From: Hyphomicrobiales bacterium
Lineage (GTDB): Bacteria; Pseudomonadota; Alphaproteobacteria; Rhizobiales; Rhizobiaceae
Assembly (NCBI GenBank): GCA_900473685.1
Contig: UCNE01000005.1
Coordinates: 186,001 to 250,000 of the forward strand
Direction of reading: 5' to 3'
DNA length: 64,000 bases
The notes below the pieces were generated by a model that saw only the letters and a list, made by a program, of their open reading frames with translations, did no database searches and was not told the DNA's origin. Shown in pieces: positions 1-64,000 of the stretch (positions are counted from its first letter, which is position 1; each line of letters starts with the position of its first letter). The translations under genes and the position numbers were made by a program.

Positions 1-86
1 CCATCGCGCTGGAGGCCTATCTCCTGCAATCGGAGCGCACCGTCCTTGCTGCCTTTTCGCGCATTCCCGACAAGGGAAAAGCCTGA
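1..86 (+). CDS. 3' end of an unidentified gene (partial)
   Basis: An open frame runs from the window edge to TGA at 84-86 and ends in the residues SERTVLAAFSRIPDKGKA. Only 27 residues are visible. No motif identifies the family, so no function is assigned. The roughly 200 bases that follow, up to the glycanase gene, contain no further ORF that I can support. Confidence 0.45.
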   Translation, partial: IALEAYLLQSERTVLAAFSRIPDKGKA

Positions 87-291
87 ACCGCGTAGCTGTT
101 CCGAAATCGGTCACACTTGATCCAGAACGGGATTGTTTGTCTGCCTATTAACGTCGCTTGATGGTTTCGTGCGCTTCTGCCCAATCGATGATGGGGGATC
201 CGGCGGTCTGCTGTAGCTTGGGTGCACTGCGGCATCGCTTTCTTTTTCTGTTGCCGCAGGCAATTGCCAGCAGGCCAGACAGGAGATGATC

Positions 292-1683
292 ATGCGAAAA
301 ACCGTTTTGAATGCCGTTGGGCAAACTCTGTTCTACAGCGACAGCTCGACCGGCTTTTTCTCCGCCACCGGCTCCGGCCCGGTACTGAAGGGAACGGCGG
401 GCAATGATTCCATGTGGGGTGACAGCGCCGTCAACGTCACGATGACCGGCGGCACGGGCGACGACATCTATTACCTCTATTCGGCGATCAACCGCGCCTA
501 TGAGACGGCAGGTGAGGGGATCGACACGATCAGCACCTGGATGAGCTACACCCTGCCGGAAAATTTCGAGAACCTGACCGTCACCGGCGATCTGCGCTAT
601 GCCTTCGGAAATGCCGGCGACAACATCATCAAGGGGGCTTCCGGCCGTCAGACCCTGGACGGCCGAGGCGGTAATGATGTGCTTACCGGCGGTTCAGGCG
701 CCGATACCTTCATTTTTACCAAGGGGAATGGCAGCGACCTGATCACGGATTTCGAGGCCGCTGATATCGTTCGGCTGAATGACTATTCGCTGACATCCTT
801 TGATCAGGTTCTCGCGCATGCAACGCAGGAAGGCGCGCATCTCAGGCTTGATCTCGGCGATGGCGAAAGCCTGGTGTTTGCCGATACGGTCAAATCGGAT
901 CTGAGTGCGAACCAGTTCGAACTGAGTCTCGACCGTTCCGCCCTGACGCAGACATTCGGCGACAATTTCAACACGCTCCGGCTGATGAATGGGACGGAGG
1001 GTGTCTGGGAGGCAAAATACTGGTGGGCGCCGGAAAAGGGCGCCACGTTGACGGGCAATGGCGAGCTTCAGTGGTACGTCAATCCCCGGTATGCGCCGAC
1101 ATCCGCCAGCAATCCGTTTTCCGTCAGCGACGGCGTGCTGACGATCACAGCAGAAAAAACGCCCGATGCGATCAGCGGCGAGGTCAATGGGTACGACTAC
1201 ACGTCCGGCATGCTGACGACGCACGCATCCTTCTCGCAGACCTATGGCTATTTCGAAATCCGTGCCGACATGCCGGAGGATAAAGGCGTGTGGCCGGCGT
1301 TCTGGCTGCTTCCGGAAGACGGTTCCTGGCCGCCGGAACTGGATGTCGTCGAAATGCGCGGCCAGGATCCCAATACCGTGCATGTGACGGTTCACTCGAA
1401 CGAAACCGGGCAGCAAACGTCTGTTTCCACCGCCGTCAGCGTCTCCGATACGCAAGGGTTTCATACTTACGGCGTTCTGTGGCAGGAGGAGGAGATCGTC
1501 TGGTACATCGATGATGTCGCGGTCGCGCGTGCCGATACACCGTCGGATATGCACAAGCCGATGTATATGCTGGTCAATCTTGCGGTCGGCGGCATGGCCG
1601 GCGCGCCCACGGACGGATTGCCGAATGGTTCCGAAATGAAGATCGACTATATCCGCGCCTATACGCTGGACGATCTGGCCTGA
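292..1683 (+). CDS. exsH: ExsH-type secreted endo-beta-glycanase (GH16 with RTX calcium repeats)
   Basis: Predicted extracellular GH16 glycanase of 463 residues. The N-terminal 140 residues carry glycine/aspartate RTX-type nonapeptides (TGGTGDDIY, DGRGGNDVLTGG, TGGSGADTF) that bind calcium and mark type I (PrsDE-like) secretion. There is no classical signal peptide. The C-terminal half is a GH16 domain with the catalytic motif ELDVVE, nucleophile E349 and acid/base E354. Rhizobial ExsH has this domain order and about this length, and cleaves nascent succinoglycan. Start: an in-frame ATG at 286 sits directly on AGGAG (281-285), whereas ATG 292 lies 6 bases from it, so 292 is preferred. No exo biosynthesis genes are nearby. 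Family is sure; substrate is inferred from ExsH. Confidence 0.9.
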   Translation: MRKTVLNAVGQTLFYSDSSTGFFSATGSGPVLKGTAGNDSMWGDSAVNVTMTGGTGDDIYYLYSAINRAYETAGEGIDTISTWMSYTLPENFENLTVTGDLRYAFGNAGDNIIKGASGRQTLDGRGGNDVLTGGSGADTFIFTKGNGSDLITDFEAADIVRLNDYSLTSFDQVLAHATQEGAHLRLDLGDGESLVFADTVKSDLSANQFELSLDRSALTQTFGDNFNTLRLMNGTEGVWEAKYWWAPEKGATLTGNGELQWYVNPRYAPTSASNPFSVSDGVLTITAEKTPDAISGEVNGYDYTSGMLTTHASFSQTYGYFEIRADMPEDKGVWPAFWLLPEDGSWPPELDVVEMRGQDPNTVHVTVHSNETGQQTSVSTAVSVSDTQGFHTYGVLWQEEEIVWYIDDVAVARADTPSDMHKPMYMLVNLAVGGMAGAPTDGLPNGSEMKIDYIRAYTLDDLA

Positions 1684-1717
1684 CATCGGCCCCGAAGGCG
1701 TTTCAACGCAGTTGGCA

Positions 1718-2212
1718 TCATTCTTCGGACTCGGTGCCTGCCGCCTTGAAGCGCTCTTCGAATTCACGCCGGAGGCTGCGCCTGACCTGTGCGGCGCGTT
1801 CGCGGCGCTTGGCGACGCCGGTCTTTGGGTGGTAGGCGGGGACGTTGGTCGGGCGCCCTTCGGCATCGACGGCAACCATGGTGAAATAGCAGGAATTGGT
1901 GTGGCGCCGCTCGCCGGTGCGGATGGTTTCCGCCTCAACCCGGATGCCGACTTCCATCGATGTGCGGCCGGCAGTATTGATCGAAGCGCGAAACGTTACC
2001 AGTTCGCCGACATGGATCGGTTGACGGAAGACAACCTGATCGACCGACAGCGTCACGGCATATTCCTGCGAGAAGCGTGAGGCGCAGGAAAAGGCGACAC
2101 GGTCGAGAAGATTGAGCAGCGCGCCGCCGTGAACCTTGCCGCTGAAATTGGCCATGTCGGGCGTCATCAGGACGACCATCTCGAGTTGGCTCGTGTCGTG
2201 ACCCGTTTCCAA
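1718..2212 (-). CDS. Acyl-CoA thioesterase, hotdog fold (YciA/BACH-like)
   Basis: 164-residue single hotdog-domain protein predicted to hydrolyse acyl-CoA esters in the cytoplasm. Early motifs TPDMANFSGKVHGGALLNLLD and VVFRQPIHVGELV are typical of the YciA/cytosolic acyl-CoA hydrolase group, where the Asn/Asp-containing N-terminal loop and HGG helix form the active site. The basic C-terminal tail (KRRERAAQVRRSLRREFEERF) probably forms an amphipathic helix. The frame opens at TTG 2212, preceded by GGGG about 8 bases upstream. ATG at 2179 is the alternative but would remove part of the first strand. It is convergent with exsH and lies downstream of the GntR gene on the same strand, with 97 bases between them. 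Confidence 0.85.
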   Translation of the reverse strand: METGHDTSQLEMVVLMTPDMANFSGKVHGGALLNLLDRVAFSCASRFSQEYAVTLSVDQVVFRQPIHVGELVTFRASINTAGRTSMEVGIRVEAETIRTGERRHTNSCYFTMVAVDAEGRPTNVPAYHPKTGVAKRRERAAQVRRSLRREFEERFKAAGTESEE

Positions 2213-2309
2213 AATGCGCCCCCGTTATATTTTCCGAAATTCGTAACGATTATCTACAACGAACCGGCGCTGATCAACCCAGCCGCCTCAGGCGTGCGAT
2301 CACGACCGC

Positions 2310-2957
2310 TTATTTCGGTGTGTCGGCCGGTTGGCGGATATGCAGGGCGATGAGCCGTTTCAGTTCCTCCGCGTCACGGGCTTCCAGCGCATCGATCATC
2401 ATGTGATGTTCGCGGCCGGATTTTTCGATCCGTGCGCGCGTCCGCCATTGTGAAACGGGGGCTGACGACGTGCGCTGGCGAATTTCCGAAACCAGGTCGA
2501 CCAGGGCCTGATTGCCGCCCAGCAGCAGCAATTCGCGATGAAAGGCCAGGTTGGCCTCGTAATGCTCCAGGATCGTCCCCGTCAGCGTCATTTCGTCAAA
2601 GTATCTCGCAAGCCCGCGTAACGTGGCGATGCTGTCGGAGGTTGCGTTGGCGACCATCATGTCGGCAACGGCGGTCTCGAGAATGACGCGGATATCGCCG
2701 ACTTCCTTCGCATTGCGGTCGTCCGGCTGGTAAACGTGGTAGCCGCGATTGGGCACATGAGCAACCAGCCGCTTCTGCGACAGGCGATCGAGCGCGCGGC
2801 GGACTTCCGGCCTTGTGCAGTCATATCGCCGCTCCAGGTCGATCTGCTTCAGCCAGGTGCCGGCAGGCAGCATGCCCGTCAGGATGTCTTGAAGCACAAG
2901 TTCGGTCACGTCCCGCTCTTCGGGGCCGACAGCCGTTTCACTTTGAACTTCGCTCAT
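2310..2957 (-). CDS. GntR-family transcriptional regulator (FadR/FCD type)
   Basis: 215-residue regulator: winged helix at about residues 10-80 (VLQDILTG..LPAGTWLKQIDLERRYDCTRPEVRRALDRLSQKRLV) and an all-helical FCD effector domain after about 90. The ATG at 2957 has AGGAAG 8 bases upstream, so I prefer it over the more upstream ATG at 3062, which would add a non-conserved 35-residue extension. It is divergent from the AbgB-like hydrolase and ABC importer at 3145-7752 and is their likely regulator. The intergenic region holds two TGGCGCCA palindromes. The inducer is unknown; a substrate of the importer or amidase is the natural guess. Confidence 0.88.
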   Translation of the reverse strand: MSEVQSETAVGPEERDVTELVLQDILTGMLPAGTWLKQIDLERRYDCTRPEVRRALDRLSQKRLVAHVPNRGYHVYQPDDRNAKEVGDIRVILETAVADMMVANATSDSIATLRGLARYFDEMTLTGTILEHYEANLAFHRELLLLGGNQALVDLVSEIRQRTSSAPVSQWRTRARIEKSGREHHMMIDALEARDAEELKRLIALHIRQPADTPK

Positions 2958-3060
2958 GAATTCTTCCTGTTGTCCTGGACTGGCACCGCACGCCGACCCG
3001 CAGTTTTCTTGTAACCGAGTTTCGGCAAATGCAACGCAGATGGCCTGATTAAAATTATTC

Positions 3061-3110
3061 ATTGGCGCCAGTTGCGCAATTTATTTTTGTATCATAAATT
3101 GGCGCCAATA
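3061..3110. promoter_or_regulatory. Two candidate GntR operators (TGGCGCCA palindromes)
   Basis: Two copies of TGGCGCCA lie 36 bases apart between the divergent GntR and amidase genes: one at 3063-3070, the other inside the 12-base perfect palindrome ATTGGCGCCAAT at 3098-3109. They sit in an AT-rich stretch that must contain both promoters. Direct observation: repeat and symmetry. Inference: these are binding sites for the adjacent GntR protein. They differ from the classic FadR-type TNGTNNNACNA pattern, so another regulator is possible. Confidence 0.5.
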
Positions 3111-3144
3111 TTGGTAACTATAAGACAAGCGAGAGCCTAGCGCC

Positions 3145-4572
3145 ATGAAAAACTCCGATGCCGTCTGGGCTTTCGTCGAAGCAAAACGCGAGGCTTTTTT
3201 CACACTCAGCGACCGTGTCTGGGATGTGCCGGAAACGAACTATGAGGAGTTCAGTGCCTGCGAGGAGCATGCGCGGTTGCTGAAGCAGGAGGGTTTCCGC
3301 ATCGAACGCAATGTCGCGGGTCTCCCCACGGCCGTCATGGGCGAAGCCGGTGAGGGCGGTCCGGTGATTGCCATTCTTGGCGAGTTCGATGCTTTGCCGG
3401 GGCTGAGCCAGGAAGCCGGGATCGCCGAGGAGCGGCCGCTCATCTCCGGCGGCAATGGCCATGGTTGCGGTCACAACCTCCTGGGTTCCGGTTCGATGAT
3501 GGCCGCTGCCGCGGTCAAGGATTTCCTGGCGGCCAACGGCCTGAAGGGGCGGGTGCGTTATTATGGCTGCCCCGCCGAGGAGGGTGGCTCATCCAAAGGT
3601 TTCATGGTCCGGGCCGGTGTTTTCGATGACGTCGATATTGCCATCTCCTGGCATCCGGCGGCATTTTCCGGCGTCAACAACCCGATATCGCTCGCCTGTA
3701 ACGAGCTGAATTTCCATTTCAGCGGCCGCGCCTCACACGCCTCGGCGACGCCGCATCTCGGCCGCAGCGCGCTTGACGCCGTCGAACTGATGAATGTCGG
3801 CGTCAACTATATGCGCGAGCACATGCCGTCGTCGGCACGCGTCCATTATGCCGTCACCGACGCCGGTGGTGCGGCGCCGAATGTCGTCCAGGCCCGCGCG
3901 ACGGTGCGCTACCTGATCCGTGCCCGGACGCTGGGCGAGCTGCTCGGCCTTGTCGAGCGCGTCAAGAAAATCGCCGATGGCGCCGCGTTGATGACCGAAA
4001 CGACGGTGCGCAGCGAAGTCGTCAGTGGCGATGCCAATCTCGTCGGCAATACGCCGCTGGAGGAATGCATGCACGCAAACCTCCAGCGTCTCGGTCCGCC
4101 CGATTTCGATGTTGCAGACAACGATACCGCGCTGAAATTCCAGGGGACATTCTCGCCGGAGGATATCGCGGCGTCCTACGCGCGCTTCGGCATCAAGCCG
4201 AAGAAGGGGCAGGCGCTCTGCGATCTGATCTATCCGCTCGGCAGCGGCGACGGCTCGATCGTCGGCTCAACCGATGTCGGCACCGTCAGCTGGGTCGTCC
4301 CGACGGTGCAGATGCGCGGCGCAACCTATGCTATCGGCACGCCGGGCCATTCCTGGCAACTGGTGGCGCAAGGCAAGCTGCCGGCCGCCCACAAGGGCAT
4401 GGAATATGCGGCCAAGGTCATGGCGAGCACAGCACTTGATCTGATCGCCAATCCGGCGTTGATCGAGGCCGCCAAGGCGGATCACCGGGAACGCCTCGAC
4501 GGCAATCCGTTCGTCAATCCCATTCCCGACGACGTTTCGCCGCCGCTGCCGGAGAGCCCCAATGGCCGCTAA
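3145..4572 (+). CDS. M20 family amidohydrolase, AbgB-like
   Basis: 475-residue metallo-amidohydrolase of peptidase family M20, closest in style and length to AbgB, subunit B of p-aminobenzoyl-glutamate hydrolase. Metal-binding signatures: GEFDALPG near residue 75, GHGCGHNLLG near 110, CPAEEGG near 150 (the EE pair) and SWHPAAF near 175. The dimerisation insert follows at about 195-330. AbgB works with AbgA in E. coli; no second subunit gene is here, so this protein may act alone on another N-acyl or amide-linked amino acid. It begins an operon with a polar-amino-acid-type ABC importer, which suggests uptake then hydrolysis of an amidated compound. Substrate not determined. Confidence 0.85.
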   Translation: MKNSDAVWAFVEAKREAFFTLSDRVWDVPETNYEEFSACEEHARLLKQEGFRIERNVAGLPTAVMGEAGEGGPVIAILGEFDALPGLSQEAGIAEERPLISGGNGHGCGHNLLGSGSMMAAAAVKDFLAANGLKGRVRYYGCPAEEGGSSKGFMVRAGVFDDVDIAISWHPAAFSGVNNPISLACNELNFHFSGRASHASATPHLGRSALDAVELMNVGVNYMREHMPSSARVHYAVTDAGGAAPNVVQARATVRYLIRARTLGELLGLVERVKKIADGAALMTETTVRSEVVSGDANLVGNTPLEECMHANLQRLGPPDFDVADNDTALKFQGTFSPEDIAASYARFGIKPKKGQALCDLIYPLGSGDGSIVGSTDVGTVSWVVPTVQMRGATYAIGTPGHSWQLVAQGKLPAAHKGMEYAAKVMASTALDLIANPALIEAAKADHRERLDGNPFVNPIPDDVSPPLPESPNGR

Positions 4573-4623
4573 GCCGACCCTTCAAGGCAGCGTCGCCTGC
4601 CACTTCTCCGCAAGGGGCGCGCC

Positions 4624-5343
4624 ATGACCCAGCCGGGATTTTTCGATCTGCTGAGTTTTGGCCCGGATGGCTGGGCAAAGGCGCTGCTGGCCGGTGCCTG
4701 GATGACGATCCTGATCGCGCTCTCCGGCTACACGATCGGTGCAGTCATCGGCACGTTCGGCGCCTGGGCGAAGATTTCCGGCGGCAAGACGCTCCGTGTT
4801 GCCGCCGATGCCTATACGACCGTGCTGCGCGGCATACCGGATCTTCTCGTCATCTATCTTCTTTATTTCGGCGGCAGCGCTGCCATCACCTCGATCGGCA
4901 GGCTGTTCGGCGCTGACGGGTTCATCAGCTTCCCCGGTTTTCTTGCAGGTGCGCTTGCGGTTGGCATCACGTCCGGCGCGCAGCACACCGAAGTCTTTCG
5001 TGGTGCCTTCAAGGCGGTTCATCGCGGCGAGATCGAGGCGGCAATCGCCTGCGGCATGTCGCGTTCGCTGCGCTTCCGGCGCATCATTGCGCCTTTGACA
5101 CTGCGCCATGCGCTGCCGGGGCTCGGCAATGTCTGGCAGGTCGTGTTGAAGGAATCGGCTCTGGTCTCCATCACCGGCGTGGTCGAGCTTCTGCGCCAGT
5201 CGCAGATCGGCGCCGGCTCGACGGGCCTGCCCTTCGATTTCTACCTGATTGCAGGCCTGATCTATCTCGCCATCTCGACTGTTTCCAGCATCGCCATGCG
5301 GCAGGCAGAGCGTCGTTTCAGCCGCGGCGTGAGGAGAGGCTGA
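4624..5343 (+). CDS. ABC importer permease, polar amino acid type (HisQ/OccQ-like)
   Basis: 239-residue integral membrane protein with about five membrane spans and the HisMQ-type EAA loop (EIEAAIACGMSRSLRFRRIIAPLTLRHALPG at about 135-165) that docks the ATPase. AAGGGG lies 6 bases before ATG 4624. The stop codon overlaps the start of the second permease gene (TGATG), showing translational coupling. It forms a heterodimeric pore with the product of 5343-6068. Confidence 0.9.
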   Translation: MTQPGFFDLLSFGPDGWAKALLAGAWMTILIALSGYTIGAVIGTFGAWAKISGGKTLRVAADAYTTVLRGIPDLLVIYLLYFGGSAAITSIGRLFGADGFISFPGFLAGALAVGITSGAQHTEVFRGAFKAVHRGEIEAAIACGMSRSLRFRRIIAPLTLRHALPGLGNVWQVVLKESALVSITGVVELLRQSQIGAGSTGLPFDFYLIAGLIYLAISTVSSIAMRQAERRFSRGVRRG

Positions 5344-6068
5344 TGGATTGGGAATTTACACAGGAAACGTTCGTCAGCCTCGTTTCGGCCTTGCCACTGA
5401 CCCTGTCGCTTGCTGCCACCGCAATCACCCTTGGTGCCATATTGGCGTTGGCTCTGGCGCTTGCGCGCACCTCGGGCATTCTGGTTCTCGACTGGTTTGC
5501 GCGTGCCTATGTCTTCGTCTTTCGCGGCACGCCGCTGCTGGTCCAGATCTTCCTGATCTATTATGGCCTCAGCCAATTCCCCGCAGTTCGCCACAGCATC
5601 TTCTGGCCGGTCCTGCGCGACGCCTACTGGTGTGCGGTGATGGCGCTCAGCCTCAATACCGCCGCCTATGCCAGCGAAATCATCCGCGGCGGCCTGCTGT
5701 CGGTGCCGCATGGACAGGTTGAGGCGGCCCGCGCCTGCGGCATGCCGCGCTTGATGGTCTTCCGCCGCATCGTCCTGCCTCTGGCGATCCGCCAGGCGCT
5801 GCCCGGTTACGGCAACGAGATGATCTCGATGATCAAGGCGACGTCGCTCGCTTCCATCATCACGATCATGGAAGTCACCGGCGTTGCTGCCCGGATCATT
5901 TCCGAGACCTACCGCGCCATCGAAGTGTTCGTCGTGGCGGGCTTCATTTACCTGGCGATCAATTTCCTTCTGACGCGCCTGGTCCAGTTGGTCGAATTCA
6001 AGCTCAGCCCGCATTTGCGGCAACCGGAAAACGCCGCCCAAATGGCTATTGCAGGAGATGCGCGATGA
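5343..6068 (+). CDS. ABC importer permease, polar amino acid type (HisM/OccM-like)
   Basis: 241-residue partner permease with the same architecture. The EAA loop reads [34 protein letters not shown] around residues 125-160, and [16 protein letters not shown], typical of the HisM/GlnP group, is present near 60. It overlaps the upstream permease by its start codon and the downstream ATPase by ATGA (start at 6065), so all three are translated as a block. Substrate specificity is set by the binding protein at 6895. Confidence 0.9.
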
Positions 6069-6847
6069 ACCTTCCCTTGTCTGCGGTGGAATCGCCGGCG
6101 CTGAGCGTCAAGGATCTTCACAAGAGTTTTGGGCCGATCGAGGTCCTCAAGGGGATTTCGCTCGACGCGAGGGAAGGCGAGGTCGTGTCGATCCTGGGTT
6201 CCTCCGGCTCCGGAAAATCGACCTTCCTGCGCTGCATCAACATGCTGGAAACGCCGGATTCCGGCACCATCACAGTCGGTGGCGAAACAATCAAAATGGT
6301 GCCTGCGCGCCACGGCAAGAGCAAACCGGCCGATATCGCCCAGGTGGACCGTGTCCGCTCAAGGCTCGGCATGGTGTTCCAGAGCTTCAATCTGTGGACC
6401 CACAAGACCATTCTCGAGAATATTATCGAAGCCCCCGTGCACGTCCAGAAAAGGCCGCGCGACGAGTGCATTGAGGAAGCCGAAGCGCTGCTTGCCAAAG
6501 TCGGCATTGCCGACAAGCGCAATCAGTACCCGTCGCATCTCTCCGGCGGCCAGCAGCAGCGTGCGGCGATTGCCCGTGCGCTGGCCATGCGGCCGGACGT
6601 CATGCTGTTCGACGAGCCGACATCGGCGCTCGATCCCGAACTCGTGGGAGAAGTGCTGCGCGTCATGCGATCGCTCGCCGAAGAGGGGCGCACCATGCTG
6701 ATCGTCACCCACGAAATGGGTTTTGCCCGCGATGTCTCCAGCCGGGTGATCTTCCTGCACAAGGGGCTGGTCGAGGAAGACGGCAGCCCGAAGGACGTCT
6801 TCAAAAATTCCAGATCCGACCGTTTCCGGCAGTTCATCAAGGGATGA
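6065..6847 (+). CDS. ABC importer ATP-binding protein (HisP/OccP-like)
   Basis: 260-residue ATPase of the polar amino acid transporter class. Walker [10 protein letters not shown] near 45, Q-loop VFQSFNLW near 103, signature LSGGQQQR near 160, Walker [14 protein letters not shown] near 180 and H-loop IVTHEMGFA near 215. The 15-residue insert between Walker A and the Q-loop ([20 protein letters not shown]) is usual for this class. It energises the permeases encoded at 4624-6068. Confidence 0.93.
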
Positions 6848-6894
6848 GTGCTGCGACAGTTCCAACAACCGATCAAAAAAAGGGGAATGCAACA

Positions 6895-7752
6895 ATGAAA
6901 ACCATCAGATCAATCTTCAACGCGGCCTGCTTTTCGGCGCTGCTGCTGGCATCCGCCGGTGCGCATGCGGAAGAAAAGAAATGGACGCATGTGACCATTG
7001 CGACCGAAGGCGCCTTCAAGCCCTACAACTTCACCAAGCCGGACGGCACGCTCGACGGTTACGAGATCGAGCTGACGAAATACCTTTGCGCCCATATGAA
7101 GGTCGAGTGCGAGGTTGTCGTCCAGAATTTCGACGGCATGATCCCGGCGCTGAATGCCGGAAAATTCGATGCGATCATCTCCGGCATGTCCGCGACCGAA
7201 AAGCGCGAAAAGGTCATCGACTTCAGCAATTCCTACGGCTCGACCGGCCAGGCATTTGCGACGCTGAAATCGAGCCCGCTGGCCGCCCTGCCGTCGAAGG
7301 GCGAAGTCTTTTCGCTGGCCTCCAACGAAGCCGGTGCCCTGAGCATGATCGAAAAGATCAAGCCCGAGCTTCAGGGCAAGATCATCGGCGTACAGATCGC
7401 CTCGACCGGCGCCTCTTTTGTCGACAAGTATCTGAAGGGTGTGGTCGAGGTTCGCGAATACAAGACGACCGAAGAACACGATCTCGATCTGGCCGCCGGC
7501 CGCGTCGATCTCGTCATGGCGTCGATGGCCTACCTGACGACGGCATCGGAAAAGCCGGGCAACGAAGACATGACGACGGCCGGCCCGCGCTTCCAGGGCG
7601 GGTTCCTCGGACGTGGCAGTTCGGTCGGTCTGCGCAAGACCGACCCGGAACTGAAGGCAATGTTCAACGCTGCGATCGATGCCGCCAAGGCCGATGGCAC
7701 GATCAAGACATTGTCGGAGAAGTGGTTCGGGTTCGACGTAACCCCGCTGTAA
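6895..7752 (+). CDS. Periplasmic substrate-binding protein, family 3
   Basis: 285-residue secreted binding protein with a signal peptide ending at AGAHA|EEKK. Family 3 (polar amino acid) hallmarks: FKPYNFTKPDGTLDGYEIEL, GKFDAIISGMSATEKREK and the GVQIAS..VDKYL hinge. ATG 6895 has AAGGGGAA upstream; a more upstream in-frame ATG at 6844 would place 17 extra residues before the signal peptide and is rejected. It is the last gene of the amidase/importer operon, and binding-protein genes of this class commonly need the highest expression. Ligand unknown; probably a charged or amidated amino acid given the AbgB-like partner. Confidence 0.9.
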   Translation: MKTIRSIFNAACFSALLLASAGAHAEEKKWTHVTIATEGAFKPYNFTKPDGTLDGYEIELTKYLCAHMKVECEVVVQNFDGMIPALNAGKFDAIISGMSATEKREKVIDFSNSYGSTGQAFATLKSSPLAALPSKGEVFSLASNEAGALSMIEKIKPELQGKIIGVQIASTGASFVDKYLKGVVEVREYKTTEEHDLDLAAGRVDLVMASMAYLTTASEKPGNEDMTTAGPRFQGGFLGRGSSVGLRKTDPELKAMFNAAIDAAKADGTIKTLSEKWFGFDVTPL

Positions 7753-7831
7753 GACGCGGCCAAGTCGGCCGAAGAGCCGGACAATAGCGACCCTGGTCCG
7801 GCGGGCAGCGATGCTCGCCGGATATGACTTC

Positions 7832-8062
7832 CTACTCGGCCATCAAACCGTCAAACACCTCAAGCATTGCATCCGCAATAGCCTTGCCGAGTGCGGCGCC
7901 ATTTTCCTGCAGGGCTTCCTCGTTCATGTCGCGGGCAGCCAGTGCCAGGGCCGCACCTTCCGCCATGACGATCTCCTGCGCGCGCTGAATTGCCCAAAGC
8001 GCAAAATCGCTCCGGCCATTGATTTCCACGGTTTCCATATCGATTTCCATTCCTGCGATCAT
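7832..8062 (-). CDS. Small conserved-looking acidic protein, function unknown
   Basis: 76-residue predicted helical cytoplasmic protein (MEIDMETVEINGRSDFALWAIQ near the start, then alanine/glutamate-rich helices to VFDGLMAE). I do not recognise a named family. Start is uncertain: ATG 8062 or ATG 8050 (AGGA directly upstream). A longer frame to 8158 exists but its N-terminus looks non-coding. Support that it is real comes from a diverged, truncated second copy at 12526-12603 whose coding frame is preserved over the first 22 codons. Confidence 0.55.
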   Translation of the reverse strand: MIAGMEIDMETVEINGRSDFALWAIQRAQEIVMAEGAALALAARDMNEEALQENGAALGKAIADAMLEVFDGLMAE

Positions 8063-8194
8063 GCCGGGTGCCGGGTATTTCAACCACGGCCGGCCTCCCT
8101 TAGCAGGCGAAGGGCGCGTTGCAAAACATGCCCGCGATCTTTTGTGCCCGCCGCCCAATAGTCTGGGACGGAGGCAGCAGCCCCATGACGTCGA

Positions 8195-8305
8195 CTAAAA
8201 AATCAAAAAGGTGAAGACGAAATACAATATCAGCAGAGAGCAATACATCAACGGGAACACTGCTGAGCAGACTACAATACCAATAAGCAATACGAATGCG
8301 TTCAT
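8195..8305 (-). CDS. Tiny hydrophobic membrane protein (36 aa)
   Basis: A 36-residue ORF, almost wholly hydrophobic (MNAFVLLIGIVVCSAVFPLM then a second hydrophobic run ending FTFLIF), preceded by GAGGAA about 9 bases upstream of ATG 8305. It could form one long or two short membrane spans. The N-terminal pattern FVLL..IVVC...F is shared with the 49-residue ORF at 8557-8706 on the same strand, which makes both more credible than chance ORFs. Function unknown. Confidence 0.45.
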   Translation of the reverse strand: MNAFVLLIGIVVCSAVFPLMYCSLLILYFVFTFLIF

Positions 8306-8348
8306 AATTTTTTTCCTCGTAACCATCTGTTTAAATTAAATTTATTTT

Positions 8349-8368
8349 GAATGATTCATTCGAATCAT
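8349..8368. promoter_or_regulatory. AT-rich palindrome upstream of the 36-aa gene
   Basis: GAATGA-T-TCATTC (8349-8361) overlaps a second dyad, ATGATTC-ATTC-GAATCAT (8351-8368). The overlapping symmetry sits about 45 bases upstream of the start of the 36-residue ORF on the minus strand and could be an operator. No regulator is assigned. Confidence 0.3.
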
Positions 8369-8556
8369 GGTTTCGGAAGCCCGCGCGACATTCATCTCTG
8401 GTGTGCCGCTGCCAGCCAGCCCTTGGGCGGCCGTAACGTTTTCACAAGGTACGAAATCCATTGACCGGCCCAATTCAGCTGAGTTCCCTCAGCGGCGATG
8501 GATTGGGCGGAAGAAGCAGATTCAATGCTTCTGTCGCGGACCACGGCGCAGGCACC

Positions 8557-8706
8557 TTACATTTCGACGCGAAATGGCCGAACGGTGATTCCCAGCGGAA
8601 GGTCAGAAATATCGTCGACGCCACGGATCTGCTGGAAAACGCTGTAGATCAACAGGAACAGCATGTTGCAAACGACGATGACGGTAAGAAGAACAAAAAA
8701 GTACAT
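8557..8706 (-). CDS. Small single-span membrane protein (49 aa)
   Basis: 49-residue ORF with an N-terminal membrane span (MYFFVLLTVIVVCNMLFLLI) and a polar C-terminal tail (QQIRGVDDISDLPLG). GGAG lies about 7 bases before ATG 8706. Its first 22 residues align with the 36-residue ORF downstream (FVLL, IVVC, F, L, Y in register), suggesting a tandem duplication with a diverged tail. The topology would leave the tail in one soluble compartment. Function unknown; the AT-rich context differs from the flanking genes. Confidence 0.5.
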   Translation of the reverse strand: MYFFVLLTVIVVCNMLFLLIYSVFQQIRGVDDISDLPLGITVRPFRVEM

Positions 8707-8899
8707 ATTAGGCTCCGTTCAATTTCGATGCCTATATAAATTTCACCATTACGTTACACGAACATTGCGATATTTTTTAGAAATCATGCGATATATCGAA
8801 CGTTGTTTTCAGGAAATTTGATTTTTTATCCGTAATGTTTCCACAAGGTGGTTTTCATAAATAGTAATTATTGTTTTTTTAGGCGGGACATTACGCGGT

Positions 8900-9832
8900 A
8901 TGTACTTTGAGTTTTGCAAATATAGAAAAGTCTACGAAGAAAATGGAGTATCACTTCTCGGGAATTCCGTTTCATTGATGGCAATTATCATGACGCTGGG
9001 CGGATGTACGTCCGTTCCCTTGAAGGAGAGTGGGGCGCTGACGTCCTACGGCAAGCTCAGTGCGCCGGCGGGGAAGTTCGAGAAAAAGAGAAGTTATTTT
9101 AACAAGGATGCGTTGAAGGATGTCAAAACTGTAAGCATCGCGCCGACATCGCTGGCATTGTCTGCCCGGCAGCGCGTGGAAAAGCAGCAGGACGGCCGAT
9201 TGGTGACGAACGCTATTGATCGCGCCATATGCGTCACCATGAGCGAGAAATATCGGATTGTTCCGTTTGGTACGCCCGCAGATTTGACGATCCGGGCGGT
9301 TATTACGGACGTCGTGCCGACGCAGCCGTCCGTCGCGGCTGCCGCAAAGGCAATATCCATCGGCAGTTCATTCGCCTTGCCAGTTGGCATCCCGCGGCTG
9401 CCCTTCGGGCTGGGCGGATTGGCCGTTGAAGCAGAGGCCGTAGATAGCAAGGGAGGGCAGGCCGCAGCGATCGTTTGGTCAAAAGGCGCCAATTCCTTCA
9501 CCAGCGAAGCGCGCGTGTCGCAGGTCGGGGATGCTTACGATCTGGCTGCCGCTTTCGGCCGTGACTTTTCAAAAATGGTTATTGCGGGCAAGGAGCCCGG
9601 AAATTTTGATCTGCGTTTGCCCTCCGCATATCACATTCGCACATCGTTTGGTGGCAAGCCGGGCTCTCCGATCTGCGAGACATTCGGCCGTTCTCCGGGT
9701 GTCTCCGGGATGATCGGCGCGTCGCTTGGAGCTCCGCCATCATGGGCGGACAAGGGGGGTAAGATCCCGGCATCCCCGCCCGGCACGGCTATTCCGGCAG
9801 GGCAGACAAGATCTTCCGTTGAGCGCCATTAA
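8900..9832 (+). CDS. Putative lipoprotein of the DUF3313 type
   Basis: 310 residues with a long N-region, a hydrophobic segment and lipobox LGGC near residue 36, so lipid-anchored in the envelope. The mature part resembles DUF3313 lipoproteins (VKTVSIAPTSLAL, a mixed alpha/beta domain, then a disordered Pro/Gly-rich end). Function of the family is unknown to me. Only one in-frame ATG precedes the signal segment. The 190 bases upstream are AT-rich and probably hold its promoter. The gene is followed by a second small lipoprotein and a two-component system, all on the plus strand. Confidence 0.7.
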   Translation: MYFEFCKYRKVYEENGVSLLGNSVSLMAIIMTLGGCTSVPLKESGALTSYGKLSAPAGKFEKKRSYFNKDALKDVKTVSIAPTSLALSARQRVEKQQDGRLVTNAIDRAICVTMSEKYRIVPFGTPADLTIRAVITDVVPTQPSVAAAAKAISIGSSFALPVGIPRLPFGLGGLAVEAEAVDSKGGQAAAIVWSKGANSFTSEARVSQVGDAYDLAAAFGRDFSKMVIAGKEPGNFDLRLPSAYHIRTSFGGKPGSPICETFGRSPGVSGMIGASLGAPPSWADKGGKIPASPPGTAIPAGQTRSSVERH

Positions 9833-9925
9833 CGAGGCACCGCGCGTCATCACGTAACCTTGTCGTAAGGTCGCACTGCGATCTGAGCGGCAACGAAAAC
9901 TATAAAGCAGAACTGAGGTAATATT

Positions 9926-10120
9926 ATGCGTCTTTTCATCGTAATGGGCATGCTGATCGTTGTGGCCGGGTGCGAAACTGTAGAGTATGGGAACCGTTGC
10001 TCGCAGTACGGCTTCATACGGGGAACCAATGCCTACGCGAATTGCATGCAACGGCTGGACATGTCACGAGAGCCCCGCAGAGGCGGGCACTATGATTCTC
10101 CGGCATATGATTACGATTAA
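9926..10120 (+). CDS. Small lipoprotein (64 aa)
   Basis: MRLFIVMGMLIVVAGC is a short lipoprotein signal peptide with lipobox VAGC, giving a mature polypeptide of about 49 residues with two further cysteines (RCSQYGF, ANCMQRL) and a Tyr/Asp-rich tail. GAGG lies 9 bases before ATG 9926. It resembles the many small entericidin-like or unassigned rhizobial lipoproteins; no specific function can be given. It lies between the DUF3313-like lipoprotein and the two-component genes. Confidence 0.65.
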   Translation: MRLFIVMGMLIVVAGCETVEYGNRCSQYGFIRGTNAYANCMQRLDMSREPRRGGHYDSPAYDYD

Positions 10121-10273
10121 CGCCCACAGAGAATCTGGGTGCGCTGCAGAAGTCTGTTTCCAGTGGAATATCTGCAAGCTATCGCAGGTCGCATTGTTAT
10201 CGATGTTCCTGGCCGGTGCGCCCAAATATTCTCATGCTTTTTGATCCACCTATATTCAGCATATGGCAAACAC

Positions 10274-10945
10274 ATGCGTATTTTGATCGTTGAAGATGAT
10301 CGTGAGCTGGCCTCTTCGCTGAAGTCCATGATGGAAGATTCTATCGGGGTCGCGGATACGTTTGAGACGATTGCAGACGCAGAGGCAGCCTTGCTCGCCT
10401 TCAAGTTTGACCTTGTCCTCATCGATCGAAATCTCCCGGATGGTGACGGTCTGTCGCTCTTGCCGACGCTGCGGCAATTGCGGCCAAGGCCAGCTACGCT
10501 CGTTCTGACGGCTCTGGACGATCCGATCGATATTGTCTCGGCACTGGACAAGGGGGCAGATGAATATGTCGGCAAACCGTTTGAACCGATGGAGCTTATT
10601 GCCCGGGCGCGGGCCGTTCTTCGCCGCTACAGCCTGGACGAAACGGGGTACACGCAATTTGGCAATCTGACTTTTGATCTGACAAATCGTTCCGCTATGA
10701 TTGATGACAATGCGCTGAGTGTTCCAAGACGTGAACTTGCTGTTCTGGAATCCTTGATCCGCCGGGCGGGCCGTGTGGTGCAGCGCGATAATTTGGAAGC
10801 ATCCGTCTACAGTATAGACGAGGAAATCGAGTCCAACGTCCTCGATTCCCACGTGTCGCGGCTACGCAAGCGGTTGCGCGAGGGAAACTGCAACGCAACC
10901 ATCCGGACCATTCGCGGTATCGGCTACATGCTGGTGCAGGAATGA
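10274..10945 (+). CDS. Two-component response regulator, OmpR family
   Basis: 223-residue regulator: receiver domain 1-115 with acidic pair EDD near residue 8, phospho-acceptor D51 (LIDRNLPDG) and conserved Lys in EYVGKPF, followed by a winged-helix DNA-binding domain to the end (SVPRRELAVLESLIRRAGRVV..SRLRKRLREG). The chosen start gives the canonical MRILIVEDD N-terminus. The stop overlaps the start of the histidine kinase gene (10942), so the two are translationally coupled. Targets unknown; the lipoprotein genes upstream are candidates. Confidence 0.92.
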   Translation: MRILIVEDDRELASSLKSMMEDSIGVADTFETIADAEAALLAFKFDLVLIDRNLPDGDGLSLLPTLRQLRPRPATLVLTALDDPIDIVSALDKGADEYVGKPFEPMELIARARAVLRRYSLDETGYTQFGNLTFDLTNRSAMIDDNALSVPRRELAVLESLIRRAGRVVQRDNLEASVYSIDEEIESNVLDSHVSRLRKRLREGNCNATIRTIRGIGYMLVQE

Positions 10946-12324
10946 CGCCGCGCCCGCGTTCAATCGCTTTCCTGGTGGCGACGGTGCTCGTCCAGGGTAT
11001 GGCACTTATGATGGTGCTCAGCACCGTCATAACCATCACCGTGCTCCTGTTGACGGATACTCAAGGCAGGGAGAGGATCGGACTCACCAGTGTCGAAAAG
11101 CTTCTCCAGGATGGAGCGTCTTACGATCCTGCCGGGAAGTTTGTCCTTGATGTGGATGGGGTCATTGCAGAGAAGATTATCCAGTTTTCAAAAGATCAAT
11201 CTGAGTTCTGGTACCTTGTCAGCGATGGAACGCAATCCATCCTCCATGGAACTGTGCCGCAATCAGCTCAAAAAATTATCGATGAGACCTCTCCTCAGGT
11301 CATTTTCTCCCAGTTTTATTATTTGAAGGATCAAGACAGGTATTTTGGACTTCGAACCTGGAGTAAGGAAGATCCCAGAATATTGGTTGCGCTCGGCGGC
11401 GTGTCTTTTTCGCACGCTGAAACGGTATTCGTGGCCTTGTGGCAAATTTGGCCGCAGGGACTCTACCATCTTCTGGGAGTTGTTCTCGTTGCAACGGCCA
11501 CCATTGCTGTTGTTGCGATCAAGCGCACGATCGCAATCCCTGTAAGACGGGTGGTGGACTCTGCCGAACAGCTCGACGGCCTTCCCAACGGCCGCCGAAT
11601 ATCGGATCACGACACACCGATAGAATTGAAGCCGATGGTTGCTGCGTTCAACACCGCGCTCAGCCGCATCGACAATGCGTTTGAAGCGCAGCGAAACTTT
11701 CTCGCTGGTGCGTCTCACGAGTTGAGGACGCCACTGACCAAACTGCGGCTTAAACTCGATCTGGTTCAAGACCCGGACGTGCGAGACGTGCTGGTGCGCG
11801 ATACCGCGCGCCTCGCATCGATCGTGACGACATCACTACAACTGGCGCGTTTGTCAGGGCAGTCTTTGACATTTACCAGCTTAGATCTTGCGGCCACTGC
11901 GCGTGCGATCATCGCGGAGCACGTGCCGTCCGCGATGAAGAAGGGGATCGATATCGAATTCAAGGCGCCGGAAGAGCGGATCTGGGTTACCGGCTCCGAA
12001 CCGGCTATCCGGGTCGCGCTGGACAATTTGATTGTCAATGCGATGCGGCATGCAGAGGGAACAGAAACCCTGGTGGTCGAGGTTCTCCACTCCGGCATAT
12101 TGCGCTGCACCGACGATGGTCCAGGGATACCGGCAGAAGAGCGTGAAAGAATGCTGAAGCCGTTTGTGCGCGGCAATAGCAGCGCGAGCGATGGAACAGG
12201 CATGGGGCTGGCCATTGTTGCTCAAATCATGCTGGCGCACGGCGGGTCGGTCGATCTGGGAGAAGCAACGGGTGGTGGCCTGGTCGTAAATCTGGCATTT
12301 CCGCAGGCTGCGAAGGACACTTGA
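10942..12324 (+). CDS. Sensor histidine kinase
   Basis: 460-residue inner-membrane kinase. A membrane span at about 10-35, a periplasmic sensor loop to about 170, a second span at 172-195, HAMP linker to about 250, H-box GASHELRTPLTK with phospho-acceptor H259, N-box DNLIVNAMRHA, G1 CTDDGPGIP and G2 GTGMGLAI. It phosphorylates the regulator encoded just upstream. The sensor loop shows no family I recognise, so the signal is unknown. Confidence 0.92.
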   Translation: MTPRPRSIAFLVATVLVQGMALMMVLSTVITITVLLLTDTQGRERIGLTSVEKLLQDGASYDPAGKFVLDVDGVIAEKIIQFSKDQSEFWYLVSDGTQSILHGTVPQSAQKIIDETSPQVIFSQFYYLKDQDRYFGLRTWSKEDPRILVALGGVSFSHAETVFVALWQIWPQGLYHLLGVVLVATATIAVVAIKRTIAIPVRRVVDSAEQLDGLPNGRRISDHDTPIELKPMVAAFNTALSRIDNAFEAQRNFLAGASHELRTPLTKLRLKLDLVQDPDVRDVLVRDTARLASIVTTSLQLARLSGQSLTFTSLDLAATARAIIAEHVPSAMKKGIDIEFKAPEERIWVTGSEPAIRVALDNLIVNAMRHAEGTETLVVEVLHSGILRCTDDGPGIPAEERERMLKPFVRGNSSASDGTGMGLAIVAQIMLAHGGSVDLGEATGGGLVVNLAFPQAAKDT

Positions 12325-12722
12325 ACTGGTCGTGCCCTCACCCCTCATTGGCCGCCACCACATTGGTAGATTGCGGCAAGGTGGTTCCGAAGTTCAATCG
12401 GCATCTTTTTGAGTAGAGGTGCCGACGGACGGTGTGAGAAGCAGCCTTCGTGGTTTCAGCAGCCCTTTGCCGGGTGATTGGGCGGCATGCGCAGGTCGAA
12501 TACGCGAGCGTGATAGACGCCAACCTCAGCGTGCCGGCCAAAGGGCAAAGTCGCTTCGGCGATTGATTTCCACGGTTTCCCTATCGATTTCCATTCTTGC
12601 CATCGTGCCGGGTGTTTCAACTAGGGCCGGCCTCCCAGGGCGGGCGAAGGGCGTTGAAAAACACGCTTGCAATCCTCGGCGTCTGCCCCAAATTCCTGTC
12701 ACTGGAATGGATGGAGACGGGC
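12325..12722. other. 398-base gap between kinase and acylphosphatase genes
   Basis: Apart from the gene remnant at 12526-12603, I see no ORF with a credible ribosome site here. The stretch from about 12540 to 12690 matches 7985-8128 (body and upstream flank of the small gene at 7832-8062) with substitutions and small deletions, so it derives from a duplication. Confidence 0.5.
12526..12603 (-). pseudogene. Truncated copy of the small gene at 7832-8062
   Basis: Reading minus from ATG 12603 gives MARMEIDRETVEINRRSDFALW, matching MIAGMEIDMETVEINGRSDFALW of the intact gene. Two codons of unrelated sequence and TGA (12526-12528) follow, so only about the first third survives. Homology continues upstream into the flank (GCCGGCCTCCC and GGCGAAGGGCG blocks), so the duplication covered the promoter side too. 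Either a decayed paralogue or a 25-residue leftover ORF. Confidence 0.6.
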
Positions 12723-13007
12723 ATGACGGATGAGACCAGGGCGGTGTTGGTTCGCATAACCGGGCGTGTCCAGGGCGTCGGCTTCCGGTTCTGGACGCGG
12801 GGGCAGGCGCAAAGGCTTGGCCTGTCCGGCTGGGTTCGCAATGAAGCCGATGGGTCGGTGGCGGCCTTGATCTGTGGACCTGCCGGGGCTGTCAGCACCA
12901 TGCTGGAGCGCTGCCGGACCGGCCCGTTTGGTGCATCCGTTACCGATGTCGAAACAGAAACAGCGCCCATTGACGGCGTGATGCCGGGTTTTCGCATCGC
13001 GAAATAA
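12723..13007 (+). CDS. acyP: Acylphosphatase
   Basis: 94-residue cytosolic enzyme hydrolysing the carboxyl-phosphate bond of acyl phosphates. Signature GRVQGVGFR with catalytic Arg and GWVRNEADGSV with catalytic Asn are intact, and the length is that of the family. GGAG lies 6 bases before ATG 12723; the longer upstream reading is not needed. The gene stands alone between a pseudogene region and an XRE regulator. Confidence 0.93.
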   Translation: MTDETRAVLVRITGRVQGVGFRFWTRGQAQRLGLSGWVRNEADGSVAALICGPAGAVSTMLERCRTGPFGASVTDVETETAPIDGVMPGFRIAK

Positions 13008-13239
13008 CGAAGTGATGGGCTATTTAAGAAACATCCACAGGTCATTGCTTCTGCTTGAATTTTCACACTTGAATGTCGCGCTTGGAACGGTCCTTGGCCT
13101 GGCTCACTGAGCGAGCGCAGCAATATTTACTTGTCGATGACGCGCTGCAGCAATAGAAGGGGAGCGTATTTTTGCGATCAGTCATAAACGGGGAACCAAT
13201 AAACGCAGACGTTCGATTCATGAACAACAGGAGACTTCC

Positions 13240-13491
13240 ATGTCTATTGCAGTCAATAACTTCGACAATCTTGGCCTCAGCGCCATTCCCGGCGCAACCG
13301 TAGCCTCCAGAGTCAAGGCCTACCGTGAATCTGCCGGTTACAGCATTGAAGACCTTGCGGTGACGTGCGGGCTGGCAAATTCCGAGATATCAGCCATCGA
13401 AGATGGCAGCGATGCCGATCCGGCCAAGCTCAGAAGAATTGCCGCAGCCCTCCAGGTTTCCGTATCGGCTCTGCTGGACACCGAAGTCTAA
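13240..13491 (+). CDS. Small XRE-family (Cro/CI-like) DNA-binding protein
   Basis: 83 residues, essentially one helix-turn-helix domain (RVKAYRESAGYSIEDLAVTCGLANSEISAIEDG..PAKLRRIAAALQVSVSALLD) after a 20-residue N-terminal tail. AGGAG lies 7 bases upstream of ATG 13240. No toxin-like partner is next to it, so it is not an obvious antitoxin. DNA target unknown. Confidence 0.8.
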   Translation: MSIAVNNFDNLGLSAIPGATVASRVKAYRESAGYSIEDLAVTCGLANSEISAIEDGSDADPAKLRRIAAALQVSVSALLDTEV

Positions 13492-13891
13492 GCCGATGCC
13501 GCTCCCCGCCGTTTCATGGTGGGCCTGCGGCCAGACAAGCTTCTGATGCCGATCCGGGTGCGTTGCCTTTTCAGTAACCGCCCGCACCGACCCCCGGCAA
13601 AATTCCCGAAATTCCCCATCAGGCAGAGCGCATTGAATCGACCGGCTATTTGCCAACAGTCGCCGCCGAGCCGCCGTACTGTTTTCAAGGCAATGACGCG
13701 GCAGCAACCATCGGCGATGTTTATGGAGCCCGGATGCGGTCGCGGGATAACATCTGCTCACAATCCGGCTGGCACGGGTGGCAGCCGATTGTCTTTTCCG
13801 CGAAATATATTGATAAACGGCCTCAAACGCCGAGTCGTATACCTGCCGCCGGGGGCGCTGTCGGCCGCGTAAAGAGAGACTGGATAGCACT
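13492..13891. other. 400-base gap before the iron importer; nothing convincing
   Basis: Frames of 60-120 codons exist on both strands here, but none has a good ribosome site, a coherent composition or a recognisable domain. The end of the stretch must contain the promoter of the fbpC-like gene. I found no perfect TGA-N9-TCA iron box in it by eye. Confidence 0.3.
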
Positions 13892-14947
13892 TTGACGCCG
13901 CACGCCCAGAACCGGACGCTTGAACTCCATGACGTCAACCGCCGTTTTGGTGCAACCGTTGCACTCGATAATGTGTCGCTGACAATTGCCTCCGGCGAGA
14001 TCATCTGCCTCGTCGGCCAATCCGGCTGCGGAAAATCGACATTGCTGCGGATAATCGCGGGTGTCGATCTCATCGGTTCCGGCCGTATCCTGCTGAACGG
14101 CCAGGAGGTTTCCGGGCCATTGCGTTTCGTTGAGCCGGAAGATCGTAAAATCGGTTTCGTGTTTCAGGACTATGCCCTCTTCCCGCATCTGACCGTCGAG
14201 CAGAACATCCTGTTCGGGCTGAAACGGCGCCCGAAACAGGAGGCCAAGGCCAGGGTCGCCGATATCATCGCGCATATCGGTATCGAGCATCTCACGGCAC
14301 GTTACCCGCATATGCTGTCGGGCGGCGAGCAGCAGCGTGTGGCGCTGGCCCGCGCGCTGGCGCCGCAGCCGGATATCCTGTTGATGGACGAACCGTTTTC
14401 CAATCTCGACCGGGGCTTGAGGGAGAAGGTCCGCGATGAAACGCTGTCGCTTCTCAGAGGCCTTGGCACGACGGTGATCATGGTCACCCACGATCCGGAA
14501 GAGGCGCTTTCGGCCGGCGACCGGGTTGTGTTGATGAAGGCTGGCCGGATCGTTCAGGCCGGATCGGGATATGACCTGCATGATCGCCCGGTGTCTGCCT
14601 ATGCGGCGGAATTCTTCTGTGCCTTCAACAGGCTTTCGGGCATTTATCGAGACGGGCATGTCGAGACGGCGATCGGCCGGTTTGCCCACGAGCTTGATGC
14701 CGTCGAGGGCACGCCGGCGACGCTTTATATCCGGCCGCAGGGGATTTCGGTTTCGACCGGTTCGGGTCCGATCTCGGGTCAGCTGAAAAGCCGCACCTTT
14801 CTTGGCGAGGTCGAGCAGCTTGCCATCGATGTCGATGGGCTGGAAACACCGTTGCGGGTGCGGACAATGCATCGCTTGCCGCCGGGTACGCAGACTGTTG
14901 GCCTTGGTGTGCTACCGGGGAGCTGGCTGGCGTTTCCGGCAATCTAG
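13892..14947 (+). CDS. fbpC: Ferric iron ABC importer ATP-binding protein (FbpC-like)
   Basis: 351-residue ATPase with C-terminal TOBE-like domain. Walker A GQSGCGKST near 45, Q-loop VFQDYALFPH, signature LSGGEQQR near 145, Walker B ILLMDEPFSNLD, H-loop VMVTHDPEEA. The frame opens at TTG 13892 and no ATG precedes the conserved core, so TTG is the likely start. With the binding protein at 15058 and fused permease at 16146 it forms a complete Fe(III) importer of the Fbp type. The gene order ATPase, binding protein, permease is slightly unusual. Confidence 0.88.
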   Translation: MTPHAQNRTLELHDVNRRFGATVALDNVSLTIASGEIICLVGQSGCGKSTLLRIIAGVDLIGSGRILLNGQEVSGPLRFVEPEDRKIGFVFQDYALFPHLTVEQNILFGLKRRPKQEAKARVADIIAHIGIEHLTARYPHMLSGGEQQRVALARALAPQPDILLMDEPFSNLDRGLREKVRDETLSLLRGLGTTVIMVTHDPEEALSAGDRVVLMKAGRIVQAGSGYDLHDRPVSAYAAEFFCAFNRLSGIYRDGHVETAIGRFAHELDAVEGTPATLYIRPQGISVSTGSGPISGQLKSRTFLGEVEQLAIDVDGLETPLRVRTMHRLPPGTQTVGLGVLPGSWLAFPAI

Positions 14948-15000
14948 GTGTCGGCGCCGCTGCCGGCCGGCTGTTTACGGTAAACTCATCGGCGTAAACT

Positions 15001-15015
15001 TGACTGCTTTCATCA
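15001..15015 (+). promoter_or_regulatory. Candidate RirA iron box (TGA-N9-TCA)
   Basis: TGA-CTGCTTTCA-TCA lies 43 bases before the start of the iron-binding-protein gene. TGA-N9-TCA is the rhizobial IRO motif bound by the iron regulator RirA. It shares the 11 bases AAACTTGACTG with the second box at 22728-22742, upstream of the other iron importer, which makes chance less likely. Confidence 0.55.
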
Positions 15016-15057
15016 ATTAATGCTCGACAGCTGGCATCTGTTCACCTGGAGAGAGTT

Positions 15058-16080
15058 ATGAACACGTCAAACATCGCGAAATCCACCCTGTTTACGGCGT
15101 CATTGCTGCTGAGCACGAGCGCTGTCTCGGCTGCTGAACTCAACATCTACACGACCCGCGAGCCGGGCCTCATCCAGCCGCTGCTCGATTCCTTCACGGC
15201 CGCGACAGGCACCAAGGTCAACACGGTTTTCATGAAGGACGGCCTGGCTGAGCGCGTCGCCACCGAAGGCGCAAGCTCGCCCGCCGATATCCTGATGACC
15301 GTCGATGCCGGCAATCTCATCGATCTCGTTGAAAAGGGCATCACCCAGCCGGTCGAATCCACCGTTCTGACAGAATCGATCCCCGCGCAGCTGCGCGACG
15401 AGAAGGGACATTGGTTTGCGCTGTCGATGCGCGCCCGCGTCATCTATGCCGCCAAGGACGTCGATCTGACGGGTTTCACCTATGAAGACCTGGCCGATCC
15501 GAAGTGGAAGGGCAAGATTTGCATTCGCTCCGGCCAGCATCCCTACAACACGGCCCTGTTTGCCGACCACATCGCTCATTACGGTGCTGAAGCAACCGAA
15601 AAGTGGCTGACGGGTCTCAAGGACAATCTCGCCCGCAAGGCAGCCGGTGGTGACCGTGACGGCGCCAAGGACATTCTCGGTGGCATTTGCGATATCGCTG
15701 TTGCCAATTCCTACTATGTCGGCCTGATGGGTTCGGGCAAGGGCGGCGAAGAGCAGGTCACCTGGGCCAATGCCATCAACGTCGTACTGCCGACCTTCAA
15801 GGACGGCGGAACGCAGGTCAATATCAGCGGCGCCGCCGTTGCCAAGAACGCACCGAACAAGGCCGAAGCCGTAAAGCTTCTGGAATATCTCGTCTCCGAC
15901 GAAGCCCAGAAGATCTACGCTGAAGCCAATTTCGAATACCCGGTCAAGGCCGGTGCGGCGGTCGATCCGATCATCGCCTCGTTCGGCGAACTGAAGATCG
16001 ATCCGAAGCCCCTGACGGAAATCGTCAGCCATCGCAAGCAGGCGAGCGAACTGGTCGACAAGGTCGGCTTCGACAACTAA
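15058..16080 (+). CDS. fbpA: Ferric iron-binding periplasmic protein (FbpA-like)
   Basis: 340-residue binding protein with signal peptide ending near AVSA|AELNIYTTREPGL. The adjacent tyrosines Y219-Y220 (ANSYYVGLMG) match the Tyr pair that coordinates Fe3+ in FbpA-type transferrin-like proteins, which supports true iron binding. GGAGAGAG lies 6-10 bases before ATG 15058. An iron box lies just upstream and an intrinsic terminator follows the stop, so this gene can be transcribed separately and in excess of the permease. Confidence 0.92.
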   Translation: MNTSNIAKSTLFTASLLLSTSAVSAAELNIYTTREPGLIQPLLDSFTAATGTKVNTVFMKDGLAERVATEGASSPADILMTVDAGNLIDLVEKGITQPVESTVLTESIPAQLRDEKGHWFALSMRARVIYAAKDVDLTGFTYEDLADPKWKGKICIRSGQHPYNTALFADHIAHYGAEATEKWLTGLKDNLARKAAGGDRDGAKDILGGICDIAVANSYYVGLMGSGKGGEEQVTWANAINVVLPTFKDGGTQVNISGAAVAKNAPNKAEAVKLLEYLVSDEAQKIYAEANFEYPVKAGAAVDPIIASFGELKIDPKPLTEIVSHRKQASELVDKVGFDN

Positions 16081-16089
16081 AGAACGGCA

Positions 16090-16117
16090 GGCGCCTGCGG
16101 TATCGCGGGCGCCTTTT
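16090..16117 (+). terminator. Intrinsic terminator between fbpA and fbpB
   Basis: A 10-pair stem (GGCGCCTGCG with CGCGGGCGCC, one T-G wobble) closes a GTAT loop and is followed by TTTTCTTC. It sits 10 bases after the binding-protein stop and 29 bases before the permease start, so it probably acts as partial terminator or 3' stabiliser within the operon. Confidence 0.75.
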
Positions 16118-16145
16118 CTTCTGACCAAGAGATGGATTTCAGCCG

Positions 16146-17804
16146 ATGATCAGCGCCGCCCGAAGCTGGCCTAGAGGCCGCACCGGAGCCCGCTGGTTGC
16201 TTGGCGCAGGCATCGTCGCCTGTCTGGTCATGCTGCCGATTTTCGCCCTGTTGCTGCAGGCGCTCCAGGGGTCGGCGGGGTTGTGGTCGCATCTTGCCGC
16301 CACCGTCTTGCCCGTGGCGCTGGCGGACACCATCATTCTTCTGTCTGGCGTCGGCCTGATCACCGCCATTCTCGGGACATCCACGGCCTGGCTGGTCACA
16401 GCCTATGCCTTTCCTGGCCGCCGGGTGCTCGAATGGGCGCTGCTCTTGCCGCTTGCGGTTCCCACCTACATCATCGCCTATGCCTATCTCGATATCCTGC
16501 ACCCGATCGGCTCGGTGCAGGGCGCGGTCCGCTGGTTGCTTGGCTATTCCAGCCCCCGGGAATTCCGCCTGCCGGATGTGCGCTCGATGACGGGCTGCAT
16601 CCTGCTTCTCGGCTTCGTGCTCTATCCGTATGTCTATATCCCGACACGGGCGATGTTCCTGACCCAGTCGGCCAACCTGATCGACGCATCGCGCACGCTC
16701 GGCATTTCGCGCCGCGCCGTCTTCTGGAATGTCGCGCTGCCGCTCGCCCGCCCGGCGGTCGCCGTCGGTGTCAGCCTGGCGCTGATGGAAACGCTCAACG
16801 ATATCGGTGCGTCCGAGTTTCTGGGCGTGCGGACGCTGACCGTCTCGATCTATACGACTTGGATTACCCGCACCGATCTGCCGGGGGCTTCCCAGATTGC
16901 GCTGTCCTTGCTGATGGTCGTGGTGGCGCTGGTGGCTTTCGAAAAATGGGCGCGGGGCAAACAGCGCTACTCGACCGGCGCGCAGCGCAGCCGCGCCTTC
17001 GAACCGCGCCATGTGTCACCGGCAAAGGGGCTGGTGCTGTTTGCCGCCGGGCTCCTGCCGATCCTCATCGGTTTTGGCGCTCCTGCGATCTACCTTGTCA
17101 ATGAAGCGTGGAAGCGCATTGAGTTTGCCGGGCTTTCATCACGGTTCCTCAGCGAAGCCTTCAACACCATCGTGCTTGCGTCTGCCGCGACGATCATCAC
17201 GGTTCTGTTCGGCCTGCTCGTCGCCTATGCCAGCCGCTTGCGCCCAGGTGCGGCGACGACGTGGCTGCAGCGGCTTTCGACGCTCGGCTATGCGGCACCC
17301 GGCACGGTCGTCGCCATCGGTGTGCTGATCGTGCTTGCCACATTCGATGGTTTCATCGACCGCACGGTGACCGCCTGGTTCGGCGTATCGACAGGCCTGC
17401 TGTTCATCGGCTCGGGCGCGGCGCTGCTCTATGCCTATTCCGTCCGGTTCCTGGCCATATCCGCAGGCGGTATCGATGCGGGGCTGGCGCGCATCCCGGT
17501 GTCCTTCGATCACGCGTCCCGCGTTCTTGGCCAATCGGCGGCCGGCACTTTTCGCCATGTGCATCTGCCGCTGTCGAAGGCGGCAATCACGGCGGCCGGT
17601 CTGCTGGTATTCGTCGATTGCGTCAAGGAACTGCCCGCCACGCTTTTGCTGCGGCCATTGAATGTCGAGACGTTCGCGACACATCTGTACGGCGAGGCCG
17701 CGAGGGGCACCTATGAAGAGGCGTCCATCGCGGCCCTGGCCATCGTTGTCATCGGAATATTGCCGGTCATCCTGCTTTCACGGATGGGGCAGGCCCGTCA
17801 CTAA
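16146..17804 (+). CDS. fbpB: Ferric iron ABC importer permease, two fused domains (FbpB-like)
   Basis: 552-residue membrane protein with two homologous halves of about six spans each. EAA-like loops are NLIDASRTLGISRRAVFWNVALPLARPA near 180 and GLARIPVSFDHASRVLGQSAAGTFRHVHLPLSKAA near 455. FbpB proteins have this fused arrangement. The intervening loop near residues 270-300 is basic and cytoplasmic. It is separated from fbpA by a terminator-like hairpin; its gene is the last of the plus-strand block and converges on the MauE-like gene. Confidence 0.9.
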   Translation: MISAARSWPRGRTGARWLLGAGIVACLVMLPIFALLLQALQGSAGLWSHLAATVLPVALADTIILLSGVGLITAILGTSTAWLVTAYAFPGRRVLEWALLLPLAVPTYIIAYAYLDILHPIGSVQGAVRWLLGYSSPREFRLPDVRSMTGCILLLGFVLYPYVYIPTRAMFLTQSANLIDASRTLGISRRAVFWNVALPLARPAVAVGVSLALMETLNDIGASEFLGVRTLTVSIYTTWITRTDLPGASQIALSLLMVVVALVAFEKWARGKQRYSTGAQRSRAFEPRHVSPAKGLVLFAAGLLPILIGFGAPAIYLVNEAWKRIEFAGLSSRFLSEAFNTIVLASAATIITVLFGLLVAYASRLRPGAATTWLQRLSTLGYAAPGTVVAIGVLIVLATFDGFIDRTVTAWFGVSTGLLFIGSGAALLYAYSVRFLAISAGGIDAGLARIPVSFDHASRVLGQSAAGTFRHVHLPLSKAAITAAGLLVFVDCVKELPATLLLRPLNVETFATHLYGEAARGTYEEASIAALAIVVIGILPVILLSRMGQARH

Positions 17805-17807
17805 GGT

Positions 17808-18599
17808 TTACATGGCGTGGCCAACGCCGGCGCCTGTCAGGATCATCACCAGCATCCAGACCGCCATCGCCACCATCATTACGTTTTCTGTCAGCGAGAC
17901 GAAGCCGAGCGGCACATTGCTGTCGCCGCCGACGCAGGCGCATTTCAGTTCGCGCTTGTCGATATAGACGGCCTTGAACACCGAGACGGCCCCGATCGTG
18001 CCGATGAACAGCGCCACGGGGATCGAGATCCAGTTGAGCGCCCCGGCAATCATCAGGATACCGGCACCCGCTTCCGCGAAGGGATAGATATAACTGTAGC
18101 GGACCCAACGCTTGGCAAGCAGGTCATAGTTGAGGAACATCGTTGAAAAGCTCTCGATGTTCTGCAGTTTCAGGGTCGCCAGCACCGCCATGGTGAAGGC
18201 GATGAACCATTCGGCCGAGCGCACGGTGAAGATGCTGCCATAGGCGGCGTAGCTGGCCGCCAGTGCCATCAGCGCAGTGACGGCAAAAACAGCGATAACA
18301 GGCCGGTAGGTCACTGCTTTCGGATCGCGGATCGTCTTGCCGAAATACCGGCGCAGGTCGTCATAGCCGCCGATGCGGGCACCTTCGATGAAGGTTTGGG
18401 GCGTCGTCTGAACACCATGCTGCACCTTGAATGCGTCGGTTTGTTCCCGCGTCGTCAGCCAGCGATCGTCCACCGCATAGCCCTGCTGTTCCAGAAGATC
18501 CTTGGCCTTCAGGCCGTAAGGGCAGGTGTGCTTGTCCATCACCATCCGGTAGAGAGTGGCGGTTTTCGATGTCTTGCCGGTCATATCGCAATCTTTCAT
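17808..18599 (-). CDS. Glutaredoxin-MauE fusion membrane protein
   Basis: 263 residues. Residues 12-90 form a glutaredoxin-like domain (HTCPYGLKAKDLLEQQGY, with cis-Pro motif TTPQTFIEG); the active site is CPYG, so only one cysteine of the CxxC pair is present (monothiol type). After about 95 come four membrane spans of the MauE/DoxX type, with a cysteine pair CAC near 225. Such proteins are thought to move electrons or thiols across the membrane. It is transcribed from a mer-type promoter shared with the divergent MerR gene, pointing to induction by a thiol-reactive metal or electrophile. Start may be ATG 18599 or 18584. Confidence 0.8.
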   Translation of the reverse strand: MKDCDMTGKTSKTATLYRMVMDKHTCPYGLKAKDLLEQQGYAVDDRWLTTREQTDAFKVQHGVQTTPQTFIEGARIGGYDDLRRYFGKTIRDPKAVTYRPVIAVFAVTALMALAASYAAYGSIFTVRSAEWFIAFTMAVLATLKLQNIESFSTMFLNYDLLAKRWVRYSYIYPFAEAGAGILMIAGALNWISIPVALFIGTIGAVSVFKAVYIDKRELKCACVGGDSNVPLGFVSLTENVMMVAMAVWMLVMILTGAGVGHAM

Positions 18600-18625
18600 T
18601 TCGCTTGGTTTGATCGATTGCAGGG

Positions 18626-18657
18626 ACTATAACATCCGTACTATGGTACGGAGTCAA
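18626..18657 (-). promoter_or_regulatory. Mer-type promoter/operator with long spacer
   Basis: Read on the minus strand: -35 TTGACT, then CCGTAC-CATA-GTACGG, then -10 TATAGT with a 20-base spacer (19 if TTATAG is used). The classic mer operator has TTGACT followed directly by CCGTAC-N4-GTACGG and a 19-base spacer, so this is almost identical. It drives the glutaredoxin-MauE gene and overlaps the region just upstream of the merR-like start, allowing autoregulation. Confidence 0.8.
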
Positions 18658-18660
18658 GCG

Positions 18661-19068
18661 ATGAAAGAGACGACGATTGCAGGGCTGGCGCGTGAGGGCG
18701 GCGTTGGCGTCGAAACGGTGCGCTACTACCAGCGGCGCGGACTGCTCGGCACCCCGCAGCGCCCCGGCGGCGTCGGTCTCGGTGGCGGCATCCGGCGCTA
18801 CGGCGACGACGATATCCGCCGCCTGCGGTTCATCCGGACAGCCCAGACGGCGGGTTTCACGCTGGATGAGATTGGCGAACTGCTGGCGCTGGATGCCGGT
18901 GAAGACCGGCATCGCGCTCATACATTGGCGCGCGAGCGTATCGTTGCGCTCGACGAGAAGATTGCCGAGCTGAGTGCTGCCCGTGCTTCGCTGCTCCGTC
19001 TTGCCGATGCCTGCGGCTCCACGTCAAAAGGCCCATGCCCGATCATCACCGCCTTCGACCTGGAGTGA
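18661..19068 (+). CDS. MerR-family regulator, MerR(Hg)-like but lacking the first metal cysteine
   Basis: 135 residues: winged helix (TIAGLAREGGVGVETVRYYQRRGLL..GGIRRYGDDDIRRLRFI), dimerisation helix and a C-terminal CGSTSKGPCPII. This aligns with Hg-sensing MerR, whose three ligands are C82, C117 and C126. The last two have equivalents here (spaced C-x7-C instead of C-x8-C), but the position of C82 reads Arg (LDAGEDRHRAH). Hg(II) trigonal binding as in MerR is therefore unlikely; another metal or a thiol oxidant may be sensed. It is divergent from its probable target, the glutaredoxin-MauE gene. Confidence 0.88.
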   Translation: MKETTIAGLAREGGVGVETVRYYQRRGLLGTPQRPGGVGLGGGIRRYGDDDIRRLRFIRTAQTAGFTLDEIGELLALDAGEDRHRAHTLARERIVALDEKIAELSAARASLLRLADACGSTSKGPCPIITAFDLE

Positions 19069-19076
19069 TGGGATCG

Positions 19077-20042
19077 TCAACGGTGTTGCGAGCGCCTGTC
19101 GGCGTCAAGGACCGAGTTTGCGATGGCGATATCCTGAACCGCGATGCCGGTGAGGTCGGCGATGGTTATGTCTGCGGGATGGATCCGCCCCGCGGCCTTG
19201 CCACCCAGAACAGCTCCAAGTTCGACGCAGGTTTCGGCGGAAATGTCTCCAGCGCGGAACGCGGTGGAAAATTCGCCGTGGTCGAGAGATTGCGCCGCGC
19301 TGTCGCAGATGCGGCGGCTGGCGCGGGCCACAAGAGCTGTATCCAGCTCCTGCTTGCCGGGTGCATCGGCGCCGATTGCGGTGATGTGGGTGCCGGGCTG
19401 TATCCAGGCATCGCGGATCAACGGCTCGCGTGAGGGCGTGGTCGTGATGATGATGTCAGCGTCACGGCAAAGGCGCTCCAGGTCGGGAGAGACGAGCACA
19501 TCAATACCCTCGGCCTTGAGAGCATTCGCCGTTTCCCGCGCCTTGTCTTTCGAACGCCCCCAGATCGTAAAGGAAAACTGTGTACCCGGCATCGCCTGCT
19601 GCAGGCAACGGACTTGCCAGCGGGCCTGAATGCCGGTTCCGGCGATTCCCACCCGCCGCGCATCCGGACGGCACAGCGCCCGAGTGGCGATGGCGCCGCC
19701 AAGGCCGGTGCGCAGGTCGGTGAGAAAACCTTCATCGAGCAGGATCGCTTCGAGAATGCCGGTTTCCGCGGACAGGACCAGCATCACGCCGTTCGACGTC
19801 GGCAGGCCGATCGCCGGATTGCCATAGAACCCGGCTGCGACCTTGACGACGAAGGCGGGATCGCCGGCGATATGGCCGTATTTGATATGACAATCGCCAT
19901 CCTTGTCCGGAAACGCCAGATACCCGACCGGTGGCATGACGGCCCGGCCATCGGATGCAGCGATATAGGCCGCTTCGACGGAGGCAAGCGCATGGTCGAG
20001 ATCGATCAAAGCTTCGATTTCCGGGCGGGAGAGAATGATCAT
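19077..20042 (-). CDS. Ornithine cyclodeaminase / mu-crystallin family protein
   Basis: 321-residue NAD(P)-dependent enzyme. Rossmann motif GIAGTGIQARWQVRCL near residue 130, substrate region FVVKVAAGFYGNP near 63 (conserved Lys), and GADAPGKQELD near 225. Family members include ornithine cyclodeaminase, ketimine reductases and alanine dehydrogenases, so the reaction cannot be fixed from sequence. Its start overlaps the stop of the PAS/HTH gene (ATGA), and an aminotransferase gene precedes that, which suggests interconversion of an amino acid with its keto or cyclic imine form. Confidence 0.85.
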   Translation of the reverse strand: MIILSRPEIEALIDLDHALASVEAAYIAASDGRAVMPPVGYLAFPDKDGDCHIKYGHIAGDPAFVVKVAAGFYGNPAIGLPTSNGVMLVLSAETGILEAILLDEGFLTDLRTGLGGAIATRALCRPDARRVGIAGTGIQARWQVRCLQQAMPGTQFSFTIWGRSKDKARETANALKAEGIDVLVSPDLERLCRDADIIITTTPSREPLIRDAWIQPGTHITAIGADAPGKQELDTALVARASRRICDSAAQSLDHGEFSTAFRAGDISAETCVELGAVLGGKAAGRIHPADITIADLTGIAVQDIAIANSVLDADRRSQHR

Positions 20043-20656
20043 TCGTCCGCCGATCGATCCTGGCTGAGATATTTGTAGACCGTCGCACGGCCCATGCCGA
20101 GGATGCGGGAAATATAGGCGGCGGAGTTCTTGCCGCCGAAGGCGCCGTCGGCAGAGAGGTCCTTGACCACCTGCTGCTTCTGCTCGCGGGTGAGATCGGC
20201 GATGATCAGGCCGCGTGAGCCGGTCCAGTTCTGGATATATTCGTTGATGCGCTCATGCCAGTCCTCCTTGAACAGGTTGGCCGGCTTGGCATGATCGACG
20301 GGGATCGAGGCAAAGGCGCTCAATGTCTGCATCACCGCATGAAAATGCGAGACATCGGCATTGATGCACATCACCGCGATCGGCCGCTCGCTTCCGTCGC
20401 GCAGAATGATGCTGATCGACTTGATGCGGCGGCCGTCCCAGTTGACCTTTTCATAGGGACCGAGAAGACGCTCGGTTGGACGGAAGTCGATCTCGTGCAG
20501 TAGTGAGGGTTCACCGATTTCGCGCCTGGAAAAATTCCCGGCAATATGCACGGCCGTCTCGGTTTCGAGATCGTGCAGCACGACTTCGGCAAACGGCTGG
20601 AACAGCTGGGCGACGCCATCGCAGATGGCGGCATAGGAGGCGAGTTCAGGCTTCAT
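20039..20656 (-). CDS. YheO-type PAS / HTH_22 transcriptional regulator
   Basis: 205 residues: PAS-like YheO domain at about 10-120 (FAEVVLHDLETETAVHIAGNFSRREIGEPS, GPYEKVNWDGRRIKSIS) and a C-terminal helix-turn-helix (GKNSAAYISRILGMGRATVYKYLSQ). Proteins of this type, such as DhuR-like regulators, control amino-acid catabolic operons. The ATG at 20656 lies 5 bases after the aminotransferase stop. The gene sits inside the operon it probably controls. Confidence 0.85.
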   Translation of the reverse strand: MKPELASYAAICDGVAQLFQPFAEVVLHDLETETAVHIAGNFSRREIGEPSLLHEIDFRPTERLLGPYEKVNWDGRRIKSISIILRDGSERPIAVMCINADVSHFHAVMQTLSAFASIPVDHAKPANLFKEDWHERINEYIQNWTGSRGLIIADLTREQKQQVVKDLSADGAFGGKNSAAYISRILGMGRATVYKYLSQDRSADE

Positions 20657-20660
20657 CCCC

Positions 20661-21767
20661 TCAGCCCCGCATGAAGTCAGCAAGGCGTTCGAGGCCTGCC
20701 TCCAGATGATGCTTCTGCGCGCCGATGCCGATGCGGACATAGCCGTCGAGGCCGTAGACGTCGCCGGGCACCAGCATGACGCTCTTTTGCTCTCTGACCC
20801 GATCCACCAGCACGGAGGAATTGATGTCACGGTTATAGCGGACAAACGCCATGCCGCCGGCGCGGGGCGGCAGGTAGGAAAACAGGTTGTTGTGCGCTTC
20901 GATCCAGGAGGTCAGCAGCGCCCGGTTTTCCCGCAGCAGATGGCGGCTGCGCGACAGGATTTCGGCGCGCTTGGCCGGCTGCAGCACGATATTGGCGATG
21001 TGTTCGCTGAGCGCCCCGGTGGTGATCGAGGTATAATCCTTGCGCTGCCAGGTTCCGTAAATCTCCTTTGCCGGACCGGTCAGCCAGCCGAGCCGCAAAC
21101 CCGGAAGCGCCATCGCCTTGGAAAGCCCGGCGGTGACCACGGCTTTTTCATAGAGGTCGGCAAAGCTGACGGTTTCTTCGGTATCGAGTTCCGAGCCTTT
21201 GTAGATTTCGTCGGCATGCAGGTAGACGCCGTGTTCGCGGGCGATATCGACAAGCGCATCCATCGTTTCGCGTGGCAAGAGACTACCAGTCGGGTTGTTG
21301 GGGTTGCACAGGCTGATCATTTTGGTTCTTGGGCCGACTGCGGCGCGAACCTCGTCGAGATCGGGCAGCCATCCCAGCTCCTCGCGCAGGACGATCTCCT
21401 TGACGGTGACACCGAGCGCCTTGGCCCAGCCGCGGATCTGCAGGTAGTTCGGCACGAACAGCACCAGCTCGTCGCCGGGTTCCAAAAGGGTCATGACCAG
21501 AATGAAATTCGCTTCCGCCGAGCCATTGGTGACCATGACATTGTCGCGGTCGCGGCCCTTGTAGAGCCGGGCGATGGTGTCGCGCAATTCGACGCCGCCA
21601 TTGGTCCAGCCGTAACCGAGTTCGACATCGTGCAGGCCGAGCAGCTGGTCCGGCGTCAGTAATTCCTTCAGCGAGTAAGGATGCACGCCACTGTCGGAGA
21701 GATTGAACTCCACCAGGTTTTCATAGAGCGACTGGATCCGTTCGAGCGTGAATTCCTCGATCTGCAT
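20661..21767 (-). CDS. PLP-dependent aminotransferase, class I/II fold
   Basis: 368-residue fold-type I aminotransferase. GSAEANFIL near 82, CNPNNPTGSLLP near 154, DEIYKG near 186, Schiff-base K217 in TAGLSKAMALPGLRLGW, and the terminal GYVRIGIG carboxylate-binding Arg. Amino donor unknown; members of this branch act on arginine-like or hydroxylated residues among others. First gene of a three-gene operon with the PAS/HTH regulator and ornithine-cyclodeaminase-like enzyme. Confidence 0.88.
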   Translation of the reverse strand: MQIEEFTLERIQSLYENLVEFNLSDSGVHPYSLKELLTPDQLLGLHDVELGYGWTNGGVELRDTIARLYKGRDRDNVMVTNGSAEANFILVMTLLEPGDELVLFVPNYLQIRGWAKALGVTVKEIVLREELGWLPDLDEVRAAVGPRTKMISLCNPNNPTGSLLPRETMDALVDIAREHGVYLHADEIYKGSELDTEETVSFADLYEKAVVTAGLSKAMALPGLRLGWLTGPAKEIYGTWQRKDYTSITTGALSEHIANIVLQPAKRAEILSRSRHLLRENRALLTSWIEAHNNLFSYLPPRAGGMAFVRYNRDINSSVLVDRVREQKSVMLVPGDVYGLDGYVRIGIGAQKHHLEAGLERLADFMRG

Positions 21768-21777
21768 GGCTTGGCTT

Positions 21778-21811
21778 CTCCGTGATGGCTTTTCAGCTGT
21801 GTATCACGGAG
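21778..21811. promoter_or_regulatory. 9-base inverted repeat in the leader of the aminotransferase operon
   Basis: CTCCGTGAT (21778-21786) and ATCACGGAG (21803-21811) are perfect inverted arms separated by 16 bases, just upstream of ATG 21767. An AT-rich promoter-like stretch lies beyond it. It is a plausible operator for the PAS/HTH protein encoded in the operon, or an mRNA leader hairpin. Confidence 0.45.
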
Positions 21812-21856
21812 AGCGTGGACAGAAAAGTACATAATAGAAAATTTGTCTACAGTGCA

Positions 21857-22663
21857 CTAGGCGGGCTTGATGGCCCGGATCGCATAGCGATGCTGCGTCC
21901 CGCGGGCGAGCCCCTTCAGGATGTTCCAGTGTTGTGCCTGGGTGCGGTGGATATCGGCCAGGCTGGTATCGATAACGATGTTTTCGAACCCGGCTTCGGC
22001 CAGCATGGCGGCCACGGCTTCGGCCCGTGCGCCTTGCGAGAAATAGACCCTGGAAATGATACTGCGATGGGTCTCCATCATGCCGGGCGGAGCATGGAGT
22101 GGATCACTCTTCAGAAGACCGCAGCGCTGCCCCCAGCCGGCGGCTTTCATCAGCATCCGTTCGAACAGCGTCGTGTTGACGAAGTCGCCGTCGATCACCA
22201 GCAATGTCCCGCCGGGTTTCAGTACCCGCAACCATTCGGCAAAGGCATTCGCCGGATCGACCAGCGTCCAGACAAGATGCCGGTTGATGATCGCGTCAAA
22301 ATGATTGTCCGGCTCCATGGTGTTCTCCGCGTCGCCGATGCGGAAGGTAATGTTGCGGGTGCGGATTTTCGCCTTGTTGCGGGCGCGCTCCAGCATGGGC
22401 TCGGCCCAATCGAGGCCTGTCACCTTGAAGCCGAGATCATCCATCAGGTGCGAGACGACACCGGTGCCGCTGGCGAGATCCAGGGCGGAGCGGCCTTTGC
22501 CTTCGCCAAGATGTTTTAGGATCAGCCGATGCCAGGCGGCGCGTTCTTCCTCTGAAAAAATCTCGTGTCCCGGCGATTGATCGAAGGTTTCGGCGCGCAC
22601 CGACCAATAGGCCTTGATCTCGTCGCGCAGGTCATAATTCGAGAGACGGGGCGTGTCGGTCAT
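21857..22663 (-). CDS. SAM-dependent methyltransferase (class I)
   Basis: 268 residues with a Rossmann methyltransferase core: SALDLASGTGVVSHLMDDLG (motif I) near 58, VTGLDWAEPML near 82, FRIGDAENTM near 107, HLVWTLVDP near 128, LKPGGTLLVIDGDF near 148. Substrate unknown. It is divergent from a siderophore-type importer gene across 122 bases holding a TGA-N9-TCA iron box, so it may be iron-regulated and may modify a siderophore or porphyrin-like ligand. That link is inference from position. Confidence 0.82.
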   Translation of the reverse strand: MTDTPRLSNYDLRDEIKAYWSVRAETFDQSPGHEIFSEEERAAWHRLILKHLGEGKGRSALDLASGTGVVSHLMDDLGFKVTGLDWAEPMLERARNKAKIRTRNITFRIGDAENTMEPDNHFDAIINRHLVWTLVDPANAFAEWLRVLKPGGTLLVIDGDFVNTTLFERMLMKAAGWGQRCGLLKSDPLHAPPGMMETHRSIISRVYFSQGARAEAVAAMLAEAGFENIVIDTSLADIHRTQAQHWNILKGLARGTQHRYAIRAIKPA

Positions 22664-22727
22664 AATGGTCTGCCTTGGATTGACGTATGAGCGGGTGCTT
22701 TCTGGAAAGCTTCTAAAAGATAAAACT

Positions 22728-22742
22728 TGACTGTCAATATCA
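22728..22742. promoter_or_regulatory. Candidate RirA iron box (TGA-N9-TCA)
   Basis: TGA-CTGTCAATA-TCA lies 44 bases before the first gene of the siderophore importer and 65 bases before the divergent methyltransferase. It is preceded by the same AAACTTGACTG seen at the box upstream of fbpA, and so fits the RirA regulon. ATCATGAT adds local symmetry at its right end. Confidence 0.6.
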
Positions 22743-22785
22743 TGATAACTACGAAACGCGCAGTTCCCCGATGGAGTAGATAACG

Positions 22786-23919
22786 ATGGGTATGTTTGGC
22801 AAGGTGGCCTTGGCCGCCGTGGGTCTCTGCGCGCTTTTTTCCAGCACGGTGCTGGCCGGTGAAAAGGTTGTCATCAAGGACATAACCGGCCGTGACGTCG
22901 AGGTCAGCGTCCCCGTTGACAATGTGATTCTCGGTGAAGGCCGGCAGATCTATTTCGTCGCCGCTCTGGATCGGGAGGCACCGTTCAAGCGCGTCGTCGG
23001 CTGGCGGGACGACCTCTCCAAGGCTGACCCGGAAAGCTATGATGCCTATCTGGCCAAATACCCCGAAATGGCAAAGCTGCCGACATTCGGGGGCATGAAG
23101 GATGGCACGTTCGATATCGAACAGGCGATTTCGCTGAAACCCGATGTCATCATCATGAACCTCGACGCGAAAACCTCGACCGAAGAGGCAGGCTATATCG
23201 AAAAGCTCGGCAAGGTCGGCATCCCGCTCGTCTATATCGACTTCCGCGAAAAGCCGATGGAAAATACCGAAGCCAGCATGCGGATCATGGGCAAGCTGCT
23301 CGGCGAGGAAACCAAGGCCGAGGACTTCATCAAGTTCCGCGCTGACAGCATCGCCAAGGTAACCGACGTGCTGGCCAAGACCGACATGGTTCGCCCCGTC
23401 GTGTTCGTCGAGCGCGCCGGCGGCTATTCCGACGATTGCTGCATGTCGTTCGGCAACGAGAATTTCGGCAAGATGGTCGAAATCGCCGGTGGCATCAACA
23501 TGGCCAAAGATATCATTCCGGGCACGTTCGGCGCGGTCAATCCGGAACAGATCATTGCCTCCAATCCCGATCAGATCATCATCACCGGCGGCAACTGGCA
23601 GGGCTACGTTCCCGGTGGCAACTGGGTTGGCGTTGGTTATGGCGCCGATCTCAAGGAAGCCCACCGCAAGCTTGAAAACCTGACCAAGCGTCCGGCCTTC
23701 ACCGGTGTGAAGGCAGTCAAGGACGGCAATGTGCACGCCATCTGGCACCAGTTCTACAACAATCCGTACCAGTTCGTAGCGATCCAGGAGATTGCCAAGT
23801 GGCTGCATCCGGAGCTGTTCAAGGACCTCGATCCGGAAGCCACGTTCAAGGAACTGCATGCGCGCTTCCTGCCGCTGGACTACAAGCCCGGCTATTTCGT
23901 CTCGCTGAAGGACGAATAA
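22786..23919 (+). CDS. Iron-siderophore (or heme/cobalamin) ABC binding protein
   Basis: 377 residues with a signal peptide (FGKVALAAVGLCALFSSTVLAG). The FepB/BtuF-type two-lobed fold is shown by EKVVIKDITGRDVEVSVPVD near the start, ISLKPDVIIMN near 120, and NPEQIIASNPDQIIITGGNWQ near 255. GGAG lies 9 bases before the ATG. A cysteine pair (DDCCMSF) near 220 is unusual for a periplasmic binding protein. No TonB-dependent receptor is in this window. Cargo not determined. Confidence 0.87.
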   Translation: MGMFGKVALAAVGLCALFSSTVLAGEKVVIKDITGRDVEVSVPVDNVILGEGRQIYFVAALDREAPFKRVVGWRDDLSKADPESYDAYLAKYPEMAKLPTFGGMKDGTFDIEQAISLKPDVIIMNLDAKTSTEEAGYIEKLGKVGIPLVYIDFREKPMENTEASMRIMGKLLGEETKAEDFIKFRADSIAKVTDVLAKTDMVRPVVFVERAGGYSDDCCMSFGNENFGKMVEIAGGINMAKDIIPGTFGAVNPEQIIASNPDQIIITGGNWQGYVPGGNWVGVGYGADLKEAHRKLENLTKRPAFTGVKAVKDGNVHAIWHQFYNNPYQFVAIQEIAKWLHPELFKDLDPEATFKELHARFLPLDYKPGYFVSLKDE

Positions 23920-23922
23920 CCG

Positions 23923-24990
23923 ATGGCCGTCGCCGCCGAACAGCTCGAAACGACAACAGGGCGCGCGCAATACCGCGCCCTGGCTTTGCGCCGGATCGTG
24001 CTGATCGGCGGCATGGTCGCGGCTCTGCTCCTCAGCATGTCGATCGACATGGCGCTGGGGCCGGCCAATTACACCCTGAAAGAGGTGCTGACGTCGTTGT
24101 TTTATGCTGACTCGGTCAGCGATCAATTGCGCGTCGTCATCTGGGATATCCGCATGCCCATCGCGCTGATGGCGGTGACCGTCGGCGCGTCGCTGTCCGT
24201 CGCGGGCGCGCAGATGCAGACCATTCTTGCCAATCCGCTGGCCAGCCCCTTTACACTCGGGATTTCCGCCGCCGCCGGATTTGGCGCGGCACTTGGCCTT
24301 GTCGGCGGCGTGGCGCTGTTTCCGGCCGCCGTGCAGTTCATGATCCCGATCAACGCCTTCCTGATGGCGATGGCAGCGGCCTTGTTCATTCATTTCGCTT
24401 CCACCATGCGTGGTGTCACGGTCGAAACCATCGTGTTGCTCGGCATCGCACTGGTTTTCACCTTCAATGCGCTGCTGTCGCTGCTCGAATATCTGGCCTC
24501 CGAACAGGCGCTGGCCGCCGTGATCTTCTGGACCATGGGTAGCCTCACCAAGGCGACGTGGCCGAAGGTCTGGATCACGGGCGCGGTGCTTGTGTTCGCG
24601 CTGCCGCTGTTTGCCCGCCAGGCCTGGGCGTTGACCGCTTTGCGGCTAGGCGAAGACAAGGCTGCAAGCCTTGGCATCAATGTACGCGGTCTGCGGCTGC
24701 AGACGATGATGACCGTCAGCCTGCTTGCAGCCATCCCGGTCTCCTTCGTCGGTACCATCGGGTTCGTCGGCCTGGTCGGTCCGCACATTGCCCGCATGCT
24801 GGTCGGCGAAGATCAGCGGTTCTTCCTGCCGGCGTCCGTGCTTTGCGGCGCGCTGCTTCTGTCGGCAACATCGGTCGTATCGAAGACGCTGATCCCCGGC
24901 GCCATCCTGCCGATCGGGGTGATTACCGCACTGGTCGGCGTACCGTTCTTCTTCATCCTGATCTTCACCAACCGGAGGCGGGCATGGTAG
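23923..24990 (+). CDS. FecCD-type ABC permease
   Basis: 355-residue permease with about ten membrane spans. FecCD markers include WDIRMPIALMAVTVGASLSVAGAQMQ near 70, NPLASPFTLGISAAAGFGAA near 105, and VGTIGFVGLVGPHIAR near 275. A single permease probably homodimerises. It begins 3 bases after the binding-protein stop, and its last codons overlap the start of the ATPase gene at 24984. Confidence 0.92.
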   Translation: MAVAAEQLETTTGRAQYRALALRRIVLIGGMVAALLLSMSIDMALGPANYTLKEVLTSLFYADSVSDQLRVVIWDIRMPIALMAVTVGASLSVAGAQMQTILANPLASPFTLGISAAAGFGAALGLVGGVALFPAAVQFMIPINAFLMAMAAALFIHFASTMRGVTVETIVLLGIALVFTFNALLSLLEYLASEQALAAVIFWTMGSLTKATWPKVWITGAVLVFALPLFARQAWALTALRLGEDKAASLGINVRGLRLQTMMTVSLLAAIPVSFVGTIGFVGLVGPHIARMLVGEDQRFFLPASVLCGALLLSATSVVSKTLIPGAILPIGVITALVGVPFFFILIFTNRRRAW

Positions 24991-25739
24991 GTCTGGCACT
25001 CAAGGGCGTCGGCGCCAAATACGGCAAGCACACGGTGTTGTCGGACGTCGATACCGATGTCCTCCATGGCGGCGTCATGACCGCCGTGATCGGCCCGAAT
25101 GCTGCAGGCAAATCCACATTGTTCAAGCGCATCGCCGGGCTTGCCTCGGGGCCGGGCACGGTGGTCCTGTCCGATACGCTGAAAGGCCCGGAGACCATCT
25201 GCTACATGCCGCAGGATACCGGCGCCAATGCCGTGCTGACGGTCTACGAATCCGTACTTCTCGCCAGCAAGCAAGGCTCGAGCTGGAAGGTACGCGACAG
25301 TGAGCTTCTGGAAATCGACCGCATCCTACAGGCCCTGCGGATCGACGATCTGGCCTTTCGCGGTCTCGGCGAACTGTCCGGCGGACAGCGGCAACTCGTG
25401 TCGATCGCGCAGGCACTGGTCCGGAAGCCGGAAATCCTCCTGATGGATGAACCGACCTCTGCGCTCGACTTGTTTCGTCAGATCGAAGTGCTGGGCTTCA
25501 TGCGGTCGCTGGCGGCAAAATCCGGCATGTCGGTGCTGATTGCCCTGCACGATCTCAATCATGCGCTGCGCTATTGCGACAATACCATCGTCATCGCCAA
25601 GGGCGCGATGGTGGCGAGCGGACGGACGGGTGATGTCATCACCGGATCGATGTTGCGCGATATCTACCGGGTCGAGGCGCGGGTCGAGATGTGCTCGCAC
25701 GGCAAGCCGGTCGTCATCGTCGATCACTCCATCCTCTGA
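24984..25739 (+). CDS. Siderophore-type ABC importer ATP-binding protein (FecE-like)
   Basis: 251 residues: Walker A GPNAAGKSTLFK near 36, Q-loop CYMPQDTGANAVLT (in the usual position after the Q), signature LSGGQRQL near 130, Walker [13 protein letters not shown] near 150, H-loop IALHDLNHALRY near 185. Completes the FecBCD importer. GGAGGCGGGC lies just before the ATG, within the permease coding end. Confidence 0.92.
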   Translation: MVGLALKGVGAKYGKHTVLSDVDTDVLHGGVMTAVIGPNAAGKSTLFKRIAGLASGPGTVVLSDTLKGPETICYMPQDTGANAVLTVYESVLLASKQGSSWKVRDSELLEIDRILQALRIDDLAFRGLGELSGGQRQLVSIAQALVRKPEILLMDEPTSALDLFRQIEVLGFMRSLAAKSGMSVLIALHDLNHALRYCDNTIVIAKGAMVASGRTGDVITGSMLRDIYRVEARVEMCSHGKPVVIVDHSIL

Positions 25740-25833
25740 TCGGTTCAATTTTCAACGCCTGCATTGCGGGACGATTGCGAATTCTAGAATCGGGTGTTAT
25801 GAGGGACGCCTATCGAGAAAGGAGGGCTGCGCA

Positions 25834-25905
25834 ATGATTACATTTTTCCGGCACCATCGCCAGCGTGGCCCCGTCAACGCCCTGCAAATGCGTTTGCAGG
25901 GCTGA
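25834..25905 (+). CDS. Probable 23-residue leader peptide upstream of an ABC-F gene
   Basis: ATG 25834 is preceded by a near-consensus AAAGGAGG (25818-25825) at 8-9 bases spacing, the strongest ribosome site in the neighbourhood. The product would be MITFFRHHRQRGPVNALQMR plus three residues, basic in the middle. The last ten codons overlap a perfect hairpin. ABC-F genes are often controlled by translated leaders that sense stalled ribosomes, so a regulatory uORF is plausible. No homologue is known to me. Confidence 0.45.
   Translation: MITFFRHHRQRGPVNALQMRLQG
25879..25902 (+). promoter_or_regulatory. Perfect 10-pair hairpin at the end of the leader ORF
   Basis: GCCCTGCAAA and TTTGCAGGGC flank a TGCG loop; the stem ends directly before the leader ORF stop codon. 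There is no T-run after it, so it is not a standard terminator. A ribosome translating the leader would melt it, which is the geometry expected for attenuation or translation coupling. It could instead be a 3' stabiliser for the upstream importer mRNA. Confidence 0.5.
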
Positions 25906-26074
25906 CCAAAGTCCGTTTCTCTTAAAAACCGCCTTCTGGTCTGCCCTTCGTGGCACTGCAGCGCCAAGCCCATGGTTTGTGCTGGCTGTATTTTTCTATC
26001 CGCCGCGCGCATCGCATCGATGATGGCTTGAGAGCCCTCGATGGATGGTTGTGCGGCAAGACCAGAGACCGATC

Positions 26075-27601
26075 ATGACCCTTATCAATATCCGCAATCT
26101 CGGCATCGTGCTGGGCAGCCCGCTTTTCTCCAAACTCAACCTCGTCGTCAATGCCGGCGACCGCATCGGCCTCGTTGCCGCCAACGGCCGCGGAAAATCG
26201 ACGCTGTTTCGCTGCATTTCGGGCACGCTCGAGGCCAACGAGGGCGAGATCACCAAATCGCGCGGCCTGACGGTCGGCTATGTCGAACAGAACGTCCCAT
26301 CTCGCCTGTTCGATCTGTCTTTTTATGCAGCCGTTCTGGACGCGCTATCGGCTGATCAGCAGGAGAGCGAGAGCTGGCGCGTCGATGTCGCACTGGAGGA
26401 CCTCGATGTGCCGGAGGCCTTACGGCAGCGGCCGTTGAAGAAATTGAGCGGTGGCTGGCAGCGCATTGCCATGCTCGCCCGTGTCTGGGTGACCGAGCCG
26501 GATGTGCTGATGCTCGACGAGCCGACCAACCATCTCGACCTCGGCAAGATCGCCATGCTCGAAGCCTGGCTGAATGCGCTGCCGCGCGACGTTCCGGTGG
26601 TCATCGCCAGCCATGACCGCGCCTTCCTCGATGCGGTCACCAATCGCACGCTCTTTCTCCGGGCAGAGCAATCGCAGATCTTTCCGCTGCCCTACACACG
26701 GGCGCGGGTGGCGCTGGACGAGGCCGACGCTGCCGATGAGCGCCGCTATCAACGCGATATCAAGGTCGCCGATCAATTGCGCAAGCAAGCGGCCAAACTC
26801 AACAATATCGGCATCAACTCCGGCAGCGATCTGCTGGTGGTCAAGACCAAGCAGCTCAAGCAGCGGGCGGACAAGCTTGAAGATGCCGCAAAGCCGGCGC
26901 ATCTGGAACGCTCGGCCGGGGCGATCAAACTTGCCAATCGCGGTACCCATGCCAAGGTGCTGATCACGCTGGAGGACGCTGCGGTCGAGACCCCGGACGG
27001 CACCCTGCTGTTCAGGACCGGCAAGCAGTTCGTCTGCCAGGGAGACCGGATCGTTCTGCTCGGCGCCAACGGCGCCGGAAAGACCCGCCTTGTTTCGATG
27101 TTGCGCAAGGCAATCGAACAGCCGGATGTGGCGCAGGAGGGCATCAAGGCGACGCCGTCACTGGTGCTCGGCTATGGCGATCAGGCATTAGCCGACCTGC
27201 GCGACAGCGACACGCCGATGGGAACGGTCATCCGCCGTTTTGATATCGGCGACCAGCGGGCGCGGGCGCTTTTGGCCGGAGCCGGCATGTCCGTCGAGCT
27301 TCAGGGGCGCCCGATAAGCCAGTTGTCCGGTGGGCAGAAGGCGCGGCTCGGCATGCTGATCCTGCGGCTGACCAATCCCAATTTCTACCTGCTCGACGAG
27401 CCGACCAACCATCTGGATATCGACGGTCAGGAAGCGCTGGAGGGGGAACTGATGGCACATCAGGCGAGCTGCCTGTTCGTCTCGCATGACCGCAGCTTCG
27501 TTCGCGCGGTCGGTAACCGGTTCTGGTTGATTGACAAGAAGAAGCTGGTCGAGGTCGACAGTCCAGAGGGCTTTTTTGCTGACGCTGCCAAACAGGACTA
27601 G
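26075..27601 (+). CDS. ABC-F family ATPase (ribosome-associated)
   Basis: 508-residue soluble protein with two ABC domains and no membrane spans. First domain: AANGRGKST near 36, LSGGWQRIA near 125, LMLDEPTNHLD near 145. Linker (P-site tip) about 205-300, charged and helical (KQLKQRADKLEDAAKP). Second domain: GANGAGKTRL near 330, LSGGQKARLG near 415, YLLDEPTNHLD. ABC-F proteins act at the ribosomal E site in translation control or antibiotic protection. Start chosen at ATG 26075; ATG 26045 would add 10 non-conserved residues. A leader ORF lies upstream. Confidence 0.88.
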   Translation: MTLINIRNLGIVLGSPLFSKLNLVVNAGDRIGLVAANGRGKSTLFRCISGTLEANEGEITKSRGLTVGYVEQNVPSRLFDLSFYAAVLDALSADQQESESWRVDVALEDLDVPEALRQRPLKKLSGGWQRIAMLARVWVTEPDVLMLDEPTNHLDLGKIAMLEAWLNALPRDVPVVIASHDRAFLDAVTNRTLFLRAEQSQIFPLPYTRARVALDEADAADERRYQRDIKVADQLRKQAAKLNNIGINSGSDLLVVKTKQLKQRADKLEDAAKPAHLERSAGAIKLANRGTHAKVLITLEDAAVETPDGTLLFRTGKQFVCQGDRIVLLGANGAGKTRLVSMLRKAIEQPDVAQEGIKATPSLVLGYGDQALADLRDSDTPMGTVIRRFDIGDQRARALLAGAGMSVELQGRPISQLSGGQKARLGMLILRLTNPNFYLLDEPTNHLDIDGQEALEGELMAHQASCLFVSHDRSFVRAVGNRFWLIDKKKLVEVDSPEGFFADAAKQD

Positions 27602-27608
27602 GTGAATG

Positions 27609-27634
27609 CGAACAGCCGGAAACCCGGCTGTTCG
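27609..27634 (+). terminator. Hairpin after the ABC-F gene (no T-run)
   Basis: CGAACAGCCGG and CCGGCTGTTCG form a perfect 11-pair stem around AAAC, starting 8 bases after the ABC-F stop. The absence of a T-tract makes intrinsic termination doubtful; it may stabilise the 3' end or act with Rho. Confidence 0.45.
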
Positions 27635-27758
27635 TGCGTTACGGCAAGGGCTTCTGCCATTTTGGCCGTTGCGCTTTGTGTGTGGTTTTCCTATAGCCGG
27701 GGAGCGGGATGGTGCGCGCGCTGTCTCGATCCAATCTGTCCGCGTGTCCGGTTCCCCG

Positions 27759-28865
27759 ATGTCCCATCCTCAAAAGCCAGTGCCGGACGGCCGTTTTCGC
27801 ATCTTCGCACCCATCCTGGCCGGCGCCACCTTGCGCGAGCGGCTGATTGCCTGCGTCGGCGCGCTGATCGGCATCGGTCTGACCGGCCTGATCAGCAGTT
27901 ACCTGCTCGGCCAAGGGCCGCATCTGCCATTGATCGTGGCGCCGATGGGCGCTTCGGCCGTTCTGTTGTTTGCCGTGCCGGCCAGCCCCTTGGCGCAGCC
28001 ATGGTCGATCATCGGCGGCAATACGATTTCGGCGCTGGTGGGTATCCTGACTGCGTCTGTGATTCATGATCCGGTGATTGCTTCCGGTGTCGGCGTATCG
28101 CTCGCCATCGCCGCGATGTCATTGACGCGCTGCCTGCATCCGCCCGGTGGGGCAGCCGCGCTGACCGCCGTGCTCGGCGGGCCGGTCGTTGCCGGTTGGG
28201 GGCTGTTGTTTCCCTTTGTGCCGGTCGGTCTCAATTCCTGCATTCTGGTGGCCCTCGGCTTGCTGTTTCACAAGCTTGGCCGGCGCAACTACCCGCATGT
28301 TGCTGCTATCGCGGCGGTCAACACACACCAGACCGCAGACCTGCCCGCATCGCTGCGGGTTGGCTTCCGCGAAGAAGATCTCGACGCAGCCCTTGCCGCG
28401 TTCGATGAAACCTTCGACATCGAACGGGGTGATCTCAGCCGTCTGCTACAGCAGGTCGAGCTGCAAGCAACCATCCGCGCGCATGGCGATATCAGTTGTG
28501 CCGATATCATGTCGCGCGATGTCATCTCGATCGACGCCGATGCCAGTCCGGCGGATGCGCGCGAGCTTCTGTTGAAGCACAATATCCGCACGCTGCCGGT
28601 GAAGGATGAGAACGGCCGTCTGGCCGGGACGATTGGTCTGCGGGAACTCTCAAGGAATGCTGACCACGTCGGCGACGTCCTGTCGAAAGCTGCGACCGCA
28701 TCGGAAAATGATCCGGCATTTTCATTGCTGCCGGTCCTGACGGACGGGCATGCCCATGCCGTCATCGTGATCGACGGTGAACAGCGCATAGTCGGACTGA
28801 TATCCCAGACTGATCTTTTGAGCGCGGTAGCACGCGCCTTGCCGGCCAGCAGCGCCACGATCTGA
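27759..28865 (+). CDS. HPP-family membrane protein with tandem CBS domains
   Basis: 368 residues. The HPP domain (about 25-175) has four to five membrane spans and the name-giving motif in LHPPGGAAALTAVLGGPV near 130. Two CBS repeats follow at about 245-305 (ADIMSRDVISIDADASPADARELLLKHNIRTLPVKDENGRLAGTI region) and 320-365. CBS pairs bind adenine nucleotides. HPP proteins have been linked to nitrite transport in plastids and cyanobacteria; the role here is unproven. ATG 27759 is preferred because an upstream in-frame ATG at 27606 lies before the hairpin at 27609-27634. Confidence 0.82.
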   Translation: MSHPQKPVPDGRFRIFAPILAGATLRERLIACVGALIGIGLTGLISSYLLGQGPHLPLIVAPMGASAVLLFAVPASPLAQPWSIIGGNTISALVGILTASVIHDPVIASGVGVSLAIAAMSLTRCLHPPGGAAALTAVLGGPVVAGWGLLFPFVPVGLNSCILVALGLLFHKLGRRNYPHVAAIAAVNTHQTADLPASLRVGFREEDLDAALAAFDETFDIERGDLSRLLQQVELQATIRAHGDISCADIMSRDVISIDADASPADARELLLKHNIRTLPVKDENGRLAGTIGLRELSRNADHVGDVLSKAATASENDPAFSLLPVLTDGHAHAVIVIDGEQRIVGLISQTDLLSAVARALPASSATI

Positions 28866-28884
28866 AGTCTTTCACTGATCACAA

Positions 28885-28925
28885 GGGGCGGCGCCCGGTG
28901 GCGCCAGCCCCAATTTCGCTTTTTC
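28885..28925. terminator. Hairpin between convergent genes
   Basis: GGGGC-GGCGCC, loop CGGT, then GGCGCC-A-GCCCC forms an 11-pair stem with one bulged A, followed after some bases by TTTTT in the plus direction. It lies between the convergent HPP-CBS gene and phosphatase gene and probably terminates the former. Confidence 0.6.
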
Positions 28926-29721
28926 AGAGCCCGGCGATTTTCATCAGGTCTTCGCGAGCGCCGGGAGCCGTCGCCAATACGGGCGAACCCTTGGTCAGCT
29001 GTTCTCCTTCAACAGGGAAGGGATGATACCAGCCGCCGGCTTCCTTGACGAGGCAATAGCCGGCCAGGCAATCCCACGCGTGCATGTAGGGCTCGTAATA
29101 TCCCACCAGACGGCCGGCGGCGACATAGGCGAGCATCAGTGCGCCGGAGCCGTTGCGGATGAAGTTGCCGCCTGCTGCCAGAAGATCCTCGACCATCTTG
29201 CCGACGAAAGCCGGTGTCACGTAGTTGTTGGCGCCGATGCCGGTGACGGCGTTGCGGATCGTGCGGGAAGGATCAAGCGTCAGCACCCGGCCATTGAGTG
29301 TCGCGCCCTTGCCGGTGGCACCGGCATAGAGTTCGTCGTGGCAGGGGGCGCAGATGACGCCGATCACCGGTTCGTTGTTGTGCAGGACTGCGATCGAGAC
29401 GCACCAGTTTGGCATGCCGTTGACGAAAGGGCTGGTGCCGTCGATCGGATCGACCACCCAGGTATAGCCGGAATCGCCGCGCGCAAGGCCGTACTCCTCA
29501 CCCAGAAATCCGTCGTTTGCGTGTGCTTCGGCGACGCGGGCGCGGATGAGGTTTTCAACCTCGCGGTCTGCGATGGAGACGACATCCTGCGGGTCGCGCT
29601 TGGTTTCAATCACCAGTGTTTCGCGTCTGTTGTAATAATCGAGCGCGACCGCGCCCGCTTCCTTGGCGATGGCCTGGGCCAGGGCGAAACGTATGTCGAG
29701 CCCGGAGATCTGCGATGTCAT
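28924..29721 (-). CDS. Inositol monophosphatase-family sugar phosphatase
   Basis: 265 residues of the Mg-dependent IMPase/FBPase superfamily. Metal ligands: GEEYGL near 75 and DPIDGTSPF near 95 (DPxDGT motif), and the late AWDCLAGYCLVKEAGG near 220. AAGAGGA lies 9 bases before ATG 29721; the longer upstream frame is within the ATPase gene end. It is the last gene of the afu-like operon, 31 bases after the ATPase. A phosphatase beside a sugar-phosphate importer would dephosphorylate or recycle the imported ester, which supports the non-iron reading of this locus. Confidence 0.87.
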   Translation of the reverse strand: MTSQISGLDIRFALAQAIAKEAGAVALDYYNRRETLVIETKRDPQDVVSIADREVENLIRARVAEAHANDGFLGEEYGLARGDSGYTWVVDPIDGTSPFVNGMPNWCVSIAVLHNNEPVIGVICAPCHDELYAGATGKGATLNGRVLTLDPSRTIRNAVTGIGANNYVTPAFVGKMVEDLLAAGGNFIRNGSGALMLAYVAAGRLVGYYEPYMHAWDCLAGYCLVKEAGGWYHPFPVEGEQLTKGSPVLATAPGAREDLMKIAGL

Positions 29722-29752
29722 GAAGTTGGTCCTCTTGCGATATGCTTGCGGC

Positions 29753-30814
29753 TCAGCCGTTGATGATGGCGATGCCGCGTCCCTTGAAGCCGATGGCGAC
29801 CTCGGTTGCCGGCGCAAGTGCGCGCTCGACGGCCGGATCGACAACGAAAAGTCTGCCTGTGCTCGTCTCTACCTCGTATTCGACATGGTCGCCAAGATAG
29901 GCAGCGTGGGTGATCTGGCCCGGATAGGCGGCCCCGGATGCCGGCTCCAGGGTGATTGAATTCGGTCGCACGGCAAGCTTTGCCGGTCCCGGTTTGGCGT
30001 TGCGGCTCGGAACCCGATGTTCCAGTCCGGCGATGCGGATCGTCGCGTCGGCGCCATCGACGCTGATGACATCGCATGAAACCACATTGGCCTCGCCCAT
30101 GAAGTCGGCAATGAAGGCCGAGGCCGGTGCCTCGTAGAGATCGCGGGGCGAACCTTCCTGGGCAATCACGCCGTCCTTCATGATGACAATACGGTCGGAG
30201 ACGGCCAGCGCCTCGTCCTGGTCGTGGGTGACGTAGACGGCGGTGAAGCCGAGGCGCTGCTGCAATTCGCGAATTTCGGTGCGCACCTGGCGGCGCAGCC
30301 GGGCGTCGAGGTTGGAGAGCGGTTCGTCGAGCAAAAGCACCTGCGGCTCGAGCACAAGCGCGCGGGCAACGGCGACGCGCTGCTGCTGGCCACCGGACAG
30401 TTCAGCCGGAAGCCGCCCGCCCATGCCGGCGAGACCGACGAGCTTCAGGCCTTCTTCGGCTTTCTCGCGCGCTTCCTTCTTCTTCAGCCCGGACGATTCC
30501 AGGCCATAGGCGACATTGTCGAGCGAGCTCATATGCGGAAACAGCGCATAGGACTGGAACACCATCGAGACATCGCGCTCATTGGCAGGCAGCATGGTCA
30601 CGTCCTTGCCGCCGATCAGGATCTTGCCGGAACTTGGATGTTCAAGGCCCGCCAGCATGCGCAGCGTCGTGGTCTTGCCGCAGCCCGACGGGCCAAGCAG
30701 CGTCACCAACTGGCCGGGCTCGATGGTCAGGGACAGGTCGTGGATCGCGGTAAAGGCGCCGAACTGCTTCTTGATATTTTGAAAGACGACCGAGCCGGAG
30801 CGGGGAGTGATCAT
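29753..30814 (-). CDS. afuC: ABC importer ATP-binding protein, AfuC-like
   Basis: 353-residue ATPase with TOBE domain after about 240. Walker [10 protein letters not shown] near 40, Q-loop [10 protein letters not shown] near 85, signature LSGGQQQR near 138, Walker [13 protein letters not shown]-loop VYVTHDQDEA. Starts inside the permease stop (ATGA overlap at 30811-30814). Sequence-wise it belongs to the Fe/spermidine/sulfate group, so cargo must be inferred from the binding protein. Confidence 0.85.
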   Translation of the reverse strand: MITPRSGSVVFQNIKKQFGAFTAIHDLSLTIEPGQLVTLLGPSGCGKTTTLRMLAGLEHPSSGKILIGGKDVTMLPANERDVSMVFQSYALFPHMSSLDNVAYGLESSGLKKKEAREKAEEGLKLVGLAGMGGRLPAELSGGQQQRVAVARALVLEPQVLLLDEPLSNLDARLRRQVRTEIRELQQRLGFTAVYVTHDQDEALAVSDRIVIMKDGVIAQEGSPRDLYEAPASAFIADFMGEANVVSCDVISVDGADATIRIAGLEHRVPSRNAKPGPAKLAVRPNSITLEPASGAAYPGQITHAAYLGDHVEYEVETSTGRLFVVDPAVERALAPATEVAIGFKGRGIAIING

Positions 30815-33042
30815 GCGGTTTTCTCCTGACCGAGGGTGAGGGAAGGGGTTGTGGTAACGCCGGCGACGCGATTTTCGCGCCGCAACCGGCGTTCACCGAC
30901 GAGAAGCTGGAAGCCGGCGATGACGACGATCATCACGACGATCAGCATCGAGGAATAGGCGATCGCTACGCCATACTCGCCGTTTTCGACGAGGCCGACG
31001 ATATAGGAGGTCGCCATGTTGTATTCGGCGCTGACCAGGAAGATGACGGCGCTGATCGAGGTGATGGCCCGAACGAAGGAATAGACCAATGCCGCGGTGA
31101 TCGCTGGGCGCAGCAGCGGCAGGATGACCTTGCGGATCGTCCGGAAGCTGGTGGCGCGCAGGGTCAGCGATGCCTCGTCGAGGCTCTTGTCCAGTTGGCT
31201 CATCGCCGCCACGCCGCCACGCACGCCGACCGGCATGTTACGGAAGACGAAGCAGGCAATCAGGATCAGCGCCGTGCCGGTCATTTCCAACGGCGGCAGG
31301 TTGAAGGCCATGATGTAGCTGATGCCGATGACCGTGCCGGGGATGGCGAAGCTCATCATCAGGGCGAATTCGAAGACGTTGCGGCCGGCGAATTTCTGGC
31401 GGACGATAAGATAGGCCGTCAGCAGGCCGACAGCGGCCGTCAGCGGTGCCGAAATCAGCGCGATCTCGATCGTCGTCCAGAAGGAGTTCCAGGCCACACC
31501 GGTCCAGGCGAGCGCCCCATCACGCATTTCGACGGAGAAGGCGCGGGCGTAGTGGTCAAGGGTCAGCGAGTTGTCCAGTCCCCAGGTCTTCACGAAGCCG
31601 CCGAACAGGATCATGCCATAGATGACGATGGTGAAGACCATCCACGGGATGACCATGGCGTGCACGGCAATGGAGACCGGGCGCGGCAGCGCGATGTGCG
31701 CACCGCTGTCACCCTTGCCGGTGACGGTGGCGAAATTCTTGCCCGACAACCAATAGCGCTGCGCAAGAAACGCCGTCAGCGTGAAGCAGAGCAGGATGAT
31801 GGCAAGCACGGCGGCGCGGGACGGATCGTTCTGCGAACCGACGACGGCAAAGAAGATTTCCGTCGAGAGCACGCCATGGCTGCCGCCAAGTACCAGCGGA
31901 TTGCCGAAATCGGCCATGCTCTCGATGAAGCCGATCAGGAAAGCGTTGGCGATGCCCGGTTTCATCAAGGGCAGCGACACGCGCCAGAATGTACGCCAGC
32001 GGTCGGCGCGCAATGTCTGGGAGGCTTCCTCCATCGACGGGCTGACGCCTTCGACGACGCCGATGAGCACGAGGAAGGAAATCGGTGTAAACGACAGGAC
32101 CTGGGCGATCCAGATACCGGTGAGGCCATAAAGCCAGCGGCCGGGCTCAATACCGAACAGGCTGGACATCCATTCGGTGATGACACCGGCGCGGCCGAAA
32201 AGCAGCGTCAGCGCAAGGCCGATGACGAAGGGCGGGGTGATGATCGGCAGGACCGTCAGGAGCCGCAGGCCCTTCTTGAAGGGAAAGCGCGTGCGGGTGG
32301 CGACCAGAGCAAAGGCAAGACCCATGATGGTCGAGCCGCCGGCCGTCATCAGGGCCAGCCACAGCGTGCGCCACGCGACGCCGCAGCGTTCGCCACCGAC
32401 CACGCAGCCGAGGCTCCAGATCGAATTGTCCTGGATGTTGCGGGTAAAGCCGTCCGGATTGAACGATCCATCGAAATCCTGGAAGGCGCCGACCAGCATG
32501 CTGCCGACGGGGTAGAACACGAAGATCGCAACGAGGAAAACCAGCATGGCGATGGAGGCGACAACGAAGGCATCGCCCTTCATGACGCCGCGTTCGGCAA
32601 GGCCGAAGGAGAAAATGAGCACGAAGGCGACGGCCGAGAGTACGGCGCCGGCCCCCATCGAAGGCTGTCCGTCGGCAAGCGCGCCGAACAGCGTTTCGCT
32701 GATCGTCCAGCTCCAGCCGGAAAAGCCGATCGCCAGCCCCTGAAGCGTCAGGAAGAGAACGCCGGCGGCACCGGCTGCAGCAAGGACCGCGCCTCGCTGC
32801 ATCGGATCGCGCAGAAACCGCGCTGCGACGGCAGCGGCCATGATCAGCGCCGGAATGGTCAGCCACCAACGGCCGTACTCAAGGATCTGCAGGATGCCCG
32901 GTGTGACGGAGGCCTCGGACGGGAAACCGGAGAACCAGCCAAATCCGAGAAACCCGCCTTCGATCCGGTACCAGGGAACCAGAAGGAAGGCGGCAATGCC
33001 TATTCCGAGGACAATATCCAGCCTACGGTTGCGATGGTCCAT
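30811..33042 (-). CDS. afuB: Long fused ABC permease, AfuB-like
   Basis: 743-residue membrane protein, longer than the 550-residue FbpB at 16146. About four extra N-terminal spans precede two permease halves whose EAA loops read SPSMEEASQTLRADRWRTFWRVSLPLMKPG (near 340) and DKSLDEASLTLRATSFRTIRKVILPLLRPA (near 640). The long N-terminal extension is a feature I associate with AfuB permeases. The 148-base gap to the upstream binding-protein gene contains a strong stem. Confidence 0.82.
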   Translation of the reverse strand: MDHRNRRLDIVLGIGIAAFLLVPWYRIEGGFLGFGWFSGFPSEASVTPGILQILEYGRWWLTIPALIMAAAVAARFLRDPMQRGAVLAAAGAAGVLFLTLQGLAIGFSGWSWTISETLFGALADGQPSMGAGAVLSAVAFVLIFSFGLAERGVMKGDAFVVASIAMLVFLVAIFVFYPVGSMLVGAFQDFDGSFNPDGFTRNIQDNSIWSLGCVVGGERCGVAWRTLWLALMTAGGSTIMGLAFALVATRTRFPFKKGLRLLTVLPIITPPFVIGLALTLLFGRAGVITEWMSSLFGIEPGRWLYGLTGIWIAQVLSFTPISFLVLIGVVEGVSPSMEEASQTLRADRWRTFWRVSLPLMKPGIANAFLIGFIESMADFGNPLVLGGSHGVLSTEIFFAVVGSQNDPSRAAVLAIILLCFTLTAFLAQRYWLSGKNFATVTGKGDSGAHIALPRPVSIAVHAMVIPWMVFTIVIYGMILFGGFVKTWGLDNSLTLDHYARAFSVEMRDGALAWTGVAWNSFWTTIEIALISAPLTAAVGLLTAYLIVRQKFAGRNVFEFALMMSFAIPGTVIGISYIMAFNLPPLEMTGTALILIACFVFRNMPVGVRGGVAAMSQLDKSLDEASLTLRATSFRTIRKVILPLLRPAITAALVYSFVRAITSISAVIFLVSAEYNMATSYIVGLVENGEYGVAIAYSSMLIVVMIVVIAGFQLLVGERRLRRENRVAGVTTTPSLTLGQEKTA

Positions 33043-33088
33043 GACGATCCCCGCGCCTTTTCATGATGTCAAATATGGAGTGATGAGT

Positions 33089-33136
33089 GGCCGGGGACCG
33101 CGCCGCAATCTGTGGAGGGTTGCGCGATCCCCGGCC
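33089..33136 (-). repeat. Intercistronic stem between afuA-like and afuB-like genes
   Basis: GGCCGGGG (33089-33096) pairs with CCCCGGCC (33129-33136), with further partial pairing (GCGC/TTGCGC) inside. No T-run follows on the minus strand. Such stems after binding-protein genes usually protect the upstream message and lower downstream expression. Confidence 0.5.
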
Positions 33137-33190
33137 GGGAGAAACCCTGGATCAGGCCGCAGCAAAAGCCACGGCCCGGCCGGTTCTCTC

Positions 33191-34222
33191 TTAGTTGGCG
33201 TTGGCGCTGATCTCGCGATCCCAGCGCTCAAGCAGTTCCTTGCGCTTGGCCGGATCGCCATAGGTCTTGAAGTCGTAGTCGATCAGCTTGATGTCTTCGA
33301 AGCGTGGCGCTTCCTTCGGGATTTCGGCCGTCTTGTTGGACGGCAACTGGAAGGACTTCGCATCCTTCATGCGCGACTGCACATCCGGCTGGAGCGCCCA
33401 ATCATACCATGTCTTGGCATTGTCGAGGTTTTTCGCGCCCTTGACGATCGACATCGAGCCGATCTCGTAACCGGTGCCTTCGCACGGAGCGACCGACTTG
33501 ACCGGAAAACCTTCGGCCGTCTGGGCAACGGCGTCATGCATGAAGACGATGCCGATCGCCGTTTCGCCGCGCGCTGCAGCCTTCACCGGGGCAGAGCCGG
33601 ATTTGGTGTATTGCGAAATGTTGGCGTTGAGCTTCTTCAGATAGTCGTAGGCCTGGTCTTCGCCCATGATCTGGACGAGAGAGGCAAGCGCCGTATAGGC
33701 AGTGCCGGACGAGTTGGGGTTGGCGATCTGGATTTCACCCTTGAAGGCAGGGTCGAGAAGGTCGGCCCAGCACTTCGGCTCCTGGAAGCCCTTGGCCTTG
33801 AAAATCTCGGTATTGTAGCCCCAGCCGAGCGCGCCGGCATAGACGCCGACCGTCTTGTAGCCGGAGCTTTCCGCCTGCTTCTTGGCCCAATCCTGCAACT
33901 GGTCGAGCATCGGCGACTTGTATTCCTGTGTCAGGTTTTCAGAGGCTGCCTGCAGGTGCGGATCGCCGGTCCCGGCCCACCAGATATCGGTCTTCGGGTT
34001 GCGCGCTTCGGCACGGATCTTGGCATAGGTCTCGCCGGATGACAGGCGCACCATGTTGACCTTGATGTCACCATGCGCCTTCTCGAAATCGCCCTTCATC
34101 TGCTCGCAGATGACCACGTCAGCCGAGCAGATCAGGTTGAGGTCGCCGGCCGCCTGGGCCGAAAAAGCGGACAGTGTCGTTCCGGCGGCCAATGCAGCGA
34201 CGGCAATATATCGTGAACCCAT
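33191..34222 (-). CDS. afuA: Periplasmic binding protein, AfuA-like (probable sugar phosphate)
   Basis: 343 residues with a 24-residue signal peptide (cleavage after SAQA) and AACAGGAGGAAG upstream. It belongs to the family usually annotated as ferric-iron binding, but the adjacent iron tyrosines of FbpA are absent. Precursor residues H229, D230 (FMHDAV) and E253 (GTGYEIG) become H205, D206 and E229 in the mature protein; these are, as I recall, the hexose-phosphate ligands of AfuA from Actinobacillus. Together with a downstream phosphatase and a divergent LacI regulator this points to phosphosugar uptake. Confidence 0.8.
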   Translation of the reverse strand: MGSRYIAVAALAAGTTLSAFSAQAAGDLNLICSADVVICEQMKGDFEKAHGDIKVNMVRLSSGETYAKIRAEARNPKTDIWWAGTGDPHLQAASENLTQEYKSPMLDQLQDWAKKQAESSGYKTVGVYAGALGWGYNTEIFKAKGFQEPKCWADLLDPAFKGEIQIANPNSSGTAYTALASLVQIMGEDQAYDYLKKLNANISQYTKSGSAPVKAAARGETAIGIVFMHDAVAQTAEGFPVKSVAPCEGTGYEIGSMSIVKGAKNLDNAKTWYDWALQPDVQSRMKDAKSFQLPSNKTAEIPKEAPRFEDIKLIDYDFKTYGDPAKRKELLERWDREISANAN

Positions 34223-34265
34223 GAAACTTCCTCCTGTTGAAACAGCGCCTCCACGCCGGTCGCTT

Positions 34266-34369
34266 TTGCAAGCGTGTGCAAATGCTGCATGAGATGAAAA
34301 CGGCTGTCAAACAAAATCTTCATAAAACTGTCACATTTCGCTCGATCGAATGCTTGCACGCAATTGCAA
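34266..34369. promoter_or_regulatory. Two LacI-type operators, TTGCA-N6-TGCAA
   Basis: TTGCA-AGCGTG-TGCAA (34266-34281) and TTGCA-CGCAAT-TGCAA (34354-34369) lie 88 bases apart between the divergent afuA-like and lacI-like genes. The 16-base symmetric form fits LacI/GalR dimers, and two sites about eight helical turns apart would allow looping. Assigned to the adjacent LacI protein by position. Confidence 0.65.
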
Positions 34370-34406
34370 AATTGTGCAGATTATCCATCAAGGGTGGAGT
34401 GCGCCG

Positions 34407-35411
34407 GTGTCGCAGAAATTATTCGTAAGTGCTCAGGAAGTAGCGGAAAAAGCAGGTGTTTCCCGCTCTGCGGTTTCCCGCACGTTTACATCAGGCGCCA
34501 GCGTGTCGCCGAAAACGCGGCAAAAGGTGCTGGATGCCGCCGAGGCGCTCGGTTACCACGTCAATCATCTTGCCCGCGGCCTCATGCGCAATGAAAGCGG
34601 TATCGTCTGCCTGATTGTTTCGGAAATCAGTACGCCGTACCGCTCGGCGCTTCTGCGCGCGCTCACTCTGCAGCTGCAGAATTCTGGCAAGGTCGCAATG
34701 TTGATCAACACCGACCGGTCGGACGGCAGCGTCGACCTCGCGCTGAGGCAAGCCATCCGCTACCGCGCCGATGCCTCGATCATATTGTCGGGCCTGCCAG
34801 ACAAGTCGATTACCGATCTCTGTCTGAAGAATGGCCAGCGGCTGGTTCTGATCAACCGCGACGATGACCGGGAAGGACCGCTGAAGATCAACCTCGATGA
34901 CGCAGACGCGGCGGCGCGTATCGCCACGGCTTTCGTGCGGGCCGGCTGCCGCAAGCTTGCCTTCGCCAATTCGCAGGCGGGCACTCCGAGCCTGATGGCC
35001 CGCGAGCACGGCTTTGTTGCCGCTGCCAGGGCGCTGGGCATGGATGTGATGGTGGAGCGCTTCGGTCATACAGGCTATGAAAGCGGCCGGGTTGTCGCCC
35101 AGCAGCTTCTGACCCGCAAGGAGCGCCCCGACGCGGTGTTCTGCGCCACCGACCTTCTCGCCTGCGGCTTCATGGATGCCGCCCGCCATCAGTTCTCGAT
35201 GTCCATACCCGATCAGATTTGCGTCGCCGGTTTCGACGATATCGAACAGGCGTCGTGGTCTTCCTATGGGCTGACCACATTCGCGCAACCAGTGGACACG
35301 ATTGCCCGCGAGGCCGTGTCATGGCTGGTGGCGGAGACGGCCGAACCCGAGAACCACAAGGTGCGCCTGCATGCCGATCTGGTGTGGCGCACCTCGATCA
35401 GGGGCGGTTGA
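34407..35411 (+). CDS. LacI-family transcriptional regulator
   Basis: 334 residues: HTH SAQEVAEKAGVSRSAVSRTF at the start, hinge helix (LDAAEALGYHVNHLARGLM) and a periplasmic-binding-protein-like effector domain (IVCLIVSEISTPYRSALLRAL; IILSGLPDKS; CVAGFDDIEQASW). Start at GTG 34407 is supported by GGTGGAG 7 bases upstream; the upstream ATG at 34350 lies inside the second operator. Divergent from the afu-like operon, which it likely represses until a sugar or sugar phosphate is bound. Confidence 0.88.
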   Translation: MSQKLFVSAQEVAEKAGVSRSAVSRTFTSGASVSPKTRQKVLDAAEALGYHVNHLARGLMRNESGIVCLIVSEISTPYRSALLRALTLQLQNSGKVAMLINTDRSDGSVDLALRQAIRYRADASIILSGLPDKSITDLCLKNGQRLVLINRDDDREGPLKINLDDADAAARIATAFVRAGCRKLAFANSQAGTPSLMAREHGFVAAARALGMDVMVERFGHTGYESGRVVAQQLLTRKERPDAVFCATDLLACGFMDAARHQFSMSIPDQICVAGFDDIEQASWSSYGLTTFAQPVDTIAREAVSWLVAETAEPENHKVRLHADLVWRTSIRGG

Positions 35412-35416
35412 GCCCG

Positions 35417-35923
35417 ATGGGCGGCGCGCTGAAAAAATCACCGAAGAAGCCGGGGTTCCTATCCGAGTTGGCGCCGTTCACCGGCACGCTATTCAAGGAA
35501 AGGATGCGTGAGCAATTCGCAGCACTTTGCTACCGGATTCGCGCCGATGGCGGCCTGTGTGAGGTGCTGCTGGTGACCAGCCGCGAGAGCGGCCGCTGGA
35601 TCATTCCCAAGGGCTGGCCAATGGCTGGCAAGAAGCCGCACGAGGTTGCCGCGATCGAGGCTTTCGAGGAGGCCGGCGTCCGCGGCAAGGCAAAGAAAAA
35701 ACCGCTGGGATATTTCACCTACCTGAAAATGCTCGACAACGGCCAGCGCGCACCGTGCTGCGTTCAGGTCCATTTGCTGGATGTCAAAGAGAGCTGCGAC
35801 GTCTTTCGAGAGAAAGGTCAGCGGCTCTGCGAATGGGTATCCTGTGTCGAAGCAGCCCGGCGGGTTCGCGAGCCGGAGCTGAAGGGGCTTTTCCTGTCGA
35901 TGCAGCGGATACCGCTAGTCTAG
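35417..35923 (+). CDS. Nudix hydrolase (DIPP-like)
   Basis: 168-residue Nudix protein. The box runs from G of PKGWPMAGKKPHE to EAGV: the catalytic glutamates of the REUxEE core (E16, E19, E20 of the box) are present, but the consensus E7 and R15 read Lys and Ile. Rhizobial proteins of this GWPM subgroup are usually called DIPP-like and act on nucleoside or inositol polyphosphates. The strongly basic N-terminus (LKKSPKKPG) may bind polyphosphate. ATG 35417 lies 6 bases after the lacI stop, so they may be cotranscribed. Confidence 0.83.
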   Translation: MGGALKKSPKKPGFLSELAPFTGTLFKERMREQFAALCYRIRADGGLCEVLLVTSRESGRWIIPKGWPMAGKKPHEVAAIEAFEEAGVRGKAKKKPLGYFTYLKMLDNGQRAPCCVQVHLLDVKESCDVFREKGQRLCEWVSCVEAARRVREPELKGLFLSMQRIPLV

Positions 35924-36013
35924 CCAAAACTGCAAAGTGGAAGCGCCAGGCACACAGGTTCAAACCGCCCTGGTATCGCGGGCGCTACAGGGACCATGTG
36001 GAGCGTCAGGCGT

Positions 36014-36190
36014 CTAGCCGAACCGCTCCATTTGAAAGGGCGCCGGCGTGACGGTGCCGTTCAGGCGGCTGGTTTTTTCAAGCGTGGTGTGATTGGCCAT
36101 CGTCGTGGTGTGGTTGGCGATCGTCACAGCCGTCAGCAGGCCAGCGCCGATAACAAAGCCGAATGCGAGATAAGAAAGCTTAGCGAGCAT
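36014..36190 (-). CDS. Small membrane-anchored protein (58 aa)
   Basis: 58-residue ORF: N-terminal span (KLSYLAFGFVIGAGLLTAVT) followed by a Thr/Asn/His-rich tail with a near repeat (ANHTTT, ANHTTL). AGGAG lies 8 bases before ATG 36190. It looks like a genuine small envelope protein with a single span or uncleaved signal. I do not recognise a family. Confidence 0.55.
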   Translation of the reverse strand: MLAKLSYLAFGFVIGAGLLTAVTIANHTTTMANHTTLEKTSRLNGTVTPAPFQMERFG

Positions 36191-36509
36191 ATGAGTTACT
36201 CCTATCTAGCTCGTCTGTAGAAACGTGACCGGATGGGTAAAGTTCCACTGAGGCGGAAAGAATCGTCTCAGGTGTCCGGCGATATGATGCGATGGTGCCG
36301 GGTAACGACAGGCGTCGCGCCCCAGGTATCAGGACAGTCTGCCAGCGGGATGGGTAGGCTGGAAAGTTGACCATGCAGCTAATGCATGGGTGACCTGAAG
36401 TATTGGCGCTGTTACTCCATAATCGGGAGGCTTATATACAGGTCATCAAAACGACAACGGCGCCACTGAATGGCTGCCGGGCCCGGAAAGCCCTAGAAAG
36501 GGGATCATC
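36191..36509. other. 319-base gap holding a hairpin and the DUF1127 promoter region
   Basis: CCATGCA-GCTAA-TGCATGG (36371-36389) is a perfect 7-pair stem or operator. AT-rich CTTATATACAG near 36430-36440 could be a -10 region for the DUF1127 gene. No ORF here has a credible ribosome site. Confidence 0.35.
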
Positions 36510-36656
36510 ATGAACGTAGCACGCACTTTCAACAATTGGCGCAAGTACCGTCAGACGGTCACCGAACTGGGTCGTATGACCTCGCGCGAACTGCGCGATC
36601 TCGGCATCGACCGTGCCGACATCCAGAGCATCGCTCGCGCCTCGGTCGCTCGCTAA
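36510..36656 (+). CDS. DUF1127 small protein
   Basis: 48 residues, MNVARTFNNWRKYRQTVTEL then GRMTSRELRDLGIDRADIQ; this Arg-rich pattern with SRELRDLGI..DI is diagnostic of DUF1127. Such proteins in alphaproteobacteria influence RNA turnover, phosphate and carbon metabolism and stress responses; the role of this copy is unknown. AAAGGGG lies 6 bases before the ATG, and an intrinsic terminator follows, so it is monocistronic. In Rhodobacter a DUF1127 gene precedes the CcsR sRNAs; here the CCTCCTCCC RNA lies 22 kb away. Confidence 0.88.
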   Translation: MNVARTFNNWRKYRQTVTELGRMTSRELRDLGIDRADIQSIARASVAR

Positions 36657-36689
36657 TACCTGCGGGCACCGCCTCCAGAAAAGTTTCCT

Positions 36690-36722
36690 GAAACGCCCGT
36701 TGCCTTGCAGCGGGCGTTTCTG
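36690..36722 (+). terminator. Intrinsic terminator after DUF1127 gene
   Basis: GAAACGCCCG and CGGGCGTTTC form a 10-pair stem with an 11-base loop, followed by TGCGTTT. It lies 33 bases after the DUF1127 stop. Confidence 0.7.
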
Positions 36723-36857
36723 CGTTTGATACCCTGGACGTGCGAGGGTGCGGTAGCACCCACCCGAAATTTCCGGGCCGGCATGCGCCAATTTGTCATT
36801 CGCGTTCACACATGGGTGTGCCAATCTGCAGCCGTCTGATTCCGGAGGGGCGAGAGA

Positions 36858-39782
36858 TTGGAACATGTTTTTCTGCGGCGAGCGGCATTGTCGCGGCCTG
36901 ATGTGAATGCCGAAGACGCAGCGAGCCTTCTTGCCGCTCACTATGGCCTGTCGGGGCCGGTCACTGAGCTGGGCAGCCAGCAGGACCGCAATTATCGTAT
37001 CGACGCGCCCAGCGGCCGGTTCGTCCTGAAGATCTGCCGCGCCGACTATGCGACCGTCGAGCTTGAAGCGCAGAATGCGGCCTTGCGCCACATTGCCGGT
37101 CAGGCTGCGGCACCGCGGGTCCCGAAGATCATTCCGGCCGGCAATGGCGCGGACATCCTGTTCGTCGCTCTCCGTGGTGAAAAATATCAGATCCGCCTGC
37201 TCGACTATATCGAGGGTCAGCCGTTGACACGGCGCAAGCACCTGCCGGCGGTCACCGTTGCAGCACTCGGGGCGTTGGGTGGGCGGCTGGCGCTGGCGCT
37301 GGCGGATTTTTCGCATCCCGGCCTGTCGCGCGACCTGCAATGGGATTTGCGCAACGCCGAGGCCGTGGTCAGCCATCTGCTTTCGGCGGTGAAGGATGCC
37401 GATCGCAAGCAGCGTATCAGCACGGCGATGGATGCCGCCATGCGGCGGCTCGACGGTCTGAAGCCGGATCTGCGGCAACAGGCCATCCACCATGACATCA
37501 CTGACGACAATGTCGTCAGCTTGCCGAATAGCGGCGGCCAGCTGATACCCGATGGCGTGATCGATTTTGGCGATGTCATCCATGGCTGGCTTGCCGCCGA
37601 TCTCGCCGTCACCTGCGCCTCGCTGTTGCATCATGCCGATGGCGATCCGCTGGCCGTCCTTCCTGCGATCAAGGCATTCCATGCTGTTTTCCCGCTCAAC
37701 GAAGCGGAATTGCGCGCACTCTGGCCTTTGATCGTGGCGCGCGCAGCCGTGCTGGTGGCAAGCAGCGAGCAGCAGCTCGCGCTCGACCCGGACAACAGCT
37801 ATGTCAGCGGCAATATCGACCACGAACGGCAGATCTTCGAGGTCGCCGTTTCGGTGCCATCAGCCGTGATGGAAATCGCCATCCTGCAGGCTGTCGGCCA
37901 AATGGGCGATCCGGGGCCTGCGATCACCGGCGAACGGCTGTTGCCGGAAGTCGATCTTTCCGCAATTGCTGTGGTCGCCCTGGATACGCAAAGTGCGCTG
38001 CTCGATGGGGTTGCGTGGCCGCAGCCGGGCCTTGAAGACCGGCTGCTCCTGGCGGCATCGCTCGAAAACGCCACTGTGTCGACGCGCTACGGCGAATACC
38101 GGTTGACCCGGACCGTGCTGCGCTCACCGGACCCTGCGGAAACATGCGCTGTTCACGTCGACCTGCGCTTGCCAGCAGGTACCAGCGTCTCCGCGCCATT
38201 TGGCGGCATTCTCAAACTCACCGATCGCGGCCTGATCTTGCTGGGGCGGGATGCTGCGCTGCATCTTTCCGGCATCGAGACCTTGCCTGGCCCGGACGAT
38301 TTCATCCATCCCGGCCAGCCGCTCGGTCTTGTCGCCGGTGCGTCCGGTGACAACGGGGTGCTGCGCGTTCAGCTTTGCCGTGACAAGGATATCCTTCCGC
38401 CACTGTTCGTCTCGCCCGGTCAGGCTGCGGCATGGAGCATCCTCTGCCCATCCCCGGCAAAGCTGCTCGGCTTTGACTGCGATGCGCCCGCGCCGCAGAG
38501 TGCAAAGCTTCTTTCGCGCCGCCAGAGCCATTTCGCCAAGCCGCAGAAGAATTATTACGAGACGCCACCGCAGATCGAGCGCGGCTTGCGTGAGCATATG
38601 GTCGATGTTGAAGGGCGTGCCTATCTCGACATGGTCAATAATGTCAGCATTCTTGGCCACGGCCATCCGCGTCTAGCCGATGCCGTGCACCGGCAGTGGC
38701 AACGGCTGAACACCAATTCTCGTTTCCACTATGCTGCCGTTGCGGAATTTTCCGAAAGGCTGGCCGACCTTGCGCCGGAAGGGCTGGATACGGTGTTCCT
38801 GGTCAATAGCGGTTCGGAGGCCAACGATCTGGCGCTCCGGCTCGCCTGGGCCGCGAGTGGCGCGCGCAACATGCTGTGCCTGCTGGAAGGCTATCACGGT
38901 TGGTCGGTTGCCAGCGACGCGGTCTCCACCTCGATTGCGGACAACCCGCAGGCATTGACCACCCGGCCGGACTGGGTGCACCCGGTGATGTCGCCCAATA
39001 CCTATCGCGGCGCGTTTCGCGGGGCCGGCTCGACCGCCGCCTATATCGAAGCCGTCATGCCGGCGCTGGAAAAACTGGACCGGGACAGTAAGGGGCTGGC
39101 CGGGTTCATCTGCGAATGCGTCTATGGCAATGCCGGCGGCATCCCGCTGCCGCCGGGCTATCTCAAGGAGATCTACGCAATGGTCCGGGCGCGTGGTGGT
39201 ATCTGCATCGCCGATGAAGTCCAGGTCGGGTACGGTCGCCTCGGTCATCATTTCTGGGGTTTTGAAGAGCAGGGCGTGATCCCCGATATCATTACCGTCG
39301 CCAAGGGCATGGGCAACGGCCACCCGCTCGGCGCCGTCATCACCACCAAGGCGATCGCCGATGCGCTGGAGAAGGAGGGCTACTTCTTCTCGTCGGCCGG
39401 CGGCAGTCCGGTCAGCTCCGTCGTCGGCATGACGGTGCTGGATATCATGCGCGATGAGAAGCTGCAGGAGAACGCCCGGGCCGTCGGTGATCACCTCAAG
39501 CGCCGTCTGCAGGCGCTGGAGCAGCGGTTTCCGATTGTCGGCGCCGTGCACGGGATGGGCCTCTATCTCGGGCTGGAATTCGTCCGTGACCGCGAGACGC
39601 TGTCGCCCGCGACTGACGAGACGGCAGCGATCTGCGACCGGCTGCTGCAACTCGGCGTCATCATGCAGCCGACCGGCGATCATCTGAACGTCTTGAAGAT
39701 CAAGCCGCCGCTTTGTCTGTCGCGCGAGAGTGCCGATTTCTTCGCCGATATGCTGGAGCGTGTGCTGTTGGACGGATGGTGA
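36858..39782 (+). CDS. Kinase / degenerate M23 / class-III aminotransferase fusion (predicted phospholyase)
   Basis: 974 residues. (1) APH-type small-molecule kinase, about 20-330: FVLKICRAD nucleotide lysine, HHDITDDN catalytic loop near 213, DFGD near 235. (2) Residues 400-540 correspond to the M23/LytM-like domain of the paralogue at 59851, but the Zn ligands are lost (HVDLRL, LRVQL). (3) Class-III aminotransferase, 550-970: GHGHPRLADAV, DEVQVGYGR, PLP Lys K816 in TVAKGMGNGHP. Vertebrate ETNPPL and PHYKPL are phospholyases related to such bacterial fusions, so kinase then phospholyase action on an amino alcohol is predicted. TTG start with GGAGGGG 8 bases upstream. It leads the polyamine-type cluster. 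Confidence 0.85.
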   Translation: MEHVFLRRAALSRPDVNAEDAASLLAAHYGLSGPVTELGSQQDRNYRIDAPSGRFVLKICRADYATVELEAQNAALRHIAGQAAAPRVPKIIPAGNGADILFVALRGEKYQIRLLDYIEGQPLTRRKHLPAVTVAALGALGGRLALALADFSHPGLSRDLQWDLRNAEAVVSHLLSAVKDADRKQRISTAMDAAMRRLDGLKPDLRQQAIHHDITDDNVVSLPNSGGQLIPDGVIDFGDVIHGWLAADLAVTCASLLHHADGDPLAVLPAIKAFHAVFPLNEAELRALWPLIVARAAVLVASSEQQLALDPDNSYVSGNIDHERQIFEVAVSVPSAVMEIAILQAVGQMGDPGPAITGERLLPEVDLSAIAVVALDTQSALLDGVAWPQPGLEDRLLLAASLENATVSTRYGEYRLTRTVLRSPDPAETCAVHVDLRLPAGTSVSAPFGGILKLTDRGLILLGRDAALHLSGIETLPGPDDFIHPGQPLGLVAGASGDNGVLRVQLCRDKDILPPLFVSPGQAAAWSILCPSPAKLLGFDCDAPAPQSAKLLSRRQSHFAKPQKNYYETPPQIERGLREHMVDVEGRAYLDMVNNVSILGHGHPRLADAVHRQWQRLNTNSRFHYAAVAEFSERLADLAPEGLDTVFLVNSGSEANDLALRLAWAASGARNMLCLLEGYHGWSVASDAVSTSIADNPQALTTRPDWVHPVMSPNTYRGAFRGAGSTAAYIEAVMPALEKLDRDSKGLAGFICECVYGNAGGIPLPPGYLKEIYAMVRARGGICIADEVQVGYGRLGHHFWGFEEQGVIPDIITVAKGMGNGHPLGAVITTKAIADALEKEGYFFSSAGGSPVSSVVGMTVLDIMRDEKLQENARAVGDHLKRRLQALEQRFPIVGAVHGMGLYLGLEFVRDRETLSPATDETAAICDRLLQLGVIMQPTGDHLNVLKIKPPLCLSRESADFFADMLERVLLDGW

Positions 39783-39856
39783 GGAAACGTTCTGGGCCCC
39801 CGTTGAATTGCGCGGCGGGATCGGCTTAGCTCACACCAGATTCTTCAAGGCAAGCA

Positions 39857-41542
39857 GTGAGTAGCATCATGACGCAGACCGCCGATATCATCATTCTCAA
39901 CGCCCGGGTTCTGACGCTGGATGAGGATAGGCCCAAAGCCGAAGCGGTGGCGTTGGCTGACAGTCATATCCTGGCCGTTGGCACAGAAGCGCAGATGGAG
40001 CCGTTTCGGGGTGCAGCCACACAGGTGATCGATGCCGCAGGCGGCACGGTACTTCCGGGTTTCTCCGAAAATCATATGCACCTGTTTTCAGGCGCTGCCG
40101 AGCTCGATCATCTCCAGCTGGCCGGCGTCAGCGGACTGGTGGCGCTGAGCGAAGCCGTGCGGGCCTATGCCGAAACGCGGGCAGCAGAAAAGGTCCTTTT
40201 CGCGCAGGGCACCGACTACACGATCCTCGGCGACGCCGAACGGCTGACGCGCCATCATCTCGATGCGATCCTCGCGCACCAGCCGCTGGTTCTGTTTGCA
40301 CCCGATCATCACACCGCCTGGGCCAATACCAGGGCGCTTGAACTGGTCGGTATGCTGCACGGTGCTGAACTGGGGCCGGGCAACGAGGTGGTCGTTGGCG
40401 CGGATGGCCTTGCTACCGGGGAACTGCGCGAGATGGAGGCGTTCAGCCCCTTGCAGGCGGCCGGCGGATTTGACCGCTATCGCCTCGGCCTGTCGACCGG
40501 CGGCGAGCCCGATCCCTATCCGAACGAGGCGGAATGGGCACAGGATATCGCCGTGATGCGGCGCGGCCTCGACTATTGCTCCCGCCACGGCATCACCACC
40601 ATCCAGAACATGGATGGCAATCTCTACCAACTGCAGCTACTGGCGGCGATCGAGAAGCAGGATGGACACCTGCCGTGCCGGGTGATCATCCCCTTCCATT
40701 TCAAGAATTTCATGTCGATCGACATGCTCGAAAAAGCGTCGGACCTTGCCCGGAGGTACGATAGCGACTGGCTCTCATCCGGCGTCGTCAAGGTGTTCTA
40801 TGACGGCGTTCTCGACAGCTGGACTGCGGTGATGGTTGAGCCTTATGCCGATAAACCCGGCGATTGCGGCGAGGGTCTCTTCACGCCTGAAACCTTTCGG
40901 GAGGTCGCGGTCGAAGCGGACCGGCGTGGACTGCAGATTGCGGTTCATGCGATCGGCGACGGCGCGGTGCGGGCGGTGCTCGACGGCTATGAGGCAGCGC
41001 GCGCGCAAAATGGCACCCGTGACAGCCGCCATCGCATCGAACATATCGAAGTGGTGCATCCTGACGACATCGCCCGGTTTGCCGAACTCGGTGTCATCGC
41101 CTCGATGCAGCCACCGCATCCGCCTGGCTGTGCCGGCGTGCCGCTGGAGCCGACCGTTTCGCGTATCGGTCAGGCCCGCTGGCCGCTCAGCTATGCCTGG
41201 CGCACGCTCAAGGATGCCGGGGCGCATATCTGCTTTGCGTCCGACTGGCCGGTATCGCCGATCGATCCGATCATCGGCATAGAGGCGGCCGTCACGCGGG
41301 AACGCTGGGCAGAGAGTGATCCGGATCAATCCTTCTCGCTGACGGAAGCGCTCAATGCCTATTGTGTCGAAGGCGCCTACGCGGAATTCAAGGAAGATCG
41401 CAAAGGCAGGATCAAGGAAGGGTATCTTGCCGATATCGTCGTGTTGAACGGTGATATCGAGGCGGCGGCCCCCAGTGAGTTGCAGAATATCCAGCCCACC
41501 ACCACAATTTGCGGCGGGCGCATCAGTTTCTCCAGCCGGTAA
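39857..41542 (+). CDS. YtcJ-like metal-dependent amidohydrolase
   Basis: 561-residue amidohydrolase of the YtcJ/AepA-like group. ENHMHLFSG near 75 (HxH metal site), AIHAIGDGAVRA near 358, HRIEHIEVVHPDDI near 395, and ASDWPVSPIDP near 465 with the catalytic Asp. Proteins of this group hydrolyse N-acyl or cyclic amides; the true substrate is unknown. GTG 39857 with AAGG 6 bases upstream is the likely start; ATG 39869 is possible. It follows the kinase/aminotransferase fusion by 74 bases. Confidence 0.83.
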   Translation: MSSIMTQTADIIILNARVLTLDEDRPKAEAVALADSHILAVGTEAQMEPFRGAATQVIDAAGGTVLPGFSENHMHLFSGAAELDHLQLAGVSGLVALSEAVRAYAETRAAEKVLFAQGTDYTILGDAERLTRHHLDAILAHQPLVLFAPDHHTAWANTRALELVGMLHGAELGPGNEVVVGADGLATGELREMEAFSPLQAAGGFDRYRLGLSTGGEPDPYPNEAEWAQDIAVMRRGLDYCSRHGITTIQNMDGNLYQLQLLAAIEKQDGHLPCRVIIPFHFKNFMSIDMLEKASDLARRYDSDWLSSGVVKVFYDGVLDSWTAVMVEPYADKPGDCGEGLFTPETFREVAVEADRRGLQIAVHAIGDGAVRAVLDGYEAARAQNGTRDSRHRIEHIEVVHPDDIARFAELGVIASMQPPHPPGCAGVPLEPTVSRIGQARWPLSYAWRTLKDAGAHICFASDWPVSPIDPIIGIEAAVTRERWAESDPDQSFSLTEALNAYCVEGAYAEFKEDRKGRIKEGYLADIVVLNGDIEAAAPSELQNIQPTTTICGGRISFSSR

Positions 41543-41559
41543 TATTTTGATCAAAATAT
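41542..41559. promoter_or_regulatory. 18-base perfect palindrome upstream of the pot operon
   Basis: ATATTTTGATCAAAATAT is perfectly symmetric, AT-rich in a GC-rich region, and begins at the last base of the amidohydrolase stop codon, 95 bases before the potA-like start. This is the form of a dimeric repressor site. No regulator gene is adjacent, so the protein is unassigned. Confidence 0.6.
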
Positions 41560-41653
41560 CAAGAATCCGGTTGTCAACGCGAAGCCGCTGTGGTCACCTA
41601 GCGCAAAGCCGAAAAGGCGGGAACAGCTTCATGCAACGGGTAGTGTGCCGCAT

Positions 41654-42754
41654 ATGGCGGAATTGAACGCGGTTGAAATCCGCCAGGTTTCTAAGATATT
41701 CGGCTTTGGCGAGTTTGCGTTCGCCGCCGTCGACAACACATCGGTATCGATCCGCCAGAACGAGTTCTTCACGCTTCTGGGGCCTTCCGGATGCGGCAAG
41801 ACCACACTGCTGCGGCTGATCGCCGGCTTCGAATATCCGACATCCGGCGAGATCCTGCTGAACGGCGAGGACATCGCCGCCATGCCCCCCTTCAAGCGGC
41901 CGATCAATACGGTTTTCCAGAGCTACGCGCTGTTTCCGCACATGACGGTGGCGGAAAATATCGGCTTCGGCCTGATGATGCTCGGGAAACCGAAGCGGGA
42001 GATCAACGAGCGCGTCGATGCGATGCTGAAGCTGGTGCGCATGGAAGCGCTTGCCGGACGGCGGACGAGCCAGATTTCCGGCGGCCAGCAACAGCGTGTT
42101 GCGCTCGCCCGTGCCCTTGCGCCCCAGCCGAAGGTACTGCTGCTCGACGAGCCGCTGTCGGCGCTCGATTACAAGCTGCGCAAGGACATGCAGATCGAAT
42201 TGAAGCGCCTGCAGGCCGAGACCGGCATCACCTTCATCTTCGTCACCCATGACCAGGAAGAAGCGCTGACCATGTCGGACCGCATCGCGGTGATGTCGTC
42301 GGGCAAAATCCTGCAGGTCGGCAATCCCCGCGAAATCTATGACGCACCTGCGGATCGTTTCGTCGCCGATTTCATCGGCGAGACCAATTTTCTGAAAGGC
42401 CGGATCGGTTCGGTCGCGAACGGGATTGCCGATGTCGACACGCCGGTCGCTGGCCGCATTTCGGCAACGGTGCCACAGGATTTCCATGCCGAGGGCGAGG
42501 TGACGGTGGTTCTGCGGCCGGAGCATGCAACGCTCTGCCCGCCGGATCGTGCGGACGCCAGCCAGATGACCGGCACGCTTGAAAATGTCGTCTATTTCGG
42601 CACGGATACACACTACCACGTCCGGCTTTCCGACGGCGAAACGCTGTTTACGCTGCGAGAGCAGAACAAACCGCTGCAGGTCGCCCGTTTTGCGGCCGGT
42701 GACCGGGTCGGTATCGCGCTCGAAGCCAATGCTGCCCGAGTCTTGAGGAACTGA
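41654..42754 (+). CDS. potA: Polyamine-type ABC importer ATP-binding protein (PotA-like)
   Basis: 366-residue ATPase with a TOBE domain after about 245. Walker [10 protein letters not shown] near 43, [10 protein letters not shown] near 85, ISGGQQQR near 140, [12 protein letters not shown] near 160, [11 protein letters not shown] near 193. The start is ATG 41654; GTG 41645 is in frame but has no better ribosome site. First gene of potABCD-ordered operon. Substrate class (putrescine/spermidine or related amines) follows from family and neighbours. Confidence 0.87.
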
Positions 42755-42755
42755 G

Positions 42756-43676
42756 ATGACAGACGCGGCGGGGACAATCGAGGCAGAGCAAAACAGGAAT
42801 ATCCGGAAACGGTGGCTGCTCTCACTACCCGCCCTGCTGATCATCCTCGTTGCCGCTACCGGCCCGCTGTTGATCGTTCTTCTTTACTCGTTCCTGGCGC
42901 CCGGCCCCTATGGTGACGTGCAATGGCTACCGTCATTCGACGGCTGGGTCGGCGTCTTCATGGAAAAGGATATTTTCGACGGGACATTCTCGCTCGCAAG
43001 TGCCCATGTCTCGATCTTCATGCGCTCCGTGATGCTGTCGCTTGTCACCACCATCCTGACCCTGCTGGTCGGCTTTCCGACGGCGTATTTCATCGCAACG
43101 CGCCCTGAAAAGACCCGTGAACTCTGGCTTTTCATGATCACTATTCCGTTTTGGACCAATCTCCTCATCCGCACTTTCGCCATTCTGGAAGTGATCCGCA
43201 ACGAGGGACTGATCAACGGCCTGCTGCTGAAATCCGGCCTGATCGCTAAACCGATCCAGATGCTGTTTACCGACGGTGCGATCCTGACGGGCATGGTCTA
43301 TGTCTATCTGCCGCTGATGGTGCTGCCGCTTTATGCCAGCATGGAAAAGCTGGATTTCCGGCTGGTCGAGGCGGGGTACGACCTCTATGCGACGCCGTTT
43401 AGGGTGCTGCGGAAAATCATCATCCCGCTGGTCAAACCTGGGATCATCGCCGGTTCCATTCTGGTCTTCATTCCGGCGCTCGGCGCCTATGTCACGCCCA
43501 GCATTTTGGGCGGCGGCAAGAACATGATGCTTGGCAACCTGATCGAACTGCAATTCGGCCAGGGACGCAACTGGCCGCTTGGATCAGCGCTGTCGATCAC
43601 GCTGATGCTGATCGTTATGGTGGCGCTGCTGGTCTATGTCCGCAATGCGGGATCGCAAGGGAGCCGGCATGGCTAG
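42756..43676 (+). CDS. potB: Polyamine-type ABC permease (PotB-like)
   Basis: 306 residues with six membrane spans and EAA loop MEKLDFRLVEAGYDLYATPFRVLRKIIIPLVKPG near 205. The start follows the potA-like stop by one base. N-terminal region LPALLIILVAATGPLLIVLLYSFL is the first span. Its end overlaps the start of the potC-like gene by 8 bases. Confidence 0.9.
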   Translation: MTDAAGTIEAEQNRNIRKRWLLSLPALLIILVAATGPLLIVLLYSFLAPGPYGDVQWLPSFDGWVGVFMEKDIFDGTFSLASAHVSIFMRSVMLSLVTTILTLLVGFPTAYFIATRPEKTRELWLFMITIPFWTNLLIRTFAILEVIRNEGLINGLLLKSGLIAKPIQMLFTDGAILTGMVYVYLPLMVLPLYASMEKLDFRLVEAGYDLYATPFRVLRKIIIPLVKPGIIAGSILVFIPALGAYVTPSILGGGKNMMLGNLIELQFGQGRNWPLGSALSITLMLIVMVALLVYVRNAGSQGSRHG

Positions 43677-44469
43677 GGCATTCTCCATCCGCCGTCAGCG
43701 CGGGTTTACCGCCATTGCAATCACCTGCTTCTTTGCGCTCTATCTGCCGATCGCGGTGCTGGTCTTCTATTCGTTCAATGCGGGGGAATCCCTTGCTTCC
43801 TTCGATGGGATTTCGCTGCGCTGGTTCACCAAGGCCTTTCAAAACCAGCAGGTGATCGACGCCTCCATCCGCTCGCTGCAGATCGCCTCGGTTGCGGCCG
43901 TTGTCGCCACCATAGCGGCCACCATGGCGGCACTGGCGACGACCCGGACGGAGCCCTATCGTGGGCTGACGCTGAAATATGCCTTTATCAACCAGCCGCT
44001 GATGATCCCGGAAATCGTCACGGCCGTCGCTCTTCTGATCTTCTTTGCCCGCATCAAGATCTGGACCGGTTATTCCGGCCTTGGCTACCTGATCGCCGCT
44101 CATACCGCGTTCTGCATCCCGTTTGCCTATCTGCCGATCCGGGCGCGGCTGGAGAATATGGACCTGACGCTGGAGAAGGCGGCGGCTGACCTCTACGCAA
44201 CGCCATGGAACGCATTCCGCTACGTCACCCTGCCGCTGCTTTGGCCAGGCATCCTTGCCGGCTTCATGCTGGCCTTCGTGATTTCGCTGGATGATGTGGT
44301 CATTACCGAATTCGTCAAGTCGGCCGGCCAGGATACGCTTCCGACCTACATGCTCGGCCAGATCCGCCGCTCGATTACACCGGAAATGAACGCGATCTCG
44401 ACGCTGTTCCTGCTCCTGTCGATCTGTGTCGTCACCGTCTTCTTCATCGTCAACAGAAAACGTGTCTAA
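43669..44469 (+). CDS. potC: Polyamine-type ABC permease (PotC-like)
   Basis: 266 residues with six spans; FALYLPIAVLVFYSFNAGESLASFDGISLRWF at the start is typical of PotC/PotI, and the EAA loop is NMDLTLEKAAADLYATPWNAFRYVTLPLLWPG near 165. ATG 43669 overlaps the potB-like stop; an earlier ATG at 43636 would overlap more of it without gain. Confidence 0.9.
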   Translation: MARAFSIRRQRGFTAIAITCFFALYLPIAVLVFYSFNAGESLASFDGISLRWFTKAFQNQQVIDASIRSLQIASVAAVVATIAATMAALATTRTEPYRGLTLKYAFINQPLMIPEIVTAVALLIFFARIKIWTGYSGLGYLIAAHTAFCIPFAYLPIRARLENMDLTLEKAAADLYATPWNAFRYVTLPLLWPGILAGFMLAFVISLDDVVITEFVKSAGQDTLPTYMLGQIRRSITPEMNAISTLFLLLSICVVTVFFIVNRKRV

Positions 44470-44493
44470 CAAGAGGGAAAAGGGAACAGCATC

Positions 44494-45528
44494 ATGAAAC
44501 GGATCACAGGGATCTTGGCCGTGACGGCCGCACTTCTCGCCACGACGGGCCTTGCCCGGGCAGAAGGTGAACTCAACATCTACAACTGGGGCAACTATAC
44601 CAGCCCCGAGATGATCAAGAAATTCGAGGACCAGTACAAGGTCAAGGTGACGATCACCGACTACGATTCCAACGACACGGCGCTGGCCAAGGTCCGCCAG
44701 GGTGGCTCCGGCTTCGACATGGTCGTGCCGTCGCAGAACTATATCCCGATCTGGATCTCGGAAGGCCTCTTCCTCGAGACCGATCCGGGCAAGATGGAGA
44801 ACTTTGGTCACGTCGCCAAGGAATGGCAGAATCCAGAGTTCGACCCGGGCCGCAAATATACCGTTCCGTGGGCGATGGGCATCGTCGGTACCGTCGTCAA
44901 TACCGACGTCTACAAGGGCGATATCAACACCTGGGGCATCATTTTCGATACGCCGGATGAGCTGAAGGGCAAGGTCAACGTCGTTCCGGAAATGACCGAT
45001 GTCATCGACGCGGCCGTTCTCTACAATGGCGGCAAGAAATGTACGGGTGACCTTACCGTCCTCAAGAAGGTTCGCGACACACTGGTCAAGGCCAAGCCCA
45101 ACTGGGTAGCGATGGAATACGGCACGATCCAGAAGATGGGCTCGGGCGATTTTGCCGCTTCCAGCGACTGGAACGGTTCAGCCTTCCGTCAGCGCCTGGC
45201 GAACCCCGCGATCAAATTCGGTTATCCGAAGGAAGGCTATGTCAACTGGAGTGACAATCTTGCTGTGCTCAAGGATGCCAAGAACGTTGAAAACGCCAAG
45301 CTCTTCCAGAACTTCATGATGGATCCGGCCAATGCCGGCATGAATTCCGGTTTCCACCGTTACGCCAATGGTATCGCCGGCTCGAGCGAGTTCATGCCTG
45401 CCGACATGAAGGGTGCACCCGAAATCAATATTCCAGCCGAATTTGCCGCGGTCGGCGTTCCCTCGCAAACCTGCCCGCCGGAAGTCCAGGAGCTTTACAC
45501 CAAGATCTGGACTGAGCTTCAGAAATAA
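44494..45528 (+). CDS. potD: Polyamine-type periplasmic binding protein (PotD/PotF-like)
   Basis: 344 residues with signal peptide ending TGLARA|EGELNIYNWGNYTSPEMI, the PotD/PotF start of the mature protein. Further markers: DYDSNDTALAKVRQGGSGFDMVVPSQNYI and VNWSDNLAVLKDAKNVENA. It is followed by a strong terminator that ends the importer transcript before the hydrolase genes. Confidence 0.9.
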   Translation: MKRITGILAVTAALLATTGLARAEGELNIYNWGNYTSPEMIKKFEDQYKVKVTITDYDSNDTALAKVRQGGSGFDMVVPSQNYIPIWISEGLFLETDPGKMENFGHVAKEWQNPEFDPGRKYTVPWAMGIVGTVVNTDVYKGDINTWGIIFDTPDELKGKVNVVPEMTDVIDAAVLYNGGKKCTGDLTVLKKVRDTLVKAKPNWVAMEYGTIQKMGSGDFAASSDWNGSAFRQRLANPAIKFGYPKEGYVNWSDNLAVLKDAKNVENAKLFQNFMMDPANAGMNSGFHRYANGIAGSSEFMPADMKGAPEINIPAEFAAVGVPSQTCPPEVQELYTKIWTELQK

Positions 45529-45540
45529 CCCCATGTTGTT

Positions 45541-45570
45541 CGCACCCCGCTCAACGGCGGGGTGCGTTTT
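45541..45570 (+). terminator. Intrinsic terminator after the pot operon
   Basis: CGCACCCCGC and GCGGGGTGCG form a perfect 10-pair stem around TCAACG followed by TTTT. It lies 12 bases after the binding-protein stop and ends 24 bases before the next start codon, so downstream genes depend on readthrough or another promoter. Confidence 0.88.
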
Positions 45571-45594
45571 CATTTCCTGACGCTGGATGTTGCC

Positions 45595-46626
45595 ATGAAA
45601 ACCGTCTTCTCGCCCCGTCATCTCGGCCATGCCAACCAGCTTGAACTGGTCGCTGGCGCCATCGTTCCCGGCTTCGAACTGACTTCGCGCGCCGAGTATG
45701 TCTCAGGGCGGATCAAGACGGTCGGGCTCGGGCCGATCCTGCCGCCGCAGGAGCATGACCTGACGACGGCGGCGCGCATCCATCGCAAGGATTATCTCGA
45801 TTTCCTGCCGACGATCTGGGATCGCTGGACGGCGGAAGGGCGCACCGGTACAGCGCTTCCTTTCACCTGGCCGACACGCGGCCTGCGCGGCGACGTGCCG
45901 CCGGAATTCATCGATGGGCTGTTGGGCTATTATTCCTTCGACGCCGGGTGTGGCATTGTCGAAGGCTCGTGGGATGCGATCAAATCCTCGCATGACGTGG
46001 CGCTGACGGCGGCAGGTCTTGTTCAGGATGGTGAACGCTCCGCCTTCGCGCTCTGCCGCCCGCCCGGGCATCATGCCGGCGCCGGGTTCATGGGCGGTTA
46101 TTGCTATATCAACAACGCGGCGGTGGCGGCGCAATGGTTTCGCGACAACGGTGCCAAGCGGGTCTCCATCCTCGATGTCGACTATCACCATGGCAACGGC
46201 ACGCAGGAAATTTTCTATTCCCGCGCCGATGTGCAGGTGATCAACCTGCATGCCGATCCGATGCAGGAATATCCCTATTTCCTCGGCCATGCCGACGAGC
46301 GGGGTGCCGGTGAGGGCGAAGGTTACAATCTCAACTATCCCATGCGCTTCGGCACCGATTGGGAGCGCTGGTGCCAGGCGTTGGAAGATGCCTGCGGCAA
46401 GCTGGTTGCCTATAATCCGGATGTCGTGGTGATCTCGCTCGGCGTCGATACGTTCGAGAAGGACCCGATCAGCAAGTTCAAGCTGAAGACCGAGGATTTT
46501 CCGAAGATCGGCGAGCGGATCGCCCGGCTTAATCTCCCGACCCTGTTCGTCATGGAAGGAGGCTATGCCGTCGCAGAAATAGGCGTCAATGCCGTCAGCG
46601 TACTGACCGGTTTCGAGGGCAATTGA
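45595..46626 (+). CDS. Histone-deacetylase-like acetylpolyamine amidohydrolase
   Basis: 343-residue zinc hydrolase of the HDAC/AphA superfamily. RPPGHHAG near 165 with the His-His pair, GGYCYINNAAVAA near 178, LDVDYHHGNGTQEIF near 200 (metal Asp and His), and ISLGVDTFEKDP near 280 (second metal Asp). Bacterial members deacetylate acetylputrescine and similar acetylpolyamines, consistent with the pot-type importer upstream and the N-carbamoylputrescine amidase downstream. Weak ribosome site before ATG 45595. Confidence 0.87.
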   Translation: MKTVFSPRHLGHANQLELVAGAIVPGFELTSRAEYVSGRIKTVGLGPILPPQEHDLTTAARIHRKDYLDFLPTIWDRWTAEGRTGTALPFTWPTRGLRGDVPPEFIDGLLGYYSFDAGCGIVEGSWDAIKSSHDVALTAAGLVQDGERSAFALCRPPGHHAGAGFMGGYCYINNAAVAAQWFRDNGAKRVSILDVDYHHGNGTQEIFYSRADVQVINLHADPMQEYPYFLGHADERGAGEGEGYNLNYPMRFGTDWERWCQALEDACGKLVAYNPDVVVISLGVDTFEKDPISKFKLKTEDFPKIGERIARLNLPTLFVMEGGYAVAEIGVNAVSVLTGFEGN

Positions 46627-47513
46627 TCGTGGCTTCCGCCTCTGCCATCACCCTGGGCGTTGTCCAGTTCGCCTGCACGGACGATCTTGCGGAAAATCTC
46701 GCTGCCGCCATACGGCTGATCCGGCGGGCAGCAGGCGAGGGTGCCAATATCGTTCTGGCGCAGGAGCTGTTTGAAGGCCTGTATTTCTGCCAGACGCAGG
46801 ATCCCGTTCATTTTGCCCGGGCGCATCCGCTGGCCGACCATCCGGTCATTGCGCCGCTGCAGGCTTTGGCGCGCGAACTGGGAGTCGTGCTGCCCGTTTC
46901 CTTCTTCGAGAAAAAGAACCAGGCCTTCTACAACAGCATCGCGATGATCGATACCTCCGGAGATATCCTCGGCGTCTACCGGAAATCTCATATTCCCGAC
47001 GGTCCGGGCTATAGCGAAAAATTCTATTTCCGCCCCGGCGATACCGGCTTCAAGGTCTGGCCGACCCGCTTCGGCACGATCGGTGTCGGCATCTGCTGGG
47101 ACCAGTGGTTCCCCGAAGCCGCCCGCGCCATGGCGCTGATGGGCGCTGAAATCATCCTCTACCCGACCGCCATCGGCTCGGAGCCGGCGCGGCCCGATCT
47201 CGATACGATGGAGCATTGGCGCATGGTGATGCGCGGCCACGCGGCCGCCAACATGATGCCGGTCGCCGCTGCCAATCGCATCGGCTCTGAAACCATCGGC
47301 GGCCAGTCGCAATCCTACTACGGCTCTTCGTTCATCGCCGGTCCCGACGGGCAGCTTGCCGCAAGCGCCGGGCGTGACGGCGAAGAGGTGCTGATTGCCC
47401 GCTTTAACCGGCAACAGCTTGCCGATAATCGCGCAGCCTGGGGCATCTTCCGCGATCGCCGCCCGGAACTTTATGGCGTACTGGCGACGGCGGATGGAGG
47501 AGACAGGACATGA
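46623..47513 (+). CDS. aguB: Carbon-nitrogen hydrolase, N-carbamoylputrescine amidase-like
   Basis: 296-residue nitrilase-superfamily enzyme. Catalytic triad Glu in LAQELFEG near 41, Lys in YRKSHIPDGPGY near 120, Cys in VGICWDQWFPE near 158. AguB enzymes turn N-carbamoylputrescine into putrescine, CO2 and ammonia with very similar motifs; related beta-ureidopropionases cannot be excluded. Start is TTG 46623 overlapping the previous stop, or GTG 46629. No agmatine deiminase gene is in the window. Confidence 0.85.
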   Translation: MIVASASAITLGVVQFACTDDLAENLAAAIRLIRRAAGEGANIVLAQELFEGLYFCQTQDPVHFARAHPLADHPVIAPLQALARELGVVLPVSFFEKKNQAFYNSIAMIDTSGDILGVYRKSHIPDGPGYSEKFYFRPGDTGFKVWPTRFGTIGVGICWDQWFPEAARAMALMGAEIILYPTAIGSEPARPDLDTMEHWRMVMRGHAAANMMPVAAANRIGSETIGGQSQSYYGSSFIAGPDGQLAASAGRDGEEVLIARFNRQQLADNRAAWGIFRDRRPELYGVLATADGGDRT

Positions 47514-48655
47514 CGAATTTCAAGCGTTCGGACGTGACGCTTGCCAATTGGCGAACGGCACCCTTTTCGCAATGGGCCTTCCAGAATGTCAGCGAGATCG
47601 TTCCTTCCGCAGTCATTGCGGCGGCGTCTCGACCTCAAGAGCCTCATCTCGGCCTCGGCGGTCTCAAGGGACTGGAGGTGACCGGGATAGGCGGCGCGCC
47701 GGTTTCACTGAAGGAATTTCTGCGCCAAAGCGAGACCGATGAATTTGTGGTGATGCGGCACGGCCATATTGTGGCCGAATGGTCGGGGGATCATTCCGAT
47801 CCGGGCCGGCCGCATATCATTTTTTCGGTGTCGAAGTCGCTGACCGCGCTGCTGGCCGGCATTCTCGCCGGAAAGGGCCTGCTCGCCTTCGACAGGCTGG
47901 TGATCGATTATGTGCCTGAAGTTGCCGGCTCCGCCTATGCCGATGCCACGGTGCAGCAGCTGTTCGACATGGAAATCAGCGTCGATTTCGTTGAGGATTA
48001 CCTTGATACGTCGGGTGGTTTCGATCGTTACCGCCGGTCGACCGGCTGGAATCCGGATCGGCCGGAGAGTCCGGCGCCAGACTTGAAGAGTTTTATCTGC
48101 AGCATCGGCAAGGGTGCCTGGGGGCACGGCGAAAAGCACGCCTACCGCTCGCCCAACACGGATCTGGCGGGCATCGTTGTCGAGCGCGCCGGTGGTCAGC
48201 GGTTGGCGACGCTTTTTAGCGATTACCTGTGGAAGCCGATGGGCGCCCGCTCTACGGCAATGATCACCGTCGATCGCATCGGCACGGCCCGCGCGGCCGG
48301 CGGCATGTCGGCGACCGCGCGCGATCTAGCCTTGACCGGCGAACTGGTGCGCACGAAAGGCGCGGGCCTGATTGCGGAAGAGTTCATCGGCGACCTGTGG
48401 ACCGGCGGCAGTCGCGACGCCTGGAAGAACGGCGATCAGGCGACCCTGTTTCCGTCCGGCAGTTACCGCAACTACTGGTACGAGACGGGTGAGGGCGAGC
48501 TTGCCGCCATCGGCATTCACGGACAATGGATCTGGATCGATCCTGCGACAGCAACCGTGATCGTCAAGCTGTCCTCACAGGCGTTACCGGTCGATGCCGA
48601 ACTGGACCAGGCGATCGTTTCGATGTTGCGCACCGTCTCCGGCGCAACGCTCTAA
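47510..48655 (+). CDS. Serine hydrolase of the beta-lactamase / NylB family
   Basis: 381 residues with class C penicillin-binding fold: FSVSKSLTALLAG near 107 (Ser-x-x-Lys), YRSPNTD near 215 (Tyr-x-x-Asn), and IHGQWIWIDP near 340 standing in for KTG. This matches 6-aminohexanoate-dimer hydrolase-like enzymes, which cut linear amides of omega-amino acids. In this cluster an omega-amino amide product of polyamine metabolism is a reasonable substrate guess. Start overlaps the previous stop by ATGA; end overlaps the convergent DUF2161 gene by 4 bases. Confidence 0.83.
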   Translation: MTNFKRSDVTLANWRTAPFSQWAFQNVSEIVPSAVIAAASRPQEPHLGLGGLKGLEVTGIGGAPVSLKEFLRQSETDEFVVMRHGHIVAEWSGDHSDPGRPHIIFSVSKSLTALLAGILAGKGLLAFDRLVIDYVPEVAGSAYADATVQQLFDMEISVDFVEDYLDTSGGFDRYRRSTGWNPDRPESPAPDLKSFICSIGKGAWGHGEKHAYRSPNTDLAGIVVERAGGQRLATLFSDYLWKPMGARSTAMITVDRIGTARAAGGMSATARDLALTGELVRTKGAGLIAEEFIGDLWTGGSRDAWKNGDQATLFPSGSYRNYWYETGEGELAAIGIHGQWIWIDPATATVIVKLSSQALPVDAELDQAIVSMLRTVSGATL

Positions 48656-49338
48656 ACGGCTGCGGTTGCAGCGTCCTCGGTAAGCGTGGGGGCAACTGGC
48701 CAGCGGATCAGCGCTTCGGCGCCGGTGGCCGTCAGACCATAAACGCCGTGATCGATGCGTTCGAACCAGCCGTAGACATTGCCGCGCAGGATGGTCGCGG
48801 CCGATGGGGTGATCGTCTTCAGATCTCTTGGCCGCAAAGGTCCAGCCTGAAGTGCTGCAGCGCAAGCCAGCGCCTGTTGCCGGTAGGCCGTCATGATTGG
48901 CGATCGTGTACTGCCACCAACGGCCGGATCGCCCTTGCGCTTCTTGTGTTCATTGACCAGGCGCGATCGCTTGCGCGGGTTCTTGCGCGGCAACAGCGCC
49001 TGCGGGCTGACGATCACATCGACAGTGCCATTGTCGGAAACGCTCAGCATGCCGAAGCCAAGCCTGCGGCAGAGATTGCGATAACGGCCATCCCGTTCAC
49101 GGCCCTTGCCCTTGGCCGAAACACGGGCCGCAATCCAGACTTCATCACTGGCCGCAGCCCTGTCGACAGCCTGCAGGATCAGTTCGAGATTGAAGCTGAG
49201 CTTGAGTTCGCAAATCACCACGACCGGCGGTTCGTCCGGTGTCAGGCCAACAAGATCGCATCCCGCGATCTCACCCTTGACGCTATAGCCGGCGGCTTCG
49301 AGAAAACCCTTGATCGGCAGGTAGAGCGCGGTCTCCAA
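48652..49338 (-). CDS. DUF2161 family protein, PD-(D/E)xK-like
   Basis: 228 residues. The N-terminal half has the nuclease-like signature DLVGLTPDEPPVVVICELKLSFN (Asp then E-x-K), then AASDEVWIAARVS, as in DUF2161 proteins that are annotated as putative phosphodiesterases. The C-terminal half has a winged-helix-like region (LRPRDLKTITPSAATILRGNVYGWFERIDHGVYGLT). TTG 49338 appears to be the start, with GAGGA 7 bases upstream. Common in rhizobia; activity unproven. Confidence 0.75.
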   Translation of the reverse strand: METALYLPIKGFLEAAGYSVKGEIAGCDLVGLTPDEPPVVVICELKLSFNLELILQAVDRAAASDEVWIAARVSAKGKGRERDGRYRNLCRRLGFGMLSVSDNGTVDVIVSPQALLPRKNPRKRSRLVNEHKKRKGDPAVGGSTRSPIMTAYRQQALACAAALQAGPLRPRDLKTITPSAATILRGNVYGWFERIDHGVYGLTATGAEALIRWPVAPTLTEDAATAAV

Positions 49339-49431
49339 ATCATGTCCTCACATCATCGTCTTCACGGTCTTGCCGTGATTTGCCGATGAGATCAATGAAA
49401 TGGTCGCCGTTTCCGAGCTGGTACCGCCGTC

Positions 49432-49905
49432 TTAAACCATTCCGGCGATCGACAGGACGGCGATTTCCTCTTCGCGTCCAGCCACTTCAAACTCGACCAT
49501 GTCTCCGGCAGCAGCACCTTCGAGTGCGCGGGCAAGCGGCGATGTCCAGGCGATTGCCCCGAGCGATGGATCAGCCTCGTCCTCGCCGACAATGCGGATA
49601 TCCCTGACCTGGCCGCCGCGCCTGATCGAGACGCGTGTTCCGAATTTTACCGAGTCCGGGTCAGGGCTGGGCTCCACGATTTCCATGCTGGCGCGCCTTG
49701 TCTCCCAATACCGCAGATCGCGCCTGAGCGCTGCCAGCGCATCGATATCGCCGGTCGCCGTGGTCTGCTGGGTGAGCACGGCGACCATTTGTTCGATCTG
49801 GCGGGCGCCATTGGCCGTCACGAGATTGCGGGCCGCACTGACCGGCCGTTCCGGCACCGGCGGAGGCGGGGCGTCGTCGATTTCCTTGGTGAATGCGCGG
49901 CTCAT
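49432..49905 (-). CDS. GreA/GreB-like transcription elongation factor
   Basis: 157 residues: N-terminal coiled-coil (SAARNLVTANGARQIEQMVAVL..LAALRRDLRYWETRR) and C-terminal FKBP-like domain (GTRVSIRRGGQVRDIRIVGEDEADPSLGAIAWTSPLARALEGA). It is a divergent member, with an unusual Pro-rich N-terminus (DDAPPPPVPERP), so it may be a Gre-factor homologue with a modified role. GAGGAG lies 8 bases before ATG 49905. Confidence 0.8.
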   Translation of the reverse strand: MSRAFTKEIDDAPPPPVPERPVSAARNLVTANGARQIEQMVAVLTQQTTATGDIDALAALRRDLRYWETRRASMEIVEPSPDPDSVKFGTRVSIRRGGQVRDIRIVGEDEADPSLGAIAWTSPLARALEGAAAGDMVEFEVAGREEEIAVLSIAGMV

Positions 49906-49987
49906 CGAGGTCTCCTCTCCTGCCAACACATATCACGTTTCAGGTTTATTCATGCCCGTTGCGGTGCCGGTCCGGCAGGCGGGCCGC

Positions 49988-50422
49988 TCAAACCGCCTTC
50001 TTCAGCTTCGTGCGCCGGTCGCGAATGATGTGATCGACCTTTCCGGCAAGCGCGTGATCCGGCTCGCTTTCGGCGGCCTCCCTCAAAAGTGCGGTCAGCC
50101 GCTTGAGTTCCGTCTCGTCGAGATGCTCGATGCCCATGAAACGGTTTTCGGCTCCACTCGTCAGGATCAGTTCATCGAGCTTTGCCTGGACCGCCTTGCC
50201 GTCACGGTTCTGGGAATTCTGCAGGACAAAAACCATCAGGAAGGTGATGATCGTCGTCCCGGTATTGACGACGAGCTGCCAGGTTTCCGAAAATCCGAAG
50301 AGGGGGCCGGTAACGGCCCAGATCAAGATACCGGCCACGGCAATCACGAAGGTCGCAGGTTTGCCGGTCAGGTGTGCGACCCCGCCGGAAAATCTTGAAA
50401 AGAGACTGGGTTTGTCAGACAT
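49988..50422 (-). CDS. Low-affinity iron permease family protein
   Basis: 144 residues: two membrane spans (ATFVIAVAGILIWAVTG and TWQLVVNTGTTIITFLMVFV) with NTGTTIITFLMVFVLQNSQNRD, the signature of the Fet4-like low-affinity iron permease family, then a charged soluble tail. The eukaryotic family transports Fe2+; bacterial short members are unproven. GGAGG precedes ATG 50422. Confidence 0.82.
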   Translation of the reverse strand: MSDKPSLFSRFSGGVAHLTGKPATFVIAVAGILIWAVTGPLFGFSETWQLVVNTGTTIITFLMVFVLQNSQNRDGKAVQAKLDELILTSGAENRFMGIEHLDETELKRLTALLREAAESEPDHALAGKVDHIIRDRRTKLKKAV

Positions 50423-50535
50423 GGCAATCCTCCATCAGTCGCGCCACGTCCTAAAGTCCCGGCAGCAACGGAAGTTCCTGCCGGGATTGCATACGCATGA
50501 GAATATCGGTGGTTTCGCCTCTTTGACGCCGAACG

Positions 50536-51537
50536 TCAGGCGGTCACGGCGCTCAATCGGCTTTCAGCTTCGTCCCAACTGCCGGTCATTCGCAGGCTCG
50601 GCGACTGACCTTGCGTATCCGAACCCCAGCGCAACGGCAGGGCATCCGGCCGCCTGATAATGCGACGCGGCGTGAAGCGCCAGAGGCGTTCAGCTCCTTC
50701 GAAAGCGTCGAGTTCGGGCGAAGCCAGAACGACCTCAGCATCACCCGACAGCTGCAAAAGGTCGCCGGTCTCGAAGTCGGCAAAGACCAGACCGGCCTTG
50801 CCGTTGGCGAGGATATTGCCGAGCGTGTTGAAGAACAGGTTTCCGGCGAAATCCGGGATGGTCAGCACGCCGTCGCTGTCGACCCGGACAAAGCCCGGCT
50901 TGCCGCCGCGATGCGAGACATCCGCTTGCCGCCGTCCGTTTTCGAATTCCGCGTAGGTCGCGACAAAGAACGTGTCGGCTGCACCGATCATCCGCCGCGC
51001 CGCGCCGTCGAGGGTCTGAAGCACCGTGGGTTCGACAGCGGAAAGGGCGGAGGGATCACGGACAAAGCGGAAATCCCGAAGCTGGATGTATTTCGGGCAG
51101 TTGCCATACGACTGGCCAACCTCGACCTCAAAACCCGCCGGACCCGAGCGGCGGATCGTGCCGTTCAGCCGGTTTCGCCGCCGCGTATGCAGTTCGATGC
51201 CAAGCATGCCGATGGCGTCGCCGTCACCCATCCCGGGATCAGCTGGATCGCCGGGCTCGCGGCCGAGATGAACGCTCAAAGTGCCCGGATCGGGGCTTTG
51301 TAGAAAACCCGGGCTTGCCGCCCGCAGCGTTGCCCACGCGTCGCCCTCGCCATCCACCGTGCCCAGCACGATGAACGGTAGCTGCGGATAGAAGGCGCGA
51401 TGCTGGTCGATCAGATGATCGCGCAGCACGCGGCGGCCGAGCTCTTCCATACGCCCGGCCACGCCGGCCTGATCCTGCAACATACGCTCGCCTGCATGCC
51501 AGGGCGATGCCGGGTCTGCTGTGTCGAGAGCCAACAT
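50536..51537 (-). CDS. FMN-binding protein, pyridoxamine 5'-phosphate oxidase family
   Basis: 333 residues with a PNPOx-like split-barrel FMN domain: SHRGGKPGFVRVDSDGVLTIPDFAGNLFFNTLGNILANGKAGLVFADFETGD near 205-260. It belongs to the longer group with an N-terminal extension and internal QLRDFRFVRDP. An oxidoreductase role is probable; substrate unknown. Followed by a GST gene upstream on the same strand, which fits detoxification. Confidence 0.8.
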   Translation of the reverse strand: MLALDTADPASPWHAGERMLQDQAGVAGRMEELGRRVLRDHLIDQHRAFYPQLPFIVLGTVDGEGDAWATLRAASPGFLQSPDPGTLSVHLGREPGDPADPGMGDGDAIGMLGIELHTRRRNRLNGTIRRSGPAGFEVEVGQSYGNCPKYIQLRDFRFVRDPSALSAVEPTVLQTLDGAARRMIGAADTFFVATYAEFENGRRQADVSHRGGKPGFVRVDSDGVLTIPDFAGNLFFNTLGNILANGKAGLVFADFETGDLLQLSGDAEVVLASPELDAFEGAERLWRFTPRRIIRRPDALPLRWGSDTQGQSPSLRMTGSWDEAESRLSAVTA

Positions 51538-51591
51538 TTGCTGATCCTTTGATATCTGGTTGGTAGCTTGCCGCGACGTTTTGAGGCCTGC

Positions 51592-52209
51592 TCAGGCGGC
51601 CTCCGGAATGCCGATCGCTGTCTTCTGGAAGGCGACGAAACCGGGAAGAGCCTCGACGCGCTTTAGCCACGCATTGATGTTGGTATAGGCGCTTCGATCG
51701 ACATTGCCCTCCGGCGCGCGGTCGATGTAGCTGTAAAGTGCGACATCGGCGATCGTCGGATGATCGTCAGCAATCCACTGGCGGCCCTCAAGAGCGGCCT
51801 CGATGCGCTGCAGGATGACATGGGCGCGTGTAATGACCTCGTCCGCATCGAACTTTGCCCCGAAGACGGTCACAAGACGCGCTGCGCAGGGGCCATAGGC
51901 GATTTCCCCGGCAGCGACGGATAGCCAGCGCTGCACCGCAGCGGCCCCCTTCGGGTCTTCCGGCAGCCAGTCCCTGGCCCCGGTTTTCTTGGCGAGATAG
52001 ACGAGGATGGCATTGGAATCGGCGATGACCGTGCCGTCGTCATCCAGCACCGGCAGTTGTCCGAACGGATTGAGCTTGAGGAAATCCGGAGCCTTGTGTG
52101 CCCGGGCGGCGAGGTCGACCTCGACCAGCTCAGCTTTGATTCCCAGCAGGGAGAGGAAAAGCCGGGCGCGGTGCGCGTGGCCTGACAGAGGGTGATAGTA
52201 GAGCTTCAT
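51592..52209 (-). CDS. Glutathione S-transferase
   Basis: 205 residues: thioredoxin-like N-domain ([42 protein letters not shown] with the glutathione-binding Asp-Ser) and helical C-domain ([24 protein letters not shown]). The catalytic residue is likely Ser9 of the SGHAHR loop (beta/theta-type). Divergent from a LysR regulator across 123 bases that contain a LysR-type site. Confidence 0.88.
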
Positions 52210-52295
52210 CGTCGATCTCCATGGGCAATGATTGCGTCTGGAGAAAAATCGTTCTTTCTTGTAGAAAACAGAAGTACGATAAGAGGCAACATATA

Positions 52296-52312
52296 ATTCC
52301 GTGAAATGGAAT
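52296..52312. promoter_or_regulatory. LysR-type T-N11-A site
   Basis: ATTCC-GTGAAAT-GGAAT is a 17-base inverted repeat with a T-N11-A core (TCC-N7-GGA), 21 bases before the LysR gene and between it and the divergent GST gene. This is the usual location and form of a LysR regulatory-binding site. Confidence 0.55.
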
Positions 52313-52332
52313 AATCAGGTGGGGCGGCGGCG

Positions 52333-53253
52333 GTGGACAGGCTTCAATCCATGCGGGTTCTGGTAAAGGTTGCCGATACCGGTAGTTTCGCGAAGGCGGG
52401 GCGCGCGCTCAACATGAGCCCGCCGGCGGTCACCCGTGCCATTGCCTATCTGGAAGACCTGACGGGCGCCCGGCTTTTCCTGCGGTCGACCCGATCGGTA
52501 AAACTGACCGCGCCCGGCAGCCGCTACACGGAGGATTGCCGCCGCATCCTTGCCGATATCGATGAGGCCGAAGCCTCGGCCGGTGGGTTGCATGCGACGC
52601 CGTCCGGTTTGCTGACGGTGACGGCGCCCGTCCTGTTCGGCCAGATCTATGTCATGCCGGTGCTGACATCGTTTCTGACACGGCATCCGGCCGTCAACGG
52701 ACGCGCCCTTCTACTGGATCGTGTCGTCAACCTGCTGGAAGAGGGGATCGACGTGGCGCTGCGCATCGGCCAACTGCCGGATTCCGGATATCAGGCCGTC
52801 AAGGTAGGCAGCGTGCGGCGGGTAATCTGCGGTGCACCGTCCTATTTCAAGGATCATCCGGCACCCCGTGTTCCCGCCGATCTGGCTGAGCATACGATCA
52901 TCGCCAATACCGGCTCATCCGCACCACAGGACTGGCGCTTTTCCGGCGGAGAAAAAAGCAATGTCACGCTGCGCCCCAGGCTGTTCTGCAACACGGTCGA
53001 TGCCTCGATCTCGGCAGCGCTGAGCGGCTGGGGACTGACCAGCGCGCTATCCTATCAGGTGGCAACGGCCGTGCGGGACGGAAAGCTCGATATCGTGCTC
53101 TCCGATTACGAGGAGGCGCCTATTCCCATCCATGTGATGCACGCGGAAGGCCGTCATATCTCGGCCAAGACGCGGGCGTTCGTGGACTTTCTGGTGGCTG
53201 AACTGCGTGCCAACCCGAACGTCCAATCCGCAAGTTCGCTGACCGTCAGTTAA
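52333..53253 (+). CDS. LysR-family transcriptional regulator
   Basis: 306 residues: HTH at 1-60 (MRVLVKVADTGSFAKAGRALNMSPPAVTRAIAYLEDLTGARLF) and a substrate-binding-like effector domain (LLTVTAPVLFGQIYVMPVLTSFL; VDVALRIGQLPDSG). GTG 52333 appears to be the start, with a purine-rich AGGTGGGG upstream. It is of the common CrgA/DsdC-like type controlling a divergent detoxification gene, here the GST. Confidence 0.88.
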   Translation: MDRLQSMRVLVKVADTGSFAKAGRALNMSPPAVTRAIAYLEDLTGARLFLRSTRSVKLTAPGSRYTEDCRRILADIDEAEASAGGLHATPSGLLTVTAPVLFGQIYVMPVLTSFLTRHPAVNGRALLLDRVVNLLEEGIDVALRIGQLPDSGYQAVKVGSVRRVICGAPSYFKDHPAPRVPADLAEHTIIANTGSSAPQDWRFSGGEKSNVTLRPRLFCNTVDASISAALSGWGLTSALSYQVATAVRDGKLDIVLSDYEEAPIPIHVMHAEGRHISAKTRAFVDFLVAELRANPNVQSASSLTVS

Positions 53254-53263
53254 AACGCCGCAG

Positions 53264-53329
53264 TTGACAGCGAGCGTATTCCGATTTACGACTGACGAAA
53301 TTCAAAATTCGTCAGTCGTAAATCGGAAT
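53264..53329 (+). promoter_or_regulatory. TetR/RND promoter covered by a 52-base perfect palindrome
   Basis: Arms at 53278-53299 and 53308-53329 are perfect 22-base inverted copies (left arm begins ATTCCGATTTACG) around an 8-base AT-rich centre. A TTGACA -35 at 53264-53269 with a 17-base spacer places the -10 (TACGAC) and start point inside the left arm and centre. A protein on the palindrome would block the promoter of the tetR gene, whose ATG is 7 bases downstream. Because transcription would start inside it, DNA recognition is more likely than an RNA hairpin. Confidence 0.7.
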
Positions 53330-53335
53330 GTGTTC

Positions 53336-53938
53336 ATGGACGAGACAGCAGACATCCAGGACAGTGCGCGGCAGGATAATATCGCCCGGATTCTGGAGGC
53401 GGCGGAACGGTTGTTCCGGCACTACGGCTATGCCAAGACCAACGTCGCCGACATCGCCCGCGATCTCGGCATGTCGCCGGCCAATATCTACCGTTTCTTC
53501 GCGTCCAAGACCGAAATTCATCAGGCGATCTGCGGCCGCATGTTGGCCGGCAGTTATCAGCAGGCCTATGAAATCTCGCGGCTTCCGATCAGCGCCGCTG
53601 ACCGGCTTCGCCGTTATCTGCATGCGGAATACCAGCTGATCGTCACGGCCATGCTCGACCATGAAAAGGTCCACGAAATGGTCGTCGTCGCCATTGAGCG
53701 CGATTGGCACGTGATCGAAAAACACATCGACCGCATGCACGAACTGCTGGAGGAGATCATCCGCGAGGGTATCGCCGCAGGCGAATTTGCCGAGCAGGAT
53801 CCCGGGGCTGCCGCGCGATCCTTCGGGGCGGCAACCGTGGTCATGTGCCATCCGCAAATGGTGGCGCAATGTCTTTCCAAGCCGAACCGGGCAACGCCCG
53901 AAGAAGTGACCGAATTTGCAATTAATGCCTTGAGATGA
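53336..53938 (+). CDS. TetR-family repressor of the RND efflux genes
   Basis: 200 residues: HTH at about 12-60 (ARILEAAERLFRHYGYAKTNVADIARDLGMSPANIYRFFASKTEIH) and a helical ligand domain. ATG 53336 directly follows the palindrome; an upstream TTG at 53264 coincides with the -35 and is rejected. Located before the membrane-fusion and RND genes on the same strand; expected to repress its own operon and to be released by a pump substrate. Confidence 0.9.
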   Translation: MDETADIQDSARQDNIARILEAAERLFRHYGYAKTNVADIARDLGMSPANIYRFFASKTEIHQAICGRMLAGSYQQAYEISRLPISAADRLRRYLHAEYQLIVTAMLDHEKVHEMVVVAIERDWHVIEKHIDRMHELLEEIIREGIAAGEFAEQDPGAAARSFGAATVVMCHPQMVAQCLSKPNRATPEEVTEFAINALR

Positions 53939-53991
53939 ACGCGGCCGCTAAGGCCCGCTCCCACGCTTCATTTTTGATCAGGAGTGCGAAC

Positions 53992-55128
53992 ATGCTTTCG
54001 CAGAGCAACACCTATATCCGTTTGCCTGTCATTTCCCTCGTATCCGCCATGGCACTTGTCCTGTCCGGCTGTTCCGAAGAAAAGGCCGAAACCACGGAAA
54101 TCATCCGGCCCGTCAAAGTGGTCGAGATCGCCGCCATCGATACCTCGCGCAAGCTCAGCTATTCGGGGACGGTGCGCGCCCGCACCGAAATGAACCTTGG
54201 CTTCCGCGTCAACGGCAAGATCACCGAGCGCCTCGTCGATATCGGCCAGCGGGTCAAGTCCGGGGATCTGCTCGCTCGTATCGATCCGTCCGATTACGAA
54301 CTGGCCTTGACCAGCGCCAAGGCAAGTCTTGATGCTGCCGACCGACAGGTCGAGACGACGGAACTGGCGCGGGTGCGTGCCGAACAGCTGTTTGCCAAGA
54401 ACGTTTCGCCGAAAGCGCAGCTCGAACAGGCGACGCTTAGCTACAACCAGGCCGTCGCTACGCGTGACTCGGCCCGATCAGCGCTCGATCAGGCGAAGAA
54501 CCAGGTCAGTTATACCGATCTTAAGTCCGATCAGAACGGCATTGTTACCGCTGTCAGTGCCGATATCGGCCAGGTCGTCGGCTCGGGAACACCGGTCGTC
54601 AGCGTCGCCGTCGATGGCGAAAAGGAAGTGCTGGTCGCCATCCCCGAAACGGATATTGCCCAGTTCAAGCCCGGCAAGATCGTGACTGTCGGCTTCTGGT
54701 CAGACGCCGCTTTGATGCTGCAAGGCAAGGTGCGGGAGGTGGCCGGCAGCGCCGAGCCACAGTCACGGACATTTGCCGTGCGTATCAGCCTGCCGAATGA
54801 TCAAAACGTGCTTCTCGGCATGACCGCCGGCATCCTGGCTTCTGCTGCCGATGCACAGCAACTCGTCTCCATTCCCTTGAGCGCTCTTGCCAAGAAGGAT
54901 GACCAGCCGATTGTCTGGACCGTCGATCGCGCCGCCGAGACCGTGCATTCCCGCCCGGTCAAGGTTACCGATTTCATCGGTGACGGTGTGCGGATTGCCG
55001 AGGGATTGAAGCCCGGCGATGTCGTGGTTGCAGCCGGCACCCAGTTCATGACCGAAGGCCTGAAGGTGAAGCTCGCCAGCGACGCGACACAGCAATCCGC
55101 CGCCGAACATACCCAGCTCGTGCGCTGA
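53992..55128 (+). CDS. RND efflux periplasmic adaptor (membrane-fusion lipoprotein)
   Basis: 378 residues with lipobox LSGC near residue 27, so anchored to the inner membrane. Lipoyl/barrel-sandwich (SGTVRARTEMNLGFRVNGKITERLVDIGQRVKSGDLLARID near 55-95), coiled-coil hairpin (LDAADRQVETTELARVRAEQLFAKN), and beta-barrel domains. ATG 53992 has AGGAG 8 bases upstream. Works with the RND transporter that follows by 31 bases. No outer-membrane channel gene is nearby. Confidence 0.9.
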   Translation: MLSQSNTYIRLPVISLVSAMALVLSGCSEEKAETTEIIRPVKVVEIAAIDTSRKLSYSGTVRARTEMNLGFRVNGKITERLVDIGQRVKSGDLLARIDPSDYELALTSAKASLDAADRQVETTELARVRAEQLFAKNVSPKAQLEQATLSYNQAVATRDSARSALDQAKNQVSYTDLKSDQNGIVTAVSADIGQVVGSGTPVVSVAVDGEKEVLVAIPETDIAQFKPGKIVTVGFWSDAALMLQGKVREVAGSAEPQSRTFAVRISLPNDQNVLLGMTAGILASAADAQQLVSIPLSALAKKDDQPIVWTVDRAAETVHSRPVKVTDFIGDGVRIAEGLKPGDVVVAAGTQFMTEGLKVKLASDATQQSAAEHTQLVR

Positions 55129-55159
55129 CCCCAGATCCATCGAAAGCGGAATAACGCCG

Positions 55160-58100
55160 ATGACCTCCTCCGACCACAAGCAGTCCTTCAACCTGTCGCG
55201 CTGGGCAATCGGCCATCCGAGCATCGCGCGCTTTCTCTTTGGCCTGATCCTGATTACCGGCGTGCTCGGCCTGATGCGCATGGGCCAGAAGGAAGATCCG
55301 GATTTCACCTTCCGCGTCATGGTCGTTCAGGCGATCTGGCCGGGTGCGTCGATCCAGGACATGGAAGATCAGGTCGTCAACAAGATCGAGCGCAAGCTGC
55401 AGGAAACCCCGCATCTCGATTTCGTCCGCTCTTATACTCGCGCCGGCAGTGCCATTATCACCCTGCAGGTCAAGGGTGATACCAATGCGGCCCAGGTTGC
55501 GGATGCCTTCTATCAGGTGCGCAAGAAGGTTGGCGATATCGCCAACGAATTGCCGCAGGGCCTACTCGGTCCCTATTTCAACGACGAATTCGGCGACACG
55601 TTCGTTACCCTGCATTCGCTGAGCGGTGAGGGGTACAGCTATCCGGAACTGAAGAAGTTCGCCATCCAGGCACGCGACATGCTGCTGACGACACCGGGTG
55701 TCGAAAAGGCCGTAATCATCGGTGACCAGCCGCAAAAGATCTATATCGACATCTCCTCTGCCGTGCTGGCATCACGCGGATTGACGCTGGCCGATGTGCA
55801 AAATGCCATCAAGGGGCAGAACAATGTCGATCCGGCTGGTTCGGTCGATACCGGCACCCGTTCGGTCCGTATGTCCGTCGAAGGCGGCGTGACCAAGCCG
55901 GCCGATATCCGCGAGCTGCGGCTGCGCTCCGGAAACGAGGTCACGCGGCTTGGCGATATCGCCACCGTCTCCTCCGGCCTTGAAGATCCCTATCAACGCA
56001 AGTACCGCTTCAATGGTGCGGACAGCGTCCAGATCGGCGTGGTCATGGCCAAGGGCTATAAGGTGACGGATGTCGGCGCGGCAGTCGAAGAAACCTACAA
56101 GAGGTTTGAAACCTCGCTTCCCTATGGCGTCAAGGTCGATCAGATCGCCGATCAGCCGGAAGTCGTCACCGAGGCCGTCGGCGAATTCATGAAGGCGCTC
56201 GGCGAAGCGCTGGTGATCGTGCTGATCGTGTCCTTCGTGTCGATCGGCTGGCGCTCGGGCCTGGTCATCGCCATTGCCATTCCGCTGGTGCTGGCTGCCA
56301 CCTTTGCCATCATGTACGAGCTGGGCATCGACCTGCAGCGTATTTCGCTGGGCGCGCTGATCATTGCGCTCGGGCTTCTGGTCGATGACGCGATGATCGT
56401 CGTCGAACTGATGGAGCGTAAACTGGAGGAGGGGCTGGACAAGCTCGATGCCGCTAGCTTCGCCTATTCCTCGACGGCATTTCCGATGCTGACGGGCACT
56501 CTGATCACCACGGCAGGCTTTATCCCGGTGGGCTTTGCCGCATCAACAGCGGGTGAATATGTCCGCTCGCTGTTCTACGTCGTCGGCATCGCGCTGGTCG
56601 TCTCCTGGTTCGTGGCTGTCTATTTCACGCCGTGGCTCGGCTATATGATCCTCAAGCAGCGCGCCCATGCCGGCCAGCATCACGACGTTTTCGACACGCG
56701 CTTCTATCGCCGCCTGCGCGCCACGGTCGGCTGGGCCGTGCGTCACCGCATCATCGTTCTTTCCCTGACGCTTCTGACCTTCGCAACCAGCCTCTGGGCC
56801 TTCCAGTTCATTCCCAAGAATTTCTTCCCGCAATCGTCGCGGCCTGAAATCCTTGTCGATCTCTGGCTGCCGGAAGGCACCAGCATCAAGGAAGTCGAAA
56901 CCCAGGCCAAGGCGCTGGAAGCAAAAATGCTGGACGACACGGACAAGAAGTTCATCGCCACCTATATTGGCGAAGGTGCGCCGCGCTTCTTCCTGCCGCT
57001 CGACCAGCAGCTGCGCAATCCGAATTTCGCCCAGCTGCTCGTCATGGCCAAGGACGAACCGGCCCGCGAACGGCTGATTGTCAAGCTGCGGACCATTCTG
57101 GCCGAGGACTTCCCGTCCATTCGCAGCAAGGTCGATCGTCTGTTTCTCGGTCCTCCGACCGGCTGGCCGGTGCAGATGCGGGTCACGGGACAGGACCGTG
57201 CCGAAGTGCGCCGCATCGCCGATCAGGTGAAGGCGAAATTCGCCGAAAATCTGCAGCTTGGCGCCATCCACGACGATTGGCTGGAGCCGGTGCCGGCAAT
57301 GAAGCTGGTGATCGATCAGGACCGCGCCCGCGCTCTCGGTGTCTCGTCACAACGCATCCGCCAGATGCTGCAGGCGACGATGAGCGGCGCACCGCTTGAC
57401 GATTTCCGTGATGGCGAGGAAACGGTCTCCATCGTTGCTCGCGAGCAGGAAAGCAGCCGTCACCTGCTGTCGGCCGTGCATTCGATCTATGTCCCGACGG
57501 ATTTCGGCAGCTATGTGCCGTTGTCGCAGGTGGCCAAGGTCGTGCCTGTTCTCGAGCAGGGCGTCGAATGGCGCCGCAACCGCTTGCCAACGATCACGGT
57601 GCGCGGCACGCTACCGGATGGCGTGCAGCCCAATGACGTGGCGATGAAGATGTATGCTGACATGAAGCCGCTGCGCGACAGCCTTGCGCCGGGCTATGCG
57701 GTCGAAATTCAGGGTGGAGCCGAAGATGCGGCCGAAAGCCAGCAGTCGATCGCCGACAAGGCCCCGGTCATGCTTGCCGTCATCGTCGTGCTTTTGATGA
57801 TCCAGCTGCAGCATTTCGGTAAGGCGATGCTGGTGCTGGCGACCGGCCCGCTCGGCATCATCGGTGCCGCCGCCGCACTCCTTATCAGCGGCGCGCCGTT
57901 CGGCTTCGTTGCCATCCTCGGCGTCATCGCGCTGCTCGGCATCATCATGCGCAACTCGATCATCCTCGTCGACCAGATCGATCAGGATATTGCGGCGGGC
58001 ATGGAGCGGACAGAGGCCATTGTGGGCTCGGCCGTGCGCCGTTTCCGGCCGATCGTGCTGACGGCGATGACGGCGGTTCTGGCGCTGATACCGATCTCGC

Positions 58101-58300
58101 GCGGGGTTTTCTGGGGGCCGCTTGCCTATGCGATGATGGGCGGTATCCTGGTGGCCACGGTGCTGACTATTCTCGTTCTTCCGGCCGGTTATGCGCTGTT
58201 CTTCGGAAAGCAGCCGAAGAGCAAGGCTTCCGAGCTGGAGCCGGCAAGCGATGAAATTCAAGCATCGTTGACTTATCCCGCCGCAATTGCAGCAGAATAG
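55160..58300 (+). CDS. RND multidrug efflux transporter (HAE1 family)
   Basis: 1046 residues, twelve predicted spans and two large periplasmic loops. First span FLFGLILITGVLGLMRM; TM4 proton-relay motif in LGLLVDDAMIVVELMERKLEEG near 410 (Asp-Asp pair) and TM10 relay region GIIMRNSIILVDQ near 930. It exchanges protons for hydrophobic drugs or lipids. It resembles the single-adaptor pumps of rhizobia rather than MexB-OprM sets. The transcript may end at the weak hairpin 58321-58340 or read into the RNA element beyond. Confidence 0.92.
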   Translation: MTSSDHKQSFNLSRWAIGHPSIARFLFGLILITGVLGLMRMGQKEDPDFTFRVMVVQAIWPGASIQDMEDQVVNKIERKLQETPHLDFVRSYTRAGSAIITLQVKGDTNAAQVADAFYQVRKKVGDIANELPQGLLGPYFNDEFGDTFVTLHSLSGEGYSYPELKKFAIQARDMLLTTPGVEKAVIIGDQPQKIYIDISSAVLASRGLTLADVQNAIKGQNNVDPAGSVDTGTRSVRMSVEGGVTKPADIRELRLRSGNEVTRLGDIATVSSGLEDPYQRKYRFNGADSVQIGVVMAKGYKVTDVGAAVEETYKRFETSLPYGVKVDQIADQPEVVTEAVGEFMKALGEALVIVLIVSFVSIGWRSGLVIAIAIPLVLAATFAIMYELGIDLQRISLGALIIALGLLVDDAMIVVELMERKLEEGLDKLDAASFAYSSTAFPMLTGTLITTAGFIPVGFAASTAGEYVRSLFYVVGIALVVSWFVAVYFTPWLGYMILKQRAHAGQHHDVFDTRFYRRLRATVGWAVRHRIIVLSLTLLTFATSLWAFQFIPKNFFPQSSRPEILVDLWLPEGTSIKEVETQAKALEAKMLDDTDKKFIATYIGEGAPRFFLPLDQQLRNPNFAQLLVMAKDEPARERLIVKLRTILAEDFPSIRSKVDRLFLGPPTGWPVQMRVTGQDRAEVRRIADQVKAKFAENLQLGAIHDDWLEPVPAMKLVIDQDRARALGVSSQRIRQMLQATMSGAPLDDFRDGEETVSIVAREQESSRHLLSAVHSIYVPTDFGSYVPLSQVAKVVPVLEQGVEWRRNRLPTITVRGTLPDGVQPNDVAMKMYADMKPLRDSLAPGYAVEIQGGAEDAAESQQSIADKAPVMLAVIVVLLMIQLQHFGKAMLVLATGPLGIIGAAAALLISGAPFGFVAILGVIALLGIIMRNSIILVDQIDQDIAAGMERTEAIVGSAVRRFRPIVLTAMTAVLALIPISRGVFWGPLAYAMMGGILVATVLTILVLPAGYALFFGKQPKSKASELEPASDEIQASLTYPAAIAAE

Positions 58301-58320
58301 TCTGCCCCACTCTCAAGGCA

Positions 58321-58340
58321 CTCGCAGGCGATGCTGCGAG
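58321..58340 (+). terminator. Weak hairpin after the RND gene
   Basis: CTCGCAG and CTGCGAG form a 7-pair stem, followed by GCCTTCTTCC with no real T-run. Possible 3' end of the efflux transcript; readthrough into the RNA region downstream is possible. Confidence 0.35.
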
Positions 58341-58474
58341 GCCTTCTTCCCTGCAATGCAAGCCCGGCTCCGGGCGCCGTATTAAAACGATTTATGGCAG
58401 GACAAGCTATCTGCTACGCGCATAGCGCATGGCTGCCCTGCAAAACTCTGCCTACAATTTAAGCTGAATCAATG

Positions 58475-58642
58475 TATATTAAAACCATCGAAGCAATGCA
58501 CCTCCTCCCGCAGAGCTTCGATATGTAAGCGGCCTCACTCCTCCTCCCAGAGGGCGCTTGCGGAATGGCAACACTCCTCCTCCCAGTTGCCATTCGGTTC
58601 TATTCGAAAGCCTGCCGCACCTCCTCCCGCGGCAGGCTTTTT
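58475..58642 (+). ncRNA. Four-hairpin anti-Shine-Dalgarno sRNA (CcsR/cuckoo-like)
   Basis: Four consecutive stem-loops each present CCTCCTCCC in the loop: stems 58487-58522, 58527-58559 (one G-G mismatch), 58563-58595 (perfect 10 pairs, GAATGGCAAC) and 58607-58640 (perfect 12 pairs, AAAGCCTGCCGC); loops at 58501, 58540, 58576 and 58620. TTTTT follows the last stem, making it the terminator. A TATATT -10-like box (58475-58480) precedes the first stem; the -35 is weak. CCUCCUCCC can pair with ribosome-binding sites and is the hallmark of CcsR/cuckoo sRNAs in alphaproteobacteria. No ORF overlaps. Expression is not shown by sequence alone. Confidence 0.82.
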
Positions 58643-58682
58643 CGATTCTGGGCCTCTGTTTCTTCGTCTCCCATGCAAATAC

Positions 58683-58715
58683 AAAAAACCGCCGCGAAGC
58701 ATGACCTCGCGACGG
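58683..58715 (-). terminator. Intrinsic terminator of the AapJ-like gene
   Basis: On the minus strand CCGTCGCGA pairs with TCGCGGCGG (one T-G wobble) around a 9-base loop, followed by TTTTTT. It lies 24 bases after the stop at 58739. Confidence 0.85.
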
Positions 58716-58738
58716 CTCGGGTCGTTTATGTATTTCGA

Positions 58739-59749
58739 TCAGCGGAGCGGCGGTGCGTAGACCAGGCCGCCATGGTTCCACAGGTTGTTCAGGCCACGCT
58801 CGATCTTCAGCGGGCTGTCCTTGCCGAGATGACGCTCGAAGACTTCGCCGTAGTTGCCGACGGCAGAGATGGCCTGGAAAGCCCATTTCGGATCAAGGCC
58901 AAAATTCTTCGAGATCGCGCCGTCGCTGCCGAGGAAACGCTTCTGCGCCACGGTGCCGGTTTCTGCCGTCTTGGCTACGTTTTCCTTGGTGATACCCAGT
59001 TCTTCCGCCTCGATCATTGCGAACAGCGTCCAGCGAACGATCTTGAACCACTGCTCATCGCCCTGACGGACGGCCGGTCCGAGCGGCTCCTTGGAGATCA
59101 CCTCGGGCAGGACCATGTAATTGTCCGGATCGGTCAAAGTCAGGCGTTGGGAATAGAGGGCTGACGAATCTGTCGAATAGACGTCGCACCGTCCTGTGCC
59201 AAATGCCTGGATGGTCTGGTCGGGCTTTTCAAAGGCAATGACGTTGTACTGGATGCCGTTGGCGCTGAAATAGTCGGCCATGTTCTGTTCGGTGGTGGTG
59301 CCGGTTTCGGTGCAGACAGAAGCGCCCGACAGTTCCTTGGCGCTCTTCACGCCGAGATCCTTGCGGATCATGAAGGCCTGGCCGTCATAGTAGTTGGCGC
59401 CGACGAAGCTCATGCCGAGATCGGTATCGCGTGACAAGGTCCAGGTGGTCTGGCGCGACAGGAGATCGACTTCGCCCGACTGCAGGGCGGCAAAACGCTC
59501 CTTGGTCGACAGCGGCACATATTGCACCTTGCTGGAATCGCCGAGCACGGCCGCCGCGACCGCGCGGCAGAAGTCGACGTCGAAGCCTGCCCATTCGCCC
59601 TTATCGTTCGGGCTCGAGAAGCCGAGCACGCCCTGGCTGACGCCGCAGCGTAGTGTGCCGCGTTCGCGGGCAATGTCCAGCGTGCCCGCCTGTGCTGCCG
59701 TACCCGCCAGCGCCGCTGCGGCAAACAATGCAAGAAGTGTTGATTTCAT
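58739..59749 (-). CDS. AapJ-like general L-amino-acid binding protein (orphan)
   Basis: 336-residue periplasmic protein with signal peptide ending GTAAQA|GTLDIARERG. Very close to AapJ: RGTLRCGVSQGVLGFSS, GEWAGFDVDFCRAVAAAVLGD, ERFAALQSGEVDLLSR, TSGLY-like DSSALYSQ, EPLGPAVRQGD, VGNYGEVFERHLG. AapJ serves AapQMP, but no permease or ATPase genes are adjacent, so it must use another Aap/Bra system or its own distant one. It lies 101 bases downstream of the kinase/aminotransferase fusion on the same strand, suggesting uptake of that enzyme's substrate or a related amino compound. Confidence 0.9.
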   Translation of the reverse strand: MKSTLLALFAAAALAGTAAQAGTLDIARERGTLRCGVSQGVLGFSSPNDKGEWAGFDVDFCRAVAAAVLGDSSKVQYVPLSTKERFAALQSGEVDLLSRQTTWTLSRDTDLGMSFVGANYYDGQAFMIRKDLGVKSAKELSGASVCTETGTTTEQNMADYFSANGIQYNVIAFEKPDQTIQAFGTGRCDVYSTDSSALYSQRLTLTDPDNYMVLPEVISKEPLGPAVRQGDEQWFKIVRWTLFAMIEAEELGITKENVAKTAETGTVAQKRFLGSDGAISKNFGLDPKWAFQAISAVGNYGEVFERHLGKDSPLKIERGLNNLWNHGGLVYAPPLR

Positions 59750-59850
59750 GATTTTGGTCCTCCTCCGGTTTTTTAGTCGCACGTATCCCGTCCGGGCAGC
59801 GCCAAACGCCGCCAAGCTCTTTTCTGTGTTCCCTGGTATTCGCCGGGCTA

Positions 59851-62800
59851 TTAGCCCCGGGCTGTGACCGCCTCGAATGTTTCCTCGAGTACGGACAGCA
59901 GATGGTCAGCATCCCGCTTCGAAAAGATCATCGGCGGGCGCATTTTCAGCACGTTGTCATGTGGCCCTTCGGTTCCCATCAGCACGCCGCGTTGCCGTGC
60001 GCCGTTCGAGACTGCGCGGGCGAAATCCGTCGCTGGTGCCTTGGTCTTGCGGTCGGTAACGAGTTCGATGCCGAGGAAGAGCCCCATGCCGCGCACGTCG
60101 CCGATCACCTCGTAACGTTCCTGCATCGCCCGGAAACCGGCCATCAGGTAGTTGCCGATCTGAAGGGCATTGCCGCGCAAGTCTTGGCCTTCGATCACGT
60201 CGAGAACGGCGAGACCAACAGCGCAGGAAACCGGGTTGCCGCCGAACGTGTTGAAATATTCCATGCCGTTGTTGAAGCTATCGGCGATCTCGCGGGTGGT
60301 TACGACAGCGGCCAGCGGATGGCCATCACCGATCGGCTTGCCCATGGTGACGATGTCGGGCACGACACCCTGTTCCTCGAAGGCCCACCAGTGGCTGCCC
60401 ACCCGGCCAAAGCCGACTTGCACCTCATCGGCGATGCAAACGCCACCGGCCTCGCGGACCATCCGGTAGACGTCCTTGAGGTAGCCCTCCGGCAGGAATA
60501 CCTGACCGGCAACGCTCGGGATCGATTCGGCGATGAAGAAGCCCGGGCCATCGCCTTTTGCCTGCATCTGCGCGATCAGCTCACCGACGCTTTCGGCATA
60601 ACGCTTGCCGTGTTCTTCGATGGGCCAATCTGCAGGGGCGTGATAACTGTCGGGAGCGAGGGCCACATGGACATGCGCCTTCTTTTCCTTGCCGCCCTTG
60701 CGCCGGAACTTGTAGGGGCTGATCTCGATCAGCTCCTGCGTCGTGCCATGATAGGCCCAGTCGAGCACGATGGCGTTTTCACGGCCGGTATGGGCACGCA
60801 TCATCCTAAGCGCCAGGCTGTTGGCTTCCGAGCCGCTGTTGACGAAACCGGCGACCGTCAGTTCCTTCGGCAATGTTCCTGTCAGCCGCTCGGCATAGGC
60901 GACGATATTGTCATGCAGGTAGCGCGTATTGGTGTTCAGCGTCGCCGCCTGCCGCGCCATCGCTTCGACCACGGCCGGATGGGCATGGCCGATATGGCAG
61001 ACATTGTTGAAGCAATCGAGATAGGCCCGGCCGCTGTCATCGATCAGCCAGACACCGTCGCCGCGCACGAACTTGATCGGCTTGTCATAGGAAATCGACA
61101 GGTTGGGAACCAGAAGCTCCTTGCGCAGCTTGACGATCTCCTCATGCGATCGCCCGGTCTTTTCGTAAAATTCCGGGGCAATACCGGCAAAGGCATTGGC
61201 ATCGGGGAACAGCTCGGCCCAGACGTCGAGATAACGTTCCTCGCCAACGCCAAGGATTTCGGTGGCGGAAAGCCGGGTGTCGATGGAAAGCTGCAGGTGC
61301 AGGTGGGGCGCCCAGCCTCCGTTTTCCGCAGGAGCGCCCATTTCGCCGACCAGTGCACCGGCGTCCAGACGGTCGCCCGCCTTCAACCGTCCCAGCGCTT
61401 CGTGGGCAAGATGGCCCCAGAGGCTGGTGAAGGCCGGGCAGCCGTCGGGTTGGTGGCGCAGCGCAATCAGGCAGCCGTAACCCAGCGGGTCCGGCTCGAT
61501 CTCGACACTGACGACCGTGGCAGCGATCGGCGTGTAGAGTTTCGTGCCTGCAGCCATGAACAAGTCGAGGCCGAGATGGCGGATGCGGCGGGTGTCTTCG
61601 ATAAGCCGCGAGACGAACATCTCGCCGGAATAGACCGTGCGGGCTTCGCCCCAGGGGCCAATGCCGAGATCCACACCATGGTCTGCGCAATAGGCTTCCC
61701 AGATCGCCTGCGCCTCGTCCGGCTGCTCCCCGGCAGACTTGACCGTCATCGGATGCTGCGGATCGCCATAGGGCACGAGGGCGGCGGGGTAGGTCGCTGC
61801 CGGGCGGTCGAGAAGCGGATGAAACGTCTTGCGGTTGGCCCCGATCCAGGCGGTGACGGCGCGCGTGCCGGGCGTTGCCTCAAAACCGCAGGCCTGTCGC
61901 AGGATCGCGGTGGCGAACTGGCGGTTCATCGCATCGAGCTTGCGCAGCAGCGTCCAGGCCGGCTTCTCGCTGATGGCGAGATAGGGATTGCCGCCGGTAT
62001 GGGCATGGCGCGAGGCCGAGATCGTCACCGAGGTAACGAGCCGCATGGCGATGAGGTCGAACAGAAGATCGATTTCCTCTTCGAGCAGCGGATATTCCGC
62101 ATGGAAACCGTGGGCGATGGCCGCGGCCGCACCGATCGGATCGGCATGGTCGAGCCCGGCATAGGCGGCCGCGATCGCGACTTCGGCGATGACGGGCGCA
62201 TAGAGCGCGTCGCCAAGATCGATCAGGCCGGCGATCCGGTCGTGGTCGTCTTCGGCAACCAGCACGTTCCAGTCATTGGCATCGTTGTGAATGACGGTTG
62301 AGCGCAGTTTCGGCAGCTTCGGTTCAATCACCGTGTCGAAGCGGGTAAGGAAGCGTTGCAGCAGTGCGCGGTCGCCTGCATCGGCAATGTGCTGCAACCG
62401 GCCGGCGGAACGGCCCGCGTTGCGGATGTTCCAGTCGAGATCGCGCAGCGCGCCGGGATGTATGAAGCCTTGCAGGGCGGTATCGAAGCGGCCAAGCAGG
62501 CGGCCGAGCGAGGTGAGCGCCTCATCGCTGCGGTCGGACTGCGCCAGCGGCGTGCCCGGAACCCAGCCGACGAGACGCAGCAGATGGCGCACGCCATGTG
62601 CGCTCGTCGTCTCGCCAAGGCTTGCGCCGGAAACCGTCGGGCGGATATGCGGAACCGGCAGGCCGGGCGCATGTTCGCCGACATGGCTGAGAAGCGCCGT
62701 CTGGAAGTCGCTTTCGACCGGCGGCTCGGCTGCATTGACGATCTTGAGGATGTAGATCCCGCCGGTGCTGGCCGTCACCTTGAAATTTTGGTCGCGTTCG

Positions 62801-62904
62801 CTGTCGAGCGGCGACAGCGAGCCGTCGAGGCCATAGTGCTCGGCCAACAGGCGCTGTGCGTCTTCGATGGAAAAATCCGGGGTGGTCTTCAGCATATCGG
62901 TCAT
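59851..62904 (-). CDS. Kinase / M23 peptidase-like / class-III aminotransferase fusion (predicted kinase-phospholyase)
   Basis: 1017 residues. (1) APH kinase about 30-340 with HNDANDWN catalytic loop near 210 and DLGD. (2) LytM/M23-like domain about 430-545 with all Zn ligands apparent: HLGLD, GHL and HLHLQ. (3) Class-III aminotransferase 580-1010 with K856 in [10 protein letters not shown], as in vertebrate ETNPPL/PHYKPL phospholyases. The kinase would phosphorylate an amino alcohol (ethanolamine, hydroxylysine or similar) and the third domain eliminate ammonia and phosphate. ATG 62904 has GAGGA upstream. Divergent from an Lrp gene; followed by an AapJ-like gene. Confidence 0.87.
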
Positions 62905-62962
62905 GATGGGTCCTCGTCTGCTTTCAGATTTGCACGGGCGGCCAAACCATGCACCCGGCAAT

Positions 62963-62981
62963 ATGCCGGTTGCACCGGCAT
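62963..62981. promoter_or_regulatory. Palindrome between the Lrp and fusion genes
   Basis: ATGCCGGT-TGC-ACCGGCAT is a perfect 8-base inverted repeat, 59 bases before the fusion gene start and 51 bases before the Lrp start. Position and symmetry suit an Lrp-type regulator, although Lrp sites are usually longer and AT-richer. Confidence 0.45.
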
Positions 62982-63031
62982 TATGTTTATAATAACCGTC
63001 ATCTTGTCGGCACTCTGAAAGGCGCACAATC

Positions 63032-63466
63032 ATGCAGGATACAGACGCGATCGACCGGACGATCCTCAGCATCCTGTCGCGGGAAGCGCGTATCCCGATG
63101 AAGTCGCTTGCCGGCCGTATCGGGCTATCGAGAAGTGCGACGACCGAGCGCGTCAACCGGCTGGAAAAAGCCGGGATCATTCGCGGCTACCGGGCCGATA
63201 TCGGCCAGCTGGACGAGGGCCAGGTGCATGCTTTCCTGCTTCTGACCTTGAAGAAGACGCCGTCGATCGGCGTGCTCGACCGGCTGGCTGGCTTCTCCTC
63301 GGTGCGCAAGGTGTCGTCGGTCAGCGGCCAGCTCGATCTCGTCGTCGAGGTCGAGGTCGGGTCGATCAATGCGCTGAACGAACTCAGGAACGAGGTGGCG
63401 ACGATGGAGAATGTCGATGACCTCACCACATCGATCGTTTTGCGCCGCGACATCGAGCGCAGCTGA
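63032..63466 (+). CDS. Lrp/AsnC-family transcriptional regulator
   Basis: 144 residues: HTH at 1-55 (DRTILSILSREARIPMKSLAGRIGLSRSATTERVNRLEKAGII) and RAM effector domain (HAFLLLTLKKTPSIGVLDRLAGFSSVRKVSSVSGQLDLVVEVEV). Divergent from the kinase/aminotransferase fusion and its AapJ-like partner, which it likely controls in response to an amino acid. Confidence 0.9.
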   Translation: MQDTDAIDRTILSILSREARIPMKSLAGRIGLSRSATTERVNRLEKAGIIRGYRADIGQLDEGQVHAFLLLTLKKTPSIGVLDRLAGFSSVRKVSSVSGQLDLVVEVEVGSINALNELRNEVATMENVDDLTTSIVLRRDIERS

Positions 63467-63862
63467 GCCATGCTTGACTTTGCTGCACATGCTCACACAA
63501 TGATGTAGAGGAAAATGCAGCGTTCGCTGCCGTCGCGCGTCCTGTTTGGCGCATGGGAAGAGGCGCTTGCCACCGGGCGAACCGCATCCCACTCCAAGCT
63601 GTTCCCCGAAAAATTTGAAAGTCTTTCGTTTGCCGTGTCGAAATGGACGGCTAGCGATCCGCCGCGCGAAAACGCACAATCAAAAAACCGTGAATGAGAC
63701 ATCCGGCTGCCGCGTTGGGCTGCCGGAGACTGATCGGGCAGGGGCCCTGACGAGCTGTGATGGCTTGAAGATCGGTACAGTTTTGGTTGGTTCGCCAGAG
63801 GAGAAGGCGGTCCAGTCAGTGGCATGCGCCGGGAATGGATTTTTCCGGCCAAGGGAGGAAAT
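63467..63862. other. 396-base leader region of the purine permease gene
   Basis: No convincing gene. A 60-codon frame at 63515-63697 has GAGG near its ATG but no recognisable sequence. Near the permease start, TCCGGC..GCCGGA (about 63701-63726) and GCCGG..CCGGC with extra A-T pairs (about 63830-63849) form stems, the second ending just before the ribosome site. A regulated leader is possible; I cannot match it to a known riboswitch. Confidence 0.35.
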
Positions 63863-64000
63863 ATGTTTGAACGGCTCTTCAAGCTGAGTGAGCACAATAC
63901 GACGATCCGCACCGAACTGGTTGCGGGCGTCACGACATTTCTCACGATGTCGTACATCATCTTCGTCAATCCGGATATTCTGTCGACCACCGGCATGGAC
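63863..64000 (+). CDS. NCS2-family purine permease (partial, N-terminus)
   Basis: First 46 codons: MFERLFKLSEHNTTIRTELV then AGVTTFLTMSYIIFVNPDIL. This start is typical of AzgA/PurP-type adenine/guanine/hypoxanthine permeases of the NCS2 family, where TTFLTMAYI-like sequence forms the first span. AAGGGAGGAA lies 2-11 bases before ATG 63863. The gene continues beyond the window. Confidence 0.85.
   Translation, partial: MFERLFKLSEHNTTIRTELVAGVTTFLTMSYIIFVNPDILSTTGMD

Follow-up and report, generated by a model that had tools for sequence, protein, structure and literature searches.

The operon studied here raises a plain question: what does its transporter carry? Automatic annotation would call it a ferric iron importer, and a sequence-only reading had proposed phosphosugar uptake by an AfuABC-like system instead. 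We located the five genes of the system at the positions given in that reading, within a 64,000-nucleotide stretch of a Hyphomicrobiales genome (the window). The best explanation, to which we assign a probability of roughly one half, is that a LacI-family regulator represses an AfuABC-family importer whose cargo is a small phosphorylated ring compound, most likely myo-inositol monophosphate. That the cargo would be a phosphate ester of some kind is very probable.

A binding protein of the AfuA family

The putative periplasmic binding protein (33191–34222, minus strand; 343 amino acids) has a predicted signal peptide at about residues 1–24. Mature numbering presumes cleavage after residue 24, because AQA/AG fits there and residues 1–24 of the structure model are of low confidence. 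Among PDB sequences searched with phmmer, the protein matches AfuA (4r72) with E = 4.8e-92. The sequence-only reading had asked for an overlay on AfuA; with the best of five models (mean pLDDT 82.8, 75.2, 63.8, 53.3 and 46.4), AfuA is indeed the best fold match. It fills the first five Foldseek places (E = 6.1e-38 to 2.3e-37), and the overlay on AfuA bound to glucose-6-phosphate (G6P; 4r73) gives TM scores of 0.86 and 0.92, an r.m.s.d. of 2.0 and 48% identity. By sequence and by model, the likeness is far beyond chance.

The same reading had named His, Asp and Glu at mature positions 205, 206 and 229 as the AfuA ligand residues, correctly on both counts. Precursor residues 229, 230 and 253 correspond to mature H205, D206 and E229, which align with H205, D206 and E229 of AfuA in both the phmmer and the MAFFT alignments, and in Sit et al. 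2015 (PMC4546632) each of the three AfuA alanine mutants loses G6P binding. We compared the 19 residues around G6P in AfuA, as given in PMC8427247, by MAFFT alignment. Sixteen are identical in the window protein: the three above, all seven of the phosphate site (S37, G38, T60, S148, G149, T150 and G185) and all six of S9, G59, Y103, S184, F203 and Q269. The three differences are T11D, G36S and I186S.

These differences are shared by a whole group. Positions 11, 36 and 186 are D, S and S in 80/80 near relatives (the best 80 of 498 loci, mostly Rhizobiaceae by title), and H205, D206 and E229 are also kept in all 80. In 9/9 AfuA-type proteins the three positions are T, G and I/V; this sample comprises seven loci, one of which (L131) is nearly AfuA itself, and two PDB sequences. 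L127 and L171 are not in the sample: each has twin binding proteins, only one of which follows AfuA at positions 11, 36 and 186.

A hexose- or heptose-phosphate importer taking the AfuA ligands (G6P, fructose-6-phosphate (F6P) and sedoheptulose-7-phosphate (S7P)), with the adjoining phosphatase a relief valve or unrelated, would agree with H205/D206/E229 and the complete phosphate site. Sit et al. (PMC4546632) used the H/D/E motif to gather 268 homologues, of which alpha- and betaproteobacteria supplied 121; for AfuA itself they give values of 8 nM for F6P and 23 nM for G6P, and no binding of glucose-1-phosphate. The altered G6P contacts in 80/80 near relatives argue against it, and we consider it unlikely, a judgement to which the gene neighbourhoods below also contribute. 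H/D/E is common to proteins with different neighbours and is not enough on its own to identify the substrate.

Among known systems, AfuABC of Actinobacillus pleuropneumoniae (AfuA, 4r72–4r75) and Vibrio VcA0625 (8x1a) come closest, with 48% and 46% identity over the model; H205/D206/E229, Y103, Q269 and the phosphate site are shared with AfuA, and the long permease and ATPase with AfuABC. The window protein nevertheless falls in a separate tree group, in addition to its three shell differences. The pyridoxal-phosphate importer P5PA/P5PB (6wce; 37% identity) has a similar phosphate site but carries Ala where the window protein has D206 and E229, and Leu 105 where it has Gly. P5PA is itself 54% identical to AfuA, keeping the His while Ala replaces the Asp and Glu, and binds pyridoxal phosphate (PMC8427247).

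Iron is a very unlikely ligand

The earlier claim that both kinds of transporter lie in one window is borne out. A comparison gene outside the system (15058–16080, plus strand) encodes a true FbpA, matching Bordetella FbpA (1y9u) with E = 3.5e-138 and carrying the Tyr-Tyr pair; as had been read from the sequence, the binding protein at 33191–34222 has no counterpart of this pair. The two share a fold class, and identity to the iron-binding proteins among the matches listed is 15–21%, with the Tyr ligands of FbpA and FutA missing from the window protein. Solved iron-binding proteins reach E of about 1e-20 in Foldseek, among the matches listed, against 1e-38 for AfuA.

A ferric iron importer, the name that automatic annotation would give, can draw on the ATPase, whose best NCBIfam name is the ferric one, yet under the cut-off (377 versus 496 bits), and on a Rhizobium etli paper that lists possibly orthologous proteins as 'afuA, fbpA; iron(III) transport' (PMC9611204). 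Against it stand the absent Tyr pair, the weaker fold matches, LacI control with a dedicated operator and a genuine FbpABC already about 11 kb from the AfuA-type operon. We regard iron as very unlikely to be what the protein binds, and a ferric importer as barely credible. The proposal of phosphosugar rather than iron therefore stands in part: the system is not an iron importer, it belongs to the AfuA family and it would take up a phosphate ester, but a hexose phosphate as the ligand is not established, given T11D, G36S and I186S and the phosphatase and inositol-catabolism neighbours in relatives outside the AfuA-type group.

Permease, ATPase and phosphatase

The AfuB-type permease (30811–33042, minus strand; 743 amino acids) has two PF00528 stretches and is present in 79/80 near-relative loci. 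It is as long as had been described, but such length is usual in the AfuB-type family, with open reading frames of 687 to 785 amino acids among relatives; FbpB in the window has 552. The AfuC-type ATPase gene (29753–30814, minus strand; 353 amino acids; PF00005 and TOBE_2) overlaps it by 4 nucleotides, so that one gene row holds a long two-domain permease and a single ATPase, as in an AfuABC operon. The 2-aminoethylphosphonate system PhnS2/PhnU2/PhnT2 gives the top NCBIfam match for the binding protein and permease and the second for the ATPase, but all three fall under the curated cut-offs (218.2/392.75, 283.8/593.25 and 371.6/457.7 bits).

A phosphatase gene does follow in the row, a difference from AfuABC. 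It had been called a sugar-phosphatase; its family is that of inositol monophosphatase (28924–29721, minus strand; PF00459, E = 6.8e-53), and the sugar substrate was a guess. A start at ATG 29721, giving 265 amino acids and lying 31 nucleotides after the ATPase gene, is more likely than TTG 29844. The best PDB matches are inositol-1-monophosphatases/SuhB, and the sequence contains GEE, DPIDGT and WD, which we take to be the catalytic motifs of the family. Seven further matches in the same genome, the best at 41%, mean that this is not the sole enzyme of its kind there. An identity as the histidinol phosphatase HisN was rejected: the HisN NCBIfam model scores 159 bits against a cut-off of 275, and RNGSGALML, placed by eye 24 residues before the WD Asp, lacks the Asp and aromatics that make up HolPase motif 5 (PMC5516325).

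A local LacI regulator

The divergent gene (34350–35411, plus strand) encodes, as had been said, a LacI-family regulator (PF00356 and PF13377). Its start is probably GTG 34407 rather than 34350, because orthologues align only from there and because an operator-like repeat falls inside the frame called from 34350. That repeat, O2 (34354–34378, plus strand; TTGCACGCAATTGCAAAATTGTGCA), adjoins the LacI gene, and most LacI-type loci have one like it in the same place (by eye). The candidate operator O1 (34265–34282), which reads TTTGCACACGCTTGCAAA on the minus strand, lies near the binding-protein promoter, with a conserved −35-like element, TTGACAG (34304–34310, minus strand), upstream of it. Aligned by eye, TTGACA recurs in 28/28 divergent LacI intergenic regions and the TGCAC core of O1 in 27/28.

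O1 is the sole 0-mismatch site of the operator pattern in the genome. At up to three mismatches the pattern gives 12 strand-hits, against 9 for the reversed control; beyond O1 and O2 (a 3-mismatch site) the remaining matches look like background, and a wider LacI regulon was rejected. An AfuABC-type operon repressed by its own local LacI regulator is the best reading. LacI regulators usually sense sugars, a point for hexose phosphate as the cargo. At six AfuA-type loci the place of LacI is taken by a UhpA/UhpB-like pair and an MFS protein (Uhp names assigned by eye).

A different small phosphate ester, such as a sugar-1-phosphate, a glycerophospho compound, a non-inositol phosphorylated cyclitol or a broad mix, might supply phosphorus when phosphate is limiting. 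A Pho-box-like site at 34317–34336, the best in the 64 kb, agrees with 16/20 letters of what we presume to be the consensus, and close relatives retain part of it. Because it is not conserved in deeper LacI-type loci (for example L020, L041, L066 and L067), Pho-box control was rejected and the site is a weak point in favour of such an ester. Genes resembling ugpB/ugpE (named by eye) occur in 8/80 near-relative loci. In the genome both the LacI regulator and the phosphatase have a paralogue (41% each), again as a pair, next to a calcineurin-like phosphoesterase and a Na/Pi cotransporter. The kept ring-binding residues argue for a ring ligand, however, and we think this alternative rather improbable.

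Gene neighbourhoods among relatives

The neighbourhood scan took in 195 loci. The tree included 12 of the 80 near relatives; another 13 loci were left out of it because they were near-duplicates or fragments. A second set of 83 loci, a few of them not alphaproteobacterial, comprises the 105 outside the AfuA/UhpC/Pasteurella-type group (without L112), minus 7 without an H/D/E protein and 15 without 6 kb flanks. A homologue of the phosphatase occurs in 69/80 near-relative loci and, within 6 kb, in 47/83 of the second set, but in 0/9 AfuA/UhpC/Pasteurella-type loci (L127 and L171 included). At five further loci that lack it, which share one genus code (g512), a HAD phosphatase homologue is present within 6 kb. 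Intracellular G6P and F6P need no phosphatase, which counts, together with this distribution, against a hexose-phosphate cargo.

The inositol-catabolism gene iolG, for inositol 2-dehydrogenase, is found 10 kb or less from the transporter in 15/80 genomes, at gaps of 0.8–6.4 kb (by eye), where about 0.3 of 80 would be expected by chance (hand arithmetic). These are 80 of 94 genomes, 14 having been dropped by hand, one of which (G1000, L207) is iol-linked. With FbpA as the control, IolG is within 10 kb in 0/71, the nearest pair on one contig being about 27 kb apart (by eye); the control is lenient, because FbpA is an iron gene. IolC, IolG, IolD and IolE of L116/L117 exceed the curated cut-offs, and at L117 and L119 iolG, phosphatase, binding protein, permease and ATPase are consecutive on one strand. 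On the tree the iol label has to change 12 times or more, which means that the linkage does not trace back to a single inherited event. Within the 83 loci, iol linkage is found at 14 and zwf/edd linkage, which would suit a hexose phosphate, at 4, three of them from one genus. The neighbour genes point to inositol phosphate no less than to G6P.

Several observations were counted against inositol phosphate. The residues that determine G6P binding, H/D/E, are all present. Both zwf and edd sit beside the phosphatase and transporter at L115, L179 and L180 (one genus), and zwf sits beside L123. At all 80 near-relative loci iol genes are absent from the flanking DNA (up to 8 kb), as they are from the window, and the genome's own IolG, which is over the cut-off, is on another contig than the operon. 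Searches of the genome with PF02333 and PF00328 gave neither a beta-propeller nor a histidine-acid phytase. The leniency of the FbpA control was also counted. D11 and S186 occur together in 1 of the 14 iol-linked loci (L136); L133 and L145 share S186, and 11 have neither. Co-occurrence of iol and the phosphatase is not significant on independent tree pairs; for zwf and the phosphatase the pairs are too few.

In many relatives of the operon another binding protein is encoded next to a histidine kinase; the window has neither beside its operon. This form recalls HptA/HptS of Staphylococcus aureus, from which the window operon differs in the same respect; 6lkg, which we take to be HptA, is distantly related to the binding protein. 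On the tree (quick method, several forks open), LacI loci branch at the base of the window group (20 rows), and the kinase form sits further in, in a group of 8 rows. This order speaks against the two-binding-protein form as ancestral and the window form as derived; the reverse is likelier. HptA/HptS is described as sensing G6P (PMC8774646).

A proposed route for inositol monophosphate

Family, pocket residues, gene order, operator and neighbours in relatives are all supported at the sequence level. We infer the ligand, the phosphatase substrate and the LacI inducer; myo-inositol monophosphate is the leading candidate for the ligand, at slightly less than even odds. In the proposed route, S37, G38, T60, S148, G149, T150 and G185 would grip the phosphate, and Y103, H205, D206, E229 and Q269 the ring. 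The long permease and ATPase would carry the ester inward, and the inositol-monophosphatase-family enzyme encoded next would remove the phosphate in the cytoplasm. Myo-inositol monophosphate, for example as one of the last products of soil phytate breakdown, would thereby yield inositol for the Iol pathway and phosphate.

We tentatively extend this to a large alphaproteobacterial AfuA-like lineage, the window system included, whose members may be mainly inositol-monophosphate importers; the AfuA ring site would have been repurposed from hexose to cyclitol, with the inositol-monophosphatase-family enzyme as the first cytoplasmic step. KEGG has a module for an inositol-phosphate transport system (InoEFGK) that belongs to another ABC family. 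Phrase searches gave no description of inositol-phosphate import by the AfuA-like family among the literature matches listed, which is weak evidence of absence. Inositol-phosphate transport does have precedent, as 'myo-inositol 1-phosphate' is among the transport functions listed in PMC9611204.

If the ligand is inositol monophosphate, soil bacteria would be able to import inositol phosphate by a high-affinity ABC system. If this holds for the lineage, they would draw both carbon and phosphorus from the end products of phytate decay, a function masked by the label 'ferric iron' and later 'G6P'. With the iron(III) label still in use for rhizobial proteins, phosphorus or carbon uptake may be misread as iron uptake; the window, with a true FbpABC so near, offers a clean side-by-side test case.

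Gene row and family assignment

The importer genes lie in a row on the minus strand, beginning with the binding protein (34222-33191) and continuing with a permease of 743 residues (33042-30811), an ATPase whose gene overlaps that of the permease by 4 nt (30814-29753) and a phosphatase, counted from the likelier ATG (29721-28924). A LacI-family regulator diverges from them; its open reading frame spans 34350-35411 on the plus strand, with GTG at 34407 the likelier start. The source is an alphaproteobacterium of the Rhizobium type; loci at 99% include those of Rhizobium sp. Root1334 and Root483D2, and the genome itself encodes one such binding protein, with a second-best match that is 32% identical. 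At 36858-39782, a 974-residue open reading frame appears by eye to be a fusion, kinase-like in its N-terminal portion and aminotransferase-like in its C-terminal one.

A sequence search with the binding protein retrieved AfuA, the glucose-6-phosphate (G6P)-binding protein of Actinobacillus pleuropneumoniae (4.8e-92), Vibrio 8x1a (4.6e-89) and P5PA (1.1e-69), beyond which E falls to 2e-11. We also modelled the protein with AlphaFold (20 input sequences; best of five models, mean pLDDT 82.8), the structural check proposed by the sequence-only reading; AfuA, VcA0625 and P5PA led the fold search, followed by an entry about 14 orders of magnitude weaker. Iron-binding proteins among the 50 fold matches listed are 15–21% identical to the binding protein, which, in sequence comparison, has no counterpart of the Tyr-Tyr pair of the window's FbpA. 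That FbpA, at 15058, is a genuine ferric-binding protein. We therefore reject an iron importer; the sequence-only reading was right on this point, on the AfuA family and on the true FbpA. As read by eye, the FbpABC genes adjoin one for a glutaredoxin-like/membrane fusion protein (17808-18599), which overlaps a divergent MerR-like regulator (18556-19068).

Ligand pocket

According to excerpts of PMC8427247, 19 residues surround G6P in AfuA. Aligned with AfuA, the window protein is unchanged at all seven phosphate residues. The three residues that hydrogen-bond to the ring (Y103, H205, Q269) are likewise kept, and six of the remaining nine contacts are identical, D206 and E229 among them. The changed contacts are T11 to Asp, G36 to Ser and I186 to Ser; these three letters recur in every near relative (80 of 80, drawn as the best 80 of 498 matched loci). 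All nine proteins of the AfuA-type set have T11 and G36, and position 186 is I or V in all nine. In a 142-row tree made by a quick method, the AfuA/P5PA/UhpC-type proteins group together in 14 rows (support 99); with the relative L224 they make up 15 rows subtended by a long branch (support 100), and the window protein belongs to a separate 20-row group (support 99). As judged from these residues and the tree, the window protein is an AfuA-family member with a conserved phosphate grip and a predicted ring side that is altered and more polar.

Predicted regulation

We compared by eye the intergenic regions between lacI and the divergent binding-protein gene in the window and 27 loci; all 28 contain a TTGACA box and 27 a TGCAC core. 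Across these regions an inverted repeat lies directly downstream of the TTGACA box. In the window it reads TTTGCACACGCTTGCAAA, with a single exact occurrence in the genome (5.5 Mb), and a second repeat lies close to lacI; the layout is thus that of a local repressor with a predicted operator overlapping the promoter. LacI occurs in 19 of the best 80 of 498 loci, a histidine kinase in 61 and a second AfuA-like binding protein (approximately 48% identical) in 61. In the 61 loci with a tandem AfuA-like pair (L015, L028, L056 and others), a divergent histidine kinase/response regulator replaces LacI. A side hypothesis, drawn from HptA/HptS of S. aureus (excerpts of PMC8774646), is that the extra binding protein may be a periplasmic ligand sensor for the kinase.

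One LacI-type operon with a phosphatase (L112, genome G377; binding protein 76% identical) occurs in a genome whose family code, f49, otherwise comprises loci with an AfuA-type MFS protein, and so looks like a transfer between classes.

Phosphatase and neighbouring genes

A domain search places the phosphatase in the inositol monophosphatase family, and its closest solved relatives are inositol-1-monophosphatases/SuhB; an identity as HisN fails on score and on motif 5. Homologues are present in 69 of the best 80 of 498 loci. Among 83 other fully flanked loci that encode an H205/D206/E229 protein, 47 have one within 6 kb, in several gene orders; none was found in nine AfuA/UhpC/Pasteurella-type loci. 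A HAD-type phosphatase homologue lies within 6 kb in five loci that lack this phosphatase, all of one genus code, and both types occur in L199 and in six near relatives, seven loci in all. Once imported, G6P or F6P needs no phosphatase, so this distribution suggests that the transported ester must lose its phosphate before use. Elsewhere in the genome, paralogous LacI and phosphatase genes (41% each) adjoin a calcineurin-like phosphoesterase and a Na/Pi cotransporter (L241, C29:33000-44000), likely another phosphate-ester cluster. Glycerol-3-phosphate importer genes resembling ugpB/ugpE, named by eye, adjoin the operon in 8 of 80 near relatives (L031, L033, L041, L073, L081 and others).

The transporter has homologues of inositol catabolism genes as neighbours in L116, L117, L119, L133, L135, L136, L138, L145, L146, L149, L204, L206 and others, with IolC and IolG (L117) and IolG, IolD and IolE (L116) above curated cut-offs. 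L117 and L119 carry, on one strand and in order, iolG, phosphatase, binding protein, permease and ATPase. A regulator with an rpiR-type representative lies within 6 kb in eight loci, all iol-linked. In 15 of 80 genomes an IolG over the cut-off lies no more than 10 kb from the transporter. Random placement would give approximately 0.3 of 80 (hand arithmetic: about one copy, 20 kb, approximately 4.7 Mb), and the count is 0 of 71 for FbpA, a lenient control because iron genes have no reason to adjoin sugar catabolism. The iol label changes at least 12 times on the tree, indicating repeated gain or loss.

Three of the 15 (L163–L165; genomes G729, G573 and G503) form a deep group that keeps H205, D206 and E229 and has Asp37 and Gly60, hence an altered phosphate grip. 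Here iolG adjoins the transporter, with iolE too in L163, and no phosphatase homologue was found in these loci. They fit as candidates for uptake of an unphosphorylated cyclitol; across three loci, an altered grip without a phosphatase is the contrast that an inositol ligand predicts.

Other observations temper an inositol ligand for the window protein. The window has no iol genes, nor do any of the best 80 of 498 loci (flanks up to 8 kb). Asp11 and Ser186 occur together, as in the window, only in L136 among 14 iol-linked loci; two have Ser186 and 11 have neither. The pairing of iol genes with the phosphatase is not significant over independent contrasts on the tree. The genes zwf and edd, which represent the G6P pathway, are found together with the phosphatase on the flanks of three loci from a single genus, and zwf adjoins L123. 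In L130 they flank, in line with both, a divergent binding-protein paralogue without H205, whose ligand is probably outside the AfuA set despite these neighbours. Given all this, we put inositol monophosphate at roughly 45%, on present evidence slightly ahead of a hexose phosphate, which we regard as somewhat less likely. The sugar-phosphate substrate first proposed thus stands as a phosphate ester; its hexose part is less certain, given the phosphatase, the iol neighbours and the changes at positions 11, 36 and 186.

The probable ligand class is therefore phosphate esters, wider than first proposed. Published searches by the H205/D206/E229 motif had previously assigned 121 proteins from alpha- and betaproteobacteria to the AfuA family (excerpts of PMC4546632); the changes at positions 11, 36 and 186 would escape a search by these three residues alone.

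Follow-up and report, generated by a model that had tools for sequence, protein, structure and literature searches.

The window (the whole 64-kb stretch of DNA that was analysed) carries a copy of the αr14 family of small RNAs in its already known four-hairpin form. It is very likely the gene of a trans-acting αr14 ('cuckoo'/NfeR1) sRNA of the SmelA099 form, which would be transcribed from its own promoter and would use its loops to occlude the Shine-Dalgarno sequences of mainly ABC-transporter mRNAs. The copy places the four-hairpin branch in a genomic setting that much of the host genus retains, between an RND transporter gene on one side and a solute-binding-protein gene on the other, and supplies one concrete candidate target, the neighbouring solute-binding-protein gene. 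Neither this locus, nor its genus-wide neighbourhood, nor the candidate neighbour target was found in those parts of the literature that were searched.

Architecture of the RNA

The motif CCTCCTCCC occurs exactly four times in the window when both strands are scanned, always on the forward strand and at spacings of 39, 36 and 44 bases (Table 1); 0.54 copies are expected by chance, and none of 100 shuffled sequences reached four. The minimum-free-energy fold of positions 58486–58643 (+) consists of four separate, consecutive hairpins with CCTCCTCCC unpaired in every loop, which together with the motif scan confirms the row of four like-looped hairpins proposed in the preliminary description. 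The energy of this fold, −71.8 kcal/mol (z = −8.8), was equalled by none of 200 shuffles. Displayed in the loops is CCUCCUCCC, or CUCCUCCUCCC in hairpins 2 and 3, and the four loop motifs resemble one another and hardly vary across an alignment of 41 relatives.

The stem of hairpin 4 runs into the T-run CTTTTTC, supporting the earlier reading of a structured RNA that ends in a terminator; the terminator scan does not list this hairpin because its loop is longer than the scan permits. The ends of the RNA are taken from its alignment to the listed SmelA099 transcript, which places the 5′ end at about 58486. The feature initially delimited as 58475–58642 therefore stands, with a start about 11 bases too early.

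Table 1 Features of the sRNA locus in window coordinates.
Feature	Position	Strand	Basis
sRNA transcript, inferred, four-hairpin ar14/SmelA099 type, ~158 nt	58486–58643	+	Rfam match, fold, SmelA099 alignment, covariation
Hairpin 1, loop CCTCCTCCC at 58501–58509	58487–58522	+	Motif, fold; scarcely covered by the Rfam ar14 match; included in the alignment of 41 relatives
Hairpin 2, loop motif at 58540–58548, covarying stem	58525–58561	+	Motif, fold, covariation
Hairpin 3, loop motif at 58576–58584, strongly covarying stem	58563–58595	+	Motif, fold, covariation
Hairpin 4, loop motif at 58620–58628, intrinsic terminator with T-run	58606–58641	+	Motif, fold, covariation
Convergent neighbour, ABC solute-binding protein family 3 (SBP_bac_3, AapJ-like), candidate target, ribosome-binding site CCGGAGGAGGACC	58739–59749	-	Motif scan, orthologues, Pfam
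Conserved upstream element: degenerate TGCA-N6-GCAT (LsrB-type) box at 58417–58430 (−69, 6 of 8 letters), overlapping a CGCATGGCTGCCCTGCA box at 58426–58442	58417–58442	+	Counts in four-hairpin promoters
Probable −10, TATATT	58475–58480	+	Sequence, column conservation

Family membership

The preliminary description had related the RNA to the cuckoo/CcsR anti-Shine-Dalgarno sRNAs and proposed a covariance-model search. Run against Rfam over the whole window, the search returned a single match above cut-off, ar14 (RF02344; 58521–58644), and no other family. This match scores 105.5 bits against a gathering cut-off of 58.8, spans the full three-hairpin model (1–123) and covers hairpins 2–4; it supports the proposed relation, as do the four motif loops. 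Members of the αr14 family are reported to comprise three hairpins with hypervariable stems and CCUCCUCCC unpaired in each (PMC10746234, PMC7143759). In the predicted fold of the window RNA, CCUCCUCCC is unpaired in all hairpin loops, and the fourth hairpin, located at the 5′ end, has the same loop and brings the length to the ~160 nt of the SmelA099 form.

The four-hairpin form was described in 2011 as SmelA099 of S. meliloti, with blocking of ribosome-binding sites suggested at the level of the family, and the literature searched, as far as it was accessible, yielded no function for SmelA099 beyond that suggestion. SmelA099 (SMa6570; S. meliloti 1021 pSymA 1328175–1328334, minus strand) is reported as a 160-nt trans-sRNA in a deep-sequencing survey of 2010, an entry repeated in a review. 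This stretch of pSymA aligns end to end with the window RNA, starting at the 5′ base of hairpin 1, ending in the T-run and containing CCTCCTCCC four times. The SmelA099 group is among those for which the 2011 paper reports members in further Rhizobiales families.

Distribution of the four-hairpin form

Four ar14 copies are present in the genome: the window copy, a three-hairpin copy on contig 18 and two tandem three-hairpin copies on contig 24. Across the bacterial family, 182 of 247 genomes contain at least one array of three motifs, and a reversed-pattern control gave zero among the matches listed. Some match is found in all 26 genomes of the host genus, and 19 of them, this one included (18 of the 25 others), carry a copy that aligns over 210 or more bases of a 221-base query, upstream region included, at an identity of at least 86%.

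A covariance model trained on four-hairpin copies finds 63 places with at least 110 bits, distributed over 34 of the 244 family genomes, the line having been set after the genome's own three-hairpin copies scored 82–98 bits. It exceeds 140 bits in only 3 of 199 order genomes, all three from the window's family; both of these genome sets were searched under stricter filters, at which weak matches are lost. The close four-hairpin branch is therefore common in Rhizobiaceae, and the earlier view of the four-loop form, on record as SmelA099 since 2011, as unusual is not supported.

Collapsing arrays with identical cores leaves 42 four-motif arrays, or 43 with the S. meliloti KH46 homologue in L005, in which one loop is changed. 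L061, L074, L075 and L085 appear to be four-hairpin copies with one altered loop, and enter the counts as two- or three-motif arrays. The four-hairpin arrays L037, L085 (its fourth loop altered) and L086 have stems apparently unrelated to those of the SmelA099 branch, which suggests that the fourth hairpin arose more than once. Elsewhere whole sRNA genes are amplified in tandem: five complete three-hairpin αr14 units are listed head to tail at multiples of ~162 bases in L087 (G156:C1:3404000-3408000), and seven at ~150 bases in L088 (G177:C1:877000-881000).

Covariation of the stems

Alignment A1 comprises 41 of the 43 distinct four-hairpin arrays, the two with unrelated stems (L037 and L086) being excluded, and standard pairs occupy 92.1% of its cells. 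Two-sided changes are observed in 23 of 45 pairs, compared with 11.9 in shuffles, and none of 500 shuffles equalled this number. Controls in which the partners were slid by 1–3 columns gave 8–11 such pairs and 37–49% pairing; because the structure was itself derived from the window sequence, this comparison is biased in its favour.

Most of this signal arises from hairpins 2 (9 of 11 pairs with two-sided changes) and 3 (8 of 10), which show the variable but still paired stems of the αr14 family; hairpins 1 (4 of 11, inner stem counted) and 4 (2 of 13) are nearly invariant. Compensation of stem changes is strong in hairpins 2 and 3 and slight in 1 and 4. The earlier statement that the stems differ and keep pairing thus holds between the four hairpins and, across the 41 relatives, for hairpins 2 and 3, but hardly for 1 and 4; likewise, the compensatory changes that had been looked for in relatives are strong in the two middle stems and scarce in the outer ones. 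Counting against this is hairpin 2, in which only 74.2% of cells are paired, probably because its variable length lets the alignment slip. It is omitted from the RNAalifold consensus of the 41 sequences, and hairpin 3 of L012 is placed wrongly in A1.

In the same alignment, the terminator hairpin is almost letter-identical across genera, whereas hairpin 3 varies freely and its changes are compensated. The near-identity of hairpin 4 could be due to recent spread, to gene conversion or to an additional function.

Genomic neighbourhood

In the fetched flanks of the 18 other full genus copies, an RND transporter gene is found at 13 and a solute-binding-protein gene at 10, with both at 8 and neither at 3. 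In L006/L042 (CP087975), the RND and solute-binding-protein genes beside the sRNA give alignments split into several overlapping segments, representing either broken genes or sequencing errors, and the four sRNA loops are intact.

The lack of an adjacent DUF1127 gene had been singled out as unusual. No such gene lies within the 1.5-kb flanks of the window copy, and the sole DUF1127 gene found on the contig (150 of 185 candidates scored) is 22 kb away at 36516–36626 (+), by which assignment of the window copy to the CcsR type of DUF1127 operon was rejected. The absence itself is not exceptional. Among the 43 distinct four-hairpin arrays, a DUF1127 gene was found in the fetched flank of 16 and none in that of 27, the counts being lower bounds because there were effectively three queries, the best matches all came from two of them and most flanks were 1.5 kb long.

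Upstream of the DUF1127 gene at 36516 is CATGCAGCTAATGCATGG, which by eye is like the boxes upstream of the sRNA, and shared control of the two is possible. On contig 24 of the genome (G000 C24:96015-97416; L001, L002, L092 and L094), two DUF1127 genes follow immediately downstream of the tandem pair of three-hairpin αr14 copies. A paper on attenuation of a DUF1127 gene (PMC12218461) was considered as a possible link; its main text contains none of the terms NfeR1, cuckoo, SmelC, aSD, anti-Shine and CCUCCU.

Promoter region

The NfeR1 gene is reported to have a sigma-70 promoter that NtrC represses and LsrB activates through an LTTR-type box, TGCA-N6-GCAT, at −72 to −60. Seven or eight of the eight letters of this box are present upstream of 17 of the 42 four-motif arrays, 15 of these at −69 or −70, and at least seven upstream of 12 of 39 three-motif arrays; letter-shuffled upstream sequences reach seven in 1.4% of trials and eight in none. 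Located about 60 bases upstream is a second element, TGCATRGCTGCMMTGCA, matched at 13 or more of 17 letters in 38 of 42 four-motif and 11 of 39 three-motif arrays, by a consensus that was derived from the same sequences. Its best position is −60 or −61 in 38 of the 42 four-hairpin promoters. A scan of the window copy with a generic sigma-70 consensus found nothing, and the probable −10 is therefore assigned from position and alignment only. Transcription would start from this promoter at about 58486 and stop near 58643, at the terminator hairpin.

Only one of six copies in S. meliloti was reliably detected by northern blot, according to PMC7143759, and the LsrB-type box of the window copy is degenerate. 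The RNA could accordingly be a degenerate or unexpressed family copy, or mere terminator region of the upstream RND operon. Against these readings stand the four loops and stems, all intact, the compensated stem changes and the retention of the copy, upstream region included, in 18 of the 25 other genus genomes, and we consider them distinctly unlikely.

Proposed mechanism and candidate targets

NfeR1 is reported to silence its tested targets, two solute-binding-protein mRNAs and ntrB, by pairing of its loops with the ribosome-binding site. Its three loops are described as redundant, silencing of ntrB being lost when all three are mutated, and its action as independent of Hfq (PMC10746234). 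As the window RNA has the same loops, occlusion of ribosome-binding sites is its most likely mechanism, and the earlier proposal to this effect is, by this analogy, probable. The rigid stems would each present their loop motif to the strong Shine-Dalgarno sequences GGAGGAG(G) of mRNAs, chiefly those encoding ABC-transporter parts, and pairing would prevent ribosome entry. The four loops may act as redundant seeds, increasing the chance of binding.

Repeated identical loops on variable stems are also reminiscent of CsrB-type RNAs, and the preliminary description had suggested a sponge for a CsrA-like or Hfq-bound set. CsrA-binding RNAs generally present GGA, not CCU. Furthermore, no CsrA gene was found in the genome, which is given as 99.96% complete (no match to PF02599, 13 of 13 candidates scored), and a CsrB/CsrC-type sponge for CsrA was rejected on this ground. 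The genome does encode Hfq, but the reported Hfq independence of NfeR1 makes binding of the window RNA by Hfq doubtful. Sequestration of either protein is thus highly improbable as the function of the window RNA.

The sequence GGAGGAGG precedes an ATG by 3–11 bases at 28 places (27 distinct sites) in the genome, compared with 4 in a reversed control. With the longest ATG frame taken at each, frames of at least 100 amino acids follow 14 of the 27 sites, and shorter ones follow 13, which may not be gene starts. Pfam scanning covered 11 of the 14 long frames (L113, L118 and L121 left out). Four of the 11 encode ABC-transporter parts, namely three solute-binding proteins, the neighbour included, and one ABC ATPase, a share that comes from small numbers. 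The other seven are LysE, a proton antiporter subunit, MnhB, an acyl-CoA dehydrogenase, a fatty-acid desaturase, GFA and a phage tail protein. Exact 9-mer complements of the loop lie upstream of an ATG at 4 places, compared with 2 in the reversed control; perfect 9-base targets are therefore not informative and were set aside.

With 8-base matches at only 28 places, the strongest pairing is selective. This bears on a further reading, in which the RNA would be a general damper that mimics the tail of 16S rRNA and covers any strong Shine-Dalgarno sequence with little specificity, four loops raising its capacity. The loop does, we assume, resemble the 16S 3′ tail, the four loops are alike and nearly invariant in the 41 relatives, and several ar14 copies occur per genome. 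Considering that selectivity and the defined targets reported for NfeR1, we regard a general damper as unlikely.

For the αr14 sRNA acting on particular mRNAs, the neighbouring gene is a candidate target. Its start is one of the GGAGGAGG sites, and GGAGGAG is kept in all 10 of the orthologues read, the full 8-mer being found in two of these besides this genome. Loop–target duplexes are predicted at −17.0 to −18.5 kcal/mol for the neighbour and −10.5 to −13.3 kcal/mol for the genome's own ntrB. A conserved NfeR1–ntrB contact was rejected, the ntrB start of this genome (start codon chosen by eye) having no strong match. Because any strong Shine-Dalgarno sequence pairs with the loop, complementarity alone does not identify targets; the ribosome-binding site of the neighbour is a lead seen after the fact, and a strong Shine-Dalgarno sequence does not call for such an explanation.

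A riboswitch or leader of the neighbouring gene was rejected, as the RNA is convergent with the gene and its 3′ end lies 95 bases short of the end of the gene's stop codon. It is conceivable, though improbable, that the two are kept together in a large part of the genus because the RNA silences its convergent neighbour through the GGAGGAG(G) ribosome-binding site, the extra loop tuning strength or cooperativity. Counting against the main reading, an αr14 sRNA that occludes ribosome-binding sites, are the rarity of exact 9-mer complements before an ATG, the lack of a strong match at the genome's own ntrB, the LsrB-type box with its 6 of 8 letters and the negative promoter scan.

Comparison with known systems

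Closest to the window RNA is SmelA099, in which hairpins 1 and 4 are almost identical in sequence to those of the window RNA and the stems of hairpins 2 and 3 differ. NfeR1 (Smr14C2, SmelC397; RF02344) shares the loop, and three of the four window hairpins fit the αr14 model; relatives of the window RNA also have the LsrB-type box at a similar place upstream. Unlike the window RNA, NfeR1 has three hairpins (115 to 124 nt in the papers), and its published ntrB contact is not evident at the ntrB start of the window's genome. Since the three loops of NfeR1 are reported to be redundant, the four-loop form lends itself to testing dosage or multivalency.

Repeated anti-Shine-Dalgarno loops are likewise found in CcsR1–4 of Rhodobacter sphaeroides (cuckoo group), but these RNAs arise by processing of a DUF1127 (ccaF1) operon transcript driven by an RpoHI/RpoHII promoter, whereas the window copy has no DUF1127 gene. 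We take the R. sphaeroides RNA RS0680a to be a member of the CcsR group. Two anti-Shine-Dalgarno stem-loops are reported for it in the 2011 paper. AbcR1 and AbcR2 also display one CUCCUCCC loop and target ABC-transporter mRNAs; they differ from the window RNA in having two dissimilar motifs and in being bound by Hfq.
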